From: Bacteroidetes bacterium GWA2_40_15
Lineage (GTDB): Bacteria > Bacteroidota > Bacteroidia > Bacteroidales > VadinHA17
DNA length: 64,000 bases
Direction: 5' to 3'
NCBI GenBank assembly: GCA_001768195.1
Contig: MENI01000053.1
Span: 1-64,000, forward strand
Position numbers and translations under genes: made by a program
The notes under the pieces: generated by a model
Database searches by the model: none
Seen by the model: the letters and a program-made list of their open reading frames with translations, nothing else
Told to the model about the DNA's origin: nothing
In this document: positions 1 to 64,000 of the stretch, piece after piece
How the letters are laid out: every line of letters begins with the position of its first letter
Numbering within the stretch: position 1 is the stretch's first letter

Positions 1-147
1 CAATGGCTATCGGGATTACGCTAAGATCGCAAAGAGCTGAAATATATTGTTTTAGCTTTGTGTGCTTTGCGCCTACTTTGTGTACTTTGCGGTTAAAAAG
101 GTCTTTTTCAACAACCCCATCATCGGGGTTTTGGGAAATCAGTGTGG
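1..147. repeat. Left edge: possible gene tail and CTTTGYG tandem repeat
   Basis: Bases 2-40 can be read as the last 12 codons of a plus-strand gene ending in TGA (NGYRDYAKIAKS), but there is too little to assign it. Bases 56-71 and 76-91 are two 16-base direct copies of CTTTGTGTRCTTTGCG with one mismatch. A related CTTTGCG pair lies at about 47889-47906, so this looks like a dispersed intergenic repeat. Bases 113-130 form a hairpin (AACCCC, six-base loop, GGGGTT) just past the stop of the minus-strand gene; it has no clear T-run and would be a weak terminator. Confidence 0.45.
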
Positions 148-840
148 TTACCTGACTATTCTGAAGTTGAATGCCCCGGTTCCGGTCGCTCCCCATACTC
201 TGAGCCAGATTGGCAATACAGCTTCAGTTCCCCTCGAATTTGTTATATCACCAAGGTCCAGAAGGTTTTCCTCCTTCCATCCAAATTTCTTCAGCAGATC
301 CTTAACAGTATTCTTTGCTCCGGAATCATTGCCGCACAGATAATTTACATGGTCCCCGTTACCGATCATCACCGGATTAACCATCAGTCCGCACCACATT
401 GTATTAAGTGTTTTAACAACCTTTGCTTCAGGGAATTCTTTCTGAAGTTCTTCACCCAATGAAAAGGTATTGGAAAGTGAAGGAATAAGGCAGGGTGGCA
501 TTCCTTTGCTGAAATCAAGCGGGTTGGCAATGTCGATCAGGATTTTTCCCTTCAGGTCACCGGTTTTGGCTGATTTAATTGCCTCGACAGAACTTCCACC
601 ACTGGTGGCATTAACCAACAGGTCACCGAAAGATGCAGCATCAGCAAAAGTACCAAGTTTTACTTTATTGTTTGAAATTATCCAGGTTGCGAAACCAGGA
701 TTTCCATACATATCTGCAGCTGTTCTCGACCTGGCCTCATTTACATCACGGGTTCCGATCATCACTTCATAACCCATACTGACAAGTTTGGCAGATATTG
801 TCTGCCCGACGCTTCCTGTTCCAAATACTGCTATTTTCAT
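148..840 (-). CDS. NADPH-dependent F420 reductase-type NAD(P) oxidoreductase
   Basis: The 230-residue protein starts with a Rossmann dinucleotide-binding turn, GTGSVG at residues 7-12, followed by a strand ending in GTRD, where the R suggests NADP(H) preference. The whole length fits the short coenzyme-F420-dependent NADP reductase family (COG2085 type), including the GAFNFRIVR C-terminus. Bacteroidota are not known to make F420, so the substrate is probably something else and is unknown. It stands alone, with no partner gene beside it in the window. ATG start at 840; no promoter boxes were recognised upstream. Family sure, reaction unsure. Confidence 0.8.
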   Translation of the reverse strand: MKIAVFGTGSVGQTISAKLVSMGYEVMIGTRDVNEARSRTAADMYGNPGFATWIISNNKVKLGTFADAASFGDLLVNATSGGSSVEAIKSAKTGDLKGKILIDIANPLDFSKGMPPCLIPSLSNTFSLGEELQKEFPEAKVVKTLNTMWCGLMVNPVMIGNGDHVNYLCGNDSGAKNTVKDLLKKFGWKEENLLDLGDITNSRGTEAVLPIWLRVWGATGTGAFNFRIVR

Positions 841-1011
841 AATTAATTGATTTATGTTGATGATTATAAACTCAATATTTCAATAGAAACAAAAAAGAGA
901 GCAATATGTTGAATAAAAATGCTGAATGCCTTAACCCTGCACGTAATCATTTTTACACTACCTCCTTTTTTTTATCTTTACCCGCTATTGTTAAATAAAT
1001 AACAGAAGCGA

Positions 1012-2028
1012 TTGGGTCGTAGTAAAAATAAAAGGAATCTTATAAAGATATTTTACCAGGTGGCAGTTTTTGCTGCCCTGTTTTACATGGGACTGAGGCT
1101 CTGGCTTGATGAAGCATATGTTGCCGATTTTGAAGCTTACTGTCCTTTTGGAGGTTTGCAGGCTCTGGGAAGCTATGCCAACCTTAATTCCCTTTCATGT
1201 TCCATGACCACCATGCAGATTATGATGGGAGTAATGCTCTTTATAGGTGCGGCGCTCTTCAGCAAACTTTTCTGCGGATACATCTGTCCTCTGGGATCAG
1301 TCAGTGAATGGCTGGGAAAAATTGGAGATCGATTCAGGATAAAGATCATGGTATCTGAATCTATCGATAACTCTCTCAGTGCTCTGAAATATATGCTCCT
1401 GTTTGTAACTTTTTATTTTACACTTTCGTCAAGCGAGCTTTTTTGCAAAAAATTCGATCCCTATTATGCAGTTGCAACCGGCTTCGGATCAGATGTTGTC
1501 CTGTGGTATGCAATAGTTGCTATAGCAATACTGATAATCGGATCGCTCCTCTTCAGGTTCTTCTGGTGGTTTGCAGGTATATCGGCAATTTTTGTTGCTC
1601 TTTCACTGGCGGGACTTAAAATACCTTTTATCTATCCTTTGCTGGTGATTGCATGCGCAGGATACATTCTTGAAATTATTCTGATGAAGAAAGTATCTCC
1701 ATCATTGACATATATTACCCGCAATACTGAATCATGTACAAATTGTAATCTCTGTACTATAAATTGTCCGCAGGAGATCGATGTAGCCAGGATGGAGAGA
1801 GTTACACATATCGACTGCAACCTGTGCGGAGACTGTTTATATGCATGTCCGGTGGTTATACGTCTTTTTTTCCCTTTGGGAAATCAACCAGGGTCTGATG
1901 CACTGGTTGATATAATTGAATCAGAAACACTTACATATCAGATAGAAGACAATTTATATAAGGTTAAGCTGAATTACAGGGTAGTTAGCGTATCTGAGAA
2001 ACCGGAAATTATCTCCAGACAGGAATAA
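1012..2028 (+). CDS. Membrane polyferredoxin, NapH-like 4Fe-4S protein
   Basis: 338 residues with five to six membrane segments and four cysteine groups: CPFGG near 44, CGYICPLG at 88-95, and two ferredoxin-type 4Fe-4S motifs at 242-252 (CTNCNLCTINCP) and 269-279 (CNLCGDCLYAC). This is the NapH/NosR/CcoG layout, in which the protein passes electrons from the quinone pool or membrane to a periplasmic or cytoplasmic partner. The partner is not in the window. The start is TTG at 1012, because the first in-frame ATG (residue 26) would cut into the first membrane segment and the residues before it (KNKRNLIK) are a typical positive inside anchor. An imperfect -7 box, TATCTTTA, lies at 972-979. Confidence 0.82.
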   Translation: MGRSKNKRNLIKIFYQVAVFAALFYMGLRLWLDEAYVADFEAYCPFGGLQALGSYANLNSLSCSMTTMQIMMGVMLFIGAALFSKLFCGYICPLGSVSEWLGKIGDRFRIKIMVSESIDNSLSALKYMLLFVTFYFTLSSSELFCKKFDPYYAVATGFGSDVVLWYAIVAIAILIIGSLLFRFFWWFAGISAIFVALSLAGLKIPFIYPLLVIACAGYILEIILMKKVSPSLTYITRNTESCTNCNLCTINCPQEIDVARMERVTHIDCNLCGDCLYACPVVIRLFFPLGNQPGSDALVDIIESETLTYQIEDNLYKVKLNYRVVSVSEKPEIISRQE

Positions 2029-2029
2029 T

Positions 2030-2055
2030 AAAACGCCTCAAATCAGAGGCGTTTT
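2030..2055. terminator. Two-way Rho-independent terminator
   Basis: Ten-base-pair stem AAAACGCCTC / GAGGCGTTTT with a six-base loop directly after the stop of the 4Fe-4S gene. Because the arms carry A-runs and T-runs it can end transcription both from the left and from the minus-strand EF-G2 gene whose stop is at 2082. Confidence 0.88.
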
Positions 2056-2081
2056 TATCGGTATGTAAGAAATAGTCCGAT

Positions 2082-4238
2082 CTATTCTTCTTCTTCCTCT
2101 TCTGAGTATGCTTTGATAACAGCTTCCTGAACATCGCCGGGTACCGGTGCATATTCGGCAAACTTCATCGTGTACATTGCACGGCCTCCTGTTATTGAGC
2201 TGAGAGCAGTTGAGTATTTATTCATCTCTGCCAGAGGAACTTTTGCCTTTATGACCTCAAACCGTTTTTCACTTGCCATCCCGAGAACCATTCCCCTTCT
2301 TCCCTGAAGATCGCTGATAACATCTCCCATGCGGTCGGAAGGAACGAATATCTCAACATCATAAACCGGTTCGAGGATTTTCGGGCCGGCATTTTTAAAA
2401 GCAGTGCTGAAAGCGTTACGGCCTGCCAGACGGAAAGATATTTCGTTGGAATCAACCGGGTGCATCTTTCCATCATAAACATAAACCCTGATATCGCGTG
2501 CATAAGAACCTGTAAGAGGTCCTACTTCCATCTTCTCCATAATTCCTTTAAGGATTGCAGGCATAAACCTTGCATCAATCGAACCTCCGACAATACTGTT
2601 AACATATATCAGTTTACCTCCCCAGGGAAGAGTTATCTCTTCTTTATCACGTACAGCTATTTTGATATCTTTTCCACCAATCTTCTGCATCGCCAGCTCT
2701 TTTGAACCCTCTTCATAAGGTTCAATGATCATATGAACCTCTCCAAACTGACCGGCACCACCCGACTGCTTTTTATGACGGTAGTCAGCCTGGGCAGTTT
2801 TAGTAATTGTTTCACGGTAAGGAATTTTGGGCAGATTGAAACTTGTAGGTATCCTGTAAATATTATCAAGATGCCATTTCATTATGTTGAGGTGATATTC
2901 ACCCTGGCCATGTACAATGATCTGCTTAAGTTCTTTCGAATATTCGATTTTTACTGTCGGATCCTCCATATGGATCTTATTCAGTGCTTCACCAAGCTTT
3001 TCATCATCACTCTCACTCTGTGCCTTGATAGCGGTGCGGTATTTTGGCTCCGGAAATACAATTCCCTCATACTTCCAGTCATTGCCCGGTGCATTGAGAG
3101 TATGACCTGTTTTTGTGTTCTTAAGTTTTACAAATGCTCCAATATCGCCTGTGTTGAGTTCTGAAACCCTTGTCCTGTTTTTTCCTGCGCATATATATAG
3201 CTGTGATAATCTCTCTTTTGAGTTGTTGATGCTGTTAATGACATCAAGGTTTTCGGTTATCTTTCCTGAGAAAACCCTGAAATAGTTGATCTCTCCAATA
3301 TGCTCTTCGATTGACGACTTGAATACATATACGGAGGCTGATCCTGAAGGGTTAGGTTTAACTTCATTACCCTTACTGTTCACAATAGCCGGCATATCAC
3401 TGATAGAAGGAGCTTCATTCACAATAAATTCCATAAGACGGTCAACTCCGATGTTGTTCTTTGCGGATATGCACAATACCGGGAAAAGCCCCCTGGTGAT
3501 TATCCCCATGGCAATACCTTTTTTGATCTCCTCTTCTGTGAGAGTATCGTTTGCAAAAAAGAGTTCCATAAGGGCCTCATCGCTTTCGGCAGCTTTTTCA
3601 ACAAGTGAGTTGTGTAATTCTGCAGCCCTGTCAGCCTGGTCGGCAGGTATATCAACAATCTCTGCTTTTCCTCCGTCCTTGGCATATCGGAGCATTTTCA
3701 TCTTAAGAACGTCGATAATTGAATTGAATCCGGCACCTTCATTCAAAGGATACTGAATAAGCGTGATGCTGGTGCTCAATCTTTCTTTAATCATTTCCAC
3801 CGATTTCTCAAAATTGGTTTTTTCATGGTCAAGGCCATTTACAGCCAGTATGAGAGGCTTATGATTTTTCTCGGCATGTCTGAAGTGTATCTCGGTTCCA
3901 ACCTCAACACCATTCTGGACATTGATTGTCATAACTGCTGCATCGGCTGCAAATAATGATGAAATGACTCCTCCGCTGAAGTCATCAAGACCGGGAGTAT
4001 CCAGGATATTTATCTTTTTGTTCAGATATTCAGCATAAAGTACTGTTGAGAAGATTGAGTTTCCATTTTCATGCTCAATGGGCCGATAGTCGGAGACTGT
4101 ATTTTTTCCCTCTATTGTACCTCTTCTTTCGATTACGCCACCATTAAAAAGCATTGCTTCAGCCAGGGTAGTTTTACCTGAACCCGAATTGCCAAGAATA
4201 GCAATGTTCTTTATCTGGTCTGCCTGGAATGTTTTCAT
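2082..4238 (-). CDS. EF-G paralogue (EF-G2 type) with degraded GTPase motifs
   Basis: 718 residues with the five-domain layout of elongation factor G, which moves tRNA and mRNA through the ribosome. The G domain departs from the consensus. The P-loop GNSGSGKT (16-23) is intact. The switch I Thr is Ser (GNSI at 59-62). DTPGH reads DTPGL at 80-84, so the catalytic His is Leu 84. NKMD reads NGLD at 134-137. The canonical fusA at 5557 keeps all of these. The protein ends in a run of six Glu. A Bacteroides thetaiotaomicron paralogue, EF-G2, is known to translocate without GTP hydrolysis and to help survival in starvation; orthology to it is inferred from these changes. Divergent from the str operon. 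Confidence 0.85.
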   Translation of the reverse strand: MKTFQADQIKNIAILGNSGSGKTTLAEAMLFNGGVIERRGTIEGKNTVSDYRPIEHENGNSIFSTVLYAEYLNKKINILDTPGLDDFSGGVISSLFAADAAVMTINVQNGVEVGTEIHFRHAEKNHKPLILAVNGLDHEKTNFEKSVEMIKERLSTSITLIQYPLNEGAGFNSIIDVLKMKMLRYAKDGGKAEIVDIPADQADRAAELHNSLVEKAAESDEALMELFFANDTLTEEEIKKGIAMGIITRGLFPVLCISAKNNIGVDRLMEFIVNEAPSISDMPAIVNSKGNEVKPNPSGSASVYVFKSSIEEHIGEINYFRVFSGKITENLDVINSINNSKERLSQLYICAGKNRTRVSELNTGDIGAFVKLKNTKTGHTLNAPGNDWKYEGIVFPEPKYRTAIKAQSESDDEKLGEALNKIHMEDPTVKIEYSKELKQIIVHGQGEYHLNIMKWHLDNIYRIPTSFNLPKIPYRETITKTAQADYRHKKQSGGAGQFGEVHMIIEPYEEGSKELAMQKIGGKDIKIAVRDKEEITLPWGGKLIYVNSIVGGSIDARFMPAILKGIMEKMEVGPLTGSYARDIRVYVYDGKMHPVDSNEISFRLAGRNAFSTAFKNAGPKILEPVYDVEIFVPSDRMGDVISDLQGRRGMVLGMASEKRFEVIKAKVPLAEMNKYSTALSSITGGRAMYTMKFAEYAPVPGDVQEAVIKAYSEEEEEE

Positions 4239-4655
4239 ATTTTACCGGTTATTATATGTTATACAATTATATTATATATCAGGAATTGAGGGGACAAAAA
4301 TAATAATTTTTTAAAACAGTTTAAGAAAGAGTGTATAATTCCAAAATTTTTATTTTCTTTGCACCAGTTTTTTGAAATCAGGAGTACCGGTTTTTCCTTC
4401 AAGGTAAGTTTACAAAATGCATTTCAAAGGGAAAGGTCGGGAAGAAGAACCTGTTGATAACTTACATTTTTAGTAAGATATTTTTTTGAAAAACATGTAT
4501 GACTGCGTGATATCTGGCTGGCATCAGGTTATATATACATATTGGCTTAACCGGTTTGAAAAAATTTATGTTATTGATTTTGAATTAAAAAATAAATACA
4601 ATACCTTTGCAAACCATTTTTTTGAGTAAAATTTAAAGCTAAAATAATTGTAATT
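4239..4655. promoter_or_regulatory. Divergent control region between EF-G2 and the str operon
   Basis: 416 bases with no gene. A minus-strand -7 box for EF-G2, TATTTTTG, is read from 4302 to 4295, giving a leader of about 50 bases; I see no matching -33 box. The plus-strand promoter of rpsL is listed separately. The middle part (about 4320-4570) is AT-rich with no hairpin that I can support. Confidence 0.6.
4579..4609 (+). promoter_or_regulatory. Promoter of the rpsL-rplQ cluster
   Basis: TTTG at 4579-4582, a 19-base spacer and TACCTTTG at 4602-4609 match the Bacteroidota housekeeping consensus at every fixed base. Transcription should start near 4615, giving a leader of about 40 A-rich bases before rpsL. 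Confidence 0.88.
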
Positions 4656-5030
4656 ATGCCGACAATTCAGCAGTTAGTAAGAAAAGGCAGGAAGAAACTG
4701 ATAGATAAGAGTAAAGCTCCTGCTCTGGATTCATGTCCTCAGAGAAGGGGTGTATGTGTACGTGTTTACACAACGACGCCTAAGAAACCTAATTCAGCTA
4801 TGAGGAAGGTGGCCAGGGTAAGGCTTACCAACCAGAAAGAAGTTAACGCCTACATTCCTGGTGAAGGCCATAATCTTCAGGAACACTCCATCGTTCTCCT
4901 GAGAGGCGGCAGGGTTAAAGATCTCCCTGGTGTTCGTTATCACCTTGTTCGTGGTGCACTCGATACATCAGGCGTTGACGGCCGTACTCAGAGAAGATCA
5001 AAATATGGTGCCAAAAGACCAAAGAAGTAA
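4656..5030 (+). CDS. rpsL: 30S ribosomal protein S12 (uS12)
   Basis: 124 residues. S12 lines the decoding centre of the small subunit. Both loops that contact 16S rRNA are present: [11 protein letters not shown] and [13 protein letters not shown]. The Lys of each loop, where streptomycin-resistance changes usually fall, is the wild-type residue. First gene of the cluster; a 19-base gap separates it from rpsG. The start ATG has an A-rich leader and no Shine-Dalgarno, as is usual in this phylum. Confidence 0.98.
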
Positions 5031-5049
5031 CAGTTAAAGAGATAGGATA

Positions 5050-5526
5050 ATGAGAAAAGCAAGACCAAAGAAGAGGATTCTGTTACCGGATCCTAAATAT
5101 AAAGATCCGTATGTAACAAGGTTTGTGAATAATCTTATGTTCAGTGGTAAAAAAAATCTGGCTTTCAAGATTCTTTACGAATCTCTGGAAATAGTCGGAG
5201 ACAAATTCAAAAGTGAAGGCAAGACACCTCTTGAGATTTTCAAGCAGGCACTTGATAATGTAACCCCGCAGGTCGAAGTTAAAGCGCGCAGGGTCGGAGG
5301 AGCTACTTTCCAGGTGCCGATGGAGATCAGACCCGACAGGAAAGTTGCTATCAGTATGAAGAACATGATACTCTTTGCAAGAAAGAGAACAGGCCACTCC
5401 ATGGCTGAGAAGCTTGCTGCAGAACTTATGGCAGCATACAAGCTTGAAGGAGGAGCCTATAAGAAGAAGGAAGATACCCACAGAATGGCTGAAGCTAATA
5501 AAGCTTTTGCACACTTCAGGTTCTGA
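5050..5526 (+). CDS. rpsG: 30S ribosomal protein S7 (uS7)
   Basis: 158 residues, the usual S7 length. S7 nucleates folding of the 16S 3' domain and sits at the mRNA exit and E-site. The conserved N-terminal [10 protein letters not shown] and the [11 protein letters not shown] segment (beta hairpin and head contacts) are recognisable. Between rpsL and fusA, the classic str order. Confidence 0.98.
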
Positions 5527-5556
5527 TAATTAAGAAGCAGCAGGGATATACCGTAA

Positions 5557-7659
5557 ATGGACAAGAATCTTAAATATACCAGGAACATCGGAATCATGGC
5601 TCACATTGATGCCGGGAAGACCACCACAACAGAGCGTATTCTGTTCTATACAGGTCGTACCCATCGTATGGGAGAAGTTCATGATGGCAATGCAACGATG
5701 GACTGGATGGTTCAGGAACAGGAGAGAGGTATAACAATAACATCTGCTGCAACTACAACTTACTGGAAATACAACGGAGAAGATTATAAGGTTAATATAA
5801 TTGACACTCCCGGGCATGTCGATTTTACAGTTGAGGTAGAAAGATCATTAAGAATTCTCGATGGAGCCGTTGCAGTTTTCTGTGCAGTAGGAGGAGTTGA
5901 ACCTCAGTCTGAAACAGTATGGAGGCAGGCAGACAAATATGGCGTTCCCCGGATTGCTTTTGTAAACAAGATGGACAGGGCAGGCGCTGATTTTCTCAGT
6001 GTTGTTCAGCAGATAAAGGAAAAACTGGGTGCAAATCCGGTACCGGTACAGATCCCCATCGGGGCTGAAGAGAACTTCAAAGGGATCATCGATCTGGTAA
6101 GAATGAAAGCTTTCATCTATTATACCGATGATGAGAACGAAACCAGATTCGAAATTGAAGAGATTCCTGCAGATATGAGGGATGAAGCTGAAGAGTGGAG
6201 AGCTAAACTTATTGAGACAGTTGCCGAAGTTGATGATACTCTTCTTGAAAGATTCCTTGGAGATCATGATTCTATTACAGTTGATGAGATACTCACAGCT
6301 GTCAGAAAATCAGCAATACTGGGTCTTGCAATTCCTGTAATTTGTGGTTCGGCGTTTAAAAATAAAGGCGTCCAGAGTCTTCTGGATTCAGTAATAGCAT
6401 TCCTTCCTTCACCTGTTGACAAAGGATCAGTGACAGGGATCGATCCAAGGAATGATGAAGAACTAACACGCGATCCTGATGATGAGGCTCCTATGGCTGC
6501 ACTCGCATTCAAGATAGCTACCGATCCTTTTGTCGGTCGTCTGGCATTCATGAGGATCTACTCCGGCGTTCTCAAGGCTGGTGACACAGTTCTGAACGTC
6601 CGCACCGGAAAGAGAGAAAGAATAAACCGTCTCTTCCAGATGCATGCAAACAAACAGAATCCCAAAGAAAGTATTGCTGCCGGCGATATATGCGCCGGTG
6701 TAGGATTCAAGGATATTAAAACAGGAGATACTCTTTGTGCCATTAATAAGCCCATCCTTCTTGAATCAATGGATTTTCCTGAGCCGGTAATCGGCGTTGC
6801 AATTGAACCTAAGACACAGGCCGATGTCGACAAATTGTCGATTGCTCTCAATAAACTGGCCGAAGAGGATCCTACATTCCAGGTAAAAACTGATCCCGAC
6901 AGCGGTCAGACACTTATTCATGGAATGGGTGAACTGCATCTGGAAATTCTTGTAGACAGGCTTAAAAGAGAGTTTAAGGTAGAGTGTAACCAGGGTGCTC
7001 CCCAGGTTGCATACAAGGAGGCAATTACCATAGCCGCTGAATTCCGCGAAGTATTCAAGAAGCAGACTGGCGGCAGGGGTAAATTTGCCGATATAACTTT
7101 TGAACTAATGCCAACTGATGATGGTATCAGAGGTCTTCAGTTTGTAAATGAGATAAAAGGGGGCCATGTTCCGAAAGAGTATATCCCATCAGTTGAAAAG
7201 GGTTTCCGCGAAGCTATGGCTAACGGTCCGCTGGCAGGATTCCCTCTCGACAGCCTCAAAGTAGTACTCAAAGACGGTTCGTACCATCCGGTTGACTCTG
7301 ATGCTCTCTCTTTTGAAATCGCAGCCAAACAGGCATTCAGAAAATTTGCCGGGAAATGCAATCCGGTGATTCTTGAACCTATAATGTCGACAGAAGTTGT
7401 AACTCCTGAGGAGTATGTTGGCGATGTTATTGGCGATTTTAACAGGAGAAGAGGAAGGGTGGAAGGTATGGAATCGAAAGCAGGAGCAAGGGTTATAAAA
7501 GCAAAAGTACCTCTGGCCGAGAAATTCGGTTATGTTACAGTACTCAGAACCCTTACCTCGGGAAGAGCAACTTCAACTATGGAGTTCTCACACTATGAAA
7601 AGGTACCTGCAGAAATATCAAACAAGATTGTTGAAGTTACTAAAGGAAAAATTCTTTAA
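5557..7659 (+). CDS. fusA: Elongation factor G (canonical)
   Basis: 700-residue translocase GTPase. All G motifs are canonical: AHIDAGKTT in the P-loop, [10 protein letters not shown] in switch I, DTPGHVDF with the catalytic His, and NKMD. Domains II to V follow, with [13 protein letters not shown]-type and [13 protein letters not shown] segments of domains IV and V visible. It is the working counterpart of the degraded paralogue at 2082-4238. tuf, which follows fusA in many other bacteria, is absent here; rpsJ starts three bases after the fusA stop codon. Confidence 0.98.
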
Positions 7660-7662
7660 AAG

Positions 7663-7968
7663 ATGAGTCAGAAAATTCGTATTAAACTGAAATCTTACGA
7701 TCATAACCTGGTGGATAAGTCTGCCGAGAAGATTGTAAAAACAGTGAAATCTACTGGTGCAGTTGTCAGCGGACCGATTCCACTGCCAACCCATAAAAAG
7801 ATTTATACAGTGCTTCGTTCACCTTTTGTGAACAAGAAAGCAAGGGAACAGTTCGAACTGTCATCCTACAAAAGGTTGCTCGATATTTACAGTTCAACTC
7901 CCAAAACGATCGATGCACTCATGAAGCTTGAACTTCCCAGCGGAGTTGAAGTAGAAATTAAAGTGTGA
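7663..7968 (+). CDS. rpsJ: 30S ribosomal protein S10 (uS10)
   Basis: 101 residues. Conserved [17 protein letters not shown] start and the GPIPLPT loop, which reaches into the head of the small subunit. It begins the S10 block but is fused to the str block by a three-base gap, so both blocks are probably read as one transcript. In other bacteria S10 also serves as NusE in antitermination. Confidence 0.97.
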
Positions 7969-7989
7969 AACCAGTAAAGCAATATACAA

Positions 7990-8610
7990 ATGCAGGGATT
8001 AATTGGTAAAAAGGTAGGAATGACTTCCGTTTTTGATGAAAACGGAAAAAATATTCCATGTACGGTTCTTCAGGCCGGTCCGTGTGTTGTAACACAGATC
8101 AAGACAGTTGAGAAGGATGGCTACAGTTCTGTACAGCTGGGATTTGATGATAAGAAAGAGAAGCACACAACAAAAGCCGAGTTGGGTCACCTGAAAAAAG
8201 CTAATACAACTCCCAAGAGAAAACTCATGGAGTTCACAGGCTTTGAAGTAGGACAGGTGCAGGTAGGCGAGGTGCTCACAGCATCTTTCTTTGAAACTGA
8301 CATTATTGTAGATGTCAGAGGCTGGGCTAAAGGAAAAGGATTCCAGGGTGTTGTTAAACGTCATGGCTTTGCCGGCGTAGGAGGACAAACCCACGGTCAG
8401 CATAACAGGGGCAGGGCACCAGGTTCACTCGGTGCATCTTCATTCCCTTCCAGAGTTTTACCCGGAATGAGAATGGCGGGCCGTACCGGCGGACATCAGG
8501 TTGAATCAATGGACCTTAGAGTTGTAAAACTGATGGCTGAGGAAAACATAATAATAGTAAAAGGATCAGTTCCCGGTCCTAAAGGTGGATACGTAATAAT
8601 TACAAAATAA
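7990..8610 (+). CDS. rplC: 50S ribosomal protein L3 (uL3)
   Basis: 206 residues. The extension that reaches the peptidyl-transferase centre is clear: [18 protein letters not shown], followed by GMRMAGRTG. The QTHGQ stretch covers the Gln that is methylated in E. coli L3. Its stop overlaps the start of rplD by one base (TAATG), which suggests translational coupling. Confidence 0.97.
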
Positions 8611-9239
8611 TGGAATTATCTATTCTTAATATTAGTGGTAAGGAAACCGGAAGAAAAGTTACTCTTAACGATTCAATTTTCGGTATTGAACCTAACGACC
8701 ATGCCATATATCTGGATACAAAACAGTATCTGGCCAATCAGAGGCAGGGTACACATAAAGCCAAGGAACGTGGCGAGGTAGCTGGTAGTACAAGGAAGAT
8801 AAAGAAACAGAAAGGTACCGGTACCGCGCGTGCTGGAAATATCCGGAACCCTCTTTACCGTGGAGGCGGCCGTATGTTCGGTCCAAAACCAAGGTTCTAT
8901 GGCTTCAAGCTTAATAAAAAGGTTAAGCAACTTGCAAGAAAATCAGCACTTTCATATAAAGCTTCGACAAATAATATTATTGTTCTGGAAGATTTCTCCT
9001 TTGATGCCCCGAAAACAAAAGAGATGGTCAAAATGGGAAATAACCTGAATATTGCAAATAAAAAATCAATATTTGTTTTCCCGGAACAAAATAATAACAT
9101 ATATTTGTCATCCCGAAATGTGCAAGGGGTTGAAGTCATAACAGCCAGTGAATTAAACACTTATAGGATAATGAAGGCTTCAACTGTGGTACTTGTGGAG
9201 AGTGCAGTTGACGTTTTGCAGGCTACATTTGAAAACTAG
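8610..9239 (+). CDS. rplD: 50S ribosomal protein L4 (uL4)
   Basis: 209 residues. The long basic loop that lines the exit tunnel is at about residues 45-100 ([16 protein letters not shown], then [11 protein letters not shown]). In E. coli L4 also represses the S10 operon through a leader hairpin; I see no such leader here. Start shares one base with the rplC stop. Confidence 0.97.
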
Positions 9240-9252
9240 AAAATTTTGAGTG

Positions 9253-9543
9253 ATGAATATTTTATTTAAACCAATTGTAACGGAAAAGATGACAAGCCAG
9301 GGCGACAAATTCAATCGCTATGGTTTTCTCGTTGCTAAAAACGCAAACAAGTTACAGATAAAGAAAGCTGTTGAAGAATTGTACAGTGTTACTGTTGACT
9401 CGGTAAACACAATGCGTTATGGCGGTAAAATAAAAACCCGCAATACCAAATCGGGACTTCTGGTTGGTAAAACAGCAGCAACAAAAAAGGCTGTGGTTAC
9501 TCTGGCAGAAGGAAACAAAATTGATTTCTATAGCAATATTTAA
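9253..9543 (+). CDS. rplW: 50S ribosomal protein L23 (uL23)
   Basis: 96 residues from ATG at 9253, which begins MNILFKPIVTEKM; a GTG one codon earlier (9250) is possible but unlikely. L23 sits at the tunnel exit and is a docking site for trigger factor and the signal recognition particle. The loop region GGKIKTRNTKSG is typical. Confidence 0.95.
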   Translation: MNILFKPIVTEKMTSQGDKFNRYGFLVAKNANKLQIKKAVEELYSVTVDSVNTMRYGGKIKTRNTKSGLLVGKTAATKKAVVTLAEGNKIDFYSNI

Positions 9544-9550
9544 TTAATAT

Positions 9551-10375
9551 ATGGCAGTCAGAAAGATTAAACCTGTAACACCAGGTCAGCGACATAAAAT
9601 CGCAAGCACTTTTGAAACAATCACGAGTGCTGTGCCGGAGAAATCCCTGCTTCAGCCGCAAAGTAAATCAGGAGGAAGGAATGTTAACGGCAAACGGACT
9701 ATGCGGTACATCGGCGGCGGTCACAAGAAGATGTACAGAATCATCGATTTCCGAAGGGAAAAAGATGGGATGCCGGCAAAAGTAAAGACGATCGAATACG
9801 ATCCTAATCGTTCTTCGAGAATTGCTCTTGTTGTATACCAGGACGGTGAGAAAAGATACATTGTTGCCCCTGTAGGGCTTCAGGTAGGTCAGACAATATT
9901 ATCGGGCATAGATGCTACGCCTGAAGTTGGAAATACATTATTCCTTAATGATATTCCGCTCGGAACCATCATTCATAATATTGAACTTAAACCCGGAAAA
10001 GGCGGTGCTCTTGCACGCAGTGCCGGTACATATGCGCAGCTTTCTGCCCGCGACGGTAAATATGCAACTATCAAGCTTCCTTCCGGTGAATCAAGAATGA
10101 TACTTACAACATGCCGTGCCACTATTGGAACAGTATCGAACCCCGACCATAACCTTGAGAGATCAGGTAAAGCCGGACGTACACGCTGGCAGGGACGCCG
10201 TCCCAGAGTGAGAGGCGTGGTTATGAACCCGGTTGATCACCCGATGGGTGGTGGCGAAGGAAGAGCTTCCGGAGGTCACCCCAGATCAAGAAAAGGTATT
10301 CCTGCAAAAGGCTTTAAAACCAGGGATACTAAAAAATACTCTGCAAAATTTATTATTGAAAGAAGGAAAAAATAA
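9551..10375 (+). CDS. rplB: 50S ribosomal protein L2 (uL2)
   Basis: 274 residues. L2 helps subunit association and peptidyl transfer. The strongly conserved [15 protein letters not shown] segment contains the His essential for activity in E. coli, and the basic tail [13 protein letters not shown] follows. Seven-base gap after rplW. Confidence 0.98.
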
Positions 10376-10385
10376 CTGATATACT

Positions 10386-10649
10386 ATGAGCAGATCAATT
10401 AAAAAAGGACCTTTCATTGATTTCAAACTTGAGAAAAGGGTGGTTGAGATGAATGAAGGACAGAAAAAATCAGTGGTAAAGACATGGTCAAGAAGATCAG
10501 TGATCTCACCCGATTTTGTAGGACATACTATAGCAGTTCACAACGGGAACAAGTTTATCCCCGTTTACATTACCGAGAATATGGTTGGACACAAGCTTGG
10601 CGAGTTTTCACCTACACGTACATTCAGGAGCCACTCTGGTAATAAATAA
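10386..10649 (+). CDS. rpsS: 30S ribosomal protein S19 (uS19)
   Basis: 87 residues, beginning [12 protein letters not shown] and holding the conserved [22 protein letters not shown] core that packs with S13 in the head of the small subunit. The C-terminus [12 protein letters not shown] is standard. Confidence 0.98.
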
Positions 10650-10680
10650 GTAAGGTAAACATTGAAATAAAGAATCAGAA

Positions 10681-11103
10681 ATGGGCGCAAGAAAAAGAAA
10701 TACAGCCGAACAGAGGAAAGAGGCCGCAAAAGACAGATACCAGGCGGTACTCAAAAATTGTCCTACTTCACCGCGTAAGATGAGACTGGTAACAGATCTG
10801 ATCAGCGGGATGGAAGTAAATAAAGCACTTGATGTCCTCAAGTTCAGTTCACAGGAAGCATCACGCAGAATGGAGAAACTTCTCCTTTCAGCTATTGCTA
10901 ACTGGCAGTCGAAGAATGAAGGTGTAAGAGTGGAAGAAAGTAATCTCTACGTGAAACTTGTTCATGTTGATAGTGGCCGTGTTCTCAAGAGACTTCAGAC
11001 TGCACCTCAGGGAAGGGCATACAGGCTTAAAAAGAGATCAAACCATGTTACTCTCGTGCTCGACAGCAAGGTTAAAGAAGAAGTTGAATCAACATCAAAA
11101 TAA
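10681..11103 (+). CDS. rplV: 50S ribosomal protein L22 (uL22)
   Basis: 140 residues. The beta hairpin that reaches into the exit tunnel lies around [19 protein letters not shown], the site of macrolide-resistance changes in other species; it is intact. A short Lys/Glu tail extends the C-terminus. Confidence 0.97.
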
Positions 11104-11108
11104 GATAG

Positions 11109-11807
11109 ATGGGACAAAAAGCAAATCCGATAGGCAACAGATTAGGTATAATCAAAGGTTGGGATTCGAACTGGTACGGAGGAAAAGATTTCTCCGGCAA
11201 GCTGGTTGAAGATGCCAAGATCAGGGAATACCTTAATGCCAGGTTGGCAAAAGCCAGCCTTTCAAAGATCATCATTGAGAGGACTCTGAAACTTATCACA
11301 GTAACAGTTAACACTGCCCGTCCTGGTATAATAATTGGTAAAGGTGGCCAGGAAGTTGATAAGCTTAAGGAAGAATTAAAAAAGATTACGAAAAAAGAGG
11401 TTCAGATAAACATTTTTGAAGTAAAACGTCCCGAACTGGATGCTAACATAGTTGCTAACAATATTGCCCGTCAGCTCGAAGGCAAGATCTCATTCCGCCG
11501 GGCTATCAAAATGTCAATTGCTTCAACAATGCGCATGGGTGCCGAAGGTATCAAGATCATGATCTCCGGACGTCTCGGAGGTGCAGAAATGGCAAGGCAG
11601 GAGTCATACAAGGAGGGGCGTATTCCGCTTCATACACTGAGGGCCGATATTGATTATGCTTTGGCTGAAGCACATACAAAAGTGGGGTTGCTTGGTATCA
11701 AAGTATGGATCTGCAACGGTGAAGTTTACGGGAAGAGAGATCTCAGTCCGAATATCGGAGCAAGAAATGCCAAAACAAAAAGCCTTAAAAGGAAAGCAAA
11801 AAAATAG
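11109..11807 (+). CDS. rpsC: 30S ribosomal protein S3 (uS3)
   Basis: 232 residues. Contains the KH RNA-binding loop [14 protein letters not shown] near residues 70-85 and the C-terminal domain with [12 protein letters not shown] that lines the mRNA entry channel and has helicase function in E. coli. The first codons directly follow rplV. Confidence 0.98.
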
Positions 11808-11845
11808 AATACTCTAAAGTACATAATTTATAATATATATCAGCA

Positions 11846-12268
11846 ATGTTACAACCGAAAAGGACCAAATTCAGGAGAGCCCAGAAGGGAAGAATGAAAG
11901 GCAATGCACAGAGAGGCAACCAGCTGGCATTCGGATCATTTGGTATCAAAGCGCTTGAGGAGCATTGGATAACCGGAAGGCAGATTGAAGCAGCACGTCA
12001 GGCAGTTACCCGTCATATGAAACGTGAAGGACAGCTTTGGATAAGAATATTTCCCGATAAACCCATAACCAAAAAACCTGCAGAGGTTCGTATGGGTAAA
12101 GGAAAAGGAGCACCTGAGGGTTTTGTTGTACCGGTTACTCCCGGAAGAATCATACTTGAGGCCGAAGGCGTACCATACGAAGTTGCAAAGGAGGCCCTAC
12201 GCCTTGGAGCACAGAAACTTCCGATAACAACAAAATTTATTGTAAGACGCGATTACGTACAGGAATAA
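11846..12268 (+). CDS. rplP: 50S ribosomal protein L16 (uL16)
   Basis: 140 residues. Binds near the A-site tRNA. The conserved [14 protein letters not shown] block and the basic start [19 protein letters not shown] are present. A 38-base AT-rich gap precedes it. Confidence 0.98.
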
Positions 12269-12282
12269 TACTTTAGAAACAG

Positions 12283-12489
12283 ATGAAAACTTCAGAGATA
12301 AAAGAATTAAGCACTTCAGATCTTCTCGAGAGAATAGATACGGAGAAGAACATGCTCGTTCGATTGAAGCTTAACCATGCAATAACTCCGCTTGATAATC
12401 CCAAGAAGCTAAGGGAAGCTAAGCTTACAATTGCACGTCTGCTGACCGAAATGCGCAAAAGAGAATTGAATACCAAATCAAATAGCTAG
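12283..12489 (+). CDS. rpmC: 50S ribosomal protein L29 (uL29)
   Basis: 68-residue helical hairpin protein located beside the tunnel exit. The ending [11 protein letters not shown] is the family signature region. It lies in its usual place between rplP and rpsQ. Confidence 0.96.
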
Positions 12490-12496
12490 TTCAGCA

Positions 12497-12751
12497 ATGG
12501 AAAGGAATCTTAGAAAAGAACGTATTGGCGTTGTCGTAAGTGCAAAAATGGACAAATCGATAACTGTTGCCGTAAAGAGAAAGGTAAAACACCCTATATA
12601 CGGCAAGTTTATCAACAAGACAAAGAAGCTGATGGCTCACGATGAGGAGAATACATGCAATGTTGGCGATACAGTACGCATATCGGAGACCAGGCCTCTG
12701 AGCAAAAATAAAACCTGGAGATTAATTGAAATAATCGAAAGAGCTAAGTAA
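12497..12751 (+). CDS. rpsQ: 30S ribosomal protein S17 (uS17)
   Basis: 84-residue OB-fold protein that binds the 5' domain of 16S rRNA. The [16 protein letters not shown] strand and [15 protein letters not shown] segment identify it. Only two bases separate it from rplN. Confidence 0.97.
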
Positions 12752-12753
12752 TC

Positions 12754-13119
12754 ATGATACAGCAGGAAAGCAGATTGACAGTAGCTGATAACTCGGGAGC
12801 AAAAGAGGTATTATGCATCAGGGTACTCGGTGGTAGCAAAAAAAGGTATGCCAGCGTTGGCGATAAAATAGTTGTAAGTGTGAAATCCGCACTTCCTTCA
12901 GGTGAAGCCAAAAAAGGAACTGTAAGCAAAGCAGTTGTGGTAAGAACCAAAAAAGAGATCCGTCGTGCTGATGGTTCTTATATCAGGTTCGATGATAACG
13001 CTGTGGTTCTGCTTAATAATGTGGATGAAGTACGCGGAACACGTATATTCGGACCTGTTGCAAGAGAACTTCGCGATAAATACATGAAGATTGTGTCATT
13101 GGCTCCTGAAGTGTTGTAA
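12754..13119 (+). CDS. rplN: 50S ribosomal protein L14 (uL14)
   Basis: 121 residues, one short of the E. coli length. The signature [19 protein letters not shown] is near the start. L14 forms an inter-subunit bridge and binds the silencing factor RsfS in other bacteria. First gene of the spc block, continuous with the S10 block. Confidence 0.98.
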
Positions 13120-13138
13120 TATATTTAAATAAGCAGCA

Positions 13139-13462
13139 ATGCAAACAAAATTAAAAATAAAAAAGGGTGACCAGGTTATGGTGATAACCGGTGAATCCAA
13201 AGGTCAGAAAGGCCGTGTCCTTGAAGTAAACAGGGAGAAGGAGAGAATCCTGGTTGAAGGAGTCAACCTGGTCTCAAAGCATACAAAACCTAATGCTAAA
13301 TCTCCCCAGGGAGGGATTCTTAAAAAAGAGGCTCCGGTTCATATTTCAAACCTTATGGTGATTGACCCTGCTTCAGGCAACCCTTCAAGGGTTGGCAGGA
13401 AACTCAGTGAGAAAAATAAATTAGTGCGTTATTCAAAAAAATCAGGAGAGGAGATCAAGTAA
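13139..13462 (+). CDS. rplX: 50S ribosomal protein L24 (uL24)
   Basis: 107 residues with an N-terminal KOW motif ([20 protein letters not shown]). It starts assembly of the large subunit. Its stop overlaps the rplE start by one base. Confidence 0.97.
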
Positions 13463-14013
13463 TGTATGTACCTGCGCTAAAAACCAAGTATAGTGACGAG
13501 ATCGTCCCTGCATTAATGAAGGAATTCGGCTACAAGACGATAATGCAGGTCCCGAAGTTGAAAAAGATAGTTATCAACCAGGGTGTAGGACAGGCTATTG
13601 CAGACAAGAAGCTGCTTGAGTTCGGTGTTAAGGAAGTGAGCGACATAGCAGGTCAGAAAGCTGTTCAGACCATGTCGTCAAAAGATATTTCAAACTTCAA
13701 ACTGAGAAAAAATATGCCTATCGGTATAATGGTAACATTGCGCCGTGAGAGGATGTATGAATTTCTCGAGAGATTAATAAGTGTTGCTCTTCCACGTATC
13801 CGCGACTTTAAAGGGATCAATTCAAAACTCGACGGACGCGGAAACTATACACTGGGTATTACCGAGCAGATTATTTTCCCTGAGATCGATCTTGATAAGA
13901 TTGCGAAAATCATGGGTCTGCAGATAACATTCGTAACTTCGGCTGATAATGATGAGGAAGCATTGGCTCTCCTTAAACATTTTGGTTTACCATTTAAAAC
14001 TTCAAAAAACTAG
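13462..14013 (+). CDS. rplE: 50S ribosomal protein L5 (uL5)
   Basis: 183 residues. L5 binds 5S rRNA and contacts the P-site tRNA. Conserved [11 protein letters not shown] and the [18 protein letters not shown] region are clear. The start overlaps the rplX stop (TAATG). Confidence 0.98.
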
Positions 14014-14017
14014 TTGT

Positions 14018-14287
14018 ATGGCTAAAGAATCGATGATAGCCCGCGAAGTAAAACGCGCTAAAATGGCTCAGAAGTACGCTGCAAAACGAGCTCAGCTCAA
14101 AGCTGCTGGCGATTATGTAGGACTCAGCCGCCTTCCAAGAAACTCAAATCCAAACAGGATGCATAACAGGTGCAAAATTACCGGCCGCTCGAGAGGTTAT
14201 ATGAGACAGTTTGGTTTAAGCAGGATTACTTTCAGGGAAATGGCGCTGCAGGGACTTATCCCGGGTATTAAAAAAGCCAGCTGGTAA
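14018..14287 (+). CDS. rpsN: 30S ribosomal protein S14, zinc-free type (uS14)
   Basis: 89 residues from ATG at 14018; the frame is open further upstream inside rplE, but [16 protein letters not shown] is the family start. The zinc-binding CxxC pairs of the short S14 form are absent, and the sequence reads [20 protein letters not shown], so this is the C-minus form. Together with the cysteine-poor L36 it points to ribosomes with a low zinc need. Confidence 0.97.
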
Positions 14288-14322
14288 ATTACAGAATAAC
14301 TAAAACTATTAAATATTTAAAG

Positions 14323-14721
14323 ATGACTGATCCAATTGCAGATTTACTGACCAGAATCAGGAATGCCATTATGGCTGGTCATAAGGTTGTTGAGGCTCCG
14401 GCATCCAATCTTAAAAAAGAGGTTGCCAGGATACTTTTTGAAAAAGGCTATATCCTCAGTTATAAGGTTACCATGGGTGATGGTCCGCAGGGAACTCTGA
14501 AGATTGCTCTGAAGTATAATCCAAAGAGCAAACAACCTGCCATAAAAGAAATACAGAGAGTCAGCCGCCCGGGTCTGCGCCAGTACACAGGTGTTGAGGA
14601 AATGCCGAGGGTTCTTAACGGACTTGGTATTGCTATTATCTCAACATCAAGAGGCCTGATGACCGATAAAGAGGCAAAAAAAGAGAAAATAGGTGGTGAA
14701 GTATTATGTTATGTTTACTAA
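14323..14721 (+). CDS. rpsH: 30S ribosomal protein S8 (uS8)
   Basis: 132 residues, begins TDPIADLLTRIRNA and ends GGEVLCYVY, both diagnostic. S8 binds the central domain of 16S rRNA and in E. coli represses the spc operon through a site near rplE; no comparable site was identified here. Confidence 0.98.
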   Translation: MTDPIADLLTRIRNAIMAGHKVVEAPASNLKKEVARILFEKGYILSYKVTMGDGPQGTLKIALKYNPKSKQPAIKEIQRVSRPGLRQYTGVEEMPRVLNGLGIAIISTSRGLMTDKEAKKEKIGGEVLCYVY

Positions 14722-14737
14722 TTAAAAGGATAGCTTA

Positions 14738-15292
14738 ATGTCACGAATAGGAAAATTACCTGTAAACCTGCCTAAAGGCGTCACTGTTACTATCAGCGAC
14801 ACTAATATGGTTAGTGTGAAAGGCCCCTTGGGAGAGTTGACTCAGGAAGTCGACAAGGACCTGAAGGTGGAAGTGGTGGGGAACGAGTTAATATTAACTA
14901 GGCCATCAGAATCAAAGAATCATAAATCTTTGCACGGTCTTTACCGCGCTTTGATACATAATATGGTTGTAGGGGTATCGGAAGGATACAAAAAGGAACT
15001 TGAACTTGTAGGAGTTGGTTACCGGGCTGAAGCAAAAGGGCAAAATCTTGAGATGAGTCTCGGATACTCACATGAAATCAACATTCTCCTTCCCATCGAA
15101 GTCAAAGTTGAGACAAAAACCGAAAGAAGAGCTAATCCGATCATAACTCTCAAATGCATTGATAAACAGCTCATCGGACATGTTGCAGCGAAGATCAGAT
15201 CACTCCGTCCGCCCGAACCATACAAAGGCAAGGGTATTAAGTTTGTCGGAGAACAGCTCAGAAGAAAGGCTGGAAAATCTGCTAGTGTTTAG
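14738..15292 (+). CDS. rplF: 50S ribosomal protein L6 (uL6)
   Basis: 184 residues in two similar halves; the C-terminal signature PPEPYKGKGIKFVGE is present. L6 lies next to the sarcin-ricin loop. The TAG stop at 15290-15292 touches the inverted repeat of the following spacer. Confidence 0.97.
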   Translation: MSRIGKLPVNLPKGVTVTISDTNMVSVKGPLGELTQEVDKDLKVEVVGNELILTRPSESKNHKSLHGLYRALIHNMVVGVSEGYKKELELVGVGYRAEAKGQNLEMSLGYSHEINILLPIEVKVETKTERRANPIITLKCIDKQLIGHVAAKIRSLRPPEPYKGKGIKFVGEQLRRKAGKSASV

Positions 15293-15393
15293 GGTGTGTA
15301 ATAAAACTCGGATAGTATTTTTAAGATAAATAGTTAAAAAGAAGACAGAACATTAAGGGTAGATATATAGAGAAATCTATTACACACCCTTAA
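15291..15393 (+). promoter_or_regulatory. Hairpin-forming spacer between rplF and rplR
   Basis: This 121-base gap is the largest in the ribosomal cluster. Its ends are exact 13-base inverted repeats: AGGGTGTGTAATA at 15291-15303 and TATTACACACCCT at 15378-15390. A second, shorter pairing, TTAAGGGT at 15353-15360 with ACCCTTAA at 15386-15393, uses the same right-hand bases, so the two cannot form together. A weak -7-like TATTTTTA lies near 15316. The competing pairings resemble an attenuator or a ribosomal-protein binding site, but the role is inferred only. Confidence 0.55.
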
Positions 15394-15413
15394 TCTGGTT
15401 AAAGAAAAAAATC

Positions 15414-15773
15414 ATGGCCCTAACTAAGTTGGAAAGAAGAACAAGGATCAAATTAAGGATCCGTAAGAAAATAAACGGTACTGCTGAATCACCACGACTG
15501 GCAGTTTATCGTAGCAATAAACAGATCTATGTTCAGGTTGTGGACGACCTGAAAGGTGAAACGATCCTGTCGGCAAGCTCTAAAGAAAAAGATATTGCGG
15601 CACAGACAGGTATTAAGAAAACAGAACAAGCTAAACTTGTGGGAAAACTTCTTGCTGAAAAGTGTAAAGAGAAAGGGATTGAAAAAGTAGTTTTCGACAG
15701 GAGCGGATATAAATATCATGGCAGAGTAAAATCATTGGCTGACGCAGCCCGCGAAGGCGGATTAAAATTTTAA
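15414..15773 (+). CDS. rplR: 50S ribosomal protein L18 (uL18)
   Basis: 119 residues. Binds 5S rRNA together with L5. The [18 protein letters not shown] core and the [24 protein letters not shown] tail region are typical. It is the first gene after the hairpin spacer. Confidence 0.97.
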
Positions 15774-15779
15774 TGAATT

Positions 15780-16295
15780 ATGGGAAACGGTATAAGAAAA
15801 GTTAAAACCAGCGATCTGGAACTTAAAGACAGGCTTGTAAGCATTCAGAGAGTAACCAAGGTTACCAAAGGAGGTCGTACATTCAGTTTTTCAGCCATTG
15901 TCGTTGTTGGTAATGAAGATGGCATTGTAGGACACGGTCTTGGTAAAGCCAGCGAAGTAACCACTGCAATTGCAAAAGGTATCGAAGATGCTAAGAAGAA
16001 TCTGATAAAAGTGCCTGTTATTAATGGTACAATTCCTCACGAGCAGGTTGCCAAATTCGGTGGTGCTAAGGTATTTATCAAGCCTGCATCTCCCGGTACC
16101 GGTGTTAAAGCCGGTGGAGCTATGCGTGCAGTACTGGAAAGTGTCGGAGTACACAATGTGCTCGCAAAGTCTAAAGGTTCATCAAACCCACATAACCTTG
16201 TGAAAGCAACATTTGCTGCTCTTCTCGAAATGAGAGACGCATTCTCAATTGCTGAACACAGAGGTGTTGCTATGGATAAAGTTTTTAACGGTTAG
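15780..16295 (+). CDS. rpsE: 30S ribosomal protein S5 (uS5)
   Basis: 171 residues. The double-stranded-RNA-binding fold and the loop [14 protein letters not shown], where spectinomycin-resistance changes map, are intact; [17 protein letters not shown] follows. S5 acts in translational accuracy and lines the mRNA entry. Six-base gap from rplR. Confidence 0.97.
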
Positions 16296-16308
16296 TAAAG
16301 AAGAGACG

Positions 16309-16488
16309 ATGGCAAAAATTCGTATCACCCAGGTGAAAAGCAAGAACGGTAAACCGGAACGACAGAAAAGAACTCTTGAAGCTCTCGGTATCCGGAAATT
16401 AAACCATAGTGTTGAACATGAGGCCACACCCCAGATACTTGGAATGGTAGTAAAGGTAAGACACCTGGTAAAAGTTGAAAATATTTAA
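16309..16488 (+). CDS. rpmD: 50S ribosomal protein L30 (uL30)
   Basis: 59 residues from ATG at 16309 (MAKIRITQVKSKNGKPERQK). The frame is open upstream into rpsE, but the L30 family starts here. Ends GMVVKVRHLVKVENI. Small helical large-subunit protein in its normal place between rpsE and rplO. Confidence 0.95.
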   Translation: MAKIRITQVKSKNGKPERQKRTLEALGIRKLNHSVEHEATPQILGMVVKVRHLVKVENI

Positions 16489-16516
16489 GATATAAACCAT
16501 ATTATTATACAAAGTT

Positions 16517-16963
16517 ATGGATTTGAGTAACTTAAGACCTGCTAAAGGATCGGTTAAAAAAGGAAAGCGCTTAGGTCGCGGACAGGGCTCCGGTAAAGGA
16601 GGTACGTCCACCAGGGGACATAAGGGGGCTAAATCCCGTTCAGGGTACAGCAAAAAAATCGGATTTGAAGGAGGTCAGATGCCACTTCAGAGGCGTGTTC
16701 CAAAATCCGGGTTCAAGAATGTCAACCGCATTGAATATAAAAGTATTAATATCAGCACTCTTCAGTCAATTGCTGAGAAACACAATGTAGAGAAGATTGA
16801 TCCCGAAGTTCTCATAAAAACAGGATTCATCAACAAGAATGCATTGGTGAAAATTCTGGGTAATGGAGCACTTGATAAAAGGATTGAAGTCCATGCCCAT
16901 GCATTCAGCAAATCAGCGAAAGAAGCAATTGAGGCAAAACATGGAACCGTTGTAATACTGTAA
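16517..16963 (+). CDS. rplO: 50S ribosomal protein L15 (uL15)
   Basis: 148 residues. The glycine/arginine-rich N-terminal tail (GRGQGSGKGGTSTRGHKGAK) that threads into 23S rRNA is clear, followed by the globular domain. Five bases before secY. Confidence 0.97.
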   Translation: MDLSNLRPAKGSVKKGKRLGRGQGSGKGGTSTRGHKGAKSRSGYSKKIGFEGGQMPLQRRVPKSGFKNVNRIEYKSINISTLQSIAEKHNVEKIDPEVLIKTGFINKNALVKILGNGALDKRIEVHAHAFSKSAKEAIEAKHGTVVIL

Positions 16964-16967
16964 TTTC

Positions 16968-18287
16968 ATGAGACTGATTCAGACTATAAAAAATATCTTT
17001 AAGATAGAAGATCTTCGGGCAAGACTTATCTATACTTTCAGTATCATTTTATTGTACAGGCTTGGTAAATATGTTTCATTACCGGGAGTTGATCCATCAC
17101 AGTTGTCTGGCCTTCAGAATCAGACATCTTCAGGTATAATGGGACTGCTCGATATGTTTTCGGGAGGGGCTTTTTCACAGGCATCAATATTCGCTCTCGG
17201 GATCATGCCTTATATCTCTGCATCGATTGTTGTGCAGTTGCTGGGTATTGTTTTCCCTTATTTTCAGAAACTTCAGAAGGAAGGTGAAAGCGGAAGACGA
17301 AAAATGAATCAGTATACAAGGTATCTTACCGTAGCAATTCTTATTCTTCAGGCTCCCACTTATCTTGTTAACCTGCACGCACAGCTTCCATCAACAGCAT
17401 TTATTTTAACCGGAACATTCTTTACAATATCATCGGTAATTATTCTGACAGCCGGGACAATGTTCGTAATGTGGCTGGGTGAAAGAATTACCGATAAAGG
17501 AATTGGAAACGGTATATCGCTCATTATAATGATTGGTATCATTGCCCGTCTGCCGGCTAACTTCATATTTGAAGCCGGAGCAAGAATGAATGGAGCAGGT
17601 GGGGCAGTAGCCATTATAGTTGAACTTGTATTTATGTTCGTTGTCGTACTGGGTACTATTCTCCTCGTACAGGGAACCCGCAGGGTACCGGTACAGTATG
17701 CCAGGAGAATTGTTGGAAATAAGCAATATGGAGGTGTAAGGCAGTATATTCCTCTCAAGGTAAATGCTGCAGGTGTTATGCCGATAATATTCGCCCAGGC
17801 AATAATGATGCTTCCTATTATAATTGCAGGATATTCCGATTCAGGATCAGGATTGGTTGTTGCCTTCACAAACATGTATGGATTCTCGTACAATCTGGTA
17901 ACGGGGATTCTTATAATTCTGTTCACCTATTTTTATACAGCAATCACTATTAATCCGGTTCAGATGGCTGAGGATATGAAGAAAAACGGAGGTTTCATCC
18001 CCGGTATCAAACCCGGAAGGAAAACAGTTGAATTCCTTGATTCCATTATGTCGAAGATAACATTACCGGGATCAGTCTTCCTGGCTATTGTTGCCATATT
18101 ACCTGCAATTGCGGTTCAGGCTGGCATCACTCCTCAGTTCGCACAGTTTTTCGGCGGAACAACGCTTCTCATTCTTGTCGGAGTAGTGCTCGACACTCTT
18201 CAACAGATTGAAAGCCATTTGCTTATGCGTCATTATGATGGTTTGATGAAATCAGGCCGGATCAAAGGAAGAACCGGAGCTGTTTAG
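16968..18287 (+). CDS. secY: Protein translocase subunit SecY
   Basis: 439 residues with ten membrane segments. Forms the SecYEG channel for export and membrane insertion. Visible marks are the plug and first helices (RLGKYVSLPGVDPSQL), GIMPYISASIVVQLL, the cytoplasmic loop QGTRRVPVQYARR that contacts the ribosome and SecA, and the C-terminal loop GFIPGIKPGR. Normal location at the end of the spc block. Confidence 0.98.
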   Translation: MRLIQTIKNIFKIEDLRARLIYTFSIILLYRLGKYVSLPGVDPSQLSGLQNQTSSGIMGLLDMFSGGAFSQASIFALGIMPYISASIVVQLLGIVFPYFQKLQKEGESGRRKMNQYTRYLTVAILILQAPTYLVNLHAQLPSTAFILTGTFFTISSVIILTAGTMFVMWLGERITDKGIGNGISLIIMIGIIARLPANFIFEAGARMNGAGGAVAIIVELVFMFVVVLGTILLVQGTRRVPVQYARRIVGNKQYGGVRQYIPLKVNAAGVMPIIFAQAIMMLPIIIAGYSDSGSGLVVAFTNMYGFSYNLVTGILIILFTYFYTAITINPVQMAEDMKKNGGFIPGIKPGRKTVEFLDSIMSKITLPGSVFLAIVAILPAIAVQAGITPQFAQFFGGTTLLILVGVVLDTLQQIESHLLMRHYDGLMKSGRIKGRTGAV

Positions 18288-18312
18288 TCAATTTAAATAT
18301 TTACGTTCTTTG

Positions 18313-19089
18313 ATGTTGTATTGTAAGACTGATGAAGAGGTCGGGTTTCTGAGAGAGAGCAATCAGCTGGTGTCTCGCACACTTGGTGAGATTGCTGCAT
18401 TGATCAGCCCCGGGATTACCACTCTCTATCTTGATAAAATTGCCGAAGAATACATCCGTGATAATGGAGCAGTTCCGGGGTTCAAGGGATATGGTGGTTT
18501 TCCTGGTACACTCTGTACATCTGTCAACGACGAAGTGGTTCATGGAATACCGTCTGAGTATATTCTGAAAGAAGGAGACATTATATCAGTCGACTGCGGA
18601 GTAATTCTTAACGGATGGTATGGCGACAGTGCTTATACATTTGCAGTTGGTGAGATAAAAGAAGAGGTACAACGTCTTCTCGATTACACCAAAGCATCTC
18701 TGGAAGAGGGAGTAAGAGAAGCTGTTGCAGGTAACAGGGTAGGAGATATCTCTTTTGCAGTTCAGTCTAAAGCAGAAAGCGGAGGCTATTCCGTGGTTAG
18801 AGAACTTGTTGGCCATGGTTTGGGAAAAAAACTCCACGAGCCACCTGAAGTGGCTAACTGGGGAAAGAAAGGAACAGGTCCAAAAATGGACAAGGGGCTT
18901 GTTATCTGCATAGAACCAATGATCAACGCAGGGAAGAAAGAGACCTGGCAGATGAGTGATGGATGGACCATTAGAACCGCAGATGGCAAACCTTCAGCAC
19001 ATTTTGAATATGCCGTTGCAGTTGACAGAGGAAAAGCAGATATACTAACCACGTTTGAATATATTGAGAAGGTTTTAAATAAAAAGTGA
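18313..19089 (+). CDS. map: Methionine aminopeptidase, type I
   Basis: 258 residues from ATG at 18313; a TTG one codon earlier is less likely. Removes the initiator methionine from new proteins. The five metal ligands can be placed: Asp in SVDCGV, Asp in GDSAYTF, His in VGHGLG, Glu in CIEPM and Glu in HFEYAVAV. The N-terminus lacks the zinc-finger linker of some homologues. It lies between secY and infA, a common arrangement. Confidence 0.97.
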
Positions 19090-19093
19090 ATAT

Positions 19094-19312
19094 ATGGCTA
19101 AACAATCTTCAATAGAGCAGGACGGCACTATCATCGAAGCCCTTTCAAATGCTATGTTCAGGGTGGAGCTCGAAAACGGACATGTGATAACAGCACATAT
19201 CTCGGGCAAAATGAGAATGCATTATATAAAAATATTGCCCGGCGATAAAGTGAAGGTTGAAATGTCACCGTATGATTTAACAAAAGGCAGGATAACATTC
19301 AGGTATAAATAA
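19094..19312 (+). CDS. infA: Translation initiation factor IF-1
   Basis: 72-residue OB fold. Sequence features such as [20 protein letters not shown] and [20 protein letters not shown] are diagnostic. IF-1 blocks the A-site during initiation. Four-base gap from map. Confidence 0.98.
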
Positions 19313-19326
19313 GAAATATTAAGGTA

Positions 19327-19443
19327 ATGAAAGTAAGAGCATCTGTAAAAAAGCGCAGCGCCGACTGTAAGATAGTCAGAAGGAAAGGACGCATTTACGT
19401 TATTAACAAGAAAAATCCCAAGTTCAAACAGAGACAGGGATAA
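19327..19443 (+). CDS. rpmJ: 50S ribosomal protein L36, cysteine-poor form (bL36)
   Basis: 38 residues ([20 protein letters not shown] and on to NPKFKQRQG). Compared with the zinc-ribbon form CxxC...C...H, the first Cys is Ser 11, the third is Asn and the His is Phe, leaving only Cys 14, so it should not bind zinc. Position between infA and rpsM is standard. Confidence 0.95.
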
Positions 19444-19482
19444 TTTTAACTAATTTTGCACATTATTTAAGAAAAGGATTAT

Positions 19483-19860
19483 ATGGCACGTATTGTTGGT
19501 GTAGATTTACCAAGAAACAAAAGAGGCGAAGTAGGACTGACTTACATCTATGGAGTAGGCAGAAGTATCGCACAGAGAGTACTTGATGAGGCTGGTGTTG
19601 ACAGGAACGCTAAAGTTCAGGACTGGACTGATGAGCAGATCAACTCCATCCGAAGGATTCTGAACGATAATTATAAGCTCGAAGGTGAACTCAGGTCTGA
19701 GACACAATTGAATATCAAAAGGCTTATGGATATCGGTTGTTACCGTGGTGTACGTCACAGGATAGGTCTTCCTGTAAGAGGACAGAGCACGAAGAATAAT
19801 GCCAGAACCCGTAAGGGAAGAAAGAAAACCGTTGCAAACAAGAAAAAAGCTACTAAATAA
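19483..19860 (+). CDS. rpsM: 30S ribosomal protein S13 (uS13)
   Basis: 125 residues, [23 protein letters not shown] at the start and the [25 protein letters not shown] tail that contacts tRNAs in the A and P sites. Forms bridges with L5. First gene of the alpha block. Confidence 0.98.
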
Positions 19861-19867
19861 TTAGAAT

Positions 19868-20257
19868 ATGGCAAAGAAGACCGGAGCATTAAAAAAGAGA
19901 GTCGTTAAAGTTGAGTCCTCAGGGCAGGCGCATGTTCATTCATCGTTCAATAACATAATCGTTACACTGACAAACAATTCGGGTCAGGTAATATCATGGG
20001 CATCTGCCGGAAAGATGGGATTCAAAGGTTCCAAGAAAAATACTCCTTATGCAGCTCAGATGGCATCTGAGGAATGTGGTAAAGTGGCATATGACCTTGG
20101 CCTGAGAAAAGTTAAGGTTTACGTTAAAGGCCCTGGTTCAGGTCGTGAATCGGCTATCAGGTCCTTAAGCAATTCCGGGATTGAAGTTACAGAAATAGTA
20201 GACGTAACTCCGATGCCTCATAATGGTTGCCGTGCCCCCGGAAGAAGAAGAGTGTAA
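19868..20257 (+). CDS. rpsK: 30S ribosomal protein S11 (uS11)
   Basis: 129 residues. Lines the mRNA platform near the Shine-Dalgarno helix. The [18 protein letters not shown] and [14 protein letters not shown] segments are diagnostic. Followed by a repeat-bearing gap of 104 bases rather than the usual short one. Confidence 0.98.
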
Positions 20258-20260
20258 GTG

Positions 20261-20330
20261 ATTACGGAATTCGGATTTACGATTGCGGATTTAAAATCCG
20301 AAATCAAAAATCCGCAATCCGAAATATTAA
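20261..20330. repeat. Palindromic repeat inside the ribosomal operon
   Basis: Between rpsK and rpsD lies an element built on GGATTT and its complement. The inner arms are ATTGCGGATTT (20282-20292) and AAATCCGCAAT (20308-20318), exact over 11 bases; outer copies ATTCGGATTT (20269-20278) and AATCCGAAAT (20316-20325) extend the fold. The composition differs from the flanking genes and the shape is that of a dispersed intergenic repeat. Confidence 0.75.
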
Positions 20331-20361
20331 ATAAGTAATTAAGTTCAAATCATTATAAACG

Positions 20362-20970
20362 ATGGCAAGATATACCGGACCAAAAACAAGAATAGCAAGA
20401 AAATTCGGTGAACCAATTTTCGGACCCGATAAAGTTCTGGAGAGGAAGAATTTTCCTCCCGGCCAGCATGGAATGAACAAGAAGAGAAAGAAGACTTCGG
20501 AATACGGTGTTCAGCTGAGGGAAAAACAGAAAGCGAAGTATACATATGGAATGCTTGAACGTCAGTTCCGCAATACTTTCGAGAAAGCATCCAGAAGTAA
20601 GGGTGTTACAGGTGAGGTACTTTTACAGCTGCTCGAATCACGTCTTGATAATGTAGTTTACCGTCTGGGAATAGCCCCTACAAGGTCAGCAGCACGTCAG
20701 ATTGTATCACATCGTCATATTACCGTGAACGGATCAGTTGTGAATGTTCCCTCCTGCCAGCTTAAGCCCGGAGATATTATCGGAGTCCGTGAAAAATCAA
20801 AATCTCTTGAGACTATAATTGATTCACTGACATCCAAAAAATACAGCAAACTCTCATGGCTCGAATGGGATGACACACAGATGGCAGGCAAATTCATGAA
20901 TGTGCCTGAACGTACTGATATTCCTGAAAATATTAAGGAACAGCTTATAGTTGAATTGTATTCTAAATAA
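20362..20970 (+). CDS. rpsD: 30S ribosomal protein S4 (uS4)
   Basis: 202 residues with the S4 RNA-binding domain at about 92-155 ([30 protein letters not shown]). No zinc-binding cysteine cluster at the N-terminus. S4 starts assembly of the 16S 5' domain and in E. coli represses the alpha operon. It is separated from rpsK by the palindromic repeat. Confidence 0.98.
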
Positions 20971-20988
20971 TAATCTAAGATAAATCCT

Positions 20989-21981
20989 ATGGCCATTTTA
21001 TCATTCCAGAAGCCTGATAAAGTACTAATGCTGGAAGCGGACAACAAACGCGGAAAATTTGAATTCCGTCCGCTTGAACCTGGCTATGGTATTACTGTGG
21101 GCAATGCACTGAGAAGGATTCTTCTCTCTTCACTTGAAGGTTTTGCCATAACAACGGTTAAGATCGAAGGCATAGACCATGAGTTCTCTACCATAACTGG
21201 TGTAATGGAGGATGTGACTGAGATAATTCTCAACCTCAAACAGGTCCGTTTCAGAAGAATTGTTGAAGAAGTTGATCATGAGAAGGTAAGCATAAAAATA
21301 AGCGGACAGGAGATTTTTAAAGCCGGTAACCTGAATAATTCACTCAGCAGTTACGAAGTTCTGAACCCCGATCTGGTTCTCTTCAGAATGGAATCTGATG
21401 TAAAACTGCAGATGGAAATCACAGTCAATAAAGGAAGAGGTTATGTACCTGCTGAAGAAAACGAACCTGTTGACAGTGAGTTCGGTCTTATAGCCATCGA
21501 CGCTATATTTACTCCTATTCGAAATGTGAAATACTCAGTTGAGAATTATCGCGTTGAACAGAAAACAGACTACGAAAAGCTTCTGCTTGAGATAGAAACA
21601 GATGGGTCTATTCATCCAAAAGATGCACTCAAGGAAGCTGCTAAAATTCTCATCTACCACTTTATGCTCTTCTCCGATGAGAAGATCACCCTCGATTCAG
21701 ACGAGAAAATGGCTAATGAGGAGTTCGATGAGGAGGTGTTGCACATGAGACAATTGCTCAAAACAAAACTGGTCGATCTCGACCTTTCAGTAAGAGCTCT
21801 TAACTGTCTTAAGGCTGCTGAAGTTGAAACCCTTGGAGACCTTGTCAAATTCAATAAAAATGACCTCCTGAAGTTCAGGAACTTTGGAAAGAAATCACTT
21901 ACAGAGCTTGATGAACTGCTTGATACCATGAGCCTTTCATTTGGCATGGATGTAAGTAAATATAAGTTAGAGAAAGATTAA
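20989..21981 (+). CDS. rpoA: RNA polymerase alpha subunit
   Basis: 330 residues. N-terminal dimerisation domain with [18 protein letters not shown], a linker near residue 235, and a C-terminal domain with [22 protein letters not shown] and [17 protein letters not shown] that binds UP elements and activators. Usual position between rpsD and rplQ. Confidence 0.98.
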
Positions 21982-22008
21982 TTGAAAACTGGTTAAGGAA
22001 ATATAGAA

Positions 22009-22557
22009 ATGCGACATTCAAGAGTTATTAACCATTTGGGAAGAACAAGTTCTCACAGGAAAGCGATGCTTGCAAACATGGCTACATCACTGATCCTTCA
22101 TAAAAGGATTGCAACCACAACTGCAAAAGCCAAAGCGCTTCGGACCTATGTTGAGCCACTTATTACCAAATCGAAGGAAGATTCAACACACTCAAGACGG
22201 GTGGTATTCAGTTATCTGAAGGATAAGGAGGCAGTGGCCGAACTGTTCAGGGAAATTTCACCCAAAGTAAGTGAACGCCCGGGAGGATATACCAGGATAC
22301 TCAAAACCGGAAACAGGATTGGTGATAATGCAGATATGTGCATCCTTGAGCTTGTTGATTACAATGAAGCCATGCTTGGAGGCGGTGAAGCAGCAGGAAA
22401 GGCAAAAAGCACCAGAAGAAGAAGGGCACCTAAGAAGAAGGAAGAAGAAGCGGTTGAAGCTAAAGCACCTAAAGCAGCAAAAGTAAAAGCTGAAAAACCA
22501 GAGACAACGGTTGAGAAGACAGAAAAAGCTGATAGTGGTTCAGTTGCTGAAGAATAG
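22009..22557 (+). CDS. rplQ: 50S ribosomal protein L17 with charged tail (bL17)
   Basis: 182 residues. The first 120 or so are ordinary L17 ([20 protein letters not shown]). The remaining 60 are a low-complexity tail of Lys, Glu and Ala with a [17 protein letters not shown] region, longer than in E. coli (127 residues) and of the type often seen in this phylum. Last gene of the cluster. Confidence 0.97.
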
Positions 22558-22586
22558 TAAGATATTTTAAAGAATTTTTAAACATC

Positions 22587-22620
22587 AGGGATAAATCATA
22601 AAGATTTTATCCCTTTTTTC
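22587..22620 (+). terminator. Terminator of the ribosomal cluster
   Basis: Nine-base-pair stem AGGGATAAA (22587-22595) / TTTATCCCT (22606-22614) with a ten-base loop, followed by TTTTTC. It lies 30 bases after the rplQ stop. Confidence 0.9.
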
Positions 22621-22652
22621 TTATATTGCATAATTGTTTAATACTAAATTAA

Positions 22653-23936
<1,284 letters not shown>

Positions 23937-23940
23937 GTAA

Positions 23941-23962
23941 GTGCCACGCCATGGCGTGGCAC
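23941..23962. repeat. Perfect 22-base palindrome after eno
   Basis: Half-site GTGCCACGCCA followed at once by its complement TGGCGTGGCAC, with no loop. It begins four bases after the eno stop and can act as a terminator hairpin. It shares the CCATGG centre with the palindromes at 23983 and 41523. Confidence 0.85.
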
Positions 23963-23982
23963 TACACGCATTATATGAATTT

Positions 23983-24010
23983 GTAGGGTCATGCCATGGC
24001 ATGACCCTAC
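23983..24010. repeat. Perfect 28-base palindrome, GGGwCATGCC family
   Basis: Half-site GTAGGGTCATGCCA followed by its exact complement. Nearly identical to the 28-base palindrome at 41523-41550 (one base different per arm) and similar to the one at 32292-32319. Confidence 0.9.
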
Positions 24011-24102
24011 TTTAATATTATATCCCGTCTTATTTTCCGACGTTATTAACAATTGTTGATAACTATTGTTTATATCAGGTTTACAACAAGGAGTGTAAAT
24101 CT

Positions 24103-24133
24103 ATTGTTTTTTTGTATTCCAGATGTAAATTTG
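24103..24133 (+). promoter_or_regulatory. Promoter of the noncoding locus
   Basis: ATTG at 24103-24106 (TTG matching the -33 box), a 19-base spacer, and TAAATTTG at 24126-24133, which fits TAnnTTTG at every fixed base. Predicted start of transcription is near 24140. No reading frame of any length starts downstream, so the promoter appears to serve an RNA. Confidence 0.75.
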
Positions 24134-24139
24134 ATTCAT

Positions 24140-24625
24140 CAGGTGAGCGATAAAAGACTGCTCGAAAGATGTGGAGAAGGAAAAGGTAACTTAATTGAAA
24201 CAAGATCCTTCTCGGTCAGACCCTCGGGTCTGCACACCAGGAGAGCCAAAGTCTGAACTGAGGGGCTCCGCGCCCCCGATGTTCAGAAGATCACCGAAGA
24301 TCGGAAACGTTCTTTCAGCGATTGAGTCACAGGGCTTCAGAAAATGAAGGGCTTCGGTCAATGGTTATCTGAAACTGATGCCACTTCCTTCGGGAAGCGT
24401 GCAAAAGAGCCTGAATGACACTTTGTCCCGGAAGTCCCTCCGTAAGGCGGGATAAAAGGACAGCCGGAAGGTTTTGTTGTAACAGACTTTACCCGAAAGC
24501 CATGGGTTGCAGACTGATCTAGCATCATGCTCAGCAGCCGGTCAGAATAACAGTAATCTGACATCGTAAGCAGCTTCGGTTGTAAACGGTGGATGGGAAC
24601 TACTCCTAGCGATTAGTTCCCATTA
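24140..24625 (+). ncRNA. Candidate structured RNA, about 485 nt, unassigned
   Basis: The stretch between the promoter and a strong terminator has no coding frame on either strand, is richer in G+C than the surrounding spacers, and holds many exact stems: GAGAAGGA/TCCTTCTC (24174-24181 with 24206-24213), CAGACCC/GGGTCTG (24217-24232), CTGAAC/GTTCAG enclosing GGGG/CCCC (24254-24286), ACCGAAG/CTTCGGT (24293-24299 with 24352-24358), CTTCA/TGAAG (24335-24349), CTTCC-TTCG-GGAAG (24385-24398), TGTCC/GGACA (24424-24462), GTCAGA/TCTGAC (24541-24562), and CAGC-TTCG-GTTG (24571-24582). It lacks the conserved boxes I know for RNase P RNA, tmRNA, SRP RNA and 6S RNA. Role unknown. Confidence 0.72.
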
Positions 24626-24640
24626 TTGTTTTATATATAT
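24593..24640 (+). terminator. Terminator of the noncoding locus
   Basis: Ten-base-pair perfect stem ATGGGAACTA (24593-24602) / TAGTTCCCAT (24614-24623) with an 11-base loop, followed by the T-rich TATTGTTTTATATAT. Ends the predicted RNA about 100 bases before the next gene. Confidence 0.82.
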
Positions 24641-24693
24641 CTCATTATTACCTCTTTTTAACACTCCCGTCAAAAAAGTATGACCATATTGAA

Positions 24694-24701
24694 TATCTTT
24701 G
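24694..24701 (+). promoter_or_regulatory. -7 box upstream of the UbiD gene
   Basis: TATCTTTG, a full TAnnTTTG match, 26 bases before the start codon. No clear TTTG box 19-21 bases further upstream. Confidence 0.6.
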
Positions 24702-24726
24702 CATTTCATTTGGACCAATTATCATA

Positions 24727-26631
24727 ATGGCATATTCAGGACTCGCAGATTTTATAAAAATGCTTGAGAAGGGAAATGAGCTGATTAGCATTGATCAGTT
24801 TGTTAATCCCTTGCTGGAGATCACCGAAATAACTGACCGCATTTCAAAACAGAATGGCAAGGCATTGCTCTTCAGGGATACCGGTACCAGATTTCCACTT
24901 CTTATTAATGCCTATGGCTCGGAAAGGAGGATGTTGCTGGCTTTAGGCAGGGGAAATTTCGATGAAGCCGGTGCCGAGATTGAATATATCTTTAACAGGA
25001 TGTCCGATAATCAGGGCTCTCTGATAAATAAAATGCTTCTGCTCCCTGATCTTATTAAAATGGCAGGGGTAATGCCCTCAAAATCACGAAAAAAGGGAGT
25101 CTGTCAGGAGGTGATCAATATGAATCCTGATCTGAGTATCCTTCCGGTTCTGAAATGCTGGCCTCACGACGGAGGAAGATTTATAACCCTTCCTATGGTA
25201 CATACCGTACATCCTGAAACAGGGAAGTCAAATGTGGGGATGTACAGGATGCAGGTGCTTGACAATAGTACTACCGCCATGCACTGGCAGCGCCATAAAA
25301 CAGGAGCAAATCATTTCGAAGCCTGGAAAAAATTAAACAGGAAAATGCCGGTTTCTGTTGCTCTGGGTGGTGATCCGGTGTACGCCTATTCAGCTACTGC
25401 GCCTCTTCCTGAAAATATCAATGAATATATACTTGCAGGATTTCTCAGAAAGAAAAAAGTCAGGCTCGTTAAATGCATAACAAACGATCTGTATGTACCT
25501 TCCGGTGCTGATATAATACTCGAAGGCTATGTTGATCCGGCAGATGAACTTGTATGGGAAGGACCATTTGGCGATCATACCGGATTCTACTCTCTGGCCG
25601 ACTGGTATCCGAAATTTCATTTAACCTGCATAACTTATTCCGGAAAAGCAGTCTATCCGGCAACAATTGTCGGAATACCTCCGCAGGAGGACGCATGGCT
25701 GGCCAGGGCTACCGAGAGGATCTTTCTGGCTCCGGTAAAAATGACTCTCCAGCCGGAAATTGAAGATTTCCATCTTCCTGAACCGGGAGTTGCCCATAAC
25801 CTGATGATTGTGAAAATCAGAAAAAGTTATCCGGGACAGGGAATGAAGGTTTTAAGCTCCCTTTTTGGCACAGGGCAGATGATGTTTACCAAATACCTTG
25901 TGGCAGTAAGCGGCGATATTGATATCAGGAATTACATGGAGCTTTTTATCCACGTATTTAATAATACTGATTTCAGTAAGGATCTCTTATTTTTCAGGGG
26001 ACCTCTTGATGTTCTTGACCACGCTTCTGATGCATTTTCTTTTGGAGGCAAACTGGGCGTTGATGCTACTGTTAAAATGACTGAAGAGTCCCTGGGCAGG
26101 AAGAAAAATCATCCTGCGCGATATTCAGATCTGTTTCCCGGAATTAAAGATTTTCTGGAGAATAGTACTATTTATAAATATAACCTTGATCTTTTAAGGA
26201 ATGATATACCTCTTTTAATACTTTCAGTGGACAGGACCCGGGATGCGGATATAATTCAGAAAGTAACAACGCTTCAGGGTTCTGACAGATTATCAGAGTT
26301 TTTCAGGATTATACTTGTTGTCGACCATACAGTTGACACCGGCGATCTTTTTACTGTGGCATGGCAGGTTCTTGGTAATTCCGATCCTCAGAGGGATCAT
26401 TTATTTATTTCCGACTCTTCTGTGTTGATAGATGGTACTATAAAAGCTTTCAGAAAAGGAGGTTTTCCAAGGAAGTGGCCGAACATAGTATGTTCAGATA
26501 ATGAAACAATTGCTTCTGTAGATCAAAAATGGAACAGCCTCGGGTTAGGGCAGTTTATACCTTCTCCTTCTATTAAATTCAGGACTTTGTCACGTATCGG
26601 GAAAGATGAAATATCCATGCTATCCGATTGA
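24727..26631 (+). CDS. UbiD-family prenyl-FMN decarboxylase
   Basis: 634 residues. UbiD enzymes remove or add CO2 on aromatic or unsaturated acids with prenylated FMN. The Mn/prFMN site is visible: MYRMQVLDNSTTAMHWQRHK with Arg 174, and EGPFGDHTGFYS with Glu 278 and Asp 283. The Asp in the second acidic position follows the 4-hydroxy-3-polyprenylbenzoate branch rather than the Glu of fungal Fdc. At 634 residues it is longer than E. coli UbiD (497), as in the menaquinone-related group. No UbiX (cofactor maker) or quinone gene is nearby, so the substrate stays open; a menaquinone-pathway role is possible. Confidence 0.88.
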   Translation: MAYSGLADFIKMLEKGNELISIDQFVNPLLEITEITDRISKQNGKALLFRDTGTRFPLLINAYGSERRMLLALGRGNFDEAGAEIEYIFNRMSDNQGSLINKMLLLPDLIKMAGVMPSKSRKKGVCQEVINMNPDLSILPVLKCWPHDGGRFITLPMVHTVHPETGKSNVGMYRMQVLDNSTTAMHWQRHKTGANHFEAWKKLNRKMPVSVALGGDPVYAYSATAPLPENINEYILAGFLRKKKVRLVKCITNDLYVPSGADIILEGYVDPADELVWEGPFGDHTGFYSLADWYPKFHLTCITYSGKAVYPATIVGIPPQEDAWLARATERIFLAPVKMTLQPEIEDFHLPEPGVAHNLMIVKIRKSYPGQGMKVLSSLFGTGQMMFTKYLVAVSGDIDIRNYMELFIHVFNNTDFSKDLLFFRGPLDVLDHASDAFSFGGKLGVDATVKMTEESLGRKKNHPARYSDLFPGIKDFLENSTIYKYNLDLLRNDIPLLILSVDRTRDADIIQKVTTLQGSDRLSEFFRIILVVDHTVDTGDLFTVAWQVLGNSDPQRDHLFISDSSVLIDGTIKAFRKGGFPRKWPNIVCSDNETIASVDQKWNSLGLGQFIPSPSIKFRTLSRIGKDEISMLSD

Positions 26632-26638
26632 TTATTAT

Positions 26639-26671
26639 TTTGGGTAACTTTATATAAATAGCCTATTTTTG
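26639..26671 (+). promoter_or_regulatory. Promoter of the SpoIIE-type phosphatase gene
   Basis: TTTG at 26639-26642, a 21-base spacer and TATTTTTG at 26664-26671. The predicted start of transcription falls only a few bases before ATG 26681, so the message would be nearly leaderless. The -7 box also overlaps the alternative TTG start at 26669, which makes that start unlikely. Confidence 0.75.
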
Positions 26672-26680
26672 CATTATCTG

Positions 26681-27724
26681 ATGTGGTGTCTTTTGTTTAC
26701 ATATTATTTAAGTAACGTTATTTATGATTGCTTTGAATTCACAGGAATTCAGAGCGGGAATCTTACTCATTCAGTCGAATCCGGGAACAGGATTTTTATT
26801 TATGGGGCAGTGGTTCTCCTGGTTGCTATGGGTAGTATGTTTTTTGTCATATCTCTTGTCAATAAACTGGCTATAATCAGGAAGCTTCTAAGGGATAAAG
26901 AGATGGCCCTCGATTTAATTGCCCGGCAGAATGAAGAGCTGGAATCGAGAGAAAAGAGCATTACCGATGGTCTTATTTATGCGCAGCGGATACAGGAGGC
27001 CAGGTTGCCATCAGAAGAGTTTCTCAGGAATTATTTTCCTTCATCTTTCATTTTTTTTAAACCAAAAGATATTGTCAGCGGCGATTTCTACTGGATAGAA
27101 GAGTATGGTGACAGGCTCTTTGTGGTTGCTGCCGATTGCACAGGACATGGAGTATCAGGCGCCCTGATGTCGATGATTGGCATGGAGTTAATTGAAAAGG
27201 CAATTTTAGAGGATCATATCATAATACCATCCCACATCCTGGCTGCAATGAATGTTGCTCTTGAAAAGACATTCAGCAGGAAGAAGAACATTGGAACTAT
27301 AATAAGGGATGGCATGGATATAGGAATATGTCTCATTGATAAAGGCAGACAAAAGATTTTCTACTCCGGAGCATTTATTCCACTTTATCTCTTGCGAAGC
27401 AATAGCCTGAACCAGATCAATGGCGATAAAATATTAATAGGAATGAATCCTGACAGGATTCTTTATACCGATCATGAGATTGATATTCAGGAAGATGACA
27501 TGTTATATATGTTCTCAGATGGATATGTTGACCAGTTTGGAGGGAAGGATAACAAAAAATTCATGTATCGCAGGCTAAGGTATCTGCTTCTCACAATCCA
27601 CCGGTTTGATGTTCTGGATCAGAAATTAATACTCGAAGAGAATCTGAGAACATGGATGGGAACAAACACCCAGGTGGATGATATGTTGATCATTGGGTTT
27701 AGACCTCTTGAAAAGGCTAAATGA
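26681..27724 (+). CDS. Membrane-bound PP2C/SpoIIE-type serine phosphatase
   Basis: About 347 residues from ATG 26681. The N-terminus has one or two membrane segments (around residues 1-20 and 39-65), then a short coiled coil (KLLRDKEMALDLIARQNEEL) and a SpoIIE domain with the metal-binding FKPKDIVSGDFYW and VVAADCTGHGVSGALMS. The late metal site FSDGYVDQFGG is also present. Such phosphatases act on serine-phosphorylated anti-sigma antagonists or similar partners. No sensor domain beyond the membrane part. It converges with the hybrid kinase gene and the two 3' ends overlap by eight bases. Exact start unsure. Confidence 0.82.
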   Translation: MWCLLFTYYLSNVIYDCFEFTGIQSGNLTHSVESGNRIFIYGAVVLLVAMGSMFFVISLVNKLAIIRKLLRDKEMALDLIARQNEELESREKSITDGLIYAQRIQEARLPSEEFLRNYFPSSFIFFKPKDIVSGDFYWIEEYGDRLFVVAADCTGHGVSGALMSMIGMELIEKAILEDHIIIPSHILAAMNVALEKTFSRKKNIGTIIRDGMDIGICLIDKGRQKIFYSGAFIPLYLLRSNSLNQINGDKILIGMNPDRILYTDHEIDIQEDDMLYMFSDGYVDQFGGKDNKKFMYRRLRYLLLTIHRFDVLDQKLILEENLRTWMGTNTQVDDMLIIGFRPLEKAK

Positions 27725-29066
27725 CCTGCTTGATCTTTTCAACCAGGTGAACAGGCTGGAATGGCTTGCTGATATAATCGTCCGCACCTGCCGAAAGGCA
27801 CTTCTCCTTATCGCCAATCATAGCATTTGCAGTAATAGCAATAATCGGAACATGAGAATTTGTGGTAGCCTCAAGAGCCCTTATTTTTTCTGTTGCCATA
27901 AGTCCGTTCATCACAGGCATCTGTATATCCATCAGTACGAGGTCATAATTATTGGTCCCGAACATATCAAGTGCCTCTTTCCCGTTGGTTACAGAGTCGA
28001 TACTGTGTACAAGGGGTTGTAACGTCAGCAGGGTTATCTTCTGATTTATGATATTATCTTCCACAAGCAGAACCCTGAGGTCTTTTAACTCTTTATGGAT
28101 CTTTTCCTTACTGACAAGTTCCTCCATCCTGGTTGATAGTTCCTTTACGCCCTTTTCCGGAATAACATTCTTAATGGTAAGATAAATGTCCAGCCTGGAA
28201 TTGTCTTTCCCTGTATTCTGTATGTATCTTCCCCTGCTAAGGTTAAGAAGCCTGGCAGCATGACTTCCTTCGGCGCCCTTTTCATCGATAAAGAGCATGT
28301 TTTTATCCACTTCTATTGTTATTGTCAGAAGACTCTCGCCTGCAGAGCTTTTAACCGATTTGAGGCTTACAGAAACCTTGGTTAATCTTCCGGGATTTTC
28401 TTTTTCAATTCGGCTGAACAGATCAAGGAAGATCTGTTTAATACCGACAGGATCTCCAATGCATTCCAGTTCACCAGGTACAGCATTATCAATACTGAAA
28501 TGGATACCGGCAGATTCATTTAGCTTGAAAAGTTCTATGACGTGTTCAACCGCCGAAAGGATATTGAATCTTATTTGTCTCCTCGACTCATAGGTCATAT
28601 TCTCGGCCGACTGCATTGTTAATTGATTAACAGTACTGACCATGCTTTTAGTCGAGGCAACAATGGTTTCCATCAACTCCTTCTGTTTGGTGTTAAGATC
28701 TGATTTGTTAAATAGTTCACCGGACATGACAAGGTTATTTAACGGTTCCCTTATCTTGTGAGAGAAATCTGTTATTATCTTATCTTTTTTTCCGTCTGTT
28801 TTTAAGAAAGAATTAATCAATTCTATGTACTTTTTATTGATAGCTGAGGTTTTCCTCAGTACTATCAGTCCCAGACTGATACTACCAATTATCATACATC
28901 CGGCAATCAGTAATTGATTAAATGTAATAAGTATTATTGCAGCTATCAAAACAGACATTGAGATAATAAGATACCTCTCAATAAGCTTAATTTTCCATGA
29001 TGAGAGCTCCTCATGCAACCTGCCATGTTTCTGTTCCTGTCTGTTTTCTGCATTTTCTCTACCCAT
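27717..29066 (-). CDS. Hybrid histidine kinase-response regulator, kinase domain degraded
   Basis: 449 residues: two N-terminal membrane helices (about 30-75), a HisKA helix with FSHKIREPLN (His near 104), an ATPase-like segment, and a receiver domain from about 330 to the end. The receiver is intact, with EDN, the phospho-acceptor in LMDIQMPVMNG near 380 and SKPF. The ATPase segment is not: the N-box reads LDLFSRIEK in place of NLxxNAxK and no DxGxG or GxGxG box is found. It may be a phosphorylation target or adaptor rather than an active kinase. Faces the SpoIIE phosphatase gene. Confidence 0.82.
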   Translation of the reverse strand: MGRENAENRQEQKHGRLHEELSSWKIKLIERYLIISMSVLIAAIILITFNQLLIAGCMIIGSISLGLIVLRKTSAINKKYIELINSFLKTDGKKDKIITDFSHKIREPLNNLVMSGELFNKSDLNTKQKELMETIVASTKSMVSTVNQLTMQSAENMTYESRRQIRFNILSAVEHVIELFKLNESAGIHFSIDNAVPGELECIGDPVGIKQIFLDLFSRIEKENPGRLTKVSVSLKSVKSSAGESLLTITIEVDKNMLFIDEKGAEGSHAARLLNLSRGRYIQNTGKDNSRLDIYLTIKNVIPEKGVKELSTRMEELVSKEKIHKELKDLRVLLVEDNIINQKITLLTLQPLVHSIDSVTNGKEALDMFGTNNYDLVLMDIQMPVMNGLMATEKIRALEATTNSHVPIIAITANAMIGDKEKCLSAGADDYISKPFQPVHLVEKIKQVI

Positions 29067-29136
29067 ATCCGGTATTATTACAATGAGTAAAATTAGTCAA
29101 AATATAGCTTTGAAATATACATTGTCTTAAATTAAT

Positions 29137-29144
29137 TACCTTTG
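29137..29144 (+). promoter_or_regulatory. -7 box upstream of the Tyr-rich secreted protein
   Basis: TACCTTTG, a full match to TAnnTTTG, about 80 bases before the gene. No TTTG at the right distance upstream. Confidence 0.5.
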
Positions 29145-29222
29145 CTTTAATTAACTAAATTTGTTGCTGTGGTACGAAATTTGAGACGTTAAGGTAAAAT
29201 TCGGGGATATATGGAGAGGGTA

Positions 29223-29966
29223 ATGAGATTTTTGAAAGTGTTGGTCGTAATCAGCTATCTGACATGTTTTTTGCCAGCATCCGGACAGGAAGTTGAAGGG
29301 ATGGTAAAGTACACTCCTGAATTTAAATTCAGGGATGGGATCTACCTTGACTTTGAGCAGGTTAAACATAATAACCCAATTCCTAAAGCAAAACTTCTGG
29401 CTTCATTTGATTACAACGACAGGGAGTTTTTCAGGAAGATCTTTGAAATGGACAAAATTTACTACTATGATGATATTGGTGTACGGCAGGAAGTAAAGAA
29501 AAGCGATGTATGGGGCTATTCACGCAACGGGATACTGTATATTCAGGTGCAGGAAGGATTTAACAGGATAACATTCGTAGGAAACATTTGTCATTTTGTT
29601 GCGGATATTACCACTGAAGATTCCCGTTATAGCAATTATCCATATTCTCCTTATGGTTACTATGATCCTTACTATTCCCCATATTCGTACGGAAGTTATT
29701 ACTCTCCTTACTCATATTACAGACCCTACTATTCCCCCTACAATCGCAATCCCTCAACAAGAACTGAACTGCGGCAGTTCATAATTGACTGGGAAACCGG
29801 AAAGGTGATGGAATTTGAAACAGATAATACGGAATTGCTTCTTATGAAGGATCCCGTTATCTATGAAGAGTATGCGCGACTTTCCCGGAGTAAGAAGAAA
29901 GACCTTATGTTCGTTTATATCCGAAAATTCAATGAAAAAAATCCACTCTACTTACCTGTTGAATAA
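29223..29966 (+). CDS. Secreted protein with Tyr/Pro/Ser repeats, function unknown
   Basis: 247 residues from ATG 29223, with a signal peptide (MRFLKVLVVISYLTCFLPAS, cleavage before GQ). An ATG four codons earlier (29211) is also possible; GGAGAGG sits between the two and would serve 29223, which also gives the better signal peptide. The middle (about residues 130-175) is a run of YSPY, YYDP, YSYGS and YYSPY units, fully out of character with the rest. The C-terminal part has charged strands (DWETGKVMEFETDN). Not recognised as a known family. Followed directly by another secreted protein. Confidence 0.7.
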   Translation: MRFLKVLVVISYLTCFLPASGQEVEGMVKYTPEFKFRDGIYLDFEQVKHNNPIPKAKLLASFDYNDREFFRKIFEMDKIYYYDDIGVRQEVKKSDVWGYSRNGILYIQVQEGFNRITFVGNICHFVADITTEDSRYSNYPYSPYGYYDPYYSPYSYGSYYSPYSYYRPYYSPYNRNPSTRTELRQFIIDWETGKVMEFETDNTELLLMKDPVIYEEYARLSRSKKKDLMFVYIRKFNEKNPLYLPVE

Positions 29967-29976
29967 AGAATTAATC

Positions 29977-30822
29977 ATGAAAACAAATCTATCTGCAATT
30001 TTATTGTTGCTGGCCACTTCATTGCTGAGCGGACAGGCTCCCTTTCCAAACAAAGATGAGATTAAACAGTTCACTGCATCAAAAACATGTGTTGTGCTTG
30101 AGCAGGATCAGTTCTCTTCATATAATGTTTTTATAAAGGAGGCTGTAAAAGCATACTGGACCCTGACTCCTTATGAGCTTATTGATGTCAAGGAATTCAA
30201 TAAAAGACGCCGCGATCCTGCATACTCTTTTATTGTGCTCACTCAGACCAATTATGAAAAGGATAAAGCTAATACTTTATATAATTTTCTTAACCTCCTT
30301 CAGGGGAAAGATGTAGCCAAGCTTGGGGAGTTACCTGAAATCTGTGCAATTCCTCTCTCTTTTGCCGGGGAGGATGACTATGAATATAATTACAAATTCG
30401 GAGCAATTTTGCTGTTCATGCAGAAACATGCAAAGATGATTTCTGAAGATCCTTCTCTTACCGGGAGGAAATATCTGAAATATTACAATAAAAATGTTCC
30501 TGAGGTCAGAAAAAAGACTATCCTCATAAAGGAAGACGATCTTGCACCTGAAATTGCATCAATGGATAAGATAAAGGCCATTTATCCTCACAAAGTCGAA
30601 ATAGTTACCGAAGAGGAGATCGTTAAGTCCATACAGGAGAAAACATCTAATACACTCATACTTCATAAGGTAGGGCCAAGGGAAGAGAAAAATACAGGTT
30701 TGTGTTTTAAGATGCTTATCGGAACTGACGATTCCGATATGTATTATTATCACCAGCACAAAATAGGTAATTCTGATCCCAATGGCCTCCTGGCTGATGA
30801 TTTAAAACGACTTTTAAAGTAG
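29977..30822 (+). CDS. Secreted protein of unknown function
   Basis: 281 residues from ATG 29977 with a signal peptide (MKTNLSAILLLLATSLLSGQ). The frame is open upstream into the previous gene, but the signal peptide and the ten-base gap favour this start. The mature part mixes helices and strands, has no Cys cluster or catalytic motif I know, and ends LLADDLKRLLK. Probably co-transcribed with the Tyr-rich protein and perhaps works with it in the periplasm or outer membrane. Confidence 0.7.
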   Translation: MKTNLSAILLLLATSLLSGQAPFPNKDEIKQFTASKTCVVLEQDQFSSYNVFIKEAVKAYWTLTPYELIDVKEFNKRRRDPAYSFIVLTQTNYEKDKANTLYNFLNLLQGKDVAKLGELPEICAIPLSFAGEDDYEYNYKFGAILLFMQKHAKMISEDPSLTGRKYLKYYNKNVPEVRKKTILIKEDDLAPEIASMDKIKAIYPHKVEIVTEEEIVKSIQEKTSNTLILHKVGPREEKNTGLCFKMLIGTDDSDMYYYHQHKIGNSDPNGLLADDLKRLLK

Positions 30823-30958
30823 GTTCGGTGCAGCATCGGGAAATCTGATACGTCTTTGATTTAACCAGGTTGCAGGAAAATGACAGAGCCTTATACAGGT
30901 TTGAGTTAATTCCGAATTGAACCGGAAATCATTATTGCTTACTAATTAAGTAGATGCC

Positions 30959-31315
30959 ATGGAAGAGCGAAGAGTGTTAAGTGAAACAGAAAGAAACTGG
31001 GCAATGTTATGTCATCTATCGGCTTTTGCAGGTTTCTTCTTCCCGTTTGGCGGAGTGATTGGTCCGCTTATTTGCTGGCTAACACGAAAAGATGAGTCGG
31101 AATGGGTTAATTTAAACGGAAGAAATTCCCTGAATTTTCAGCTTTCAATGCTGCTTTACATTGTACTGGCTATTCCTTTATGCTTTATCATCATTGGAAT
31201 ACCTATTATTATTATCCTTGGCACACTAAAGGTTATCTGTGTAATCATTGCCAGTGTAAAGGCTCCAAAAGGAGAGCTTTTCAGGTATCCGCTTTCAATT
31301 CCGTTTGTGCAATAA
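30959..31315 (+). CDS. DUF4870-type small membrane protein
   Basis: 118 residues with three membrane segments. The start ETERNWAMLCHLSAFAGFFF and the middle GPLICWLTRKDESEWVNLNGRNSLNFQLS are the hallmarks of the DUF4870 / Tic20-like family. Biochemical role unknown. About 136 bases of featureless DNA separate it from the gene before. Confidence 0.82.
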   Translation: MEERRVLSETERNWAMLCHLSAFAGFFFPFGGVIGPLICWLTRKDESEWVNLNGRNSLNFQLSMLLYIVLAIPLCFIIIGIPIIIILGTLKVICVIIASVKAPKGELFRYPLSIPFVQ

Positions 31316-31391
31316 TTGGGATTATTATCAATAATTTCCTGATCTCACTTTTTTTTTCTAAATTTCCTTTCTATTCATTAAATCTTTCACC

Positions 31392-32267
31392 ATGGCAAAA
31401 AGTAAGGACAAGAAAAAGGTTAAGGCTGATACTAAAGCTGGAAATGTTGAGACCAACAAACTTTATTACGATATTGAGGCTGAGAAAAAGAAGAAGCTCG
31501 ACAAAAAGGAATATGAGAAATTGCTCCTGGAGCAGGATATAGAGCTTATTAAGCTGCAGGAATGGGTAAAAGCAAAAAAACTTAAGGTGGTTGTCATATT
31601 CGAGGGAAGAGATGCTGCCGGCAAAGGCGGCGTAATTAAAACTATCTCCGGATGTATGAATCCACGTATCTGCAGAGTTGTTGCCCTTGGTACTCCTACA
31701 GATAAAGATAAAACGCAATGGTATTTTCAGAGGTATGTCCCGCATCTTCCGGCCGGAGGCGAGATAGTTCTTTTTGACCGGAGCTGGTATAACAGGGCGG
31801 GGGTTGAAAAAGTAATGGGCTTCTGTACCAACGATGAATATGAAGAATTCCTCAGATCATGTCCTGAATTCGAAAGGATGCTGATCAGAGCAGGGATTGT
31901 TCTCATAAAGTACTGGTTCTCAGTTAGTGATCACGAACAGGAAAAACGTTTCCAGGATAGGATCAAGGATCCAACCAAACGGTGGAAGATAAGCCCGATG
32001 GATATAGAATCGCGTGATAAGTGGGTCGAATACTCGATGGCAAAAGATAAAATGTTCTCATATACCGATACAAAACTGGTTCCATGGTATGTTGTGCCAG
32101 CGGATGACAAAAAGAGGGCAAGGCTTAATTGCATTTCTCACCTGCTTTCTCTCATCCCTTACGAGGATCTTACTCCAAAGCCATTCAAGCTTCCACCTCT
32201 TAAGACTGATAAGGCATATGTGAGGCCCCCGGTTACTGACCAGACTTTTGTTCCACAGAAGTTTTAG
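31392..32267 (+). CDS. ppk2: Polyphosphate kinase 2 family protein
   Basis: 291 residues. PPK2 moves phosphate between polyphosphate and nucleotides, usually toward making NTPs. The Walker A region FEGRDAAGKGG is at 70-80, the FDRSWYNRAGVE motif (Walker B) at 128-139, and the lid residues KRWKISPMDIESRDKWVEY follow. A Lys-rich N-terminal tail of about 40 residues precedes the domain. Class I by length and motifs; the preferred nucleotide cannot be told. Confidence 0.92.
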   Translation: MAKSKDKKKVKADTKAGNVETNKLYYDIEAEKKKKLDKKEYEKLLLEQDIELIKLQEWVKAKKLKVVVIFEGRDAAGKGGVIKTISGCMNPRICRVVALGTPTDKDKTQWYFQRYVPHLPAGGEIVLFDRSWYNRAGVEKVMGFCTNDEYEEFLRSCPEFERMLIRAGIVLIKYWFSVSDHEQEKRFQDRIKDPTKRWKISPMDIESRDKWVEYSMAKDKMFSYTDTKLVPWYVVPADDKKRARLNCISHLLSLIPYEDLTPKPFKLPPLKTDKAYVRPPVTDQTFVPQKF

Positions 32268-32469
32268 TTTATTTTGTTGATCAATGATATTGCAGGGACA
32301 TGCCTCGGCATGTCCCTGCTATTATTGCATCTATTGCCTTTTTTTCTTCTTTTTGATCCCGCTTTGCAGGATTTGCCTTCGGCGAGCTCACTTTGTTCGG
32401 TTCGTCAATTCGTTCCTCAACTTTTATCTTTTATCTTTATACTTTTATCTTTTGTTTTAATATCTGATT
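32268..32469. repeat. Palindrome and low-complexity repeats before hisS
   Basis: At 32292-32319 lies a 13-base-arm palindrome GCAGGGACATGCC / GGCATGTCCCTGC around a two-base centre, the third member of the GGGwCATGCC family. At 32421-32455 CTTTTAT/CTTTATA units repeat about four times. The stretch between (32357-32420) has GC-rich blocks of unknown origin. No gene. Confidence 0.75.
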
Positions 32470-33852
32470 ATGTCGTCAAAACCATCAATACCTAAAGGAA
32501 CCAGGGATTTCTCAACTGAAGAAATGCAAAGGCGTGAGTATATCTTTGATACTATACGGCAGGTTTTCAGACTCTATGGCTATCAGCCTATTGAGACACC
32601 GGCCCTGGAAAACCTGTCGACACTGCTTGGTAAATACGGTGACGAAGGTGACAAGCTTCTTTTCAGGATACTTAATTCAGGCGACTATCTGTCTGATGTT
32701 TCTATGGAGGAACTTCTTAAGAGAGATTCCGGAAAACTCTCCTCCAGGATTTGTGAAAAGGGCCTGAGATATGACCTTACTGTTCCTTTTGCACGGTATG
32801 TTGTGCAGCATCGCGATGAAATCGTCTTCCCGTTTAAAAGATACCAGATACAACCTGTATGGCGTGCCGACAGGCCTCAGAAAGGAAGATACCGTGAGTT
32901 TTTCCAATGCGATGTGGATGTCATAGGCAGCGATTCTCTTCTGAATGAATATGAGCTTGTAAGAATCATTGATGACATCTTCTCCCGTCTCCATATATCG
33001 ATTATAACCAAAATCAATAACAGGAAGATACTTTCCGGAATTGCTGAGTATATAGGAGAAGGCAGCAGGATAACAGATATCACTGTTGCAATCGACAAGC
33101 TCGACAAGATAGGTATTGATTCTGTAAATGCTGAACTAAGAGAGAAAGGTGTTTCGATTGAGGCGATAAATAAACTTCAACCTTTGCTTTCATTCAAAGG
33201 TGATTCCGATGAAAAGCTTTCTAAGCTCGAAGAGCTTCTCTCGCTATCTGTTACAGGATTGAAAGGCATTGCAGAAGTCCGGACTCTCTTTTCATACCTG
33301 GGTCAGGCAGAAATGAAGGGAAAGGTGGAGCTTGACCTAACTCTTGCCCGTGGATTGAACTATTATACAGGTGCAATTATTGAAGTTAAATCAACAGATG
33401 TTTCAATCGGAAGTATCTGCGGGGGAGGCCGTTATGATAATCTTGCAGGAGTGTTCGGCATGGAGGGTGTTTCAGGTGTGGGAGTTTCATTCGGTGCTGA
33501 CAGGATTTATGATGTCCTCAAACAACTTGATCTTTTTGACGATACATCTATATCTTCCTCAGAGGTACTTATCGTAAATTTCGGTGAAAGTGAAACCAGT
33601 TATGCCCTTTCAGTTATTGAGTTGCTACGTAAACTTTCAATCAGGTCGGAATTGTACCCCGATCCTGTCAAACTGAAAAAGCAGATATCTTACGCCGATT
33701 CAAAGAAAATACCTTTTCTTATAATTGCCGGTGCTGATGAAATTCAGAATAATTGTGTTACAATTAAGAATATGACATCAGGCGATCAGGAGAAGGTTTC
33801 ACTTAATGAACTGAGATCATATGCTGAGAAGAATTTTAAAATATCAAGGTGA
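32470..33852 (+). CDS. hisS: Histidyl-tRNA synthetase
   Basis: 460 residues, class II synthetase that charges tRNA-His. Motif 1 lies around [17 protein letters not shown], motif 2 around [24 protein letters not shown], the histidine-specific [15 protein letters not shown] and motif 3 [10 protein letters not shown]...GVSFGADRI follow; the C-terminal anticodon-binding domain closes the protein. ATG at 32470. Probably co-transcribed with hutH, 29 bases downstream. Confidence 0.97.
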
Positions 33853-33881
33853 CATTTAAATACATTGAAAACAGGTAGTTT

Positions 33882-35399
33882 ATGAATTATAAGATATCAC
33901 CCCATAATGTCACTATCGAAGAACTTCTTGAATTACTTAACAAAGGGAAAAGACTCTCACTCTCGCCCGAATCAACCGGACTTATTAATAAATGCAGACT
34001 CTATCTCGATAATAAGCTTGAGAAAAGTACTTCCCCCATTTATGGTATAACAACCGGCTTCGGGTCGCTGCACAATAAGACTATAAGCAGGGATCAGCTT
34101 AACAAGCTTCAGGAAAACCTGGTCAAGTCTCATGCATGCGGCACCGGTGCTCTTGTGATGGATGAAATAGTAAGGCTTATGCTGATCCTGAAAATAATTG
34201 CTTTAAGTAAAGGATTATCGGGAGTACAGGTTATTACAGTTCAGCGTCTTATCGATTTCTTCAATGAAGGGATATGTCCTGTTGTGCTTGAGCAGGGATC
34301 ACTTGGTGCCTCCGGCGATCTGTCTCCTCTGGCCCATCTTATACTGCCTTTACTGGGTGAAGGAGAGGTCAGCTATGAGGGACGAAGAATTAAATCAAAA
34401 GCAATCCTGAAGAAATTCGGATGGACACCCATTGTATTACAGTCAAAAGAAGGCCTGGCGCTTCTTAACGGAACTCAGTTTATGAGCGCTTACGGAGTTT
34501 ATATTATATCATTGGCAGAGAGACTTTCAGCATTTGCCGATATTGCCTCAGCCATCTCCCTTGAAGCATATGATGGTCGACCCGATCCGTTCTTTGAAAG
34601 TGTACATAAAATCAGGCCACATAAAGGACAGATAGAGACTGCAAAAGTTTTCAGGAAATTGCTCAGGGGCAGCCAGCTTTTGGCCCGACATAAACCTCAT
34701 ATTCAGGATCCCTATTCATTCAGGTGTATCCCGCAGGTTCACGGAGCCAGCAAGGATGCAATCAAATATGCCAAATCGGTGATCCTTACTGAAATAAACT
34801 CTGTGACTGATAATCCGACAATCTTCCCCGATGAAGATCTGATTGTATCAGGAGGCAATTTTCATGGTCAGCCGCTTGCACTGATTTTTGATTATCTTGC
34901 TATTGCCCTTTCGGAACTGGGAAGTATTTCAGAGAGAAGAGTTTACAGGCTTATTTCAGGACAGCGCGAACTTCCTGAGTTTCTTGTCGCCAATCCCGGT
35001 CTTAACAGCGGATTCATGATACCTCAGTATACTGCAGCATCGATTGTAAGCCAGAATAAACAGCTCAGCACTCCAACTTCAGTTGATTCAATACCATCTT
35101 CTAATGAACAGGAAGATCATGTAAGCATGGGAGCGAATGGGGCTACCAGGTTGCTTCGCGTTGCTGAAAACCTTGAGAGGCTGATTGCCATTGAATTATT
35201 TACTGCAGTGCAGGCTCTTGAATTCAGAAGACCCCTCAGATCATCAGTTTACCTGGAGGAGACAGTTGCAGCATACCGGAAAAGAGTTCCTTTCATTAAG
35301 AACGATAAGCTGATGTATGATGAAATTGCAAAATCAGTTGAATTCATCAGAACCTTTGATTTGGACGCTGTACGGGCCTGTTTTCCTGCAGTTCGTTAA
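33882..35399 (+). CDS. hutH: Histidine ammonia-lyase
   Basis: 505 residues. Converts histidine to urocanate. The Ala-Ser-Gly triad that forms the MIO cofactor is at 143-145 (GSLGASGDLSPL), and the substrate loop YGITTGFG is at 54-61. The other hut genes are not in the window. Sequence alone does not exclude a tyrosine- or phenylalanine-ammonia-lyase activity, but residues around the triad and the hisS neighbour favour histidine. Its last 53 bases overlap the convergent gene on the minus strand. Confidence 0.9.
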   Translation: MNYKISPHNVTIEELLELLNKGKRLSLSPESTGLINKCRLYLDNKLEKSTSPIYGITTGFGSLHNKTISRDQLNKLQENLVKSHACGTGALVMDEIVRLMLILKIIALSKGLSGVQVITVQRLIDFFNEGICPVVLEQGSLGASGDLSPLAHLILPLLGEGEVSYEGRRIKSKAILKKFGWTPIVLQSKEGLALLNGTQFMSAYGVYIISLAERLSAFADIASAISLEAYDGRPDPFFESVHKIRPHKGQIETAKVFRKLLRGSQLLARHKPHIQDPYSFRCIPQVHGASKDAIKYAKSVILTEINSVTDNPTIFPDEDLIVSGGNFHGQPLALIFDYLAIALSELGSISERRVYRLISGQRELPEFLVANPGLNSGFMIPQYTAASIVSQNKQLSTPTSVDSIPSSNEQEDHVSMGANGATRLLRVAENLERLIAIELFTAVQALEFRRPLRSSVYLEETVAAYRKRVPFIKNDKLMYDEIAKSVEFIRTFDLDAVRACFPAVR

Positions 35400-35805
35400 G
35401 AAGCTGGGCTTTCCATTGATTTTCAGCCTGGTAATAACGTATTACTTTATCGGGAGGCAGCAATTCCTTAAGTTTAATATGAAATGTCCGGGCCATCTCC
35501 GTTTCTACAGAGAGAGTGCTGACCAGATTATCTCCGATCTCTGTCAGCTCTTTATCGTTTAATGTGCTTTCATTCTGGTTGAAATCCCTTATTAGATCTC
35601 TTCTCTTAATCTGAAGATCATTTTTTTGTTTCTGGTAATCATTGTAAATCGGCCAGAACTTTTCAGCTTCGCCAGAAGTCAGGCTTAGTTTTTTGGTAAA
35701 AAAGCCAATTCTGTAAGCTTCGAGCCTTTCCCGGTTAGCATTCTGGGCTGATATTACTGTTAATGGCAATAATAAGATTATTACAATTAACAGATTTCTT
35801 TTCAT
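35347..35805 (-). CDS. Small periplasmic protein of an ECF sigma module
   Basis: 152 residues from ATG 35805 with a signal peptide (MKRNLLIVIILLLPLTVISAQ). The mature part is helical, with LTSGEAEKFWPIYNDYQKQ, a pattern seen in small proteins encoded after sigma/anti-sigma pairs in this phylum and reminiscent of Spy/CpxP. An ATG eight codons earlier would overlap the previous gene and spoil the signal peptide. Likely part of an envelope stress response with the two genes upstream; role inferred. Confidence 0.75.
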   Translation of the reverse strand: MKRNLLIVIILLLPLTVISAQNANRERLEAYRIGFFTKKLSLTSGEAEKFWPIYNDYQKQKNDLQIKRRDLIRDFNQNESTLNDKELTEIGDNLVSTLSVETEMARTFHIKLKELLPPDKVIRYYQAENQWKAQLLNELQENRPVQRPNQRF

Positions 35806-35815
35806 GGCGTTCCAC

Positions 35816-36238
35816 TTAAAGTATTTCATATATGTCGTTTATTTCAATATTTTCAAGCATAAGATAATCAATTATCTCTGATCTATTAATTCCTGACAGT
35901 TGATCAGGGAGTTCACTTGCAGCAGCATTGTCTTCCAGAGTAAAGATGTCGATATCATTTACAAATGGTTCTGTAAATGTTACAGCATACAAATCGACTG
36001 ATGGAGAATCGGGTTTGTCTGCAGTGAAATACCTCGCTGCGACATAGCTTAGTATCAAAAATCCTGTAACTGAAGCTGCAGCCAGTAAATATGGACTTAT
36101 CTTTCTCAGGATAACGACTTTTTTTATCTGAGGTCCAGATCCGGCTGTTGAGGCTATGATTTTATGGTTCACCTCTTCAAAGTAGTTATCAGGTACTTTG
36201 AATGGATTTTTGCCTGGTATGTTTTCAATTGTCCTCAT
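35816..36238 (-). CDS. Single-pass membrane protein, probable anti-sigma partner
   Basis: 140 residues: a cytoplasmic N-terminal part (about 1-45, with the recurring NPFKVPDNYFEE motif), one membrane helix at about 47-67 (ISPYLLAAASVTGFLILSYVAA) and a short acidic periplasmic part. Size, layout and place directly after the sigma gene suggest an anti-sigma factor or regulator, although no zinc-binding HxxxCxxC is present. Confidence 0.7.
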   Translation of the reverse strand: MRTIENIPGKNPFKVPDNYFEEVNHKIIASTAGSGPQIKKVVILRKISPYLLAAASVTGFLILSYVAARYFTADKPDSPSVDLYAVTFTEPFVNDIDIFTLEDNAAASELPDQLSGINRSEIIDYLMLENIEINDIYEIL

Positions 36239-36272
36239 CTTATACTCTTAGATGGTTAAATATCATTTTAGT

Positions 36273-36818
36273 TTAACTTTCTCCCAGAAATTTCTCAATT
36301 TTCTTTACTGCATGATGATATGATGCCTTAAGAGCTCCTTCAGATGTTCCGAGCACTTTTGACATATCCTCATAAGTCATCTCATCAAAATACTTCAGAT
36401 TGAATACAATTTTTTGTTTATCGGGAAGCTTCAGAATGGCATTCTGAAGCATAATTTGTGCTTTATCCCCGTCAAACCAGGAGCTTCCCTCATGTGAGTT
36501 TTCAAAATAACTTCCAAGATCTTCAATTGAGATCGCACTGTTTCTTTTTCTTTTATTGATAAGTGTAAGGGCTTCATTAGTTGCTATTGTGTATAACCAT
36601 GTATAAAGCGCACTTTTATTCCGGAATTCTCCGATACTCTTCCATGCATTGATAAATGTATTCTGAAGGGCATCATCAGCATCTTCGTGAAGTATAACAA
36701 GCCGGCGGATATGCCAGTATAATCTTGAACTATACTTCTCAACCAGCATCCTGAAGCCTTTGTTCAGGTCGCTCCTAAGCAATTCAGATAAGTTTTCGTC
36801 AGAACTGGTATTACTCAA
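36273..36818 (-). CDS. ECF RNA polymerase sigma factor
   Basis: 181 residues. Region 2 reads EDADDALQNTFINAWKSIGEF...LYTWLYTIATNEAL and region 4 LPDKQKIVFNLKYFDEMTYEDMSKVLGTSEGALKASYH, both standard for ECF sigma factors. Heads a three-gene unit with a probable anti-sigma and a small periplasmic protein. Confidence 0.93.
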   Translation of the reverse strand: MSNTSSDENLSELLRSDLNKGFRMLVEKYSSRLYWHIRRLVILHEDADDALQNTFINAWKSIGEFRNKSALYTWLYTIATNEALTLINKRKRNSAISIEDLGSYFENSHEGSSWFDGDKAQIMLQNAILKLPDKQKIVFNLKYFDEMTYEDMSKVLGTSEGALKASYHHAVKKIEKFLGES

Positions 36819-36897
36819 TTGAGAATCTGGTTTTCTTTTTAGACTGAATAAACAGTCAAAGGTTTAAAGATAGAAAATAATAGTTCATGTCTGACAG

Positions 36898-36929
36898 GTT
36901 GAATTATCAACGGAATTATGGTAAATTTG
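36898..36929 (+). promoter_or_regulatory. Promoter of ychF
   Basis: GTTG at 36898-36901, a 20-base spacer and TAAATTTG at 36922-36929 (full match). It lies inside a possible 5' extension of the ychF frame and so supports the start at 36953. Confidence 0.7.
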
Positions 36930-36952
36930 CATCAAATTTTAAATCTTCTCTG

Positions 36953-38050
36953 ATGGCTCTACAGTGCGGTATTATAGGGATCACCAATGTTGGAAAAACA
37001 ACAATCTTCAATTGCATCTCAAATACAAAAGGCGAAACGAATGCTTATGCATTCAGTGCTACAAAATCAAATATAGGTGTGGTACATGTACCTGATCCCA
37101 GATTATATGAGCTTGAAAAACATCAGGTTACCGACAGGATAGTTCCTACAACAGTTGAAATTGTAGATATTCCCGGATTGGCTAAAGGTTCGAACAAGGG
37201 AGAAGGAGTGGGAAATAAATTCCTTGGAGACATAAGAAATACTGATGCCCTTATTCATGTTCTGAGATGTTTCGACGATGATTCTCTGCCACACATAGAT
37301 GGTTCAGTAGATCCTGTCCGTGACCTTGAGACAATTGACCTGGAACTACAGGTGAAGGATCTTGAATCTGTTGAGAAAAAGATTGAAAGGTTTGAAAGAG
37401 CTTCAAGGTCAGGTGATAAGGATGCAAAGCATGGGGTGGAGGTTCTGAACAGATACAGGGATCATTTCGAAGGTTTTAACAATGCCCGTACGCTCTCAGT
37501 TAAGGATGATGAGAGAAAATATATTGATGATCTCTTTCTTCTTACAATGAAACCTGTAATGTATGTATGTAATGTTGATGAAAAATCAGCCATTTCAGGG
37601 AATAAGCATGTTGAGAGGGTGGAGGAGTTTCTTAAAGGCAGGGATGCTGAGATCCTTGTTATTGCAGGGGCTATTGAGGCTGAAATTGCTGAGCTGGAAA
37701 GTAAGGAGGACCGTATGGCTTTCATCAAAGATGCAGGGCTCACTGAAGCCGGAGTAGATAAGCTTGTAAGAGCCGCATACAAGATGCTAAACCTTCAGAC
37801 CTTTTTTACAGTAGGTCCGATGGAGATAAGGGCATGGACCATTAAAACCGGGATGATCGCACCTAAAGCGGCAGGTGTTATTCACAGCGATCTCGAGCGC
37901 GGATTTATCAGGGCAGAAGTGATGAAGTACAATGATTTTGTCACACTTGGGTCAGAGCATGCATGCAAGGAGGCAGGTAAGTTCTATATTGAAGGGAAAA
38001 ACTATGTTGTTGAAGACGGCGACATTCTGCACATTAGATTTAACGTATAA
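36953..38050 (+). CDS. ychF: Ribosome-associated P-loop ATPase YchF (Obg family)
   Basis: 365 residues from ATG 36953, which gives MALQCGIIGITNVGKTTIFN as in homologues; an ATG 22 codons upstream lies before the promoter. YchF binds ATP rather than GTP and associates with ribosomes and stress responses. G1 GITNVGKT, G3 DIPGLAKGSNKGEGVGN and an NVDE motif in the G4 place are seen, and the C-terminal TGS domain ends EDGDILHIRFNV. Gene 51 follows by eight bases and may share its message. Confidence 0.94.
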   Translation: MALQCGIIGITNVGKTTIFNCISNTKGETNAYAFSATKSNIGVVHVPDPRLYELEKHQVTDRIVPTTVEIVDIPGLAKGSNKGEGVGNKFLGDIRNTDALIHVLRCFDDDSLPHIDGSVDPVRDLETIDLELQVKDLESVEKKIERFERASRSGDKDAKHGVEVLNRYRDHFEGFNNARTLSVKDDERKYIDDLFLLTMKPVMYVCNVDEKSAISGNKHVERVEEFLKGRDAEILVIAGAIEAEIAELESKEDRMAFIKDAGLTEAGVDKLVRAAYKMLNLQTFFTVGPMEIRAWTIKTGMIAPKAAGVIHSDLERGFIRAEVMKYNDFVTLGSEHACKEAGKFYIEGKNYVVEDGDILHIRFNV

Positions 38051-38058
38051 CTGTTTCA

Positions 38059-39759
38059 ATGCGGCAGGTGCTTCTGATATTTTTGGTGCTTCTTTTATAC
38101 AGCTCTGCTGAGATTTATGCTCAGGGAAACATCAATAATGAAAAACTTCATAAGATTATAAGAGAATCCGGGCAGGCAGAAGTTACGGTTCCGTATACTA
38201 CCAGGAATCATGTCAATTACCTTAGCCGTAACCTTTCGGTATATGACCTGAAAGAAAAGCTGGTATACATCTCTCTGTCACCTTTGACATTGGAATGGTT
38301 TATCAGCCAGGATCTTGATTACAGTATCATCGAAAATAAAGGGCTGAAAGGTTTGTTTTCTGCTACAAGCATTGATCAGGCTATGGAGTGGGATACCTAT
38401 CCAACCTATACCCAGTACGACTCAATAATGAAATATTTCAGCACTCAATATCCTTCACTCTGCAGGCTCGATACAATTGGATTGAGCATAAACAACAGAT
38501 TGGTACTGGCTCTGAAGATTTCAGATAATGCATCACTTGATGAAGATGAGCCGGAGGTATTCTATTCGTCAACCATGCATGGAGATGAGACAGGCGGATT
38601 TGTGTTGATGCTCAGGTTTATAGATTACCTCCTTAAAAATTACAGTGCCATTCCGGAAATAAAAAAACTGGTTGATAATCTCGAAATATGGATTAATCCG
38701 CTTGCAAATCCCGATGGTACCTACAGGTCAGGCAATACTATAACCAGTCCGGTAAGGGTTAATGCGAGTGGAGCGGATCTTAACAGGCGCTTCCCTGACC
38801 CTATGGATCCTTCAATAGTGGTCCCGAAAGAAAACGCTGATATGATTAAGTTCATGCGGAAGCACCGGTTTGTGATCTCAGCCAATTTTCACGGAGGTGC
38901 CGAGGTGATAAATTACCCATGGGACAGATGGTATTCAAAGTACCATGCTGACGATTCCTGGTTTCTCGATATCAGCAGGGCATATGCCGACACGGTACAT
39001 TATTACTCCGGAACCGGTTATATGACCGATGAATCGAATGGGGTTACCAGAGGAGCTGAATGGTATATAGTTTATGGAGGAAGGCAGGATTTTGTAACAT
39101 GGGAATTACAGGGGAGGGAAGTAACAATTGAACTGGACAGGATTAAGTTAACCCCGGCAGCACAGCTTGGACTTTTGTGGCTTTATAACCGAAGCTCACT
39201 TATTGGCTATCTCGGGAATGCATTATATGGAATACATGGTATTGTAAGAGACTCTTTAACATATGATCCGGTTAGAGCTAAGGTTTATATTTCAGGGCAT
39301 GATAAAGACAGTTCCCAGGTATATTCAGATACACTGAATGGTTCCTTCGTCAGAATGCTTGCACCAGGTACTTACAGTCTCATTTTTTCGGCAGAAGGTT
39401 ATAAAACTAAGGTTGTCACTGATATCGAAGTATTTAATTATCATAAGACAGATATGATTGTTGATCTGCAGGCCGACCTTACTAATATTGAAATCCCTCT
39501 GCCAGGTCCGCCGAAAATATATCCCAATCCTGGTGGCAGCATAGTGAATTTTATGCTCCCGGAAGCATTGGCAGGCGAAATTAGCGTGGTAATTACCAGT
39601 AACTCAGGAACGATTTTGAGAGAGTTTAATACAACTAATACTGTTGGTGTTCCCATAAACATTGATGTAAGCCGGTTGGCAGGCGGAAGCTATATTATAC
39701 TCTTCAGAAACATTTCAACAGGCAACAAATCGCAGGGAAGGTTCATTGTTGTTAAATAA
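38059..39759 (+). CDS. Secreted zinc carboxypeptidase (M14) with type IX export domain
   Basis: 566 residues. Signal peptide (RQVLLIFLVLLLYSSAEIYA), M14 metallopeptidase domain with HGDE (zinc His and Glu), NPLANPDG, ADLNRRFPDP, NFHGGAE (third ligand) and a late Glu in TIELDRIK; then a carboxypeptidase-regulatory-like beta domain with GIVRDSLTYDPVRAKVYI, and a C-terminal sorting domain starting IYPNPGGS and ending GRFIVVK. The last marks a cargo of the type IX secretion system, so the enzyme should be on the cell surface or outside, digesting proteins. ATG at 38059. Confidence 0.92.
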   Translation: MRQVLLIFLVLLLYSSAEIYAQGNINNEKLHKIIRESGQAEVTVPYTTRNHVNYLSRNLSVYDLKEKLVYISLSPLTLEWFISQDLDYSIIENKGLKGLFSATSIDQAMEWDTYPTYTQYDSIMKYFSTQYPSLCRLDTIGLSINNRLVLALKISDNASLDEDEPEVFYSSTMHGDETGGFVLMLRFIDYLLKNYSAIPEIKKLVDNLEIWINPLANPDGTYRSGNTITSPVRVNASGADLNRRFPDPMDPSIVVPKENADMIKFMRKHRFVISANFHGGAEVINYPWDRWYSKYHADDSWFLDISRAYADTVHYYSGTGYMTDESNGVTRGAEWYIVYGGRQDFVTWELQGREVTIELDRIKLTPAAQLGLLWLYNRSSLIGYLGNALYGIHGIVRDSLTYDPVRAKVYISGHDKDSSQVYSDTLNGSFVRMLAPGTYSLIFSAEGYKTKVVTDIEVFNYHKTDMIVDLQADLTNIEIPLPGPPKIYPNPGGSIVNFMLPEALAGEISVVITSNSGTILREFNTTNTVGVPINIDVSRLAGGSYIILFRNISTGNKSQGRFIVVK

Positions 39760-39768
39760 TCCCGATCA

Positions 39769-39799
39769 TTTGCATCTGTTATTAAAACAAGTATTTTTG
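39769..39799 (+). promoter_or_regulatory. Promoter of the PafA-like gene
   Basis: TTTG at 39769-39772, 19-base spacer, TATTTTTG at 39792-39799: a full match to the phylum consensus. The leader is about 50 bases. Confidence 0.82.
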
Positions 39800-39855
39800 C
39801 ACCTTACCCTGCGATGGGAGAGAGTTGTGTTTTGGCTAAATTGTATTGAAAGATT

Positions 39856-41526
39856 ATGGAGAATCGCATGATGATGCTGCGCGGATCAGCCCTGTTAGTT
39901 TTACTGATCTCTTTTTATGCCGGATTATCTGGTCAGGGAGCCTACCTTCCACCTGATAAGCCTCTTCTTGTTGTCGGTATCGTTGTTGAGCAGCTCAGGT
40001 ATGACCATATCGAAAAATTCAGGGACAGGTTTGGCGAAAACGGTATTAAAAGACTGATAAATGAAGGAACATATTTCAGGAATGCATCCTTCGAATTCAT
40101 GCTTACTCAGTCTTCACCGGGGCATGCCACTATTTCAACCGGAGCGGAACCTTCGTCGCATGGAATTCCGTCAGACAACTGGTATGTGCCTCTTAAGAAT
40201 GAACTTATCTATTCCACAAAGGATGCAGTGGTCAATCCGGTTGGCGGCAGTTTTGAATCGGGATTGCAATCTCCTGTGCATCTTCAGGCATCAACATTTT
40301 CGGATGAGCTTAAGATGTCAACCAACCGGCAGGCAAAGGTATTTGGAATCGGAATAAAGGAGAGCAATGCAATTTTATCAACCGGACATGCTGCCGACGG
40401 TGTATTCTGGTTCGATAATGGCACAGGTACATGGATGTCGAGTTCATACTACACTAATTCACTTCCCGGATGGGTAACCGATTTTAATGCACTTAATTAT
40501 GCTGAATCATATCTGAGTGATTCATGGGAACTGTTCAGATCTGAGGAGGATTACTCTGACTGTCTGCCTGATTCCAATAAATTTGAAGCCGGATTTAGCT
40601 CCGTAAACTACTTCCCTTATGATCTTAAAAAACTTCGGTCAAAGGAAATTACAGGTCCAAAGAATGGTTACTCCCTTCTCAGGGAAACTCCTTTCGCCAA
40701 TTCGCTTACAACAAGTTTTGCCATAAGGCTGATAGAGCAGGAGAGGCTGGGCAGGGATAATGTGACCGATTTTATTTCAATATGTTATTCCGCAACTGAC
40801 AACATAGGCCACCGGTTCGGTCCGTCCTCCCGTGAGATGGGAGATGCCATACTAAGGCTTGATGATGAGATCAGGTACCTCCTTACATATTTGAATGACA
40901 GTATAGGAAAGAGAAATATTTTAGTTTACTTCACTTCATCTCATGGGATCTCTGAGATACCTGCAGTTCTCGAATATAACCGGATCCCTGCAGGTTATTT
41001 CCGACAAAATCAGGCGTTGCAGCTGCTCAGAAGTTATTTGAATGCTGTTTACGGTGAGGGCGACTGGGTGAAAGGATATTCCGAACGGCAGGTATTCCTT
41101 AACAGGACTCTGATTGAGGATGCCAGACTTCCTATTGAAGAGGTTCAGAAGAAAGTGGCACGTTTTCTTGTCCAGTTTACCGGTGTGGCAGCAGCATACC
41201 CTTATTCAGCTTTTGAGGCAAATGATTTCGGGTATGGTCACCTGAAACGGATAATGAATAATTTCAATCCTCAGCGTTCAGGTGATGTGATTGTTACTCT
41301 CAATCCGGGATGGGTGGAGAAGGAGGGTGATTATGTTACAAATCATAATTCCCCCTATGAATGTGATTCACATGTCCCTCTTATCTGGTATGGATGGACA
41401 GTGAACAGGGCAACTGTATCGAGAAAGGTAAATATGACAGATGTTGCCGCTACCTTATCGTCATTGTGCAAAGTGCCTTTTCCAAATGCGTGTACCGGAG
41501 AACCAATGCTTGAATTGTTCAGGTAG
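39856..41526 (+). CDS. PafA-like alkaline phosphatase family protein with altered active site
   Basis: 556 residues, signal peptide ending near LSGQ. The fold is that of PafA-type phosphatases, which cut phosphomonoesters in the periplasm with two zinc ions. Some site residues match: Asp 315 and His 319 (SATDNIGH), His 363 (SSHG) and His 506 (CDSHVPL). Others differ: the first metal Asp is Glu 45 (VVEQLRYD), the nucleophile position is in SSPGH rather than TGPGH, the Asp of the ADHG motif is Ser 362, and the phosphate-binding Arg after Lys 168 is Ser 170. It may have a changed or lost activity. Own promoter. Confidence 0.82.
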   Translation: MENRMMMLRGSALLVLLISFYAGLSGQGAYLPPDKPLLVVGIVVEQLRYDHIEKFRDRFGENGIKRLINEGTYFRNASFEFMLTQSSPGHATISTGAEPSSHGIPSDNWYVPLKNELIYSTKDAVVNPVGGSFESGLQSPVHLQASTFSDELKMSTNRQAKVFGIGIKESNAILSTGHAADGVFWFDNGTGTWMSSSYYTNSLPGWVTDFNALNYAESYLSDSWELFRSEEDYSDCLPDSNKFEAGFSSVNYFPYDLKKLRSKEITGPKNGYSLLRETPFANSLTTSFAIRLIEQERLGRDNVTDFISICYSATDNIGHRFGPSSREMGDAILRLDDEIRYLLTYLNDSIGKRNILVYFTSSHGISEIPAVLEYNRIPAGYFRQNQALQLLRSYLNAVYGEGDWVKGYSERQVFLNRTLIEDARLPIEEVQKKVARFLVQFTGVAAAYPYSAFEANDFGYGHLKRIMNNFNPQRSGDVIVTLNPGWVEKEGDYVTNHNSPYECDSHVPLIWYGWTVNRATVSRKVNMTDVAATLSSLCKVPFPNACTGEPMLELFR

Positions 41527-41550
41527 GGACATGCCATGGCATGTCCCTAC
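41523..41550. repeat. Perfect 28-base palindrome supplying two stop codons
   Basis: Half-site GTAGGGACATGCCA followed by its complement. The TAG at 41524-41526 ends the phosphatase on the plus strand and the TAG read from 41549 to 41547 ends the convergent synthase on the minus strand. Can form a hairpin in either transcript. Confidence 0.9.
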
Positions 41551-42269
41551 ACTCTGAATGTATCCCTTATCCTGCAGGCATCAATAAGAAGTTCAGGATT
41601 TTTTTCAACACCATTCCCGAGTATTATAATATCGGCACCGGCTTTAAATATCGCGTTAATCTGATGTTTATCCTTAATCCCACCGCCGACTGCAATTGGA
41701 ATTGAAATATTATCTCTGACCGAACTTATAATGTCTGTTGGGACAGGCTCTGACGCGCCGCTGCCAGCCTCAAGATATATCATTCCAAGTCCGAGCATCT
41801 CTCCTGCAAGAGCTGTTGCAACCACTATTTCAGGTTTATCGGATGGTATTGCTTCTGTCTGGCTTATGTATTCCACTGATGTTTTCGAACCGCAGCTTAT
41901 AAGAATATACCCTACTGATATAAGTTTTGATCTTATATCTTTAAGAAAAGGAGCAGCAACCACATGATTTCCGATGAGTAATTCAGGATTACGTCCTGAT
42001 ATCAGAGAGAGAAGCAGTATGGCGTCAGCTTTATGTGTAAGCTGAAGCAGATTACCCGGAAACAGAATTACGGGAATTGAACACTCTCTTTTAATTGCAT
42101 CTATAAGATTATCAATATTATTGAAAGTCAGGCTTCCTCCTGCCAGAATGAAGTCAGTCTTAGACTCAACAGCATTCTTCAGAATGTTTGAAAGGGAATC
42201 TCCTCTTGCCTTGTCAGGATCGAGAAGAAGTCCTATTTTCTTTTTATTGTTGAGTATTTCTGATCTCAT
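41547..42269 (-). CDS. Heptaprenyl/geranylgeranylglyceryl-phosphate synthase (PcrB/GGGPS type)
   Basis: 240 residues, TIM barrel joining a polyprenyl diphosphate to glycerol-1-phosphate by an ether bond. LLLDPDKA (14-21), YLEAGSGAS (165-173), VGGGIKD (194-200) and LGNGVE (217-222) mark the phosphate and prenyl-diphosphate site. In archaea this builds membrane lipids; bacterial group II members, known in Flavobacteria and relatives, make a lipid of unknown use. It lies six bases after a phosphopantetheinyl transferase gene and its own stop codon is part of a palindromic repeat. Confidence 0.9.
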   Translation of the reverse strand: MRSEILNNKKKIGLLLDPDKARGDSLSNILKNAVESKTDFILAGGSLTFNNIDNLIDAIKRECSIPVILFPGNLLQLTHKADAILLLSLISGRNPELLIGNHVVAAPFLKDIRSKLISVGYILISCGSKTSVEYISQTEAIPSDKPEIVVATALAGEMLGLGMIYLEAGSGASEPVPTDIISSVRDNISIPIAVGGGIKDKHQINAIFKAGADIIILGNGVEKNPELLIDACRIRDTFRV

Positions 42270-42275
42270 GTCAGA

Positions 42276-42938
42276 CTATTTAATATTCAGTTTGGGGAGT
42301 TCCATGATCTTTTTTGTCCAGACAATAGCATAATTGTCATACCTGGAATAATGCAGATCAAAACTCTCATTTATTTTGTCGGTATGAACCCTGCCTCTGA
42401 TTTCTCCGGCATCCTTAACCTCGAAGGGTTCAATTGTGATATTCTTCCTTATGCTTATCCCTTCCTTGTCGCATATTTTATAAAGGGCTTCTTTTGCGCA
42501 CCAGTGGATATAGAGATGATACTTCCTGTATTCATTTACTTTAGTGATCTTTTCTTTGATGTTTAGGAATTTAAGAGCAATTGCTGCAATGTTGGAGCTC
42601 ATATATTCAAGGTCAATTCCAACTTTTTCATTTGTGCTGAGCAGGATTGAAGTGAGTTTATGCGAATGAGATATACTAATAAACCTCGATCCATCCCTGA
42701 GGAAAGGTTTATTGTTCTTGTTGTAAACGATGCTCGCATCTTTTCCCAGTAGTTCTGCCAGTAAAGCCCTCACACTCAGGAACTCCAGTTTTCGTGAATT
42801 GCTGCTGAACCCTTTGTACCTTTTCTTATCATCCCCATTAAGCGATACCATGCTCAAAAGAGTATCAAGGTCCTCTTCTATCTTCCATACCCCAAGGATA
42901 GAAAACTCATTCAGGTAGTGTTTTGTTATACAGCCCAT
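42276..42938 (-). CDS. 4'-phosphopantetheinyl transferase superfamily protein
   Basis: 220 residues. Transfers the phosphopantetheine arm of CoA to acyl or peptidyl carrier proteins. The Mg-binding VGIDLEYM and the helix HWCAKEALYK are present, as is FISISHSHKL earlier. Two-domain size matches the Sfp type more than the short AcpS. Seventeen bases after gldD and six before the prenylglyceryl-phosphate synthase, hence in the same operon. Confidence 0.9.
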   Translation of the reverse strand: MGCITKHYLNEFSILGVWKIEEDLDTLLSMVSLNGDDKKRYKGFSSNSRKLEFLSVRALLAELLGKDASIVYNKNNKPFLRDGSRFISISHSHKLTSILLSTNEKVGIDLEYMSSNIAAIALKFLNIKEKITKVNEYRKYHLYIHWCAKEALYKICDKEGISIRKNITIEPFEVKDAGEIRGRVHTDKINESFDLHYSRYDNYAIVWTKKIMELPKLNIK

Positions 42939-42955
42939 TCGTCCTTGTTATATTT

Positions 42956-43579
42956 TTACTCTTTCCAATTCAGTGTTTCAATAAGGTGTATTATGTCTTC
43001 CCTGAAATATCCGATTACAGGTTCCAGTGAATCAGCATCAGGTTCTGAGGCGAAGTAGAGTGAACCCCTTAAAAAATGATTTGTACTGTCTGTCATATAA
43101 AACTGAACTGCAGTAGCGGTATTTCCCTTCAGGTCATATAATATCCCGTAAACTTTATTTTGTTCATTATTAAAGTATTTCTCGCTTATAGCATCAGCTT
43201 TTGAAATATGATTTTTAACATTCATCTTGTAAGTCTGTTCCATAAGCTCATCAAAATCATTGTTTATGTTTTTGTAGGTCATGTATAATTTTGCTTTGTA
43301 AGCCGGGAACTCTATATTAAACCATCCTTTTTCATCTTCATATTCATCATTAAATGAAAGATTTCCGAAAGCCGGATATTCAAAAGTAAATGGTGAGTTC
43401 TGATTTTCACCAGGCAGGCTATTGAATGTTGTATACCTGTGTTGTGGCATATCAATCCGGAAATGCCCCCTGGGTTTCGGTACCGGAACTTCTCTGCAAC
43501 CAGAGATAATGCCGGTCATAATAAGCAATATTATCAAACTAATCTTCGGCTGCATCAGCTTCATCTTGTTTGATTTCAA
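42956..43579 (-). CDS. gldD: Gliding-motility lipoprotein GldD
   Basis: 207 residues with a lipoprotein signal; the lipobox is GIISGC with Cys 28. The conserved PKPRGHFRIDMPQHRY after it and the GNTATAVQFYMTDSTNHFLRGSLYF core match GldD, one of the lipoproteins needed for gliding and linked to type IX secretion in Flavobacterium johnsoniae. It overlaps gldE by 41 bases. Internal ATGs at residues 6 and 9 are possible starts. Confidence 0.93.
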   Translation of the reverse strand: MKSNKMKLMQPKISLIILLIMTGIISGCREVPVPKPRGHFRIDMPQHRYTTFNSLPGENQNSPFTFEYPAFGNLSFNDEYEDEKGWFNIEFPAYKAKLYMTYKNINNDFDELMEQTYKMNVKNHISKADAISEKYFNNEQNKVYGILYDLKGNTATAVQFYMTDSTNHFLRGSLYFASEPDADSLEPVIGYFREDIIHLIETLNWKE

Positions 43580-44882
43580 CCCTGATCTCTTTAATTCTTC
43601 GTCTGTCTGCAGCTTCTACACTGAAGCTGAATTGCCGGAATGTAACTGACTGGCCCTTCTGAGGAATCTCTCCTGTCAGTTCGAGGATCAATCCTGCAAG
43701 AGTTTCAGATTCACCCCTGATACTTTCAAAATAATCTTCTTCAGTATTAATGATTTTACAAAAATCATTCACCATTATCTTGCCATCAAAAATGAATGTC
43801 TTTTCGTCAAGCTTCTTAAACAATACCGGATCCTCGTCGCTTTCATCAGTAATTTCTCCCACTATCTCCTCAAGTATATCTTCAAGTGTAACTATTCCTG
43901 AAGTGCCTCCATACTCGTCAATGACTATTGCCATATGTATTTTTTTGGTCTGAAACTCTTTGAGAAGGTCATTTATTTTTTTCGTTTCAGGGACAAAATA
44001 GGGAGGCCTTAAAAGCGACTGCCACTTAAAATTTGCCGGATTACCGGTGAATGGAAGGATATCCTTGGCATACAGAATACCTTTTACTGAGTCGAATGAA
44101 CCCGAATATACAGGTATTCTTGAGAAACCTGATTCGACTATTTTCGGGACTACTGTATCAAATCCCGATTTGATATTCAGTGCGGTAACATCAATCCTCG
44201 GACACATTATTGCACTTACATTAATATTGCCAAAGTTCACAATGCCCTTTAAAAGTTTTTCATCTTCATCCATATCATCCGATGCCAACTCGAGAGCATC
44301 AGACAGGTCATCCATACTGATATTTGTACGGGAACTACCGGCTCTTTTTTTTACATAAAATGTTGACAGTATTAGCAGGGAGGTAACAGGTTTGAATATT
44401 ATTTCAATTACGGATAATGGTATTGCCATAAGAATCACCATTCTGACATGAACTCTGCTGGAATAGACTTTTGGCATCACCTCTCCGAAGAAGAGAAGTA
44501 TGAAAGTAATGGTAATGATGTTGATTATGAATCCCAGAACAGGTTTTTCGCTGAAATCAAACAAGATGGAGCTCAGGAATGCTGCGAGCAAAACAATAGC
44601 AATATTGATTGTATTATTCGCGACAAGGATAGTACTCAGCAGTTTTTCCGGATTACTGTAAAGTTTAAGAGCAGTTAATGCTTTTCTGCTTTTGTTACTT
44701 TTAAGCTTTTCAATATCTTCCGGCCGTAACGAGAAATAAGCCACTTCCGATCCTGATATCAAAGCTGATCCGATCAGGAGAACAATGAATATAAGGAATC
44801 CGGTTAATAGCTTGATTTCAGGCAGTGAACTGATTATGCCTGTCATAAATGCCGGTAAACAGAGTTGATATTCAGGTTCCAA
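43539..44882 (-). CDS. gldE: Gliding-motility-associated CNNM/CBS membrane protein GldE
   Basis: 447 residues. Three to four membrane helices (CNNM domain, about 15-200), a pair of CBS domains at about 220-350 with MCPRIDVTALN and VIDEYGGTSGIVTLEDILEEIVGEI, and a C-terminal CorC/HlyC domain. GldE is encoded with gldD throughout the phylum and supports its function. It starts 25 bases after ssb. A second ATG at residue 13 is possible. Confidence 0.92.
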   Translation of the reverse strand: MEPEYQLCLPAFMTGIISSLPEIKLLTGFLIFIVLLIGSALISGSEVAYFSLRPEDIEKLKSNKSRKALTALKLYSNPEKLLSTILVANNTINIAIVLLAAFLSSILFDFSEKPVLGFIINIITITFILLFFGEVMPKVYSSRVHVRMVILMAIPLSVIEIIFKPVTSLLILSTFYVKKRAGSSRTNISMDDLSDALELASDDMDEDEKLLKGIVNFGNINVSAIMCPRIDVTALNIKSGFDTVVPKIVESGFSRIPVYSGSFDSVKGILYAKDILPFTGNPANFKWQSLLRPPYFVPETKKINDLLKEFQTKKIHMAIVIDEYGGTSGIVTLEDILEEIVGEITDESDEDPVLFKKLDEKTFIFDGKIMVNDFCKIINTEEDYFESIRGESETLAGLILELTGEIPQKGQSVTFRQFSFSVEAADRRRIKEIRVEIKQDEADAAED

Positions 44883-44907
44883 TTGAGGCTGTTTTATTAT
44901 AAATCAG

Positions 44908-45447
44908 CTAGAATGGCAGGTCGTCTTCATTCTGGCCGGTAAAAGGTCCGTTGTTCTGAATGATTTCAGTGTCAGAAGGAGTATCAAGGGGTATGTCTTT
45001 TCCCTGCTGATTCTTGCCTGAAGCTGAATTATAAGGACCTGATGGTTCATTTACCTGGCCTTTCTCATTCATATCATTTCTTCCCTGGTCGGAATTAGCT
45101 CCGGAAGCTGTGGCTGGTTGTTTCTTCTCCAGCAAAAGCAATGCATCTGCAAGAATTTCAGTTATATATTTATTAACACCATCTTTATCAACATACGAGC
45201 GGGTCTTTATTTTGCCCACAATATATAACTGTGCTCCCTTCTTAACAGTTTTTTCTGCAACTTCGGCAAGTGAACGCCATAATACAATATTGTGCCATTC
45301 GGTTGAAGTTATTGTTTCCCCCTGCTGGTTAGTATAAGTTTCACTTGTGGCAAGGGGGAAGGTTGCTTTGGCAACTCCCTTGTCGAAATAACGGACAACA
45401 GGATCTTTTCCGACATTTCCGACAAGTATTACTTTATTGATTGACAT
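44908..45447 (-). CDS. ssb: Single-stranded DNA-binding protein
   Basis: 179 residues: an OB fold (about 1-105, MSINKVILVGNVGKDPVVRY), a disordered Gln/Asn/Gly-rich linker and the acidic tip DDLPF that recruits partner proteins. First gene of the gldE-gldD-PPTase-synthase unit. mutY, which often precedes ssb here in relatives, is not present in the window. Confidence 0.96.
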   Translation of the reverse strand: MSINKVILVGNVGKDPVVRYFDKGVAKATFPLATSETYTNQQGETITSTEWHNIVLWRSLAEVAEKTVKKGAQLYIVGKIKTRSYVDKDGVNKYITEILADALLLLEKKQPATASGANSDQGRNDMNEKGQVNEPSGPYNSASGKNQQGKDIPLDTPSDTEIIQNNGPFTGQNEDDLPF

Positions 45448-45780
45448 GGAGTTATGTATTAAGTTTTAGTATATTAACCGGAATGTAAAGTTAAGAAAAA
45501 TTCAGCTTGCACAACCCGGATTTGTATTATTTGATAAATGCTTGTCTTTGTGAATTAATTAACAGGCTGAATTGCAGCCTTTCCTTTACTGATTCCTATA
45601 CAGTTAAGAGAAGAGAGCATGAAATTGTTTGTCTATTTCATTGTATTTAAGGCTTTAATAAAATTTCTTTTAAAAAATTATTATGTAAGTGTTTCTATTT
45701 AAACAAATAATATTTCTATATTTGCACAGTTGAAAAAACGTATTGCAAAATAATTTGTTGAATTTTAAACTTCAGGAAAA
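45448..45780. promoter_or_regulatory. Divergent region between ssb and HU
   Basis: 332 bases without a gene. A full -7 box for HU, TATATTTG, lies at 45717-45724, with TTTC 21 bases before it as a partial -33. A small hairpin AGGCTG-AATTG-CAGCCT is at 45564-45580. No clear promoter was found for ssb. Confidence 0.6.
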
Positions 45781-46068
45781 ATGACTAAAGCAGACATTGT
45801 TAATGAAATTGCCAAGAACACTGGTATTGAAAAGGTAACTGTTCAGAAAACTGTTGAAGCCTTAATGGAAACTGTTAAGGACTCTATGGTAAAAGGAAAT
45901 AACGTCTATCTCAGAGGATTTGGAAGCTTCATTGTTAAGAAAAGAGCAAAGAAGACAGCAAGGAATATTTCAAAGAATACTACTATTATTATTCCTGCTC
46001 ACAATATTCCAGCTTTCAAACCAGCTAAAACTTTCATAACAAAAGTAAAATCACACGTTAAGAAATAA
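45781..46068 (+). CDS. HU family DNA-binding protein
   Basis: 95 residues. The helix-turn-helix-like start MTKADIVNEIAKNTGIEKVTV, GNNVYLRGFGSFIVKKRA and the DNA-binding arm with NTTIIIPAHNIPAFKPAKTF identify a histone-like HU. It bends and compacts DNA. Followed seven bases later by a tiny basic gene. Confidence 0.95.
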   Translation: MTKADIVNEIAKNTGIEKVTVQKTVEALMETVKDSMVKGNNVYLRGFGSFIVKKRAKKTARNISKNTTIIIPAHNIPAFKPAKTFITKVKSHVKK

Positions 46069-46074
46069 TCCTCC

Positions 46075-46164
46075 ATGCCAAGCGGTAAAAAAAGAAAAAG
46101 ACATAAAATGGCCACACACAAACGCAAAAAGCGTTTGAGGAAGAATAGACACAAGAAGAAGTAA
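46075..46164 (+). CDS. 29-residue basic protein, AURKAIP1/COX24-like
   Basis: ATG at 46075, stop TAA at 46162-46164. The protein (MPSGKKRKRHKMATHKRKKR and on to KNRHKKK) is almost all Lys, Arg and His. It resembles the short AURKAIP1/COX24 domain proteins, whose mitochondrial relatives (mS38) belong to the small ribosomal subunit, so an RNA-binding or ribosomal role is likely. Often found between HU and RNase G genes in this phylum. Too short for most gene finders. Confidence 0.8.
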   Translation: MPSGKKRKRHKMATHKRKKRLRKNRHKKK

Positions 46165-46196
46165 CACATCAGCAAGTGGTCATTTAACTATTCATT

Positions 46197-46231
46197 AAAC
46201 CTAAAGATCTGATGATCTTTAGGTTTATTTT
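46197..46231 (+). terminator. Terminator of the HU unit
   Basis: Thirteen-base-pair stem AAACCTAAAGATC / GATCTTTAGGTTT with a four-base loop, followed by ATTTTATG. Lies 32 bases after the small basic gene. Confidence 0.88.
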
Positions 46232-46284
46232 ATGTATATGTCGGGTGTTGCTGATAACACATTCATTCAGATCAATTTATTGAC

Positions 46285-47844
46285 GTGGTTAATAAGGATT
46301 TAATCATTGATGTTGGTGATTCCGAGGTTTCTTTAGCCTTGTTGGAAGACAAGCAGTTAATTGAATTAAACAAGGAAAAGCGAAATATTAAGTTTTCAGT
46401 CGGGGATATTTATCTTGGAAAAGTTAAAAAGATAATGCCCGGACTGAATGCTGCTTTTATCAATGTCGGTTATGAAAGGGATGCATTCCTGCATTACCTT
46501 GATCTCGGAGCTCAGTTCAGAACTCATCAGAAATATTATACCTCAGCCATCCAAAAGCAGGGCAAAGTACCACCTGTTCATAAGTTCAAACCAGAACCCG
46601 ATATCGATAAAGATGGTAAAATAACAGATGTCCTTACTCAGGGGCAGACAGTTATTGTGCAGGTTACAAAAGAACCCATTTCAACTAAAGGACCAAGACT
46701 ATCTGCCGAAATTTCACTTGCAGGCCGGAACCTTGTTCTTATGCCATATTACGATAAGGTTTCCATTTCATCAAAGATTGAAAGCGTCGAGGAAAAGAAC
46801 CGTCTGAAATCCCTGGTTCAGAGCATAAAACCAAGGAACTACGGGGTAATTGTCAGAACAGTGGCCGAAGGGAAAAAAGTTGCAGTTCTTGATGCTGAAC
46901 TTCGTGAACTGGTAATAAAATGGGAATCGGCTTTTCTGTCTGTAAAAAAAGAGGTGAAATCACCCCGGTTGTTTATCGGAGAGATGAACAGGACATCCAC
47001 TATCCTGAGAGATATGCTGAATGTCACTTTCAACAGTATTCATGTTAATGACCCGGCGTTTGCTGAAGATGTTATTCAGTATATCAGGGAGATTGCACCG
47101 GAAAAAGAGAAAATAGTAAAAGTATACAAAGGCACCCTGCCCATCTTTGACCATTTTGGAGTCAACAAACAGATCAAAGCCCTATTTGGTAAAACCGTTT
47201 CATTTAAACTTGGAGCATACCTTATAATTGAACATACTGAGGCACTTCATGTAATAGATGTTAACAGCGGTAACAGATCAAGATCAGGTAACAACCAGGA
47301 ATCGAATGCCCTTGAAGTGAATATGGAAGCTGCTGTTGAAATTGCCAGGCAATTGCGATTAAGAGATATGGGGGGGATTATAGTTGTTGATTTCATCGAT
47401 ATGCAAACTTCGGAGAATAAACAGCAACTTTATGATAAGGTAAAGGAGGTGATGACCAATGACAGGACGAAGCACAATATTCTTCCGCTTACGAAATTTG
47501 GTATCATGCAGATCACACGCCAGCGGGTCAGACCTGAAATGAATATTGTAACTGACGAAAAATGCCCTGCATGCCAGGGAACAGGCGAAATAAAACCTAC
47601 CATATTATTCACCGATGAACTTGAAAGTGGACTCTCCTTTATTGTTGATAAGATAAAAACCAGGAAAATAATCCTTAACGTACATCCCTTTGTAGCTGCA
47701 TACCTTAAGAAAGGACTGATCCCTATTTGCCGGAAATGGAACTTTAAGTACAAGATCAGCCTTAAGGTTCAGCCTGTAACTTCTTATCATATGCTCGAAT
47801 ACCATTTCTTCGATCATTTCAATAATGAAATAGACCTGGTCTGA
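46285..47844 (+). CDS. rng: Ribonuclease G/E family
   Basis: 519 residues from a GTG start at 46285. Endoribonuclease for rRNA maturation and RNA decay. An N-terminal S1 domain (about 38-130, GDIYLGKVKKIMPGLNAAFINVG), catalytic acidic residues in HVIDVNSG and VVDFIDM, and the zinc-link CPACQGTG are present. No long C-terminal scaffold as in E. coli RNase E, so RNase G-like. The conserved opening NKDLIIDVGDSEVSLALLE supports the GTG. Confidence 0.95.
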   Translation: MVNKDLIIDVGDSEVSLALLEDKQLIELNKEKRNIKFSVGDIYLGKVKKIMPGLNAAFINVGYERDAFLHYLDLGAQFRTHQKYYTSAIQKQGKVPPVHKFKPEPDIDKDGKITDVLTQGQTVIVQVTKEPISTKGPRLSAEISLAGRNLVLMPYYDKVSISSKIESVEEKNRLKSLVQSIKPRNYGVIVRTVAEGKKVAVLDAELRELVIKWESAFLSVKKEVKSPRLFIGEMNRTSTILRDMLNVTFNSIHVNDPAFAEDVIQYIREIAPEKEKIVKVYKGTLPIFDHFGVNKQIKALFGKTVSFKLGAYLIIEHTEALHVIDVNSGNRSRSGNNQESNALEVNMEAAVEIARQLRLRDMGGIIVVDFIDMQTSENKQQLYDKVKEVMTNDRTKHNILPLTKFGIMQITRQRVRPEMNIVTDEKCPACQGTGEIKPTILFTDELESGLSFIVDKIKTRKIILNVHPFVAAYLKKGLIPICRKWNFKYKISLKVQPVTSYHMLEYHFFDHFNNEIDLV

Positions 47845-47948
47845 AAAAAGGCGCAGGGCCCAGGACTCAGGGCAAAATGGGAAATGCGAAAAACTTTGCG
47901 ACCTTTGCGGTTAATGGATTTTAAAGTCAAATATTAAAAACTATTATA
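47845..47948. repeat. CTTTGCG repeat between rng and dsbD
   Basis: Short gap holding GGCGCAGGGCCCAGG-type low-complexity sequence and a CTTTGCGACCTTTGCGGTTAA pair at about 47889-47909 related to the repeat at 56-91. Confidence 0.5.
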
Positions 47949-49934
47949 ATGAGAAAAATTTTACTTATTATATTCTTTGTAATAACTGCATTACACATTT
48001 CTGCTCAGATCTATGATCCGGTAACCTGGGATTTCAGCTATGAGAAAAAAGGAGATAATCAATATGAGATCGTAATCACTGCATCCATTGAAGACGGGTC
48101 ACACATCTATGCAATGATTGTGCCTGATGGCGGACCTATACCAACTTCATTCTCATTCGATACTCTTAAGAGCTATAAGCTCGATGGAACTACTTTTAAT
48201 GTTATTCCTCCAATTGAAAAAATGGACGAGGCTTTCGGTTTTAAGATTAAAACATACAGCAAAAAGGCCGAGTTCAGGCAGAAAGTAACTGCGGTTGATC
48301 CTTCATTTACAGTTACAGGAATAGTTAATTTCATGGCCTGCAACAATGTTACCTGCTCTCCTCCGAAGGATGTGGATTTCTCGGTAAGAATTTCAGGTGG
48401 AACAAATCAACCTGAAGCAGCAGAAAGTGGTAAGATCAGTTCAGCTGATGTTTCGACTTCATCCGGGAGCGGAGGATTGTTGAAATTTTTTCTCATCTCT
48501 CTCCTTGCAGGATTTGCCGGTGTTCTTACACCATGTGTCTTTCCTATGATCCCCATGACTGTTGCATTCTTTTCACAGGGAACAGGGAACAAAGGACAGT
48601 CAGTTATAAAAGCTCTCATTTTCGGGATATCAATAGTACTCATTTATTCATCGCTTGGAGTAGTTGTTTCTCTTACAAGTGCAGGAGCCGGTTTTGCCAA
48701 TGCACTCAGTACTCACTGGATACCGAATACGATCTTCTTTGCATTGTTTGTGATTTTTGCCACTTCGTTTTTCGGGGCATTTGAGATTGTCCTGCCAAAT
48801 AAATGGGCTTCAGGCGCCGACTCAAAAGCAGATCAGGGAGGAATGCTGGCTGCATTTTTCATGGGACTGACTACGGTTATTGTATCATTCTCATGCACAG
48901 GTCCGATTGTTGGAGCGCTCCTGGTAGAGGCTGCAACTGGTGATGTTTTGAGACCCACAATAGGTATGGTTGGTTTCGGTCTTGCATTTGCCCTCCCATT
49001 CACAATTTTTGCTCTTTTCCCGTCGGTAATGAGCAAAATGCCTAAATCGGGAGGGTGGCTTAATTCAATTAAGGTAGTTCTGGGATTCATTATGCTTGCC
49101 TTCAGCATGAAGTTCATTATGACTGTTGACAGTGTCTACAATCTGGGGTTATTATCAAGAGATCTCTTTCTCGCAATCTGGATCGTCATCTTTTCATTAA
49201 TGGGTCTTAACCTGATGGGTAAGATTAAGTTTTCACACGACAGTGACCTTCCAAATATTGGTACTTTCAGGTTATTCCTGATAATAGCGATATTCTCCTT
49301 TGTTGTTTACATGGTTCCGGGTCTTTTCGGAGCACCGCTGAAGGCTTTATCTTCATTTCTGCCGTCACAGTCAAAATCGCAGCTTAACCTGCCTCTTATT
49401 ATTTCACAGAACAGAGGGGAAGGAGCATTTGTAAGTCAGCAGATTCCTGTAAGTGCAATTTGTTCTGAGCCCAGGCATGATGATATATTTGAAATGCCGC
49501 TCGGTCTTACAGGATATTTCGATCTTAAGCAGGGACTTGCATGTGCTAAAGAGCAAAACAAACCGGTACTGATCGACTTTAAAGGCCATGCATGTGCCAA
49601 CTGTAAGCTAATGGAGGCTAAGGTTTGGTCCGATCCTGAGGTGCTCAGACGTCTCAGGGATAACTTTGTGATTATTGCACTTTATGTTGATGACAGGACA
49701 CAGCTTCCTGAGAGCGAATGGATAACATCTCAGATAGATGGGAAAGTAAAGAAGACTATAGGTAAAATTAATGAGGAGCTTGAAATTTCGAAATTCAGAA
49801 CCAATGCCCTGCCGCTTTATGTTATTGCTGATCATGAAGGCAATCCTGTAATCACTCCTATGCCCACAAATCTGAATGTGGAGGAATATAAGAAGTGGCT
49901 TGACGAAGGTTTTACGGCATTTAATAAGAAATAG
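47949..49934 (+). CDS. DsbD-type thiol-disulfide reductase
   Basis: 661 residues. Signal peptide, an N-terminal DsbD-alpha-like domain (to about 155), an eight-helix membrane domain with its redox Cys in LTPCVFPMIPMTV and SCTGPIVG, and a C-terminal thioredoxin domain with CANC near residues 547-550. Carries reducing power from cytoplasmic thioredoxin to the periplasm, for disulfide repair or cytochrome c maturation. Monocistronic, ending at a large hairpin. Confidence 0.92.
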   Translation: MRKILLIIFFVITALHISAQIYDPVTWDFSYEKKGDNQYEIVITASIEDGSHIYAMIVPDGGPIPTSFSFDTLKSYKLDGTTFNVIPPIEKMDEAFGFKIKTYSKKAEFRQKVTAVDPSFTVTGIVNFMACNNVTCSPPKDVDFSVRISGGTNQPEAAESGKISSADVSTSSGSGGLLKFFLISLLAGFAGVLTPCVFPMIPMTVAFFSQGTGNKGQSVIKALIFGISIVLIYSSLGVVVSLTSAGAGFANALSTHWIPNTIFFALFVIFATSFFGAFEIVLPNKWASGADSKADQGGMLAAFFMGLTTVIVSFSCTGPIVGALLVEAATGDVLRPTIGMVGFGLAFALPFTIFALFPSVMSKMPKSGGWLNSIKVVLGFIMLAFSMKFIMTVDSVYNLGLLSRDLFLAIWIVIFSLMGLNLMGKIKFSHDSDLPNIGTFRLFLIIAIFSFVVYMVPGLFGAPLKALSSFLPSQSKSQLNLPLIISQNRGEGAFVSQQIPVSAICSEPRHDDIFEMPLGLTGYFDLKQGLACAKEQNKPVLIDFKGHACANCKLMEAKVWSDPEVLRRLRDNFVIIALYVDDRTQLPESEWITSQIDGKVKKTIGKINEELEISKFRTNALPLYVIADHEGNPVITPMPTNLNVEEYKKWLDEGFTAFNKK

Positions 49935-50014
49935 TTTCCCGCTGATGTCGCAGATTTTCGCAGATGTTATTTACGTTTGTCCAATCTGCGCCGATCTGCG
50001 TGATCTGCGGGAAA
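49935..50014. repeat. Long CGCAGAT hairpin between convergent genes
   Basis: Outer arms TTTCCCGC (49935-49942) and GCGGGAAA (50007-50014) are exact. Inside, CGCAGAT occurs twice on the left (49949, 49959) and ATCTGCG twice on the right (49984, 49994), so several stems are possible. It fills nearly the whole gap and can end both transcripts. Confidence 0.8.
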
Positions 50015-50017
50015 ATC

Positions 50018-50674
50018 CTAGAACTTCCCGAACTTGAAGGTTATGTTATAGTTCCAGCCTTCAATTGATTGTGAGCTTGCTACAGGTGGCTGTGCTGATC
50101 CGATATCAAATGGTGTTGTAATTAAATATGATGCGCCGAATGCCAGGCGGAAATGTCTTGTTATGTTAAGTTCAAGTTCAGCCGATGGTTCAAAAACCAG
50201 GATTGCTTCCGATTCCTCAATGAAATTATCTTCAAAATCAGAATCTTTTGTCACATAGGATACGCCTCCTGCTCCCAGAAGCATCGGGAATGCCAGATGG
50301 ACAGGGAACCTTGGCATCAGTATCGGCTCAATATATAAGCCGCCATAACCTCCGGTAAGAAAAGCTTCTTTATCAATTCCTGGTTCATAATGATATTCAT
50401 TGATAAAACCCTTGCCACCAAACCCAAATCCAAAAGACTGTGCAGCTATCCATTCGAATTTTCCACCGAACATCACCGCATGTTCTCCTCCTATCTGTGA
50501 ATATCCTGAGCTGAAGGCGCCATATGCCCCTCCCGGTCTGTTATGTCCGAACAAAGTCATATACTCATCCGATTTCTCTTTCTTTCCCGTTTTTTTTGTC
50601 GAATCGGGATCCTGACTATAGATGAAAGAACTAACAATAACCAATAGAGCTGATAAGATGACAATCTTTTTCAT
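50018..50674 (-). CDS. Probable outer-membrane beta-barrel protein
   Basis: 218 residues: signal peptide (MKKIVILSALLVIVSSFIYS), a short Lys/Glu linker, then alternating strands rich in Gly and aromatics, ending in Phe (NITFKFGKF), a typical barrel C-terminus. No closer family recognised. Last gene of the second ECF sigma region. Confidence 0.7.
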   Translation of the reverse strand: MKKIVILSALLVIVSSFIYSQDPDSTKKTGKKEKSDEYMTLFGHNRPGGAYGAFSSGYSQIGGEHAVMFGGKFEWIAAQSFGFGFGGKGFINEYHYEPGIDKEAFLTGGYGGLYIEPILMPRFPVHLAFPMLLGAGGVSYVTKDSDFEDNFIEESEAILVFEPSAELELNITRHFRLAFGASYLITTPFDIGSAQPPVASSQSIEGWNYNITFKFGKF

Positions 50675-50695
50675 TTGTACTTATATTATATTAAT

Positions 50696-51208
50696 TTAAA
50701 AAACATACGAAATTGATACAGCAAAATCCCAGGGAGTCACTCTCAGAAATGACGGGAATGCGAGTTCCACATATGGCTTTACATTTAGACTGATATTCAG
50801 CGGAATATCAGTGATCCGGTATTCAGCAGCAACCCATCCGTCCATGCCGATTAATGGACAGAACCTGTCGCCATGGAAGTAGTAGTCCTCTCCCATAAAT
50901 TTTACATGATCTGAATATATGAACCCGACATGACCTCCGTACCCCCATGCAAAAACCAGGTTTGGTGATATATCTCCTATTGAGGTTTCATAGATTACTT
51001 TCAGTCCGGTGAACTGAACTCCCCTGTCATTAAAACTTAAAAGTCCGTTGAAGGCTACTTCTGCATTACCGGCTTCCTGCGACACTTGGTAAAAGATTCC
51101 GCTTGTGTAACCCATTCTGAATCCTGCCTGGCGCGTTTCAAACTGCGCATTAAGCGGTAATGAGGTCAGGATCAGCAAGATGCAAATTGATACTATGCTT
51201 CTGTTCAT
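50696..51208 (-). CDS. Probable small outer-membrane beta-barrel protein
   Basis: 170 residues with signal peptide (MNRSIVSICILLILTSLPLNA). Strand-rich with repeated GYGGHVGF and similar Gly patterns, ending ISYVF; reads as an eight-stranded barrel. Unknown role. Followed 21 bases later by the other barrel gene, and preceded by the DUF4097-like gene. Confidence 0.68.
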   Translation of the reverse strand: MNRSIVSICILLILTSLPLNAQFETRQAGFRMGYTSGIFYQVSQEAGNAEVAFNGLLSFNDRGVQFTGLKVIYETSIGDISPNLVFAWGYGGHVGFIYSDHVKFMGEDYYFHGDRFCPLIGMDGWVAAEYRITDIPLNISLNVKPYVELAFPSFLRVTPWDFAVSISYVF

Positions 51209-51275
51209 ACTATTATTTTGAGTTGTTTTATGGATAAAGACAGAATTGATTTTCTAAGGTTGCATATCCGAATCA

Positions 51276-52358
51276 TTATCTCACATAAATTTTTCCCCTG
51301 CTGGCATCGATCTTCAGTAACCTCTCACCGGGGTTCTGCCCTGCAGCGCCTGTTTTCATATATTCTTTCTTACTTTCATCCAGGGTCCTCTCATCAGTTT
51401 TTAATCCCGGCGGAAGCACCAGAAAGGTATTAGCAGTCCTTATCTCAAACCTGTAGGAGGCATCGGGATCAAACTCAAGAGATACATCGGAGAATCCGGA
51501 ATTTATGTTAACCGATTCAAACTGTGGAGCAATATGCTCAAAGTTCAGATTTCCATACCTCGAAACCAGATTGAGTGATCCTGTTAACGATCGTACCTCA
51601 AAGTCTGTAAAATAGGAGTCACCCTCAAGATTACCGATGTTGTCGATGAACAGGTCATCGCGTCTCGATTCAATTTCAATCTCACCGGCCTTGTTTATCC
51701 TGTATTTTGATGAAATGGTTTTAATCTTTACCCTTTTAATATCACTAATGGTTATGTCAGAGAATGAGGCATTGATGCTCCCTGAAAGAAATGAAGTGAT
51801 TGTTGCATCGCAGAAAGAGAGGTTGAGGCTGCATTTTCTGCCAGGAACATCAGCCTTCAGTGATCCGTTTGACAGGGTAAGTTCAAAATTACCGCTGTTC
51901 TTTTCCATGAATACATCGCCATACCTGTTTTCGACACGGAGATTCATGTATTCCGGAACATTTATATAGTAATTGATCTCAACCTGTGATTCATAATTGA
52001 TCACCTTATTAGTCATACCCTTGAAGTTCTCAAAGAATGCATTGATGCTCTGGTTAAACACTGTTTGAGCAAGAAGAAGATTTCCGGTCCCGGAGATTTT
52101 TACACTTATCTCGTCGAACATCTTGTTCAGCTTCGATTGGTTTGAGGCCGATGCCTTAATCTCAGCCCTTATAAAAACCGAGTCCTTTTGCCAGGTGGTA
52201 ATCTCTATTGTGCCATACTTGTTGTTCACCTCCAGCACGCTCTCCTTTGTTGTGGGGAAACTCCTGATGAAGCTTCTTGATTCCGAAGCACCCTGTGGCA
52301 ACAGACGGTTAAAGGGCAGCAATACAAGTATTAATATCAAAATTTTTTTACAGCTCAT
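51276..52358 (-). CDS. DUF4097-type secreted beta-repeat protein
   Basis: 360 residues from ATG 52358, which gives a clean signal peptide (MSCKKILILILVLLPFNRLL) and an 11-base overlap with the preceding gene; an ATG further upstream adds 16 residues. The mature part repeats short strands with Gly-Asn-Leu turns (YGTIEITTWQ, NRYGDVFM, SRYGNLNFEH, ASRGKIYV), the right-handed beta pattern of DUF4097/GIN-domain adhesin-like proteins. Probably an envelope sensor or effector of the sigma module. Confidence 0.78.
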   Translation of the reverse strand: MSCKKILILILVLLPFNRLLPQGASESRSFIRSFPTTKESVLEVNNKYGTIEITTWQKDSVFIRAEIKASASNQSKLNKMFDEISVKISGTGNLLLAQTVFNQSINAFFENFKGMTNKVINYESQVEINYYINVPEYMNLRVENRYGDVFMEKNSGNFELTLSNGSLKADVPGRKCSLNLSFCDATITSFLSGSINASFSDITISDIKRVKIKTISSKYRINKAGEIEIESRRDDLFIDNIGNLEGDSYFTDFEVRSLTGSLNLVSRYGNLNFEHIAPQFESVNINSGFSDVSLEFDPDASYRFEIRTANTFLVLPPGLKTDERTLDESKKEYMKTGAAGQNPGERLLKIDASRGKIYVR

Positions 52359-52893
52359 GGCTTTTATTTTTTTCAGCATTAGTCTCACTCTCCCTGAGAA
52401 TTGCAAGCATATTCTCGAGGATCTTGATTTTTATTGTGTAGTTTCTGATCAGGGCCTCCACTACTTCCTGGTTTGCAATATTATCTTTAAGGTCTTTCTT
52501 CAGATCGGCATATATGCTGTCGATCTGTAAAAGATCGTTATTCAGTTCTTTCTTAAGTTCCGGATTAGTAGCAAGCATAGGTTCTGCCTCGCGGTAAAGT
52601 GCGTTTACCTGGTTGGTATAATATGCTTCAGCCTCTTTAAGCTGCTGCCTTGCAGGAAGATCTCCGTTTGTTGATAAAGCTATATTGCGGTTCACACTGC
52701 TACGGCCTAACTGGTAGAAAAACAGTGATATACCGATAATTGCAATCACCATGGCTGCAAACGATAACCACTTTCTCAAAGGCTTTCTGTCTGACTTCAG
52801 ATCTTTCCCGATCCGGTTCCACACTTCCGGCGAAGGTTCGCGGATGTCAAGTGAATCCCTGTTTTCCCTGATGTAATCCTCAAGTTTGTCCAT
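52348..52893 (-). CDS. Single-pass membrane protein, probable anti-sigma factor
   Basis: 181 residues: cytoplasmic N-terminus with WNRIGKDL, a membrane helix at about 43-61 (WLSFAAMVIAIIGISLFFY) and a periplasmic coiled coil to the end. It overlaps the sigma gene by 14 bases. Size and layout differ from the other module's partner but the position is the same. Confidence 0.72.
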   Translation of the reverse strand: MDKLEDYIRENRDSLDIREPSPEVWNRIGKDLKSDRKPLRKWLSFAAMVIAIIGISLFFYQLGRSSVNRNIALSTNGDLPARQQLKEAEAYYTNQVNALYREAEPMLATNPELKKELNNDLLQIDSIYADLKKDLKDNIANQEVVEALIRNYTIKIKILENMLAILRESETNAEKNKSHEL

Positions 52894-53431
52894 ATATCCG
52901 GTTTTTTGAGAGTTGACTTCTTAATTTATTCTTTGCCCTGGAGTATTGAGATTTGGATGTCGATTCAGAGATCCCGAGAATCTGTGCAATCTCCGAATGA
53001 TCATATCCTTCAAGCAGGTATAATGAAAGTATCACCCTGTACCCGTCGGGCAGAATCTCTATGTTTTTGATTATCTGTGATATATCATACGCTATTTCAT
53101 CATCTTCCTCGTAGACATCGATGGGCAGATTGTCGGTAAGCATCAGGTCGATCTTATTTTTATGCAGGTGGTTTATACACTTATTGATAAGGATCCTCTT
53201 AAGCCATGCCCCGAAAGTTGATTCAAATCTGAAGAAATTTATGTTCCTGAAGCAGTCAACGAATGTCTCCTGGAGTATATCTTCTGCATCCTCCCTGTTA
53301 TTAAGCATCCTGTAAGCAATGTTGTACATAGCCTTTGAATACTGGGTATAAAGCCGGAACTGAGCCTGGCTGCTGCCTTTTCTACACTCCTCTATTAACG
53401 GAGCATGTATGTGCACATCAAAATTATCCAC
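52880..53431 (-). CDS. ECF RNA polymerase sigma factor
   Basis: 183 residues. Region 2 has EDAEDILQETFVDCFRNINFF...AWLKRILINKCINHLHK and region 4 LPDGYRVILSLYLLEGYDHSEIAQILGISESTSKSQYSRAK. Heads a unit of five genes reaching 50018 (sigma, membrane protein, DUF4097-type, two barrels). Confidence 0.93.
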   Translation of the reverse strand: MDNFDVHIHAPLIEECRKGSSQAQFRLYTQYSKAMYNIAYRMLNNREDAEDILQETFVDCFRNINFFRFESTFGAWLKRILINKCINHLHKNKIDLMLTDNLPIDVYEEDDEIAYDISQIIKNIEILPDGYRVILSLYLLEGYDHSEIAQILGISESTSKSQYSRAKNKLRSQLSKNRIYGQT

Positions 53432-53464
53432 CTGATAGTCTTACCTGATTACAAAGACAATAAC

Positions 53465-55114
53465 TTAATTGCGGGGTTGCATCCCGGCGCTGAAAATATT
53501 CTGTTTTTTTCGTACGGGAATTACAATGAATGTATACAAAAATAATAATATGCTTATAAACAATGATATCCGCATAATGAAATCACCATGTTTCACATAG
53601 AAGGTTATTCTATCTTCTTTGATAATTTCTCCTTTTATTACCCTCTCAGTGTACCATTCGCTCTCATTCCGGTTTTTACCTTTTATATCAATGAAGCATG
53701 AGATGCCTGTATTTCCACATCTTGCCACCGGCCTTCGTGTTTCTATCGCCCTGAGGGAGGCATAGGAGAGATGTTGCCTGTAGCCTCCGGTATTCTTCCA
53801 CCAGCCGTCATTTGTTATGATGAAAAGTGCATTAGCACCATTCCTTGCATACTCTGTTACAAATGAGCCGAATACAGATTCGTAGCATATTATCGGTGCA
53901 ATTCCGGATCCGGTTCTCTGGTGTGTTAAGACACTTCTTGCTTCCTGTGAGCCATAACCCCACCGTGAACCTCCAAGGTATGGGAGTATTCTGCCAAGCA
54001 GCCTGCCCGGACCATTGAAAAACTGCATTTCGATACCGGGGACTAATTTTGATTTGTGATAGTATTCAAAGTTCTTCCCTGTATCGATCCTTATTGCCGA
54101 ATTGAAATGATCAGAGTAGTATCCTGATGCATCCCTTTTAACCGCACTTCTTGTAGGAGGTTCATCCGTTGCATCATATTGCCTGAAGGTTACAACTCCT
54201 GCCACAACTGATGCATCAGGATATCTCCTTAGCATATCTTGTAACATTCTTATATATGGGTCATTCTGAAGATCATCGAGATTTACCGGATCATCAACAG
54301 TTGTTTCGGGAGTAATGATCCAGTCTGTATTCTTAGAAACCGAATCCCCAGCCAGTTTAATGACCTTCTGAAGCTGTGTATTGAACGGTACAACAAATTT
54401 TTCGGTGTAAGGATCGGTATTTGGCTGAACGATAACAACCTCTTCAGGAGCTGCAGAGCTTTCTTTTATAAAGTTATAGCGCCACAATGAGAAGGCAGAG
54501 GGTATAATTATAATACTTATCCACGCTATTGCCAGTGAAGTTGTTTTTCTCCCGGCTGAATACCTTATTATTATATGTGCCAGGAGGTAATTGCTGAGGA
54601 GAATCCACAGTGTACCTCCACCGGTACCCGTATATTCATACCATTGAATAAATGCAATATCTTTTGCCAGTCCGTTACCGAGGTTCATCCAGGGTGATAT
54701 AATGCTGATATTGAGGCTGGCGAATTCGTAGGTCAGCCATAGAGTGAAGATGGAGGTTATCCCGGCAGCAATGCCTGCCCTGAGTCTGATTATAAAGGCG
54801 AGCCATAATGAAATTGCCATCAGGAATGTTAATCCGGTTATTACCATTACGGCCCCTGCCAGGCTTGCCACACGCATCCATCCCATTACTAATATGCTGA
54901 ATATCAGTAGGCCTGGGAGAATAAGTAAAAAATAAGCATTCGGTGTGTATCGTTTCCCGTTTTCATACAGGTGATTCTCAATTAAAAAGAATGGCACAAA
55001 TGAACCCGGCAGCACCAGTCCTGTACACCATCCGGTCCAGGCAAGTCCTGTCAGCGCTCCCCCTGCAACAGACAGGGATACAAGAGTATATTTGTTGAGG
55101 ATCATGTGAAACAA
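53465..55114 (-). CDS. lnt: Apolipoprotein N-acyltransferase
   Basis: 549 residues. Adds the third acyl chain to lipoproteins in the inner membrane. Five to six N-terminal helices, then a nitrilase domain with the triad Glu (TPETTVDD), Lys (YYHKSKLVPGIEMQF) and Cys (ICYESVFGSF); one last helix near 520. Longer by a few dozen residues than E. coli Lnt (512). ATG at 55114; another ATG three codons on. Confidence 0.94.
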   Translation of the reverse strand: MFHMILNKYTLVSLSVAGGALTGLAWTGWCTGLVLPGSFVPFFLIENHLYENGKRYTPNAYFLLILPGLLIFSILVMGWMRVASLAGAVMVITGLTFLMAISLWLAFIIRLRAGIAAGITSIFTLWLTYEFASLNISIISPWMNLGNGLAKDIAFIQWYEYTGTGGGTLWILLSNYLLAHIIIRYSAGRKTTSLAIAWISIIIIPSAFSLWRYNFIKESSAAPEEVVIVQPNTDPYTEKFVVPFNTQLQKVIKLAGDSVSKNTDWIITPETTVDDPVNLDDLQNDPYIRMLQDMLRRYPDASVVAGVVTFRQYDATDEPPTRSAVKRDASGYYSDHFNSAIRIDTGKNFEYYHKSKLVPGIEMQFFNGPGRLLGRILPYLGGSRWGYGSQEARSVLTHQRTGSGIAPIICYESVFGSFVTEYARNGANALFIITNDGWWKNTGGYRQHLSYASLRAIETRRPVARCGNTGISCFIDIKGKNRNESEWYTERVIKGEIIKEDRITFYVKHGDFIMRISLFISILLFLYTFIVIPVRKKQNIFSAGMQPRN

Positions 55115-55148
55115 TCAATAAGCGAATTTAACTATAATCCGTCTATGA

Positions 55149-56192
55149 TTAACTCAGATATCCCATTCTGTGAGCCAGCCAGGTGAGTAATAATGCCAGG
55201 GTGAATGCAATAACAGGAGAAATGGCCCACATCAGAAAAAATTTTCTGACTTCAGTTTTTTTAAAAATATGATTGGGTCCCAGTTTGGCAACCCCAATGC
55301 CAAGTATGGCAGCTACATTAAGCTGAACCAGCGAAGTCGGGATTCCTTCGGTAATTGAAGCAAGCAGTAATAAGCTTGATGATACAAAGGCAATAATAAC
55401 TGCCTCGAATTTGCCGAACAGTATAATCTCTTTACCGGTGTTATTTAAGATTTTGGTACCGAAAATGGAGCTCCCGATTGCAAAATTAGGAGCAATGAGA
55501 AGAGTAGACAATATCATTATCAGCAGAAAATTCCTGTCAACAGAAATATTAAGTTCATTTGCTGTCATAGTCGCAATTGGTCCGGCGGCATTAGCCACAT
55601 TATTTGCGCCTATAGAGAAGGCAACATAGAATGACATTACCAGGATCAGTCCGTTCCATACAGGCCTCATATTTGCGTTCTGTGCTCTTGACTGTGTTAA
55701 GCCTCTTCTTCTCATTGGCTTATAAATATACCTGCCTGCCAGAAAGCTGATTACAAAGGATACAACGGGGAGAATGAACCATGCAGGTATTACAACAAAG
55801 AATAGTTTATGTGAATCCAGATTATGGAAATAGAAAGCCGGTGCCACAACTGCAAGTACGGTTGCCTGGCTTGTAGACTGAGGTATGCCGGCAAGATTGG
55901 CCACCAGAAGAGAAATAGCAACAGAAAAGAGGATTATTGAAACAATTGGGAAAGTCATCAGAGCAGGATCAATTATCTCTCTTCCGATTGTTGATGCTGT
56001 GTCCTTTCCGGCGATGATAGCACCCAGAAAAACCATTATCCCGAATAGACCGGGGATAAGGTTCCTTTTTATAACATTTGCTCCATATGCAGCTGAAAAT
56101 GAAGGTCCGGTACCGCTTCCTCCCATATTTATCGCTAAGAACATTGCGATGATAAACGGTATAAGCAGATGGCTTAATAACGGAGAAGTCAT
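55149..56192 (-). CDS. Inorganic phosphate transporter, PiT family
   Basis: 347 residues and about ten membrane helices. The two PiT repeats are marked by NMGGSGTGPSFSAAYGANV near the start and YVAFSIGANNVANAAGP in the middle. Imports phosphate with protons or sodium. Could also carry sulfate, as some distant members do. No Pho regulator or PhoU-like protein adjacent. Confidence 0.88.
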   Translation of the reverse strand: MTSPLLSHLLIPFIIAMFLAINMGGSGTGPSFSAAYGANVIKRNLIPGLFGIMVFLGAIIAGKDTASTIGREIIDPALMTFPIVSIILFSVAISLLVANLAGIPQSTSQATVLAVVAPAFYFHNLDSHKLFFVVIPAWFILPVVSFVISFLAGRYIYKPMRRRGLTQSRAQNANMRPVWNGLILVMSFYVAFSIGANNVANAAGPIATMTANELNISVDRNFLLIMILSTLLIAPNFAIGSSIFGTKILNNTGKEIILFGKFEAVIIAFVSSSLLLLASITEGIPTSLVQLNVAAILGIGVAKLGPNHIFKKTEVRKFFLMWAISPVIAFTLALLLTWLAHRMGYLS

Positions 56193-56488
56193 ATCTTATT
56201 TATCAGGTTCAGAGTGTTCCCTCAATTTCTGATGCAAATTAGGTAAGGATCGTTTTCAGTCTGTAAGTATAAGAACTTAAACAATGTATGTATATCGTGT
56301 CATTTTTTAATCAGTCTTTAGCATTATACCCATCAGAAATCCAGGTATGGCACAATAATTATTAACTGTTTTGACCGCTATTTGAAGGGATTTTCATTCT
56401 CTGTTAAAAAAGGTTAAATATCATATTTTCAGGTATTAACTTTGACTGTTTTATTATATTGCGAGGTCAAAAAACCGGTGAGACAAAA
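56193..56488. other. Gene-free divergent region before the dipeptidase
   Basis: About 295 AT-rich bases. TTTGAC at 56441 and TATATTG at 56455 resemble promoter boxes but are too close together. No hairpin or repeat seen. Confidence 0.5.
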
Positions 56489-57706
56489 ATGCGGTTACTA
56501 TATGTTTTAGTATTATTATTTTGGGTGCTGGTATCAGGTTGTGGCAACAGTGAAGAGCAACTTGTCAGACGTGCAGATAAGATTCATAAAACTATCCTTA
56601 CTGTTGATACACATTGCGACACTCCTATGGATTTCGAAGATCCTGCATTTGATATGGGAGTAAGACATGAGAACGGATGTGTTGACTTCCCGAAAATGAT
56701 TGAAGGAGGGCTTGATGCTGAATTTTTTGCAGTATTCACAGGCCAGGGTCCCAGAAACGACTCTGCATTTAAAAAGGTGCAAAGTGATGCTTTGTTTATC
56801 TTAAATGCAATTCATAATAATGTAGAAAAGAACGCATCTGTGGCTGAGATAGCTCTTACTGCAGATGACGCATACAGGCTTAAGAAAAGCGGTAAGCTTG
56901 CCGCCTTCATTGGTATTGAGAACGGATATCCCATAGGGCTGGATATATCAAAGGTCAGACAGTTTTATGATCTGGGAGCCAGATATATAACCCTTTGTCA
57001 TACACGGAATAACGATATTTGTGATTCCTCAAACGATCCTGCAGGGCCTGAGAGCAATGGCCTCTCTGATTTTGGAAAAAAGGTTGTAAGTGAAATGAAC
57101 AGCATAGGGATGATGGTTGATGTTTCACATCTTTCAGACAAATCATTTTATGATGTTCTGAGTGTCTCCGGTGCTCCGGTTATTGCATCTCATTCATCCA
57201 CCAGGGCACTATGCTGTAATCCCAGGAATCTTAGTGACAACATGCTGCTTGCACTTAAGGAAAACGGAGGTGTTATTCAGATTTGTATTTTAAGCGCATA
57301 CCTGAAAACAATAGAACCTAATCCTGATATGGAGCTTAAGCTTAAGGAACTTGGAAGTAAATATGGCAGCTACGATACTATATCAAGCGAGATCAGGAAA
57401 AATCAGATGAGAGGAGAATACAGGGAAATAAGAATAAGATATGAAAAACTGGCAACTGTAAGCGATATTGTTGATCACATCGATCATGTTGTGCAGGTAA
57501 TAGGAATTGATTATGTAGGTATAGGAACTGATTTCGATGGTGGTGGAGGCGTTGAGGGATGCAGGAACGCTTCTGAGATGAAAAATATCACAATTGAGCT
57601 GTTAAGGAGAGGATATTCGAAAAGAGAGATAGAGAAAGTATGGAGCGGTAACATTATGAGAGTGTTAAGGCAGGTAGAAGAGATTGCAGAAAAGAGTCAG
57701 AGTTAA
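56489..57706 (+). CDS. Membrane dipeptidase (M19), lipoprotein
   Basis: 405 residues from ATG 56489; an upstream TTG would break the signal. Lipobox VSGC with Cys near residue 18. Zinc ligands HCD (VDTHCDTPMDF), the bridging Glu (GIENGYPIG), His (ASHSSTRALC) and the GIGTDFDGGGG segment match renal-dipeptidase-type enzymes, which cut dipeptides and some beta-lactams. Should sit on the periplasmic or outer face. Ends in a good terminator. Confidence 0.92.
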   Translation: MRLLYVLVLLFWVLVSGCGNSEEQLVRRADKIHKTILTVDTHCDTPMDFEDPAFDMGVRHENGCVDFPKMIEGGLDAEFFAVFTGQGPRNDSAFKKVQSDALFILNAIHNNVEKNASVAEIALTADDAYRLKKSGKLAAFIGIENGYPIGLDISKVRQFYDLGARYITLCHTRNNDICDSSNDPAGPESNGLSDFGKKVVSEMNSIGMMVDVSHLSDKSFYDVLSVSGAPVIASHSSTRALCCNPRNLSDNMLLALKENGGVIQICILSAYLKTIEPNPDMELKLKELGSKYGSYDTISSEIRKNQMRGEYREIRIRYEKLATVSDIVDHIDHVVQVIGIDYVGIGTDFDGGGGVEGCRNASEMKNITIELLRRGYSKREIEKVWSGNIMRVLRQVEEIAEKSQS

Positions 57707-57738
57707 TATTTTTTTAGTCAGATCCAATTTTACGTATG

Positions 57739-57768
57739 GGGATGCTTGAATAAAGTATCCCTTTTTTT
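57739..57768 (+). terminator. Terminator of the dipeptidase gene
   Basis: Nine-base-pair stem GGGATGCTT (57739-57747) / AAGTATCCC (57753-57761), with one G-T pair and a five-base loop, followed by seven T. Confidence 0.88.
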
Positions 57769-57774
57769 ATGAGG

Positions 57775-58848
57775 TCAACTCTTCACCCTTGAAAACCTTA
57801 AAGTACTTAGCATCCAGTCGGGTAGAGATTTATTGGGATCTCTTTTCCTCAGGTTGAGATATAATCCCAGTTTCTTTAATAATGGTATTTTATGCGTCTC
57901 TACGAACTCGATAAGAGTACCGTCAGGATCTTCAATATACGAGAAATGGCCGGCTGCTTCTCCCATGTCGAAGCTGTTGCCTTCATGACTCTTCTTACTG
58001 TCGACGGTAAACGGGAATCCTTTTGATTCACAAAAATTCTTAAGTTCATCCATTCCTCTCATATCATAGCATAAATGTATGAATCCGGGGTCGCCCCAGA
58101 ATCTGTTCTCATATGTTTTCTTACCCGGCTTACCTGTACTGATAAGTTCTATTTCGCTGTTTCCTAGTACCTTACTAAAGGGACCTGCAAATGGGATTGA
58201 CCTCCTTAGCAATACCCTCCGGCATTGTGACTCACCCCCGGCTAAAGCTGCCAGGTCAGGGAAGATACCGGTGGTATCGTACACAACATCATCATAACCA
58301 AGTATATCTGAGTAGACTGATTTTGATTTTTCTATATCTGATACTCCGATTACAGCTCCGTAGGAACCACCGGTCATCTTTTTCTCATTCCGGAACCAGT
58401 CGGTCGCTTCCACAATCTGGAAAAGATTTCCGTAGAGATCTTTCATGAAGAAAGTCATTTTCCCTGAAGGATCTTTTAATGTCGCTGCCGGAACTGAAAG
58501 ACCTTTATCTCCGAATGAGGACAGTGTCTTCTGAATATCAATTGTCTTCATTTTGCATGCAAGTATGCCAAGGTCGCCTATCTGTACAGGTTCTTTTTTT
58601 GTTACCGGGTCTCTTCCTTTATACTGCCATATCTCAAATCCACCTCCGCTCTGAAGGTTGAGGGCAAGAACGGCATGTCTTCGCCGTGATTCTCCTCCTG
58701 TATAAGGAAGCATAAGCTTAGCTTCAGCTTCCTCTTCAAATACCCTGCAATCCATACCGAACTGATTTATATACCAATCCCAGGCTTCCTCAAGATTCAC
58801 CACTCCGATTCCCATTTGTTGAATGCCACTGATTACATACCCTTTCAT
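57775..58848 (-). CDS. Double-domain VOC (glyoxalase/dioxygenase fold) protein
   Basis: 357 residues with two VOC modules: one from IQQMGIGVVNLEEAWDWYI (about 8-140), the other from GAVIGVSDIEKSKSVYSDILGYD (about 164-320). Metal-binding candidates are the His in GFIHLCYDM and the Glu in TLIEFVETHK. Members act on small ketones, aromatics or antibiotics; the substrate here is unknown. C-terminal tail basic. ATG at 58848, next to repeats. Confidence 0.82.
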   Translation of the reverse strand: MKGYVISGIQQMGIGVVNLEEAWDWYINQFGMDCRVFEEEAEAKLMLPYTGGESRRRHAVLALNLQSGGGFEIWQYKGRDPVTKKEPVQIGDLGILACKMKTIDIQKTLSSFGDKGLSVPAATLKDPSGKMTFFMKDLYGNLFQIVEATDWFRNEKKMTGGSYGAVIGVSDIEKSKSVYSDILGYDDVVYDTTGIFPDLAALAGGESQCRRVLLRRSIPFAGPFSKVLGNSEIELISTGKPGKKTYENRFWGDPGFIHLCYDMRGMDELKNFCESKGFPFTVDSKKSHEGNSFDMGEAAGHFSYIEDPDGTLIEFVETHKIPLLKKLGLYLNLRKRDPNKSLPDWMLSTLRFSRVKS

Positions 58849-58882
58849 ATAAATAGAGATAATTTGGTTTACATTATTAATT

Positions 58883-59005
58883 AGTGCCTAAAGTGCCTAA
58901 AGTGCCTAAAGTGCCTGGAGTACTTTATTGTTCTATTTAATATCATTAATATCATTTTGCACATTGTCATTAAGTACTTTAGGCACTCCGGACTTCAGGC
59001 ACTCC
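58883..59005. repeat. AGTGCCTAA tandem and inverted repeats
   Basis: Three exact nine-base copies AGTGCCTAA at 58883-58909 plus a variant AGTGCCTGG at 58910-58918. After 55 unrelated AT-rich bases the inverted form TTAGGCACT (58979-58987) and CAGGCACTCC (58996-59005) follow. The arms can pair into a large stem. Between the VOC and SDR genes, which read in the same direction. Confidence 0.8.
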
Positions 59006-59012
59006 GAACTTT

Positions 59013-59819
59013 TTATGTCGACTTTATTTTATCTGCAATCCTGAAGAAGAGCCATGGCAGGTACCTCCTGATATGGAGCATCATAAGTTCGCTACTGCCA
59101 ACGAGTATCTCTCTTTTGTTCCTTCTGATACCTCTCATAATAATCTCAGCAGCTTTTTCAGCCGTGATACCTTTCGCCTGACCATCATCGAGTTTCCCAT
59201 GTTCTTTTCCCTCGGAGTTAAGCGCATGAATTGAGATCGCTGTCCTTACCCTTCCGGGAATTATGACAGATGATCTGATGTTATTTGCTTTATTCTCGAG
59301 GTAGAGAGTTTCGAAAAACCCATGTAAAGCCTGCTTTGATGCCGAGTATGCTGATCTTAGCGGAAATCCGAATCTGCCTGAGATACTGCTTGTTGCAAGT
59401 ATATGCCCTGCCTTCTGATTTATCATATAAGGGAGCACAGCCTTGGTCAGCGCAATTGTTCCGAAATAGTTGATTTCAAAGATCTTGCGGTCGAGCCATA
59501 TTGGTGTTTCGTCAATTCTTGCCCTCTGGCTTATTCCTCCTATATTGATAAGATAATCGATCCTTCCAAAATTATCAATCTGCTGATTTACCAGGCTCAC
59601 GATACCGGATGTATCCGAAAGATCAAATGGTACACAGTGAATATCACCGTTAAGTCCGTTACATTCTCTCTTTACTCTTTCCAATCCATCAGGATCGTTG
59701 GAAGATACAATTACAACTGCTCCATTTATGGCAAATCTCTTCACAAGCGCTTCCCCTATACCTGAAGAGCCTCCTGTGATCCACACTATTTTACCGCTAA
59801 ATAATTTATCCTCAGTCAT
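59013..59819 (-). CDS. Short-chain dehydrogenase/reductase
   Basis: 268 residues from ATG 59819, seven residues before which another ATG occurs. Cofactor motif TGGSSGIG near residue 15, catalytic Ser in SSISGRFGF and YSASK active-site pair. Classical SDR. The C-terminal IRRYLPWLFFRIADK looks like a membrane anchor, as in many SDRs that act on lipids. Start overlaps the acyltransferase stop by eight bases, so they probably work in one lipid pathway. Confidence 0.88.
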   Translation of the reverse strand: MTEDKLFSGKIVWITGGSSGIGEALVKRFAINGAVVIVSSNDPDGLERVKRECNGLNGDIHCVPFDLSDTSGIVSLVNQQIDNFGRIDYLINIGGISQRARIDETPIWLDRKIFEINYFGTIALTKAVLPYMINQKAGHILATSSISGRFGFPLRSAYSASKQALHGFFETLYLENKANNIRSSVIIPGRVRTAISIHALNSEGKEHGKLDDGQAKGITAEKAAEIIMRGIRRNKREILVGSSELMMLHIRRYLPWLFFRIADKIKST

Positions 59820-61149
59820 TATAAAGTCCTGAAACATTATTAACCAGATCCCTATGCTCCTTTACAAGGATATCGAATTCCGGGTCCTTATTAGCTTTAT
59901 ATTTTCTAATTCTGAATCCTCCCATGATCCTCTTGTATAGAAGGTAATAATTCCAGGCAAACAGTCCCGACAGGGGTAGTGAAAGGAAGAAAATAGCGCC
60001 TGTCCACCATGATGAGAAAAGGATAATTGAGAGTACCAGAAAGAGCGGAAAAAGTAAGATCGCAAGGATAAGCGATAGTGCATATCTCACTGATGATACG
60101 AACTGAGGATCTTTTATATTTCTGGTTTGCCAGACAGGCAATCCCAGGAAGATCATATTGAAAATATTTCCAAAAAGGAAGAGAGGGAAAGTAATAGTTA
60201 ATAAAACCATTCCGGACATCAACCAAACGAGAGGATGTTTTTTCTTTTCAAGCAGCCTGTAGTTGGTATTTAGTTTTTTAACTTTCTCCTTAACACTGAG
60301 GCTTAATGAGCATAGTTTATGAAAGAGCTGGTTGTCGGTTGTTTTAAGCTGATTAAGCTTATCAATAAGTGCCCTGTCTCTGGATATTTTAGGAACTTTA
60401 ATATCATCGCTGTGTTTTCCGTTAATTATGCTTCTTAATTCATCGATAGCCTCATAATCCTCTTCTGTATCAATATTCACCATCAGCCCTTTTATCTCAT
60501 TGTAAATCCTGTTTCTCAATTCATTGAGTGCTCTTTCAGGACTTGCAGCATAAAGCTGATGATATTCTGACACTTCAATGGGTTTGCCATAAACCACTGT
60601 CAGAACCTGCCTGTACCTTCTGTAGTTGGAATATTCAATTCCGATAGGAATGATTTTGATTTTAAGAGTGTTCCCTGTTGCCTCGTCGGATTGAAAAGCA
60701 ACCCTGCAGATTCCCTTTTTTAACTGACGCAGCCTTCTGAAGCCTTCATGGTTGCCTTCCGGGAGGATCACCAGACCATTCTTATGTTTTATAACATCAA
60801 TTGTCTTTGTAAATATCTCATCATTGCCCTTCAGGCTGCTGAATCCATCCCTCATCCTGTATACCGGCAATATTTTAAGAAAATAGAGAATTGATGCAAT
60901 CATATTCTTCCTGAAGATATCAGCTCTTGCAAGAAAAACATTATGCCCTTCGTTGGTAAACAGTACAGCCAGGGCATCCATCAGGGCATTCTGATGGTTC
61001 GGGGCAAAAATGATGTGATGGTCGGGATTTAAGTTTTCCTGACCTATCACTATTACTTTTCTGTAAAAAACATTATTGTGCCAAAGCCCTGCAACGAACT
61101 TGAGGAGAGCATATCCGGCAGAGTACTTTTCAATATTTTCCTTCCCCAT
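59812..61149 (-). CDS. Lysophosphatidic-acid-type acyltransferase (PlsC family)
   Basis: 445 residues. The acyltransferase motif NHQNALMD at 51-58 and LPEGNHEGFRRL near 136 are clear. Roughly 200 residues follow that include a helical segment and three to four membrane helices (about 310-420), more than the usual 250-residue PlsC, so this is the long form seen in Bacteroidota. Transfers an acyl chain to a glycerol-phosphate lipid or related. Translationally coupled to the SDR gene. Confidence 0.88.
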   Translation of the reverse strand: MGKENIEKYSAGYALLKFVAGLWHNNVFYRKVIVIGQENLNPDHHIIFAPNHQNALMDALAVLFTNEGHNVFLARADIFRKNMIASILYFLKILPVYRMRDGFSSLKGNDEIFTKTIDVIKHKNGLVILPEGNHEGFRRLRQLKKGICRVAFQSDEATGNTLKIKIIPIGIEYSNYRRYRQVLTVVYGKPIEVSEYHQLYAASPERALNELRNRIYNEIKGLMVNIDTEEDYEAIDELRSIINGKHSDDIKVPKISRDRALIDKLNQLKTTDNQLFHKLCSLSLSVKEKVKKLNTNYRLLEKKKHPLVWLMSGMVLLTITFPLFLFGNIFNMIFLGLPVWQTRNIKDPQFVSSVRYALSLILAILLFPLFLVLSIILFSSWWTGAIFFLSLPLSGLFAWNYYLLYKRIMGGFRIRKYKANKDPEFDILVKEHRDLVNNVSGLYND

Positions 61150-61281
61150 TTAACAAAAATCTAACCCTTTAAACCTGGTTCAACCTGGTATGAGTGCAAG
61201 TTAAAAAAAATGAGATTTTTTAGCTGAATTTGAGAATAGTTTAATTGGATTATACTCAATAATAAGTCTTTATACTACCTG

Positions 61282-61677
61282 TCAGCCGGTATCCTTACCG
61301 TCTTTGAGTCTATCGATTAGCCTTCTCTCTTTTTTTGTCGGGCGTCCGGTACCTTTTTCCCTGTAGAATGTTCCGCTGGTATGCCGGAAATCAAGTTTAA
61401 GCTTTTCTTCTTCAGGAGTAATATTTTCAATGAACTGTTGGACCAGTTTGGCAGAGACTCTGTTTTCAATAGGTTCAATAATCCTGTATGTAAAGTTTAC
61501 CGGAGGTTTTCTGACAGTAATTATCTCATTTTGAGTGATTGTCCTTGAAGGTTTCACCTGGACATTGCCAATAAGTATTCTGCCCTTACGGCATTCTTCC
61601 GATGCAATACTTCTGGTTTTGTATATTCTTACAGACCAGAGATATTTGTCAATCCGGATTGATTTATCTTCTGACAT
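61282..61677 (-). CDS. Hsp15-like S4-domain RNA-binding protein
   Basis: 131 residues. S4 RNA-binding fold at the N-terminus (IRIDKYLWSVRIYKTRSIASEECRKGRI...VKPSRTI) and a basic C-terminal tail (TKKERRLIDRL). Hsp15 rescues stalled large subunits that still hold peptidyl-tRNA, in line with its neighbour pth, ten bases upstream. Confidence 0.9.
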   Translation of the reverse strand: MSEDKSIRIDKYLWSVRIYKTRSIASEECRKGRILIGNVQVKPSRTITQNEIITVRKPPVNFTYRIIEPIENRVSAKLVQQFIENITPEEEKLKLDFRHTSGTFYREKGTGRPTKKERRLIDRLKDGKDTG

Positions 61678-61687
61678 ATGAAAAAAT

Positions 61688-62305
61688 TTACAGGCTCTTA
61701 CCCTCAGGAGGATCCTTTTTTTCGGCCACGGGCTTAATTTTCCCCTCCTTATTAAAAGCAGTCATTGTCAGATCAAGTCCGGCAAAAGTAAATGATTTGA
61801 TCATTTCTATTGCAATAGGTATTCTCTCCTCAATCACTTTTCTTTCCTCGTTATCCCATTTTCCCAGAACAAAGTCGATCTGTGATCCTGTGCGATAGCT
61901 GTTTCCTATTCCGAATCTTATTCTCGGATAATCATGGGTACCAAGAATTGAGGTTATATGCAACAGGCCATTATGTCCTCCGTCACTCCCTTTGGGTCTC
62001 ATTCTGATACTTCCCAGCGGCAAGGCGATATCGTCAACTACAACAAGTGTATTTTCAAGCTGGATATTTTCCTTTTTCATCCAGTAGCTTACAGCATTAC
62101 CGCTTAGGTTCATAAAGGTTGACGGTTTCAACAGGATGAGTTCACGGCCTTTGTATTTTAAATGGCATATAGCTCCGTAACGCTTATCTGTAAAAGAAAT
62201 ATTGGATGCCACAGCCATGGCATCCAATATTTTAAATCCTATATTATGTCGGGTCTCTTTGTACCCTTCACCTATATTTCCCAGGCCGGCTATAAGATAT
62301 TTCAT
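61688..62305 (-). CDS. pth: Peptidyl-tRNA hydrolase
   Basis: 205 residues. Frees tRNA from aborted peptides. Catalytic His 20 in ETRHNIGF, Asn in FMNLSGNAV, and Asp in [11 protein letters not shown] match Pth. The C-terminal 20 residues ([14 protein letters not shown]) form a charged tail. Between rplY and the S4-domain gene. Confidence 0.95.
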
Positions 62306-62340
62306 CGAGCCTGAATATAATTTAAGAAGTCAATGTAACT

Positions 62341-62988
62341 CTATTCAGCAGCAGGAGCTTCAGGAGGTGCAGCGGCTGCATGTGCAGCTGCATTTGTAGC
62401 TTCTGTGGCAGCTTCGGCAGCAAGCTCTTCTTCACTCTTCGCAGCAACCCTTGAAGTTGCGATTGTAAGAACCATTGATTTCTTCATGTCAAGAAATTCA
62501 ATCTTATCCATTGCAAGGTCCATTACTTTCACTCCTTCGTGAATTTTGAGGTCCGTTATATCAACAGGAATGAATTCCGGAAAGTCCTTCGGAAGTCCTT
62601 TGACTTTCAGGGTTCTTCTCTTGATGCTCAGTTTACCGCCTGCAATAACCCCGACTGAGTCGCCATGTACTTTAACAGGGACCGATATTGTTACAGGTTT
62701 ATCATCGAATACCTCTACAAAATCTACGTGAAGGATTTTGTCACTTACCGGATGGAACTGAATATCCTTGAGAACAGCTTTATATTGTTTATTTTCCAGA
62801 TTCAGATCTACAAGATGGGCTTCGTGAGTGTAAACCAAGTTCTTGAATGAAAGTTCAGGGGCATGGAAATGAATATTTTCTTCTTTTCCATAAATAACAC
62901 ATGGTACGCTTCCTGCTTTTCTGATCTCTTTTGAGCTTTTTTTACCAAGTTCTGTTCTGAATGATCCTTTGATCTCTATTGTCTTCAT
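62341..62988 (-). CDS. rplY: 50S ribosomal protein L25/Ctc
   Basis: 215 residues from ATG 62988 (MKTIEIKGSFRTELGKKSSK); an earlier ATG would add 12 residues unlike homologues. L25-like 5S-rRNA-binding domain, then the beta-rich CTC domain, then an Ala/Glu-rich tail. Part of a prs-rplY-pth-hsp15 unit common in this phylum. Confidence 0.95.
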   Translation of the reverse strand: MKTIEIKGSFRTELGKKSSKEIRKAGSVPCVIYGKEENIHFHAPELSFKNLVYTHEAHLVDLNLENKQYKAVLKDIQFHPVSDKILHVDFVEVFDDKPVTISVPVKVHGDSVGVIAGGKLSIKRRTLKVKGLPKDFPEFIPVDITDLKIHEGVKVMDLAMDKIEFLDMKKSMVLTIATSRVAAKSEEELAAEAATEATNAAAHAAAAPPEAPAAE

Positions 62989-63088
62989 TTGTCTGAAAGT
63001 TATTGTGCTACTAAAAGTTATCACTTTGATAACTTTCCATTACACGTTTGATATTAATTTTTTGGCTTGCAAATATATGACAAAGGAA

Positions 63089-64000
63089 TCAGAATACAAA
63101 ATTAGTTGAAATCGACTGATTGGTGTTGACTGCTTCAATTGTTAACGCAAATATTTCGGCTATAGAAAGCACTTTTATTTTTGGTGAATTTATTATTACC
63201 GGAACTGAATCGGAAACTACCAGTTCCTCTATTGCAGAGTTATTAATTCTTTCCACTGCATTCCCTGAAAGAATGGGATGTGTTGCAACAGCCCTGATAC
63301 TGGTTGCCCCTCTTTCTTTCATCATTTCTGCAGCCAGTACTAGTGTGCCGGCAGTGTCAACCATATCATCTATGATAACTACATTTCTTCCCTCAACCTC
63401 ACCAATAACAGACATCTCTTCAACAACATTCGGCTTCTTACGAAGCTTATAACACAAAACTATTTCTGATTGCAGGTGTCTCGAATATGCATTGGCCCTC
63501 TTTGAGCCTCCCATATCGGGAGCAGATACCGTAAGGTTTGGAAGTTTAAGATTTTCAATGTAAGGAGCAAACATTGCCGACCCGAAAAGGTGGTCAACGG
63601 GAACATTAAAGAAACCCTGTATCTGGTCGGCATGAAGATCCATAGTAATTACCCTGTCGACTCCTGCGGTGCCGAGGAGGTCGGCCGATAATTTTGATCC
63701 TATCGATACTCTGGGCCTGTCTTTTCTGTCCTGTCTGGCAAAACCATAATAAGGGATGACAGCTATAACTTTATACGCTGATGCTCTTTTGGCAGCATCG
63801 ATCATAAGCAGAAGTTCGAAAAGGTTCTCAGCCGGTGGATTGGTTGATTGCACAATAAAAACCATGCAGCCTCTGACTGACTCATCAAAACATGGCTGAA
63901 TTTCGCCGTCACTGAACTCTGTTACTGAGCTTTTACCCAGTTCAATTCCCAGTTTGTCTGCAATCATTTGAGCCAGATGCTGAGAAGACCGGCAGGCAAA
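63089..64000 (-). CDS. prs: Ribose-phosphate pyrophosphokinase (5' end outside window)
   Basis: Makes PRPP from ribose-5-phosphate and ATP. 303 residues are visible; the frame runs to base 64000 without a start that fits homologues, so the first few codons lie beyond the window and the internal ATG at 63967 is not the start. RQDRKDRPRVSIG (flexible loop), VDLHADQIQGFF-type VITMDLHADQIQGF and the PRPP loop VVIIDDMVDTAGTL are present. Confidence 0.96.
   Translation of the reverse strand, partial: FACRSSQHLAQMIADKLGIELGKSSVTEFSDGEIQPCFDESVRGCMVFIVQSTNPPAENLFELLLMIDAAKRASAYKVIAVIPYYGFARQDRKDRPRVSIGSKLSADLLGTAGVDRVITMDLHADQIQGFFNVPVDHLFGSAMFAPYIENLKLPNLTVSAPDMGGSKRANAYSRHLQSEIVLCYKLRKKPNVVEEMSVIGEVEGRNVVIIDDMVDTAGTLVLAAEMMKERGATSIRAVATHPILSGNAVERINNSAIEELVVSDSVPVIINSPKIKVLSIAEIFALTIEAVNTNQSISTNFVF

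Follow-up and report, generated by a model that had tools for sequence, protein, structure and literature searches.

What lies between eno and ubiD in the window, by which we mean the whole stretch of 64,000 nucleotides analysed here, is the question that this locus raises. The gap holds a Bacteroidota promoter, a noncoding RNA of about 490 nt and a terminator (24104-24632), and the comparison of related sequences makes it almost certain that this RNA represents a real structured RNA family of Bacteroidota. Our main reading goes further and joins two statements, namely that the RNA is a member of an uncatalogued standalone family and that it acts in trans as a scaffold or sponge; we give the two together a probability of about 35%. 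The locus is laid out as follows.

22659..23936, + strand: eno (enolase), upstream neighbor in the genus, with Pfam domains Enolase_N and Enolase_C
24104..24133, + strand: Bacteroidota-type promoter, with the -33 TTG at 24104-24106, 19 bases, and the -7 element TAAATTTG at 24126-24133
24138..24632, + strand: RNA gene; its transcript, with the start placed from the promoter and the end from the terminator, is predicted to be about 490 nt long
24592..24632, + strand: intrinsic terminator, hairpin 24592-24624 (helix 24592-24605 / 24611-24624) and TTTT at 24629-24632; helix 23 of the 31-row fold
24727..26631, + strand: gene for a UbiD-family decarboxylase (Pfam UbiD), downstream neighbor in the genus

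An earlier note, made from the letters of the DNA, had proposed a promoter of TTG, 19 bases and TAAATTTG, and these elements are present at a position relative to the first helix of the RNA, P1, that is conserved across the family. Among 145 family rows, which were not filtered on the promoter and from which 10 rows judged to be chance matches and one row with a short upstream region had been excluded, TAnnTTTG lies at most 16 bases before P1 in 118, compared with 3 of 979 control positions further upstream. The gap from TAnnTTT to P1 is 5 nt in 82 rows, 6 nt in 46 and 7 nt in 2 of the 130 rows that have TAnnTTT, and a TTG near the -33 spacing accompanies it in 118 of these 130, a count that stands without a control. 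Because the -7 box keeps a fixed distance to P1, transcription is predicted to start at or close to P1, where it should start in the window as well. The proposed terminator is likewise borne out, its helix (24592-24605 / 24611-24624) being followed by TTTT and covered by the 31-row fold, and the three UUCG loops that had been noticed start at 24353, 24389 and 24575. The space after eno has a feature of its own: palindromes with the core CAYGCCATGGCRTG occur in the window at 23940-24012, where two lie adjacent downstream of eno, and at 41530-41543. Such palindromes are found at 21 places in the genome, compared with 0 for the reversed control pattern, contigs C40, C77 and C97 likewise carrying two of them 47-48 bases apart, and they are probably a dispersed palindromic repeat family.

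The region had also been called noncoding, which agrees with what we found. Its two open reading frames (67 and 68 aa) have no Pfam match at E<=0.01, and 594 of the 610 gap runs in the 31-row alignment, counted per row and not independent of each other, have lengths that three does not divide. The 31 aligned rows do contain stretches of 71-153 codons free of stops. We rejected a protein-coding gene on the grounds that the short frames lack Pfam matches and the alignment gaps break the frame.

The evidence for structure comes first from close relatives. The window RNA has a folding energy of -169 kcal/mol, below that of all 100 of 100 dinucleotide shuffles (z -3.5). The alignment consists of 31 full-length relatives, 30 of the window's genus and one (L055) from another family, and supports one multibranched fold that runs in the order P1, conserved internal loop, P2, arms A-E, P3 with a UUCG loop, and terminator. 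The parts upstream of the terminator are these.

24139..24144, + strand: 5' strand of P1, the helix that closes the molecule at its predicted 5' end; partner strand 24556-24561
24145..24155, + strand: conserved core loop, 5' strand, GAGCGATAAAA, consensus of 134 distinct rows
24156..24159, + strand: 5' strand of P2, partner strand 24540-24543; 100% pairing and compensated changes in the 31 rows
24160..24246, + strand: domain A, a junction that bears the hairpins 24174-24213 and 24217-24232 (helices 3-7)
24248..24424, + strand: domain B, the largest arm (helices 8-16), of which about 24274-24419, or a somewhat larger stretch, is absent in L045
24425..24461, + strand: domain C hairpin (helices 17-18)
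24463..24500, + strand: domain D hairpin (helices 19-20)
24505..24539, + strand: domain E hairpin, adjoining P2 (helix 21)
24544..24555, + strand: conserved core loop, 3' strand, AGAATAACAGTA, conserved among relatives
24556..24561, + strand: P1, 3' strand, with covariation in the 31 rows and family-wide
24562..24591, + strand: P3 hairpin, UUCG loop in the window (helix 22), from comparison of relatives

Compensatory changes, which the earlier note had named as a check on its proposal, are present in this alignment: both partners have changed at 55 of the 111 pairs, compared with 23.5 in shuffles, and 0 of 500 shuffles reach 55. Paired cells make up 96.9% of 3427 (91.9% in shuffles), and there are 181 cells with both-side changes, compared with 49.7 in shuffles and at most 42 in slid structures. 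None of the 500 shuffles attains any of the five covariation measures; the fold was derived from the same alignment, which gives it an advantage over its slid versions, and the shuffles ignore relatedness. Sequence is conserved in loops and junctions as well as in helices, a pattern that fits contacts with protein or tertiary contacts. One detail of the earlier reading did not hold. It had ACCGAAG at 24293 pair with either of two copies of CTTCGGT, at 24352 and 24573, as a sign of alternative folds or a pseudoknot; the second copy starts at 24574, and of the 31 relatives just 1, namely the window itself, can form the pairing. The consensus fold places each CUUCGG in a hairpin, as its closing pair and UUCG loop, and alternative folds through ACCGAAG are thus not supported. 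A relative in the same genus (L045, positions 1500-1910) lacks the interior of arm B, corresponding to about 24274-24419, while both flanks match; as read from its sequence, it is a natural domain deletion in which roughly the interior of this arm has been lost and the rest kept.

Beyond the genus, the family has constant ends and a variable middle. The ends comprise the 5'-terminal P1, an internal loop rich in A (GAGNGAUAAAA / ANAAUAACNGUA), a 3' hairpin whose loop is often UNCG, and the terminator. L046, from another family, matches the window RNA at its two ends only, and the distant loci that we read share the boxes GUGAGNGAUAAAAG and GUCANAAUAACNGUA, with differing middles between them. 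For the family core, 156 unique box pairs yielded 141 rows past a filter that requires a promoter-like motif and 134 distinct rows, with two rows judged to be chance matches (L208, Veillonella, and L089 at position 670) retained among the 141, which should lower the pairing scores. P1 is paired in 98.1% of cells over the 134 rows (shuffles at most 91.9%) and has 95 both-side cells, compared with at most 43 in 500 shuffles; sliding reduces pairing to at most 50.6%. P2 does not rise above shuffles family-wide, with 77.2% of cells paired (shuffles up to 77.5%) and 22 both-side cells (shuffle mean 21.1). When slid by -1 to -3 it gives more both-side cells (28-36) and far fewer pairs. The window RNA has the P1, core loop, 3' hairpin, terminator and promoter distance that define the family, and it scores 76.6 bits with R1, a 3'-domain model built from the 30 rows of alignment A1, which include the window sequence and in which several terminators are shifted.

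These constant ends allowed us to follow the RNA through the phylum. Within the genus, a DNA search detected it in 33 of 37 genomes, counting the window's own, and beyond it in 1 of 24 genomes of the order's other families; in the window's genome it is single-copy at E<=1e-3. A search that started from L046 matched 30 of 295 genomes of the order at E<=0.01, a number that includes chance matches. R1 matched at least 88 of 393 genomes and at least 48 of 206 genera of the order, at least 28 of 395 genomes of a class sample (the window's included), at least 4 of 395 of a phylum sample, all of the same class, and, in the family to which Algoriphagus belongs, at least 14 of 41 genomes, each from a different genus. 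These counts are lower bounds, with 10 candidates scored per genome for order, class and phylum and 97 for the Algoriphagus family. A scan of genome contigs with the 5'-box pattern gave 111 stretches, in 85 of which R1 finds the 3' domain; 5 of these 85 (L135, L150, L154, L166 and L167) are contigs used for R1, so the test is partly non-independent, and some of the R1-negative stretches run past the end of the fetched DNA. Of the pattern stretches, 13 have titles that name other phyla (Enterococcus, Acinetobacter, Veillonella and others); the single R1-positive one among them is a metagenome-assembled genome (MAG) titled Chlorobiota, in which the genes next to the RNA fall into clusters with those at Bacteroidales loci. 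The carriers that have names belong to Algoriphagus, Cyclobacterium, Aquiflexum, Cognataquiflexum, Mariniradius, Marivirga, Roseivirga, Pleomorphovibrio, Pararhodonellum and Lunatibacter, and many Bacteroidales and Flavobacteriales MAGs join them, cultured species being included among the carriers.

Most R1-positive genomes of the order have one match (77 of 88), and 11 have two. Several genomes carry two RNA genes about 0.5-2 kb apart (L067, L140, L152, L173, L177, L179, L185 and L203). In L067 (1195-2110), two near-identical copies, each with its own promoter and terminator, lie 484 bases apart, and pairs spaced more widely were seen in Aquiflexum, Cognataquiflexum and a Cecembia MAG. In seven genomes of the order (G043, G160, G211, G258, G1095, G1157 and G1166) the two R1 matches are on separate contigs, and these may be RNA paralogues.

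The genes beside the RNA change with lineage. In the genus, eno is present on the expected side in 27 of 30 loci and ubiD in 26 of 30, several of the others being cut by contig ends; neither was found beside L046. A survey of 65 RNAs at 60 loci, taken from the first 80 of the 111 pattern loci with a simple open reading frame finder, revealed no constant neighbor gene, the largest protein cluster covering 8 loci and the next 7. Since no cluster exceeds 8 loci, the RNA is not bound to a particular operon. As for a mobile source, BLASTN of the window RNA gave no match to phage and plasmid records, and none of six viral contigs with the 5' pattern, the one pattern scanned, had an R1 match, their sequence looking coding-like by eye. 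On these few searches we set aside a phage, plasmid or viral origin.

The middle of the RNA accounts for its range of sizes, the spacing between the two boxes running from 122 to 567 nt across the family. In the short form of Cyclobacteriaceae there is one module, RAAGG-hairpin-YUGAGACGG-GNAA-CCGCAGAA, closed by an outer stem. At a box spacing of 195-206, exactly one module is present in 29 of 31 RNAs and none in 2; at 514-523, two to four modules are recognized by pattern in 5 of 7 RNAs, these five being the ones from Algoriphagus, and four can be read by eye in L080. Short and long forms differ in spacing by about 315 nt, a difference that three modules of 100-110 nt would account for. Both forms occur within Algoriphagus, A. 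aestuariicola having the short one and A. boritolerans, A. lacus and A. aquaeductus the long one, and the middle of the Algoriphagus RNA appears to hold a three-way-junction module once or in as many as four copies. The fold of the module comes mainly from an outer stem read by eye and without a shuffle control (GCAC/GUGC, GCAU/AUGC, GAUGC/GCAUC, GAAC/GUUC), and the folding energy of its consensus is only -4.98. On inspection by eye, long forms from the other lineages showed no internal repeats; with such repeats seen in Algoriphagus alone, the module argument is an argument from one genus.

Comparison with known RNA families supports the view that this one is uncatalogued. Searching the whole window with the 4227 covariance models of Rfam 15 gave 0 matches at the gathering score, and the seven weak hits at E<=10 in 23900-24800 do not overlap the RNA. 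In 20 related loci one hit appeared at E<=1, to Chlorobi-1; it falls within the L059 RNA and scores 20.3 bits against a required 50. The search of Rfam that had been suggested as a check thus returned no match at any family's cut-off, in the window or in the 20 related loci. The early impression that the RNA is neither RNase P RNA nor tmRNA also stands. Both resemble it in being standalone, chromosomal and similar in size, with ends that pair, and differ in being encoded elsewhere in the same genome, class A RNase P RNA (RF00010) at C30:24327-24717 with 239.3 bits and tmRNA (RF00023, also ARAGORN) at C110:93000-93414; neither has a match in the window. Sponge RNAs of the CsrB/RsmZ type carry repeated protein-binding modules in one RNA, in varying copy number; the window family differs from them in that no Rfam family matches, that its module is a three-way junction and that its core is unrepeated. 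Other RNA candidates from comparison of Bacteroidota are 6S-flavo, Flavo-1, Bacteroides-1, Bacteroidales-1 and Bacteroid-trp, the Bacteroidetes motifs to which the table of a survey of 104 candidates gives Rfam accessions (PMC2864571). The window RNA differs from these in matching none of the Rfam 15 families. Bacteroides-2, for which the survey's table gives no accession, lies outside this comparison. A literature search, with a 2017 survey of 224 candidates, supplements and bioRxiv preprints beyond its reach, yielded no description of the window RNA, and, at a guess, it would be rather surprising if the RNA had been described outside Rfam before. The earlier note had seen a candidate for a new class here, and that proposal has gained from what followed: the RNA stands alone between a promoter and a terminator of its own, falls into no Rfam family, covaries, and occurs in many genera with no constant neighbor.

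How might such an RNA work? Its standalone signals, constant core, conserved loops and multiplied modules together fit a trans-acting, protein-binding RNA. The constant core (P1, loop and P2) would be bound by a putative protein common to the carriers, the arms would supply one or several further binding surfaces, and the RNA would in this way scaffold or sequester several protein copies, so that the long forms, to judge from their repeats, may bind protein at several sites. We hold the scaffold or sponge mechanism tentatively, and the conserved loops would suit catalysis or tertiary contacts between RNAs equally well. A more specific version, which we regard as somewhat more doubtful, is a housekeeping-like ribonucleoprotein of Bacteroidota in which a conserved putative protein would recognize the constant core, lineages would graft different or multiplied three-way-junction modules onto it, and module copy number would tune how many proteins are bound. 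We know of no bacterial RNA family in which bound proteins are tuned by the copy number of modules on a constant core.

Large RNAs can also form ornate complexes from RNA alone, folding by themselves and making dimers or cages through loop contacts. GOLLD, ROOL and OLE are reported to form homo-oligomers without protein (PMC12286853), and they resemble the window RNA in being large, standalone and multi-armed, with conserved loop nucleotides and no clear function. By this analogy an RNA-only complex would suit the many arms and the many conserved loop nucleotides seen here. We nevertheless consider it unlikely: the smallest members of the family, with 122-150 nt between the boxes, are small for a cage, the RNA reaches no Rfam family's cut-off, and the few searches made found no phage, plasmid or viral carrier. 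The window RNA further differs from those three in belonging to Bacteroidota and in having constant ends and a variable middle that is repetitive in one genus. OLE, GOLLD and ROOL are also longer than the window RNA.

A global regulator of transcription in the manner of 6S RNA or Ms1, in which the closing helix and internal loop would bind RNA polymerase, is improbable. The terminal closing helix with its conserved internal loop speaks for it, as does the usual single R1 match per positive genome. The 6S models RF00013 and RF01685 find no 6S RNA in the window or in the rest of its genome; however, RF00013 is also blank in nine other Bacteroidota genomes, of which G095 and G200 are R1-negative, and in the control Bacteroides ihuae. 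With RF00013 blank in all 10 Bacteroidota genomes and RF01685 run on the window's genome without a positive control, the missing 6S RNA says little. The loop here lies 6 bp from the end and the remainder is multibranched, an architecture unlike that of 6S RNA. About equally improbable is a ribozyme, or an RNA that forms part of an enzyme after the fashion of RNase P; the highly conserved nucleotides of internal loop and junctions and the standalone gene would agree with it, but the middle differs so strongly between lineages that a common catalyst could reside in the small core only, and RNase P RNA itself is encoded elsewhere in the genome. A cis-acting leader of ubiD or trailer of eno, suggested by the position of the RNA between these genes in the genus, is hardly credible for an RNA that has its own promoter and terminator, that lies beside neither gene in L046 and that has other neighbors in other lineages.

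Returning to the trans-acting scaffold or sponge, the novelty of the finding lies at the level of the RNA family, and its mode of action may be a known one. The varying number of modules offers a natural series from which the role of the module could be learned. Few large structured RNAs have persisted through long stretches of evolution, and most of those that are understood have turned out to be important. The carriers of this one include cultured species, so that harmless strains make its partner and its function accessible to testing.
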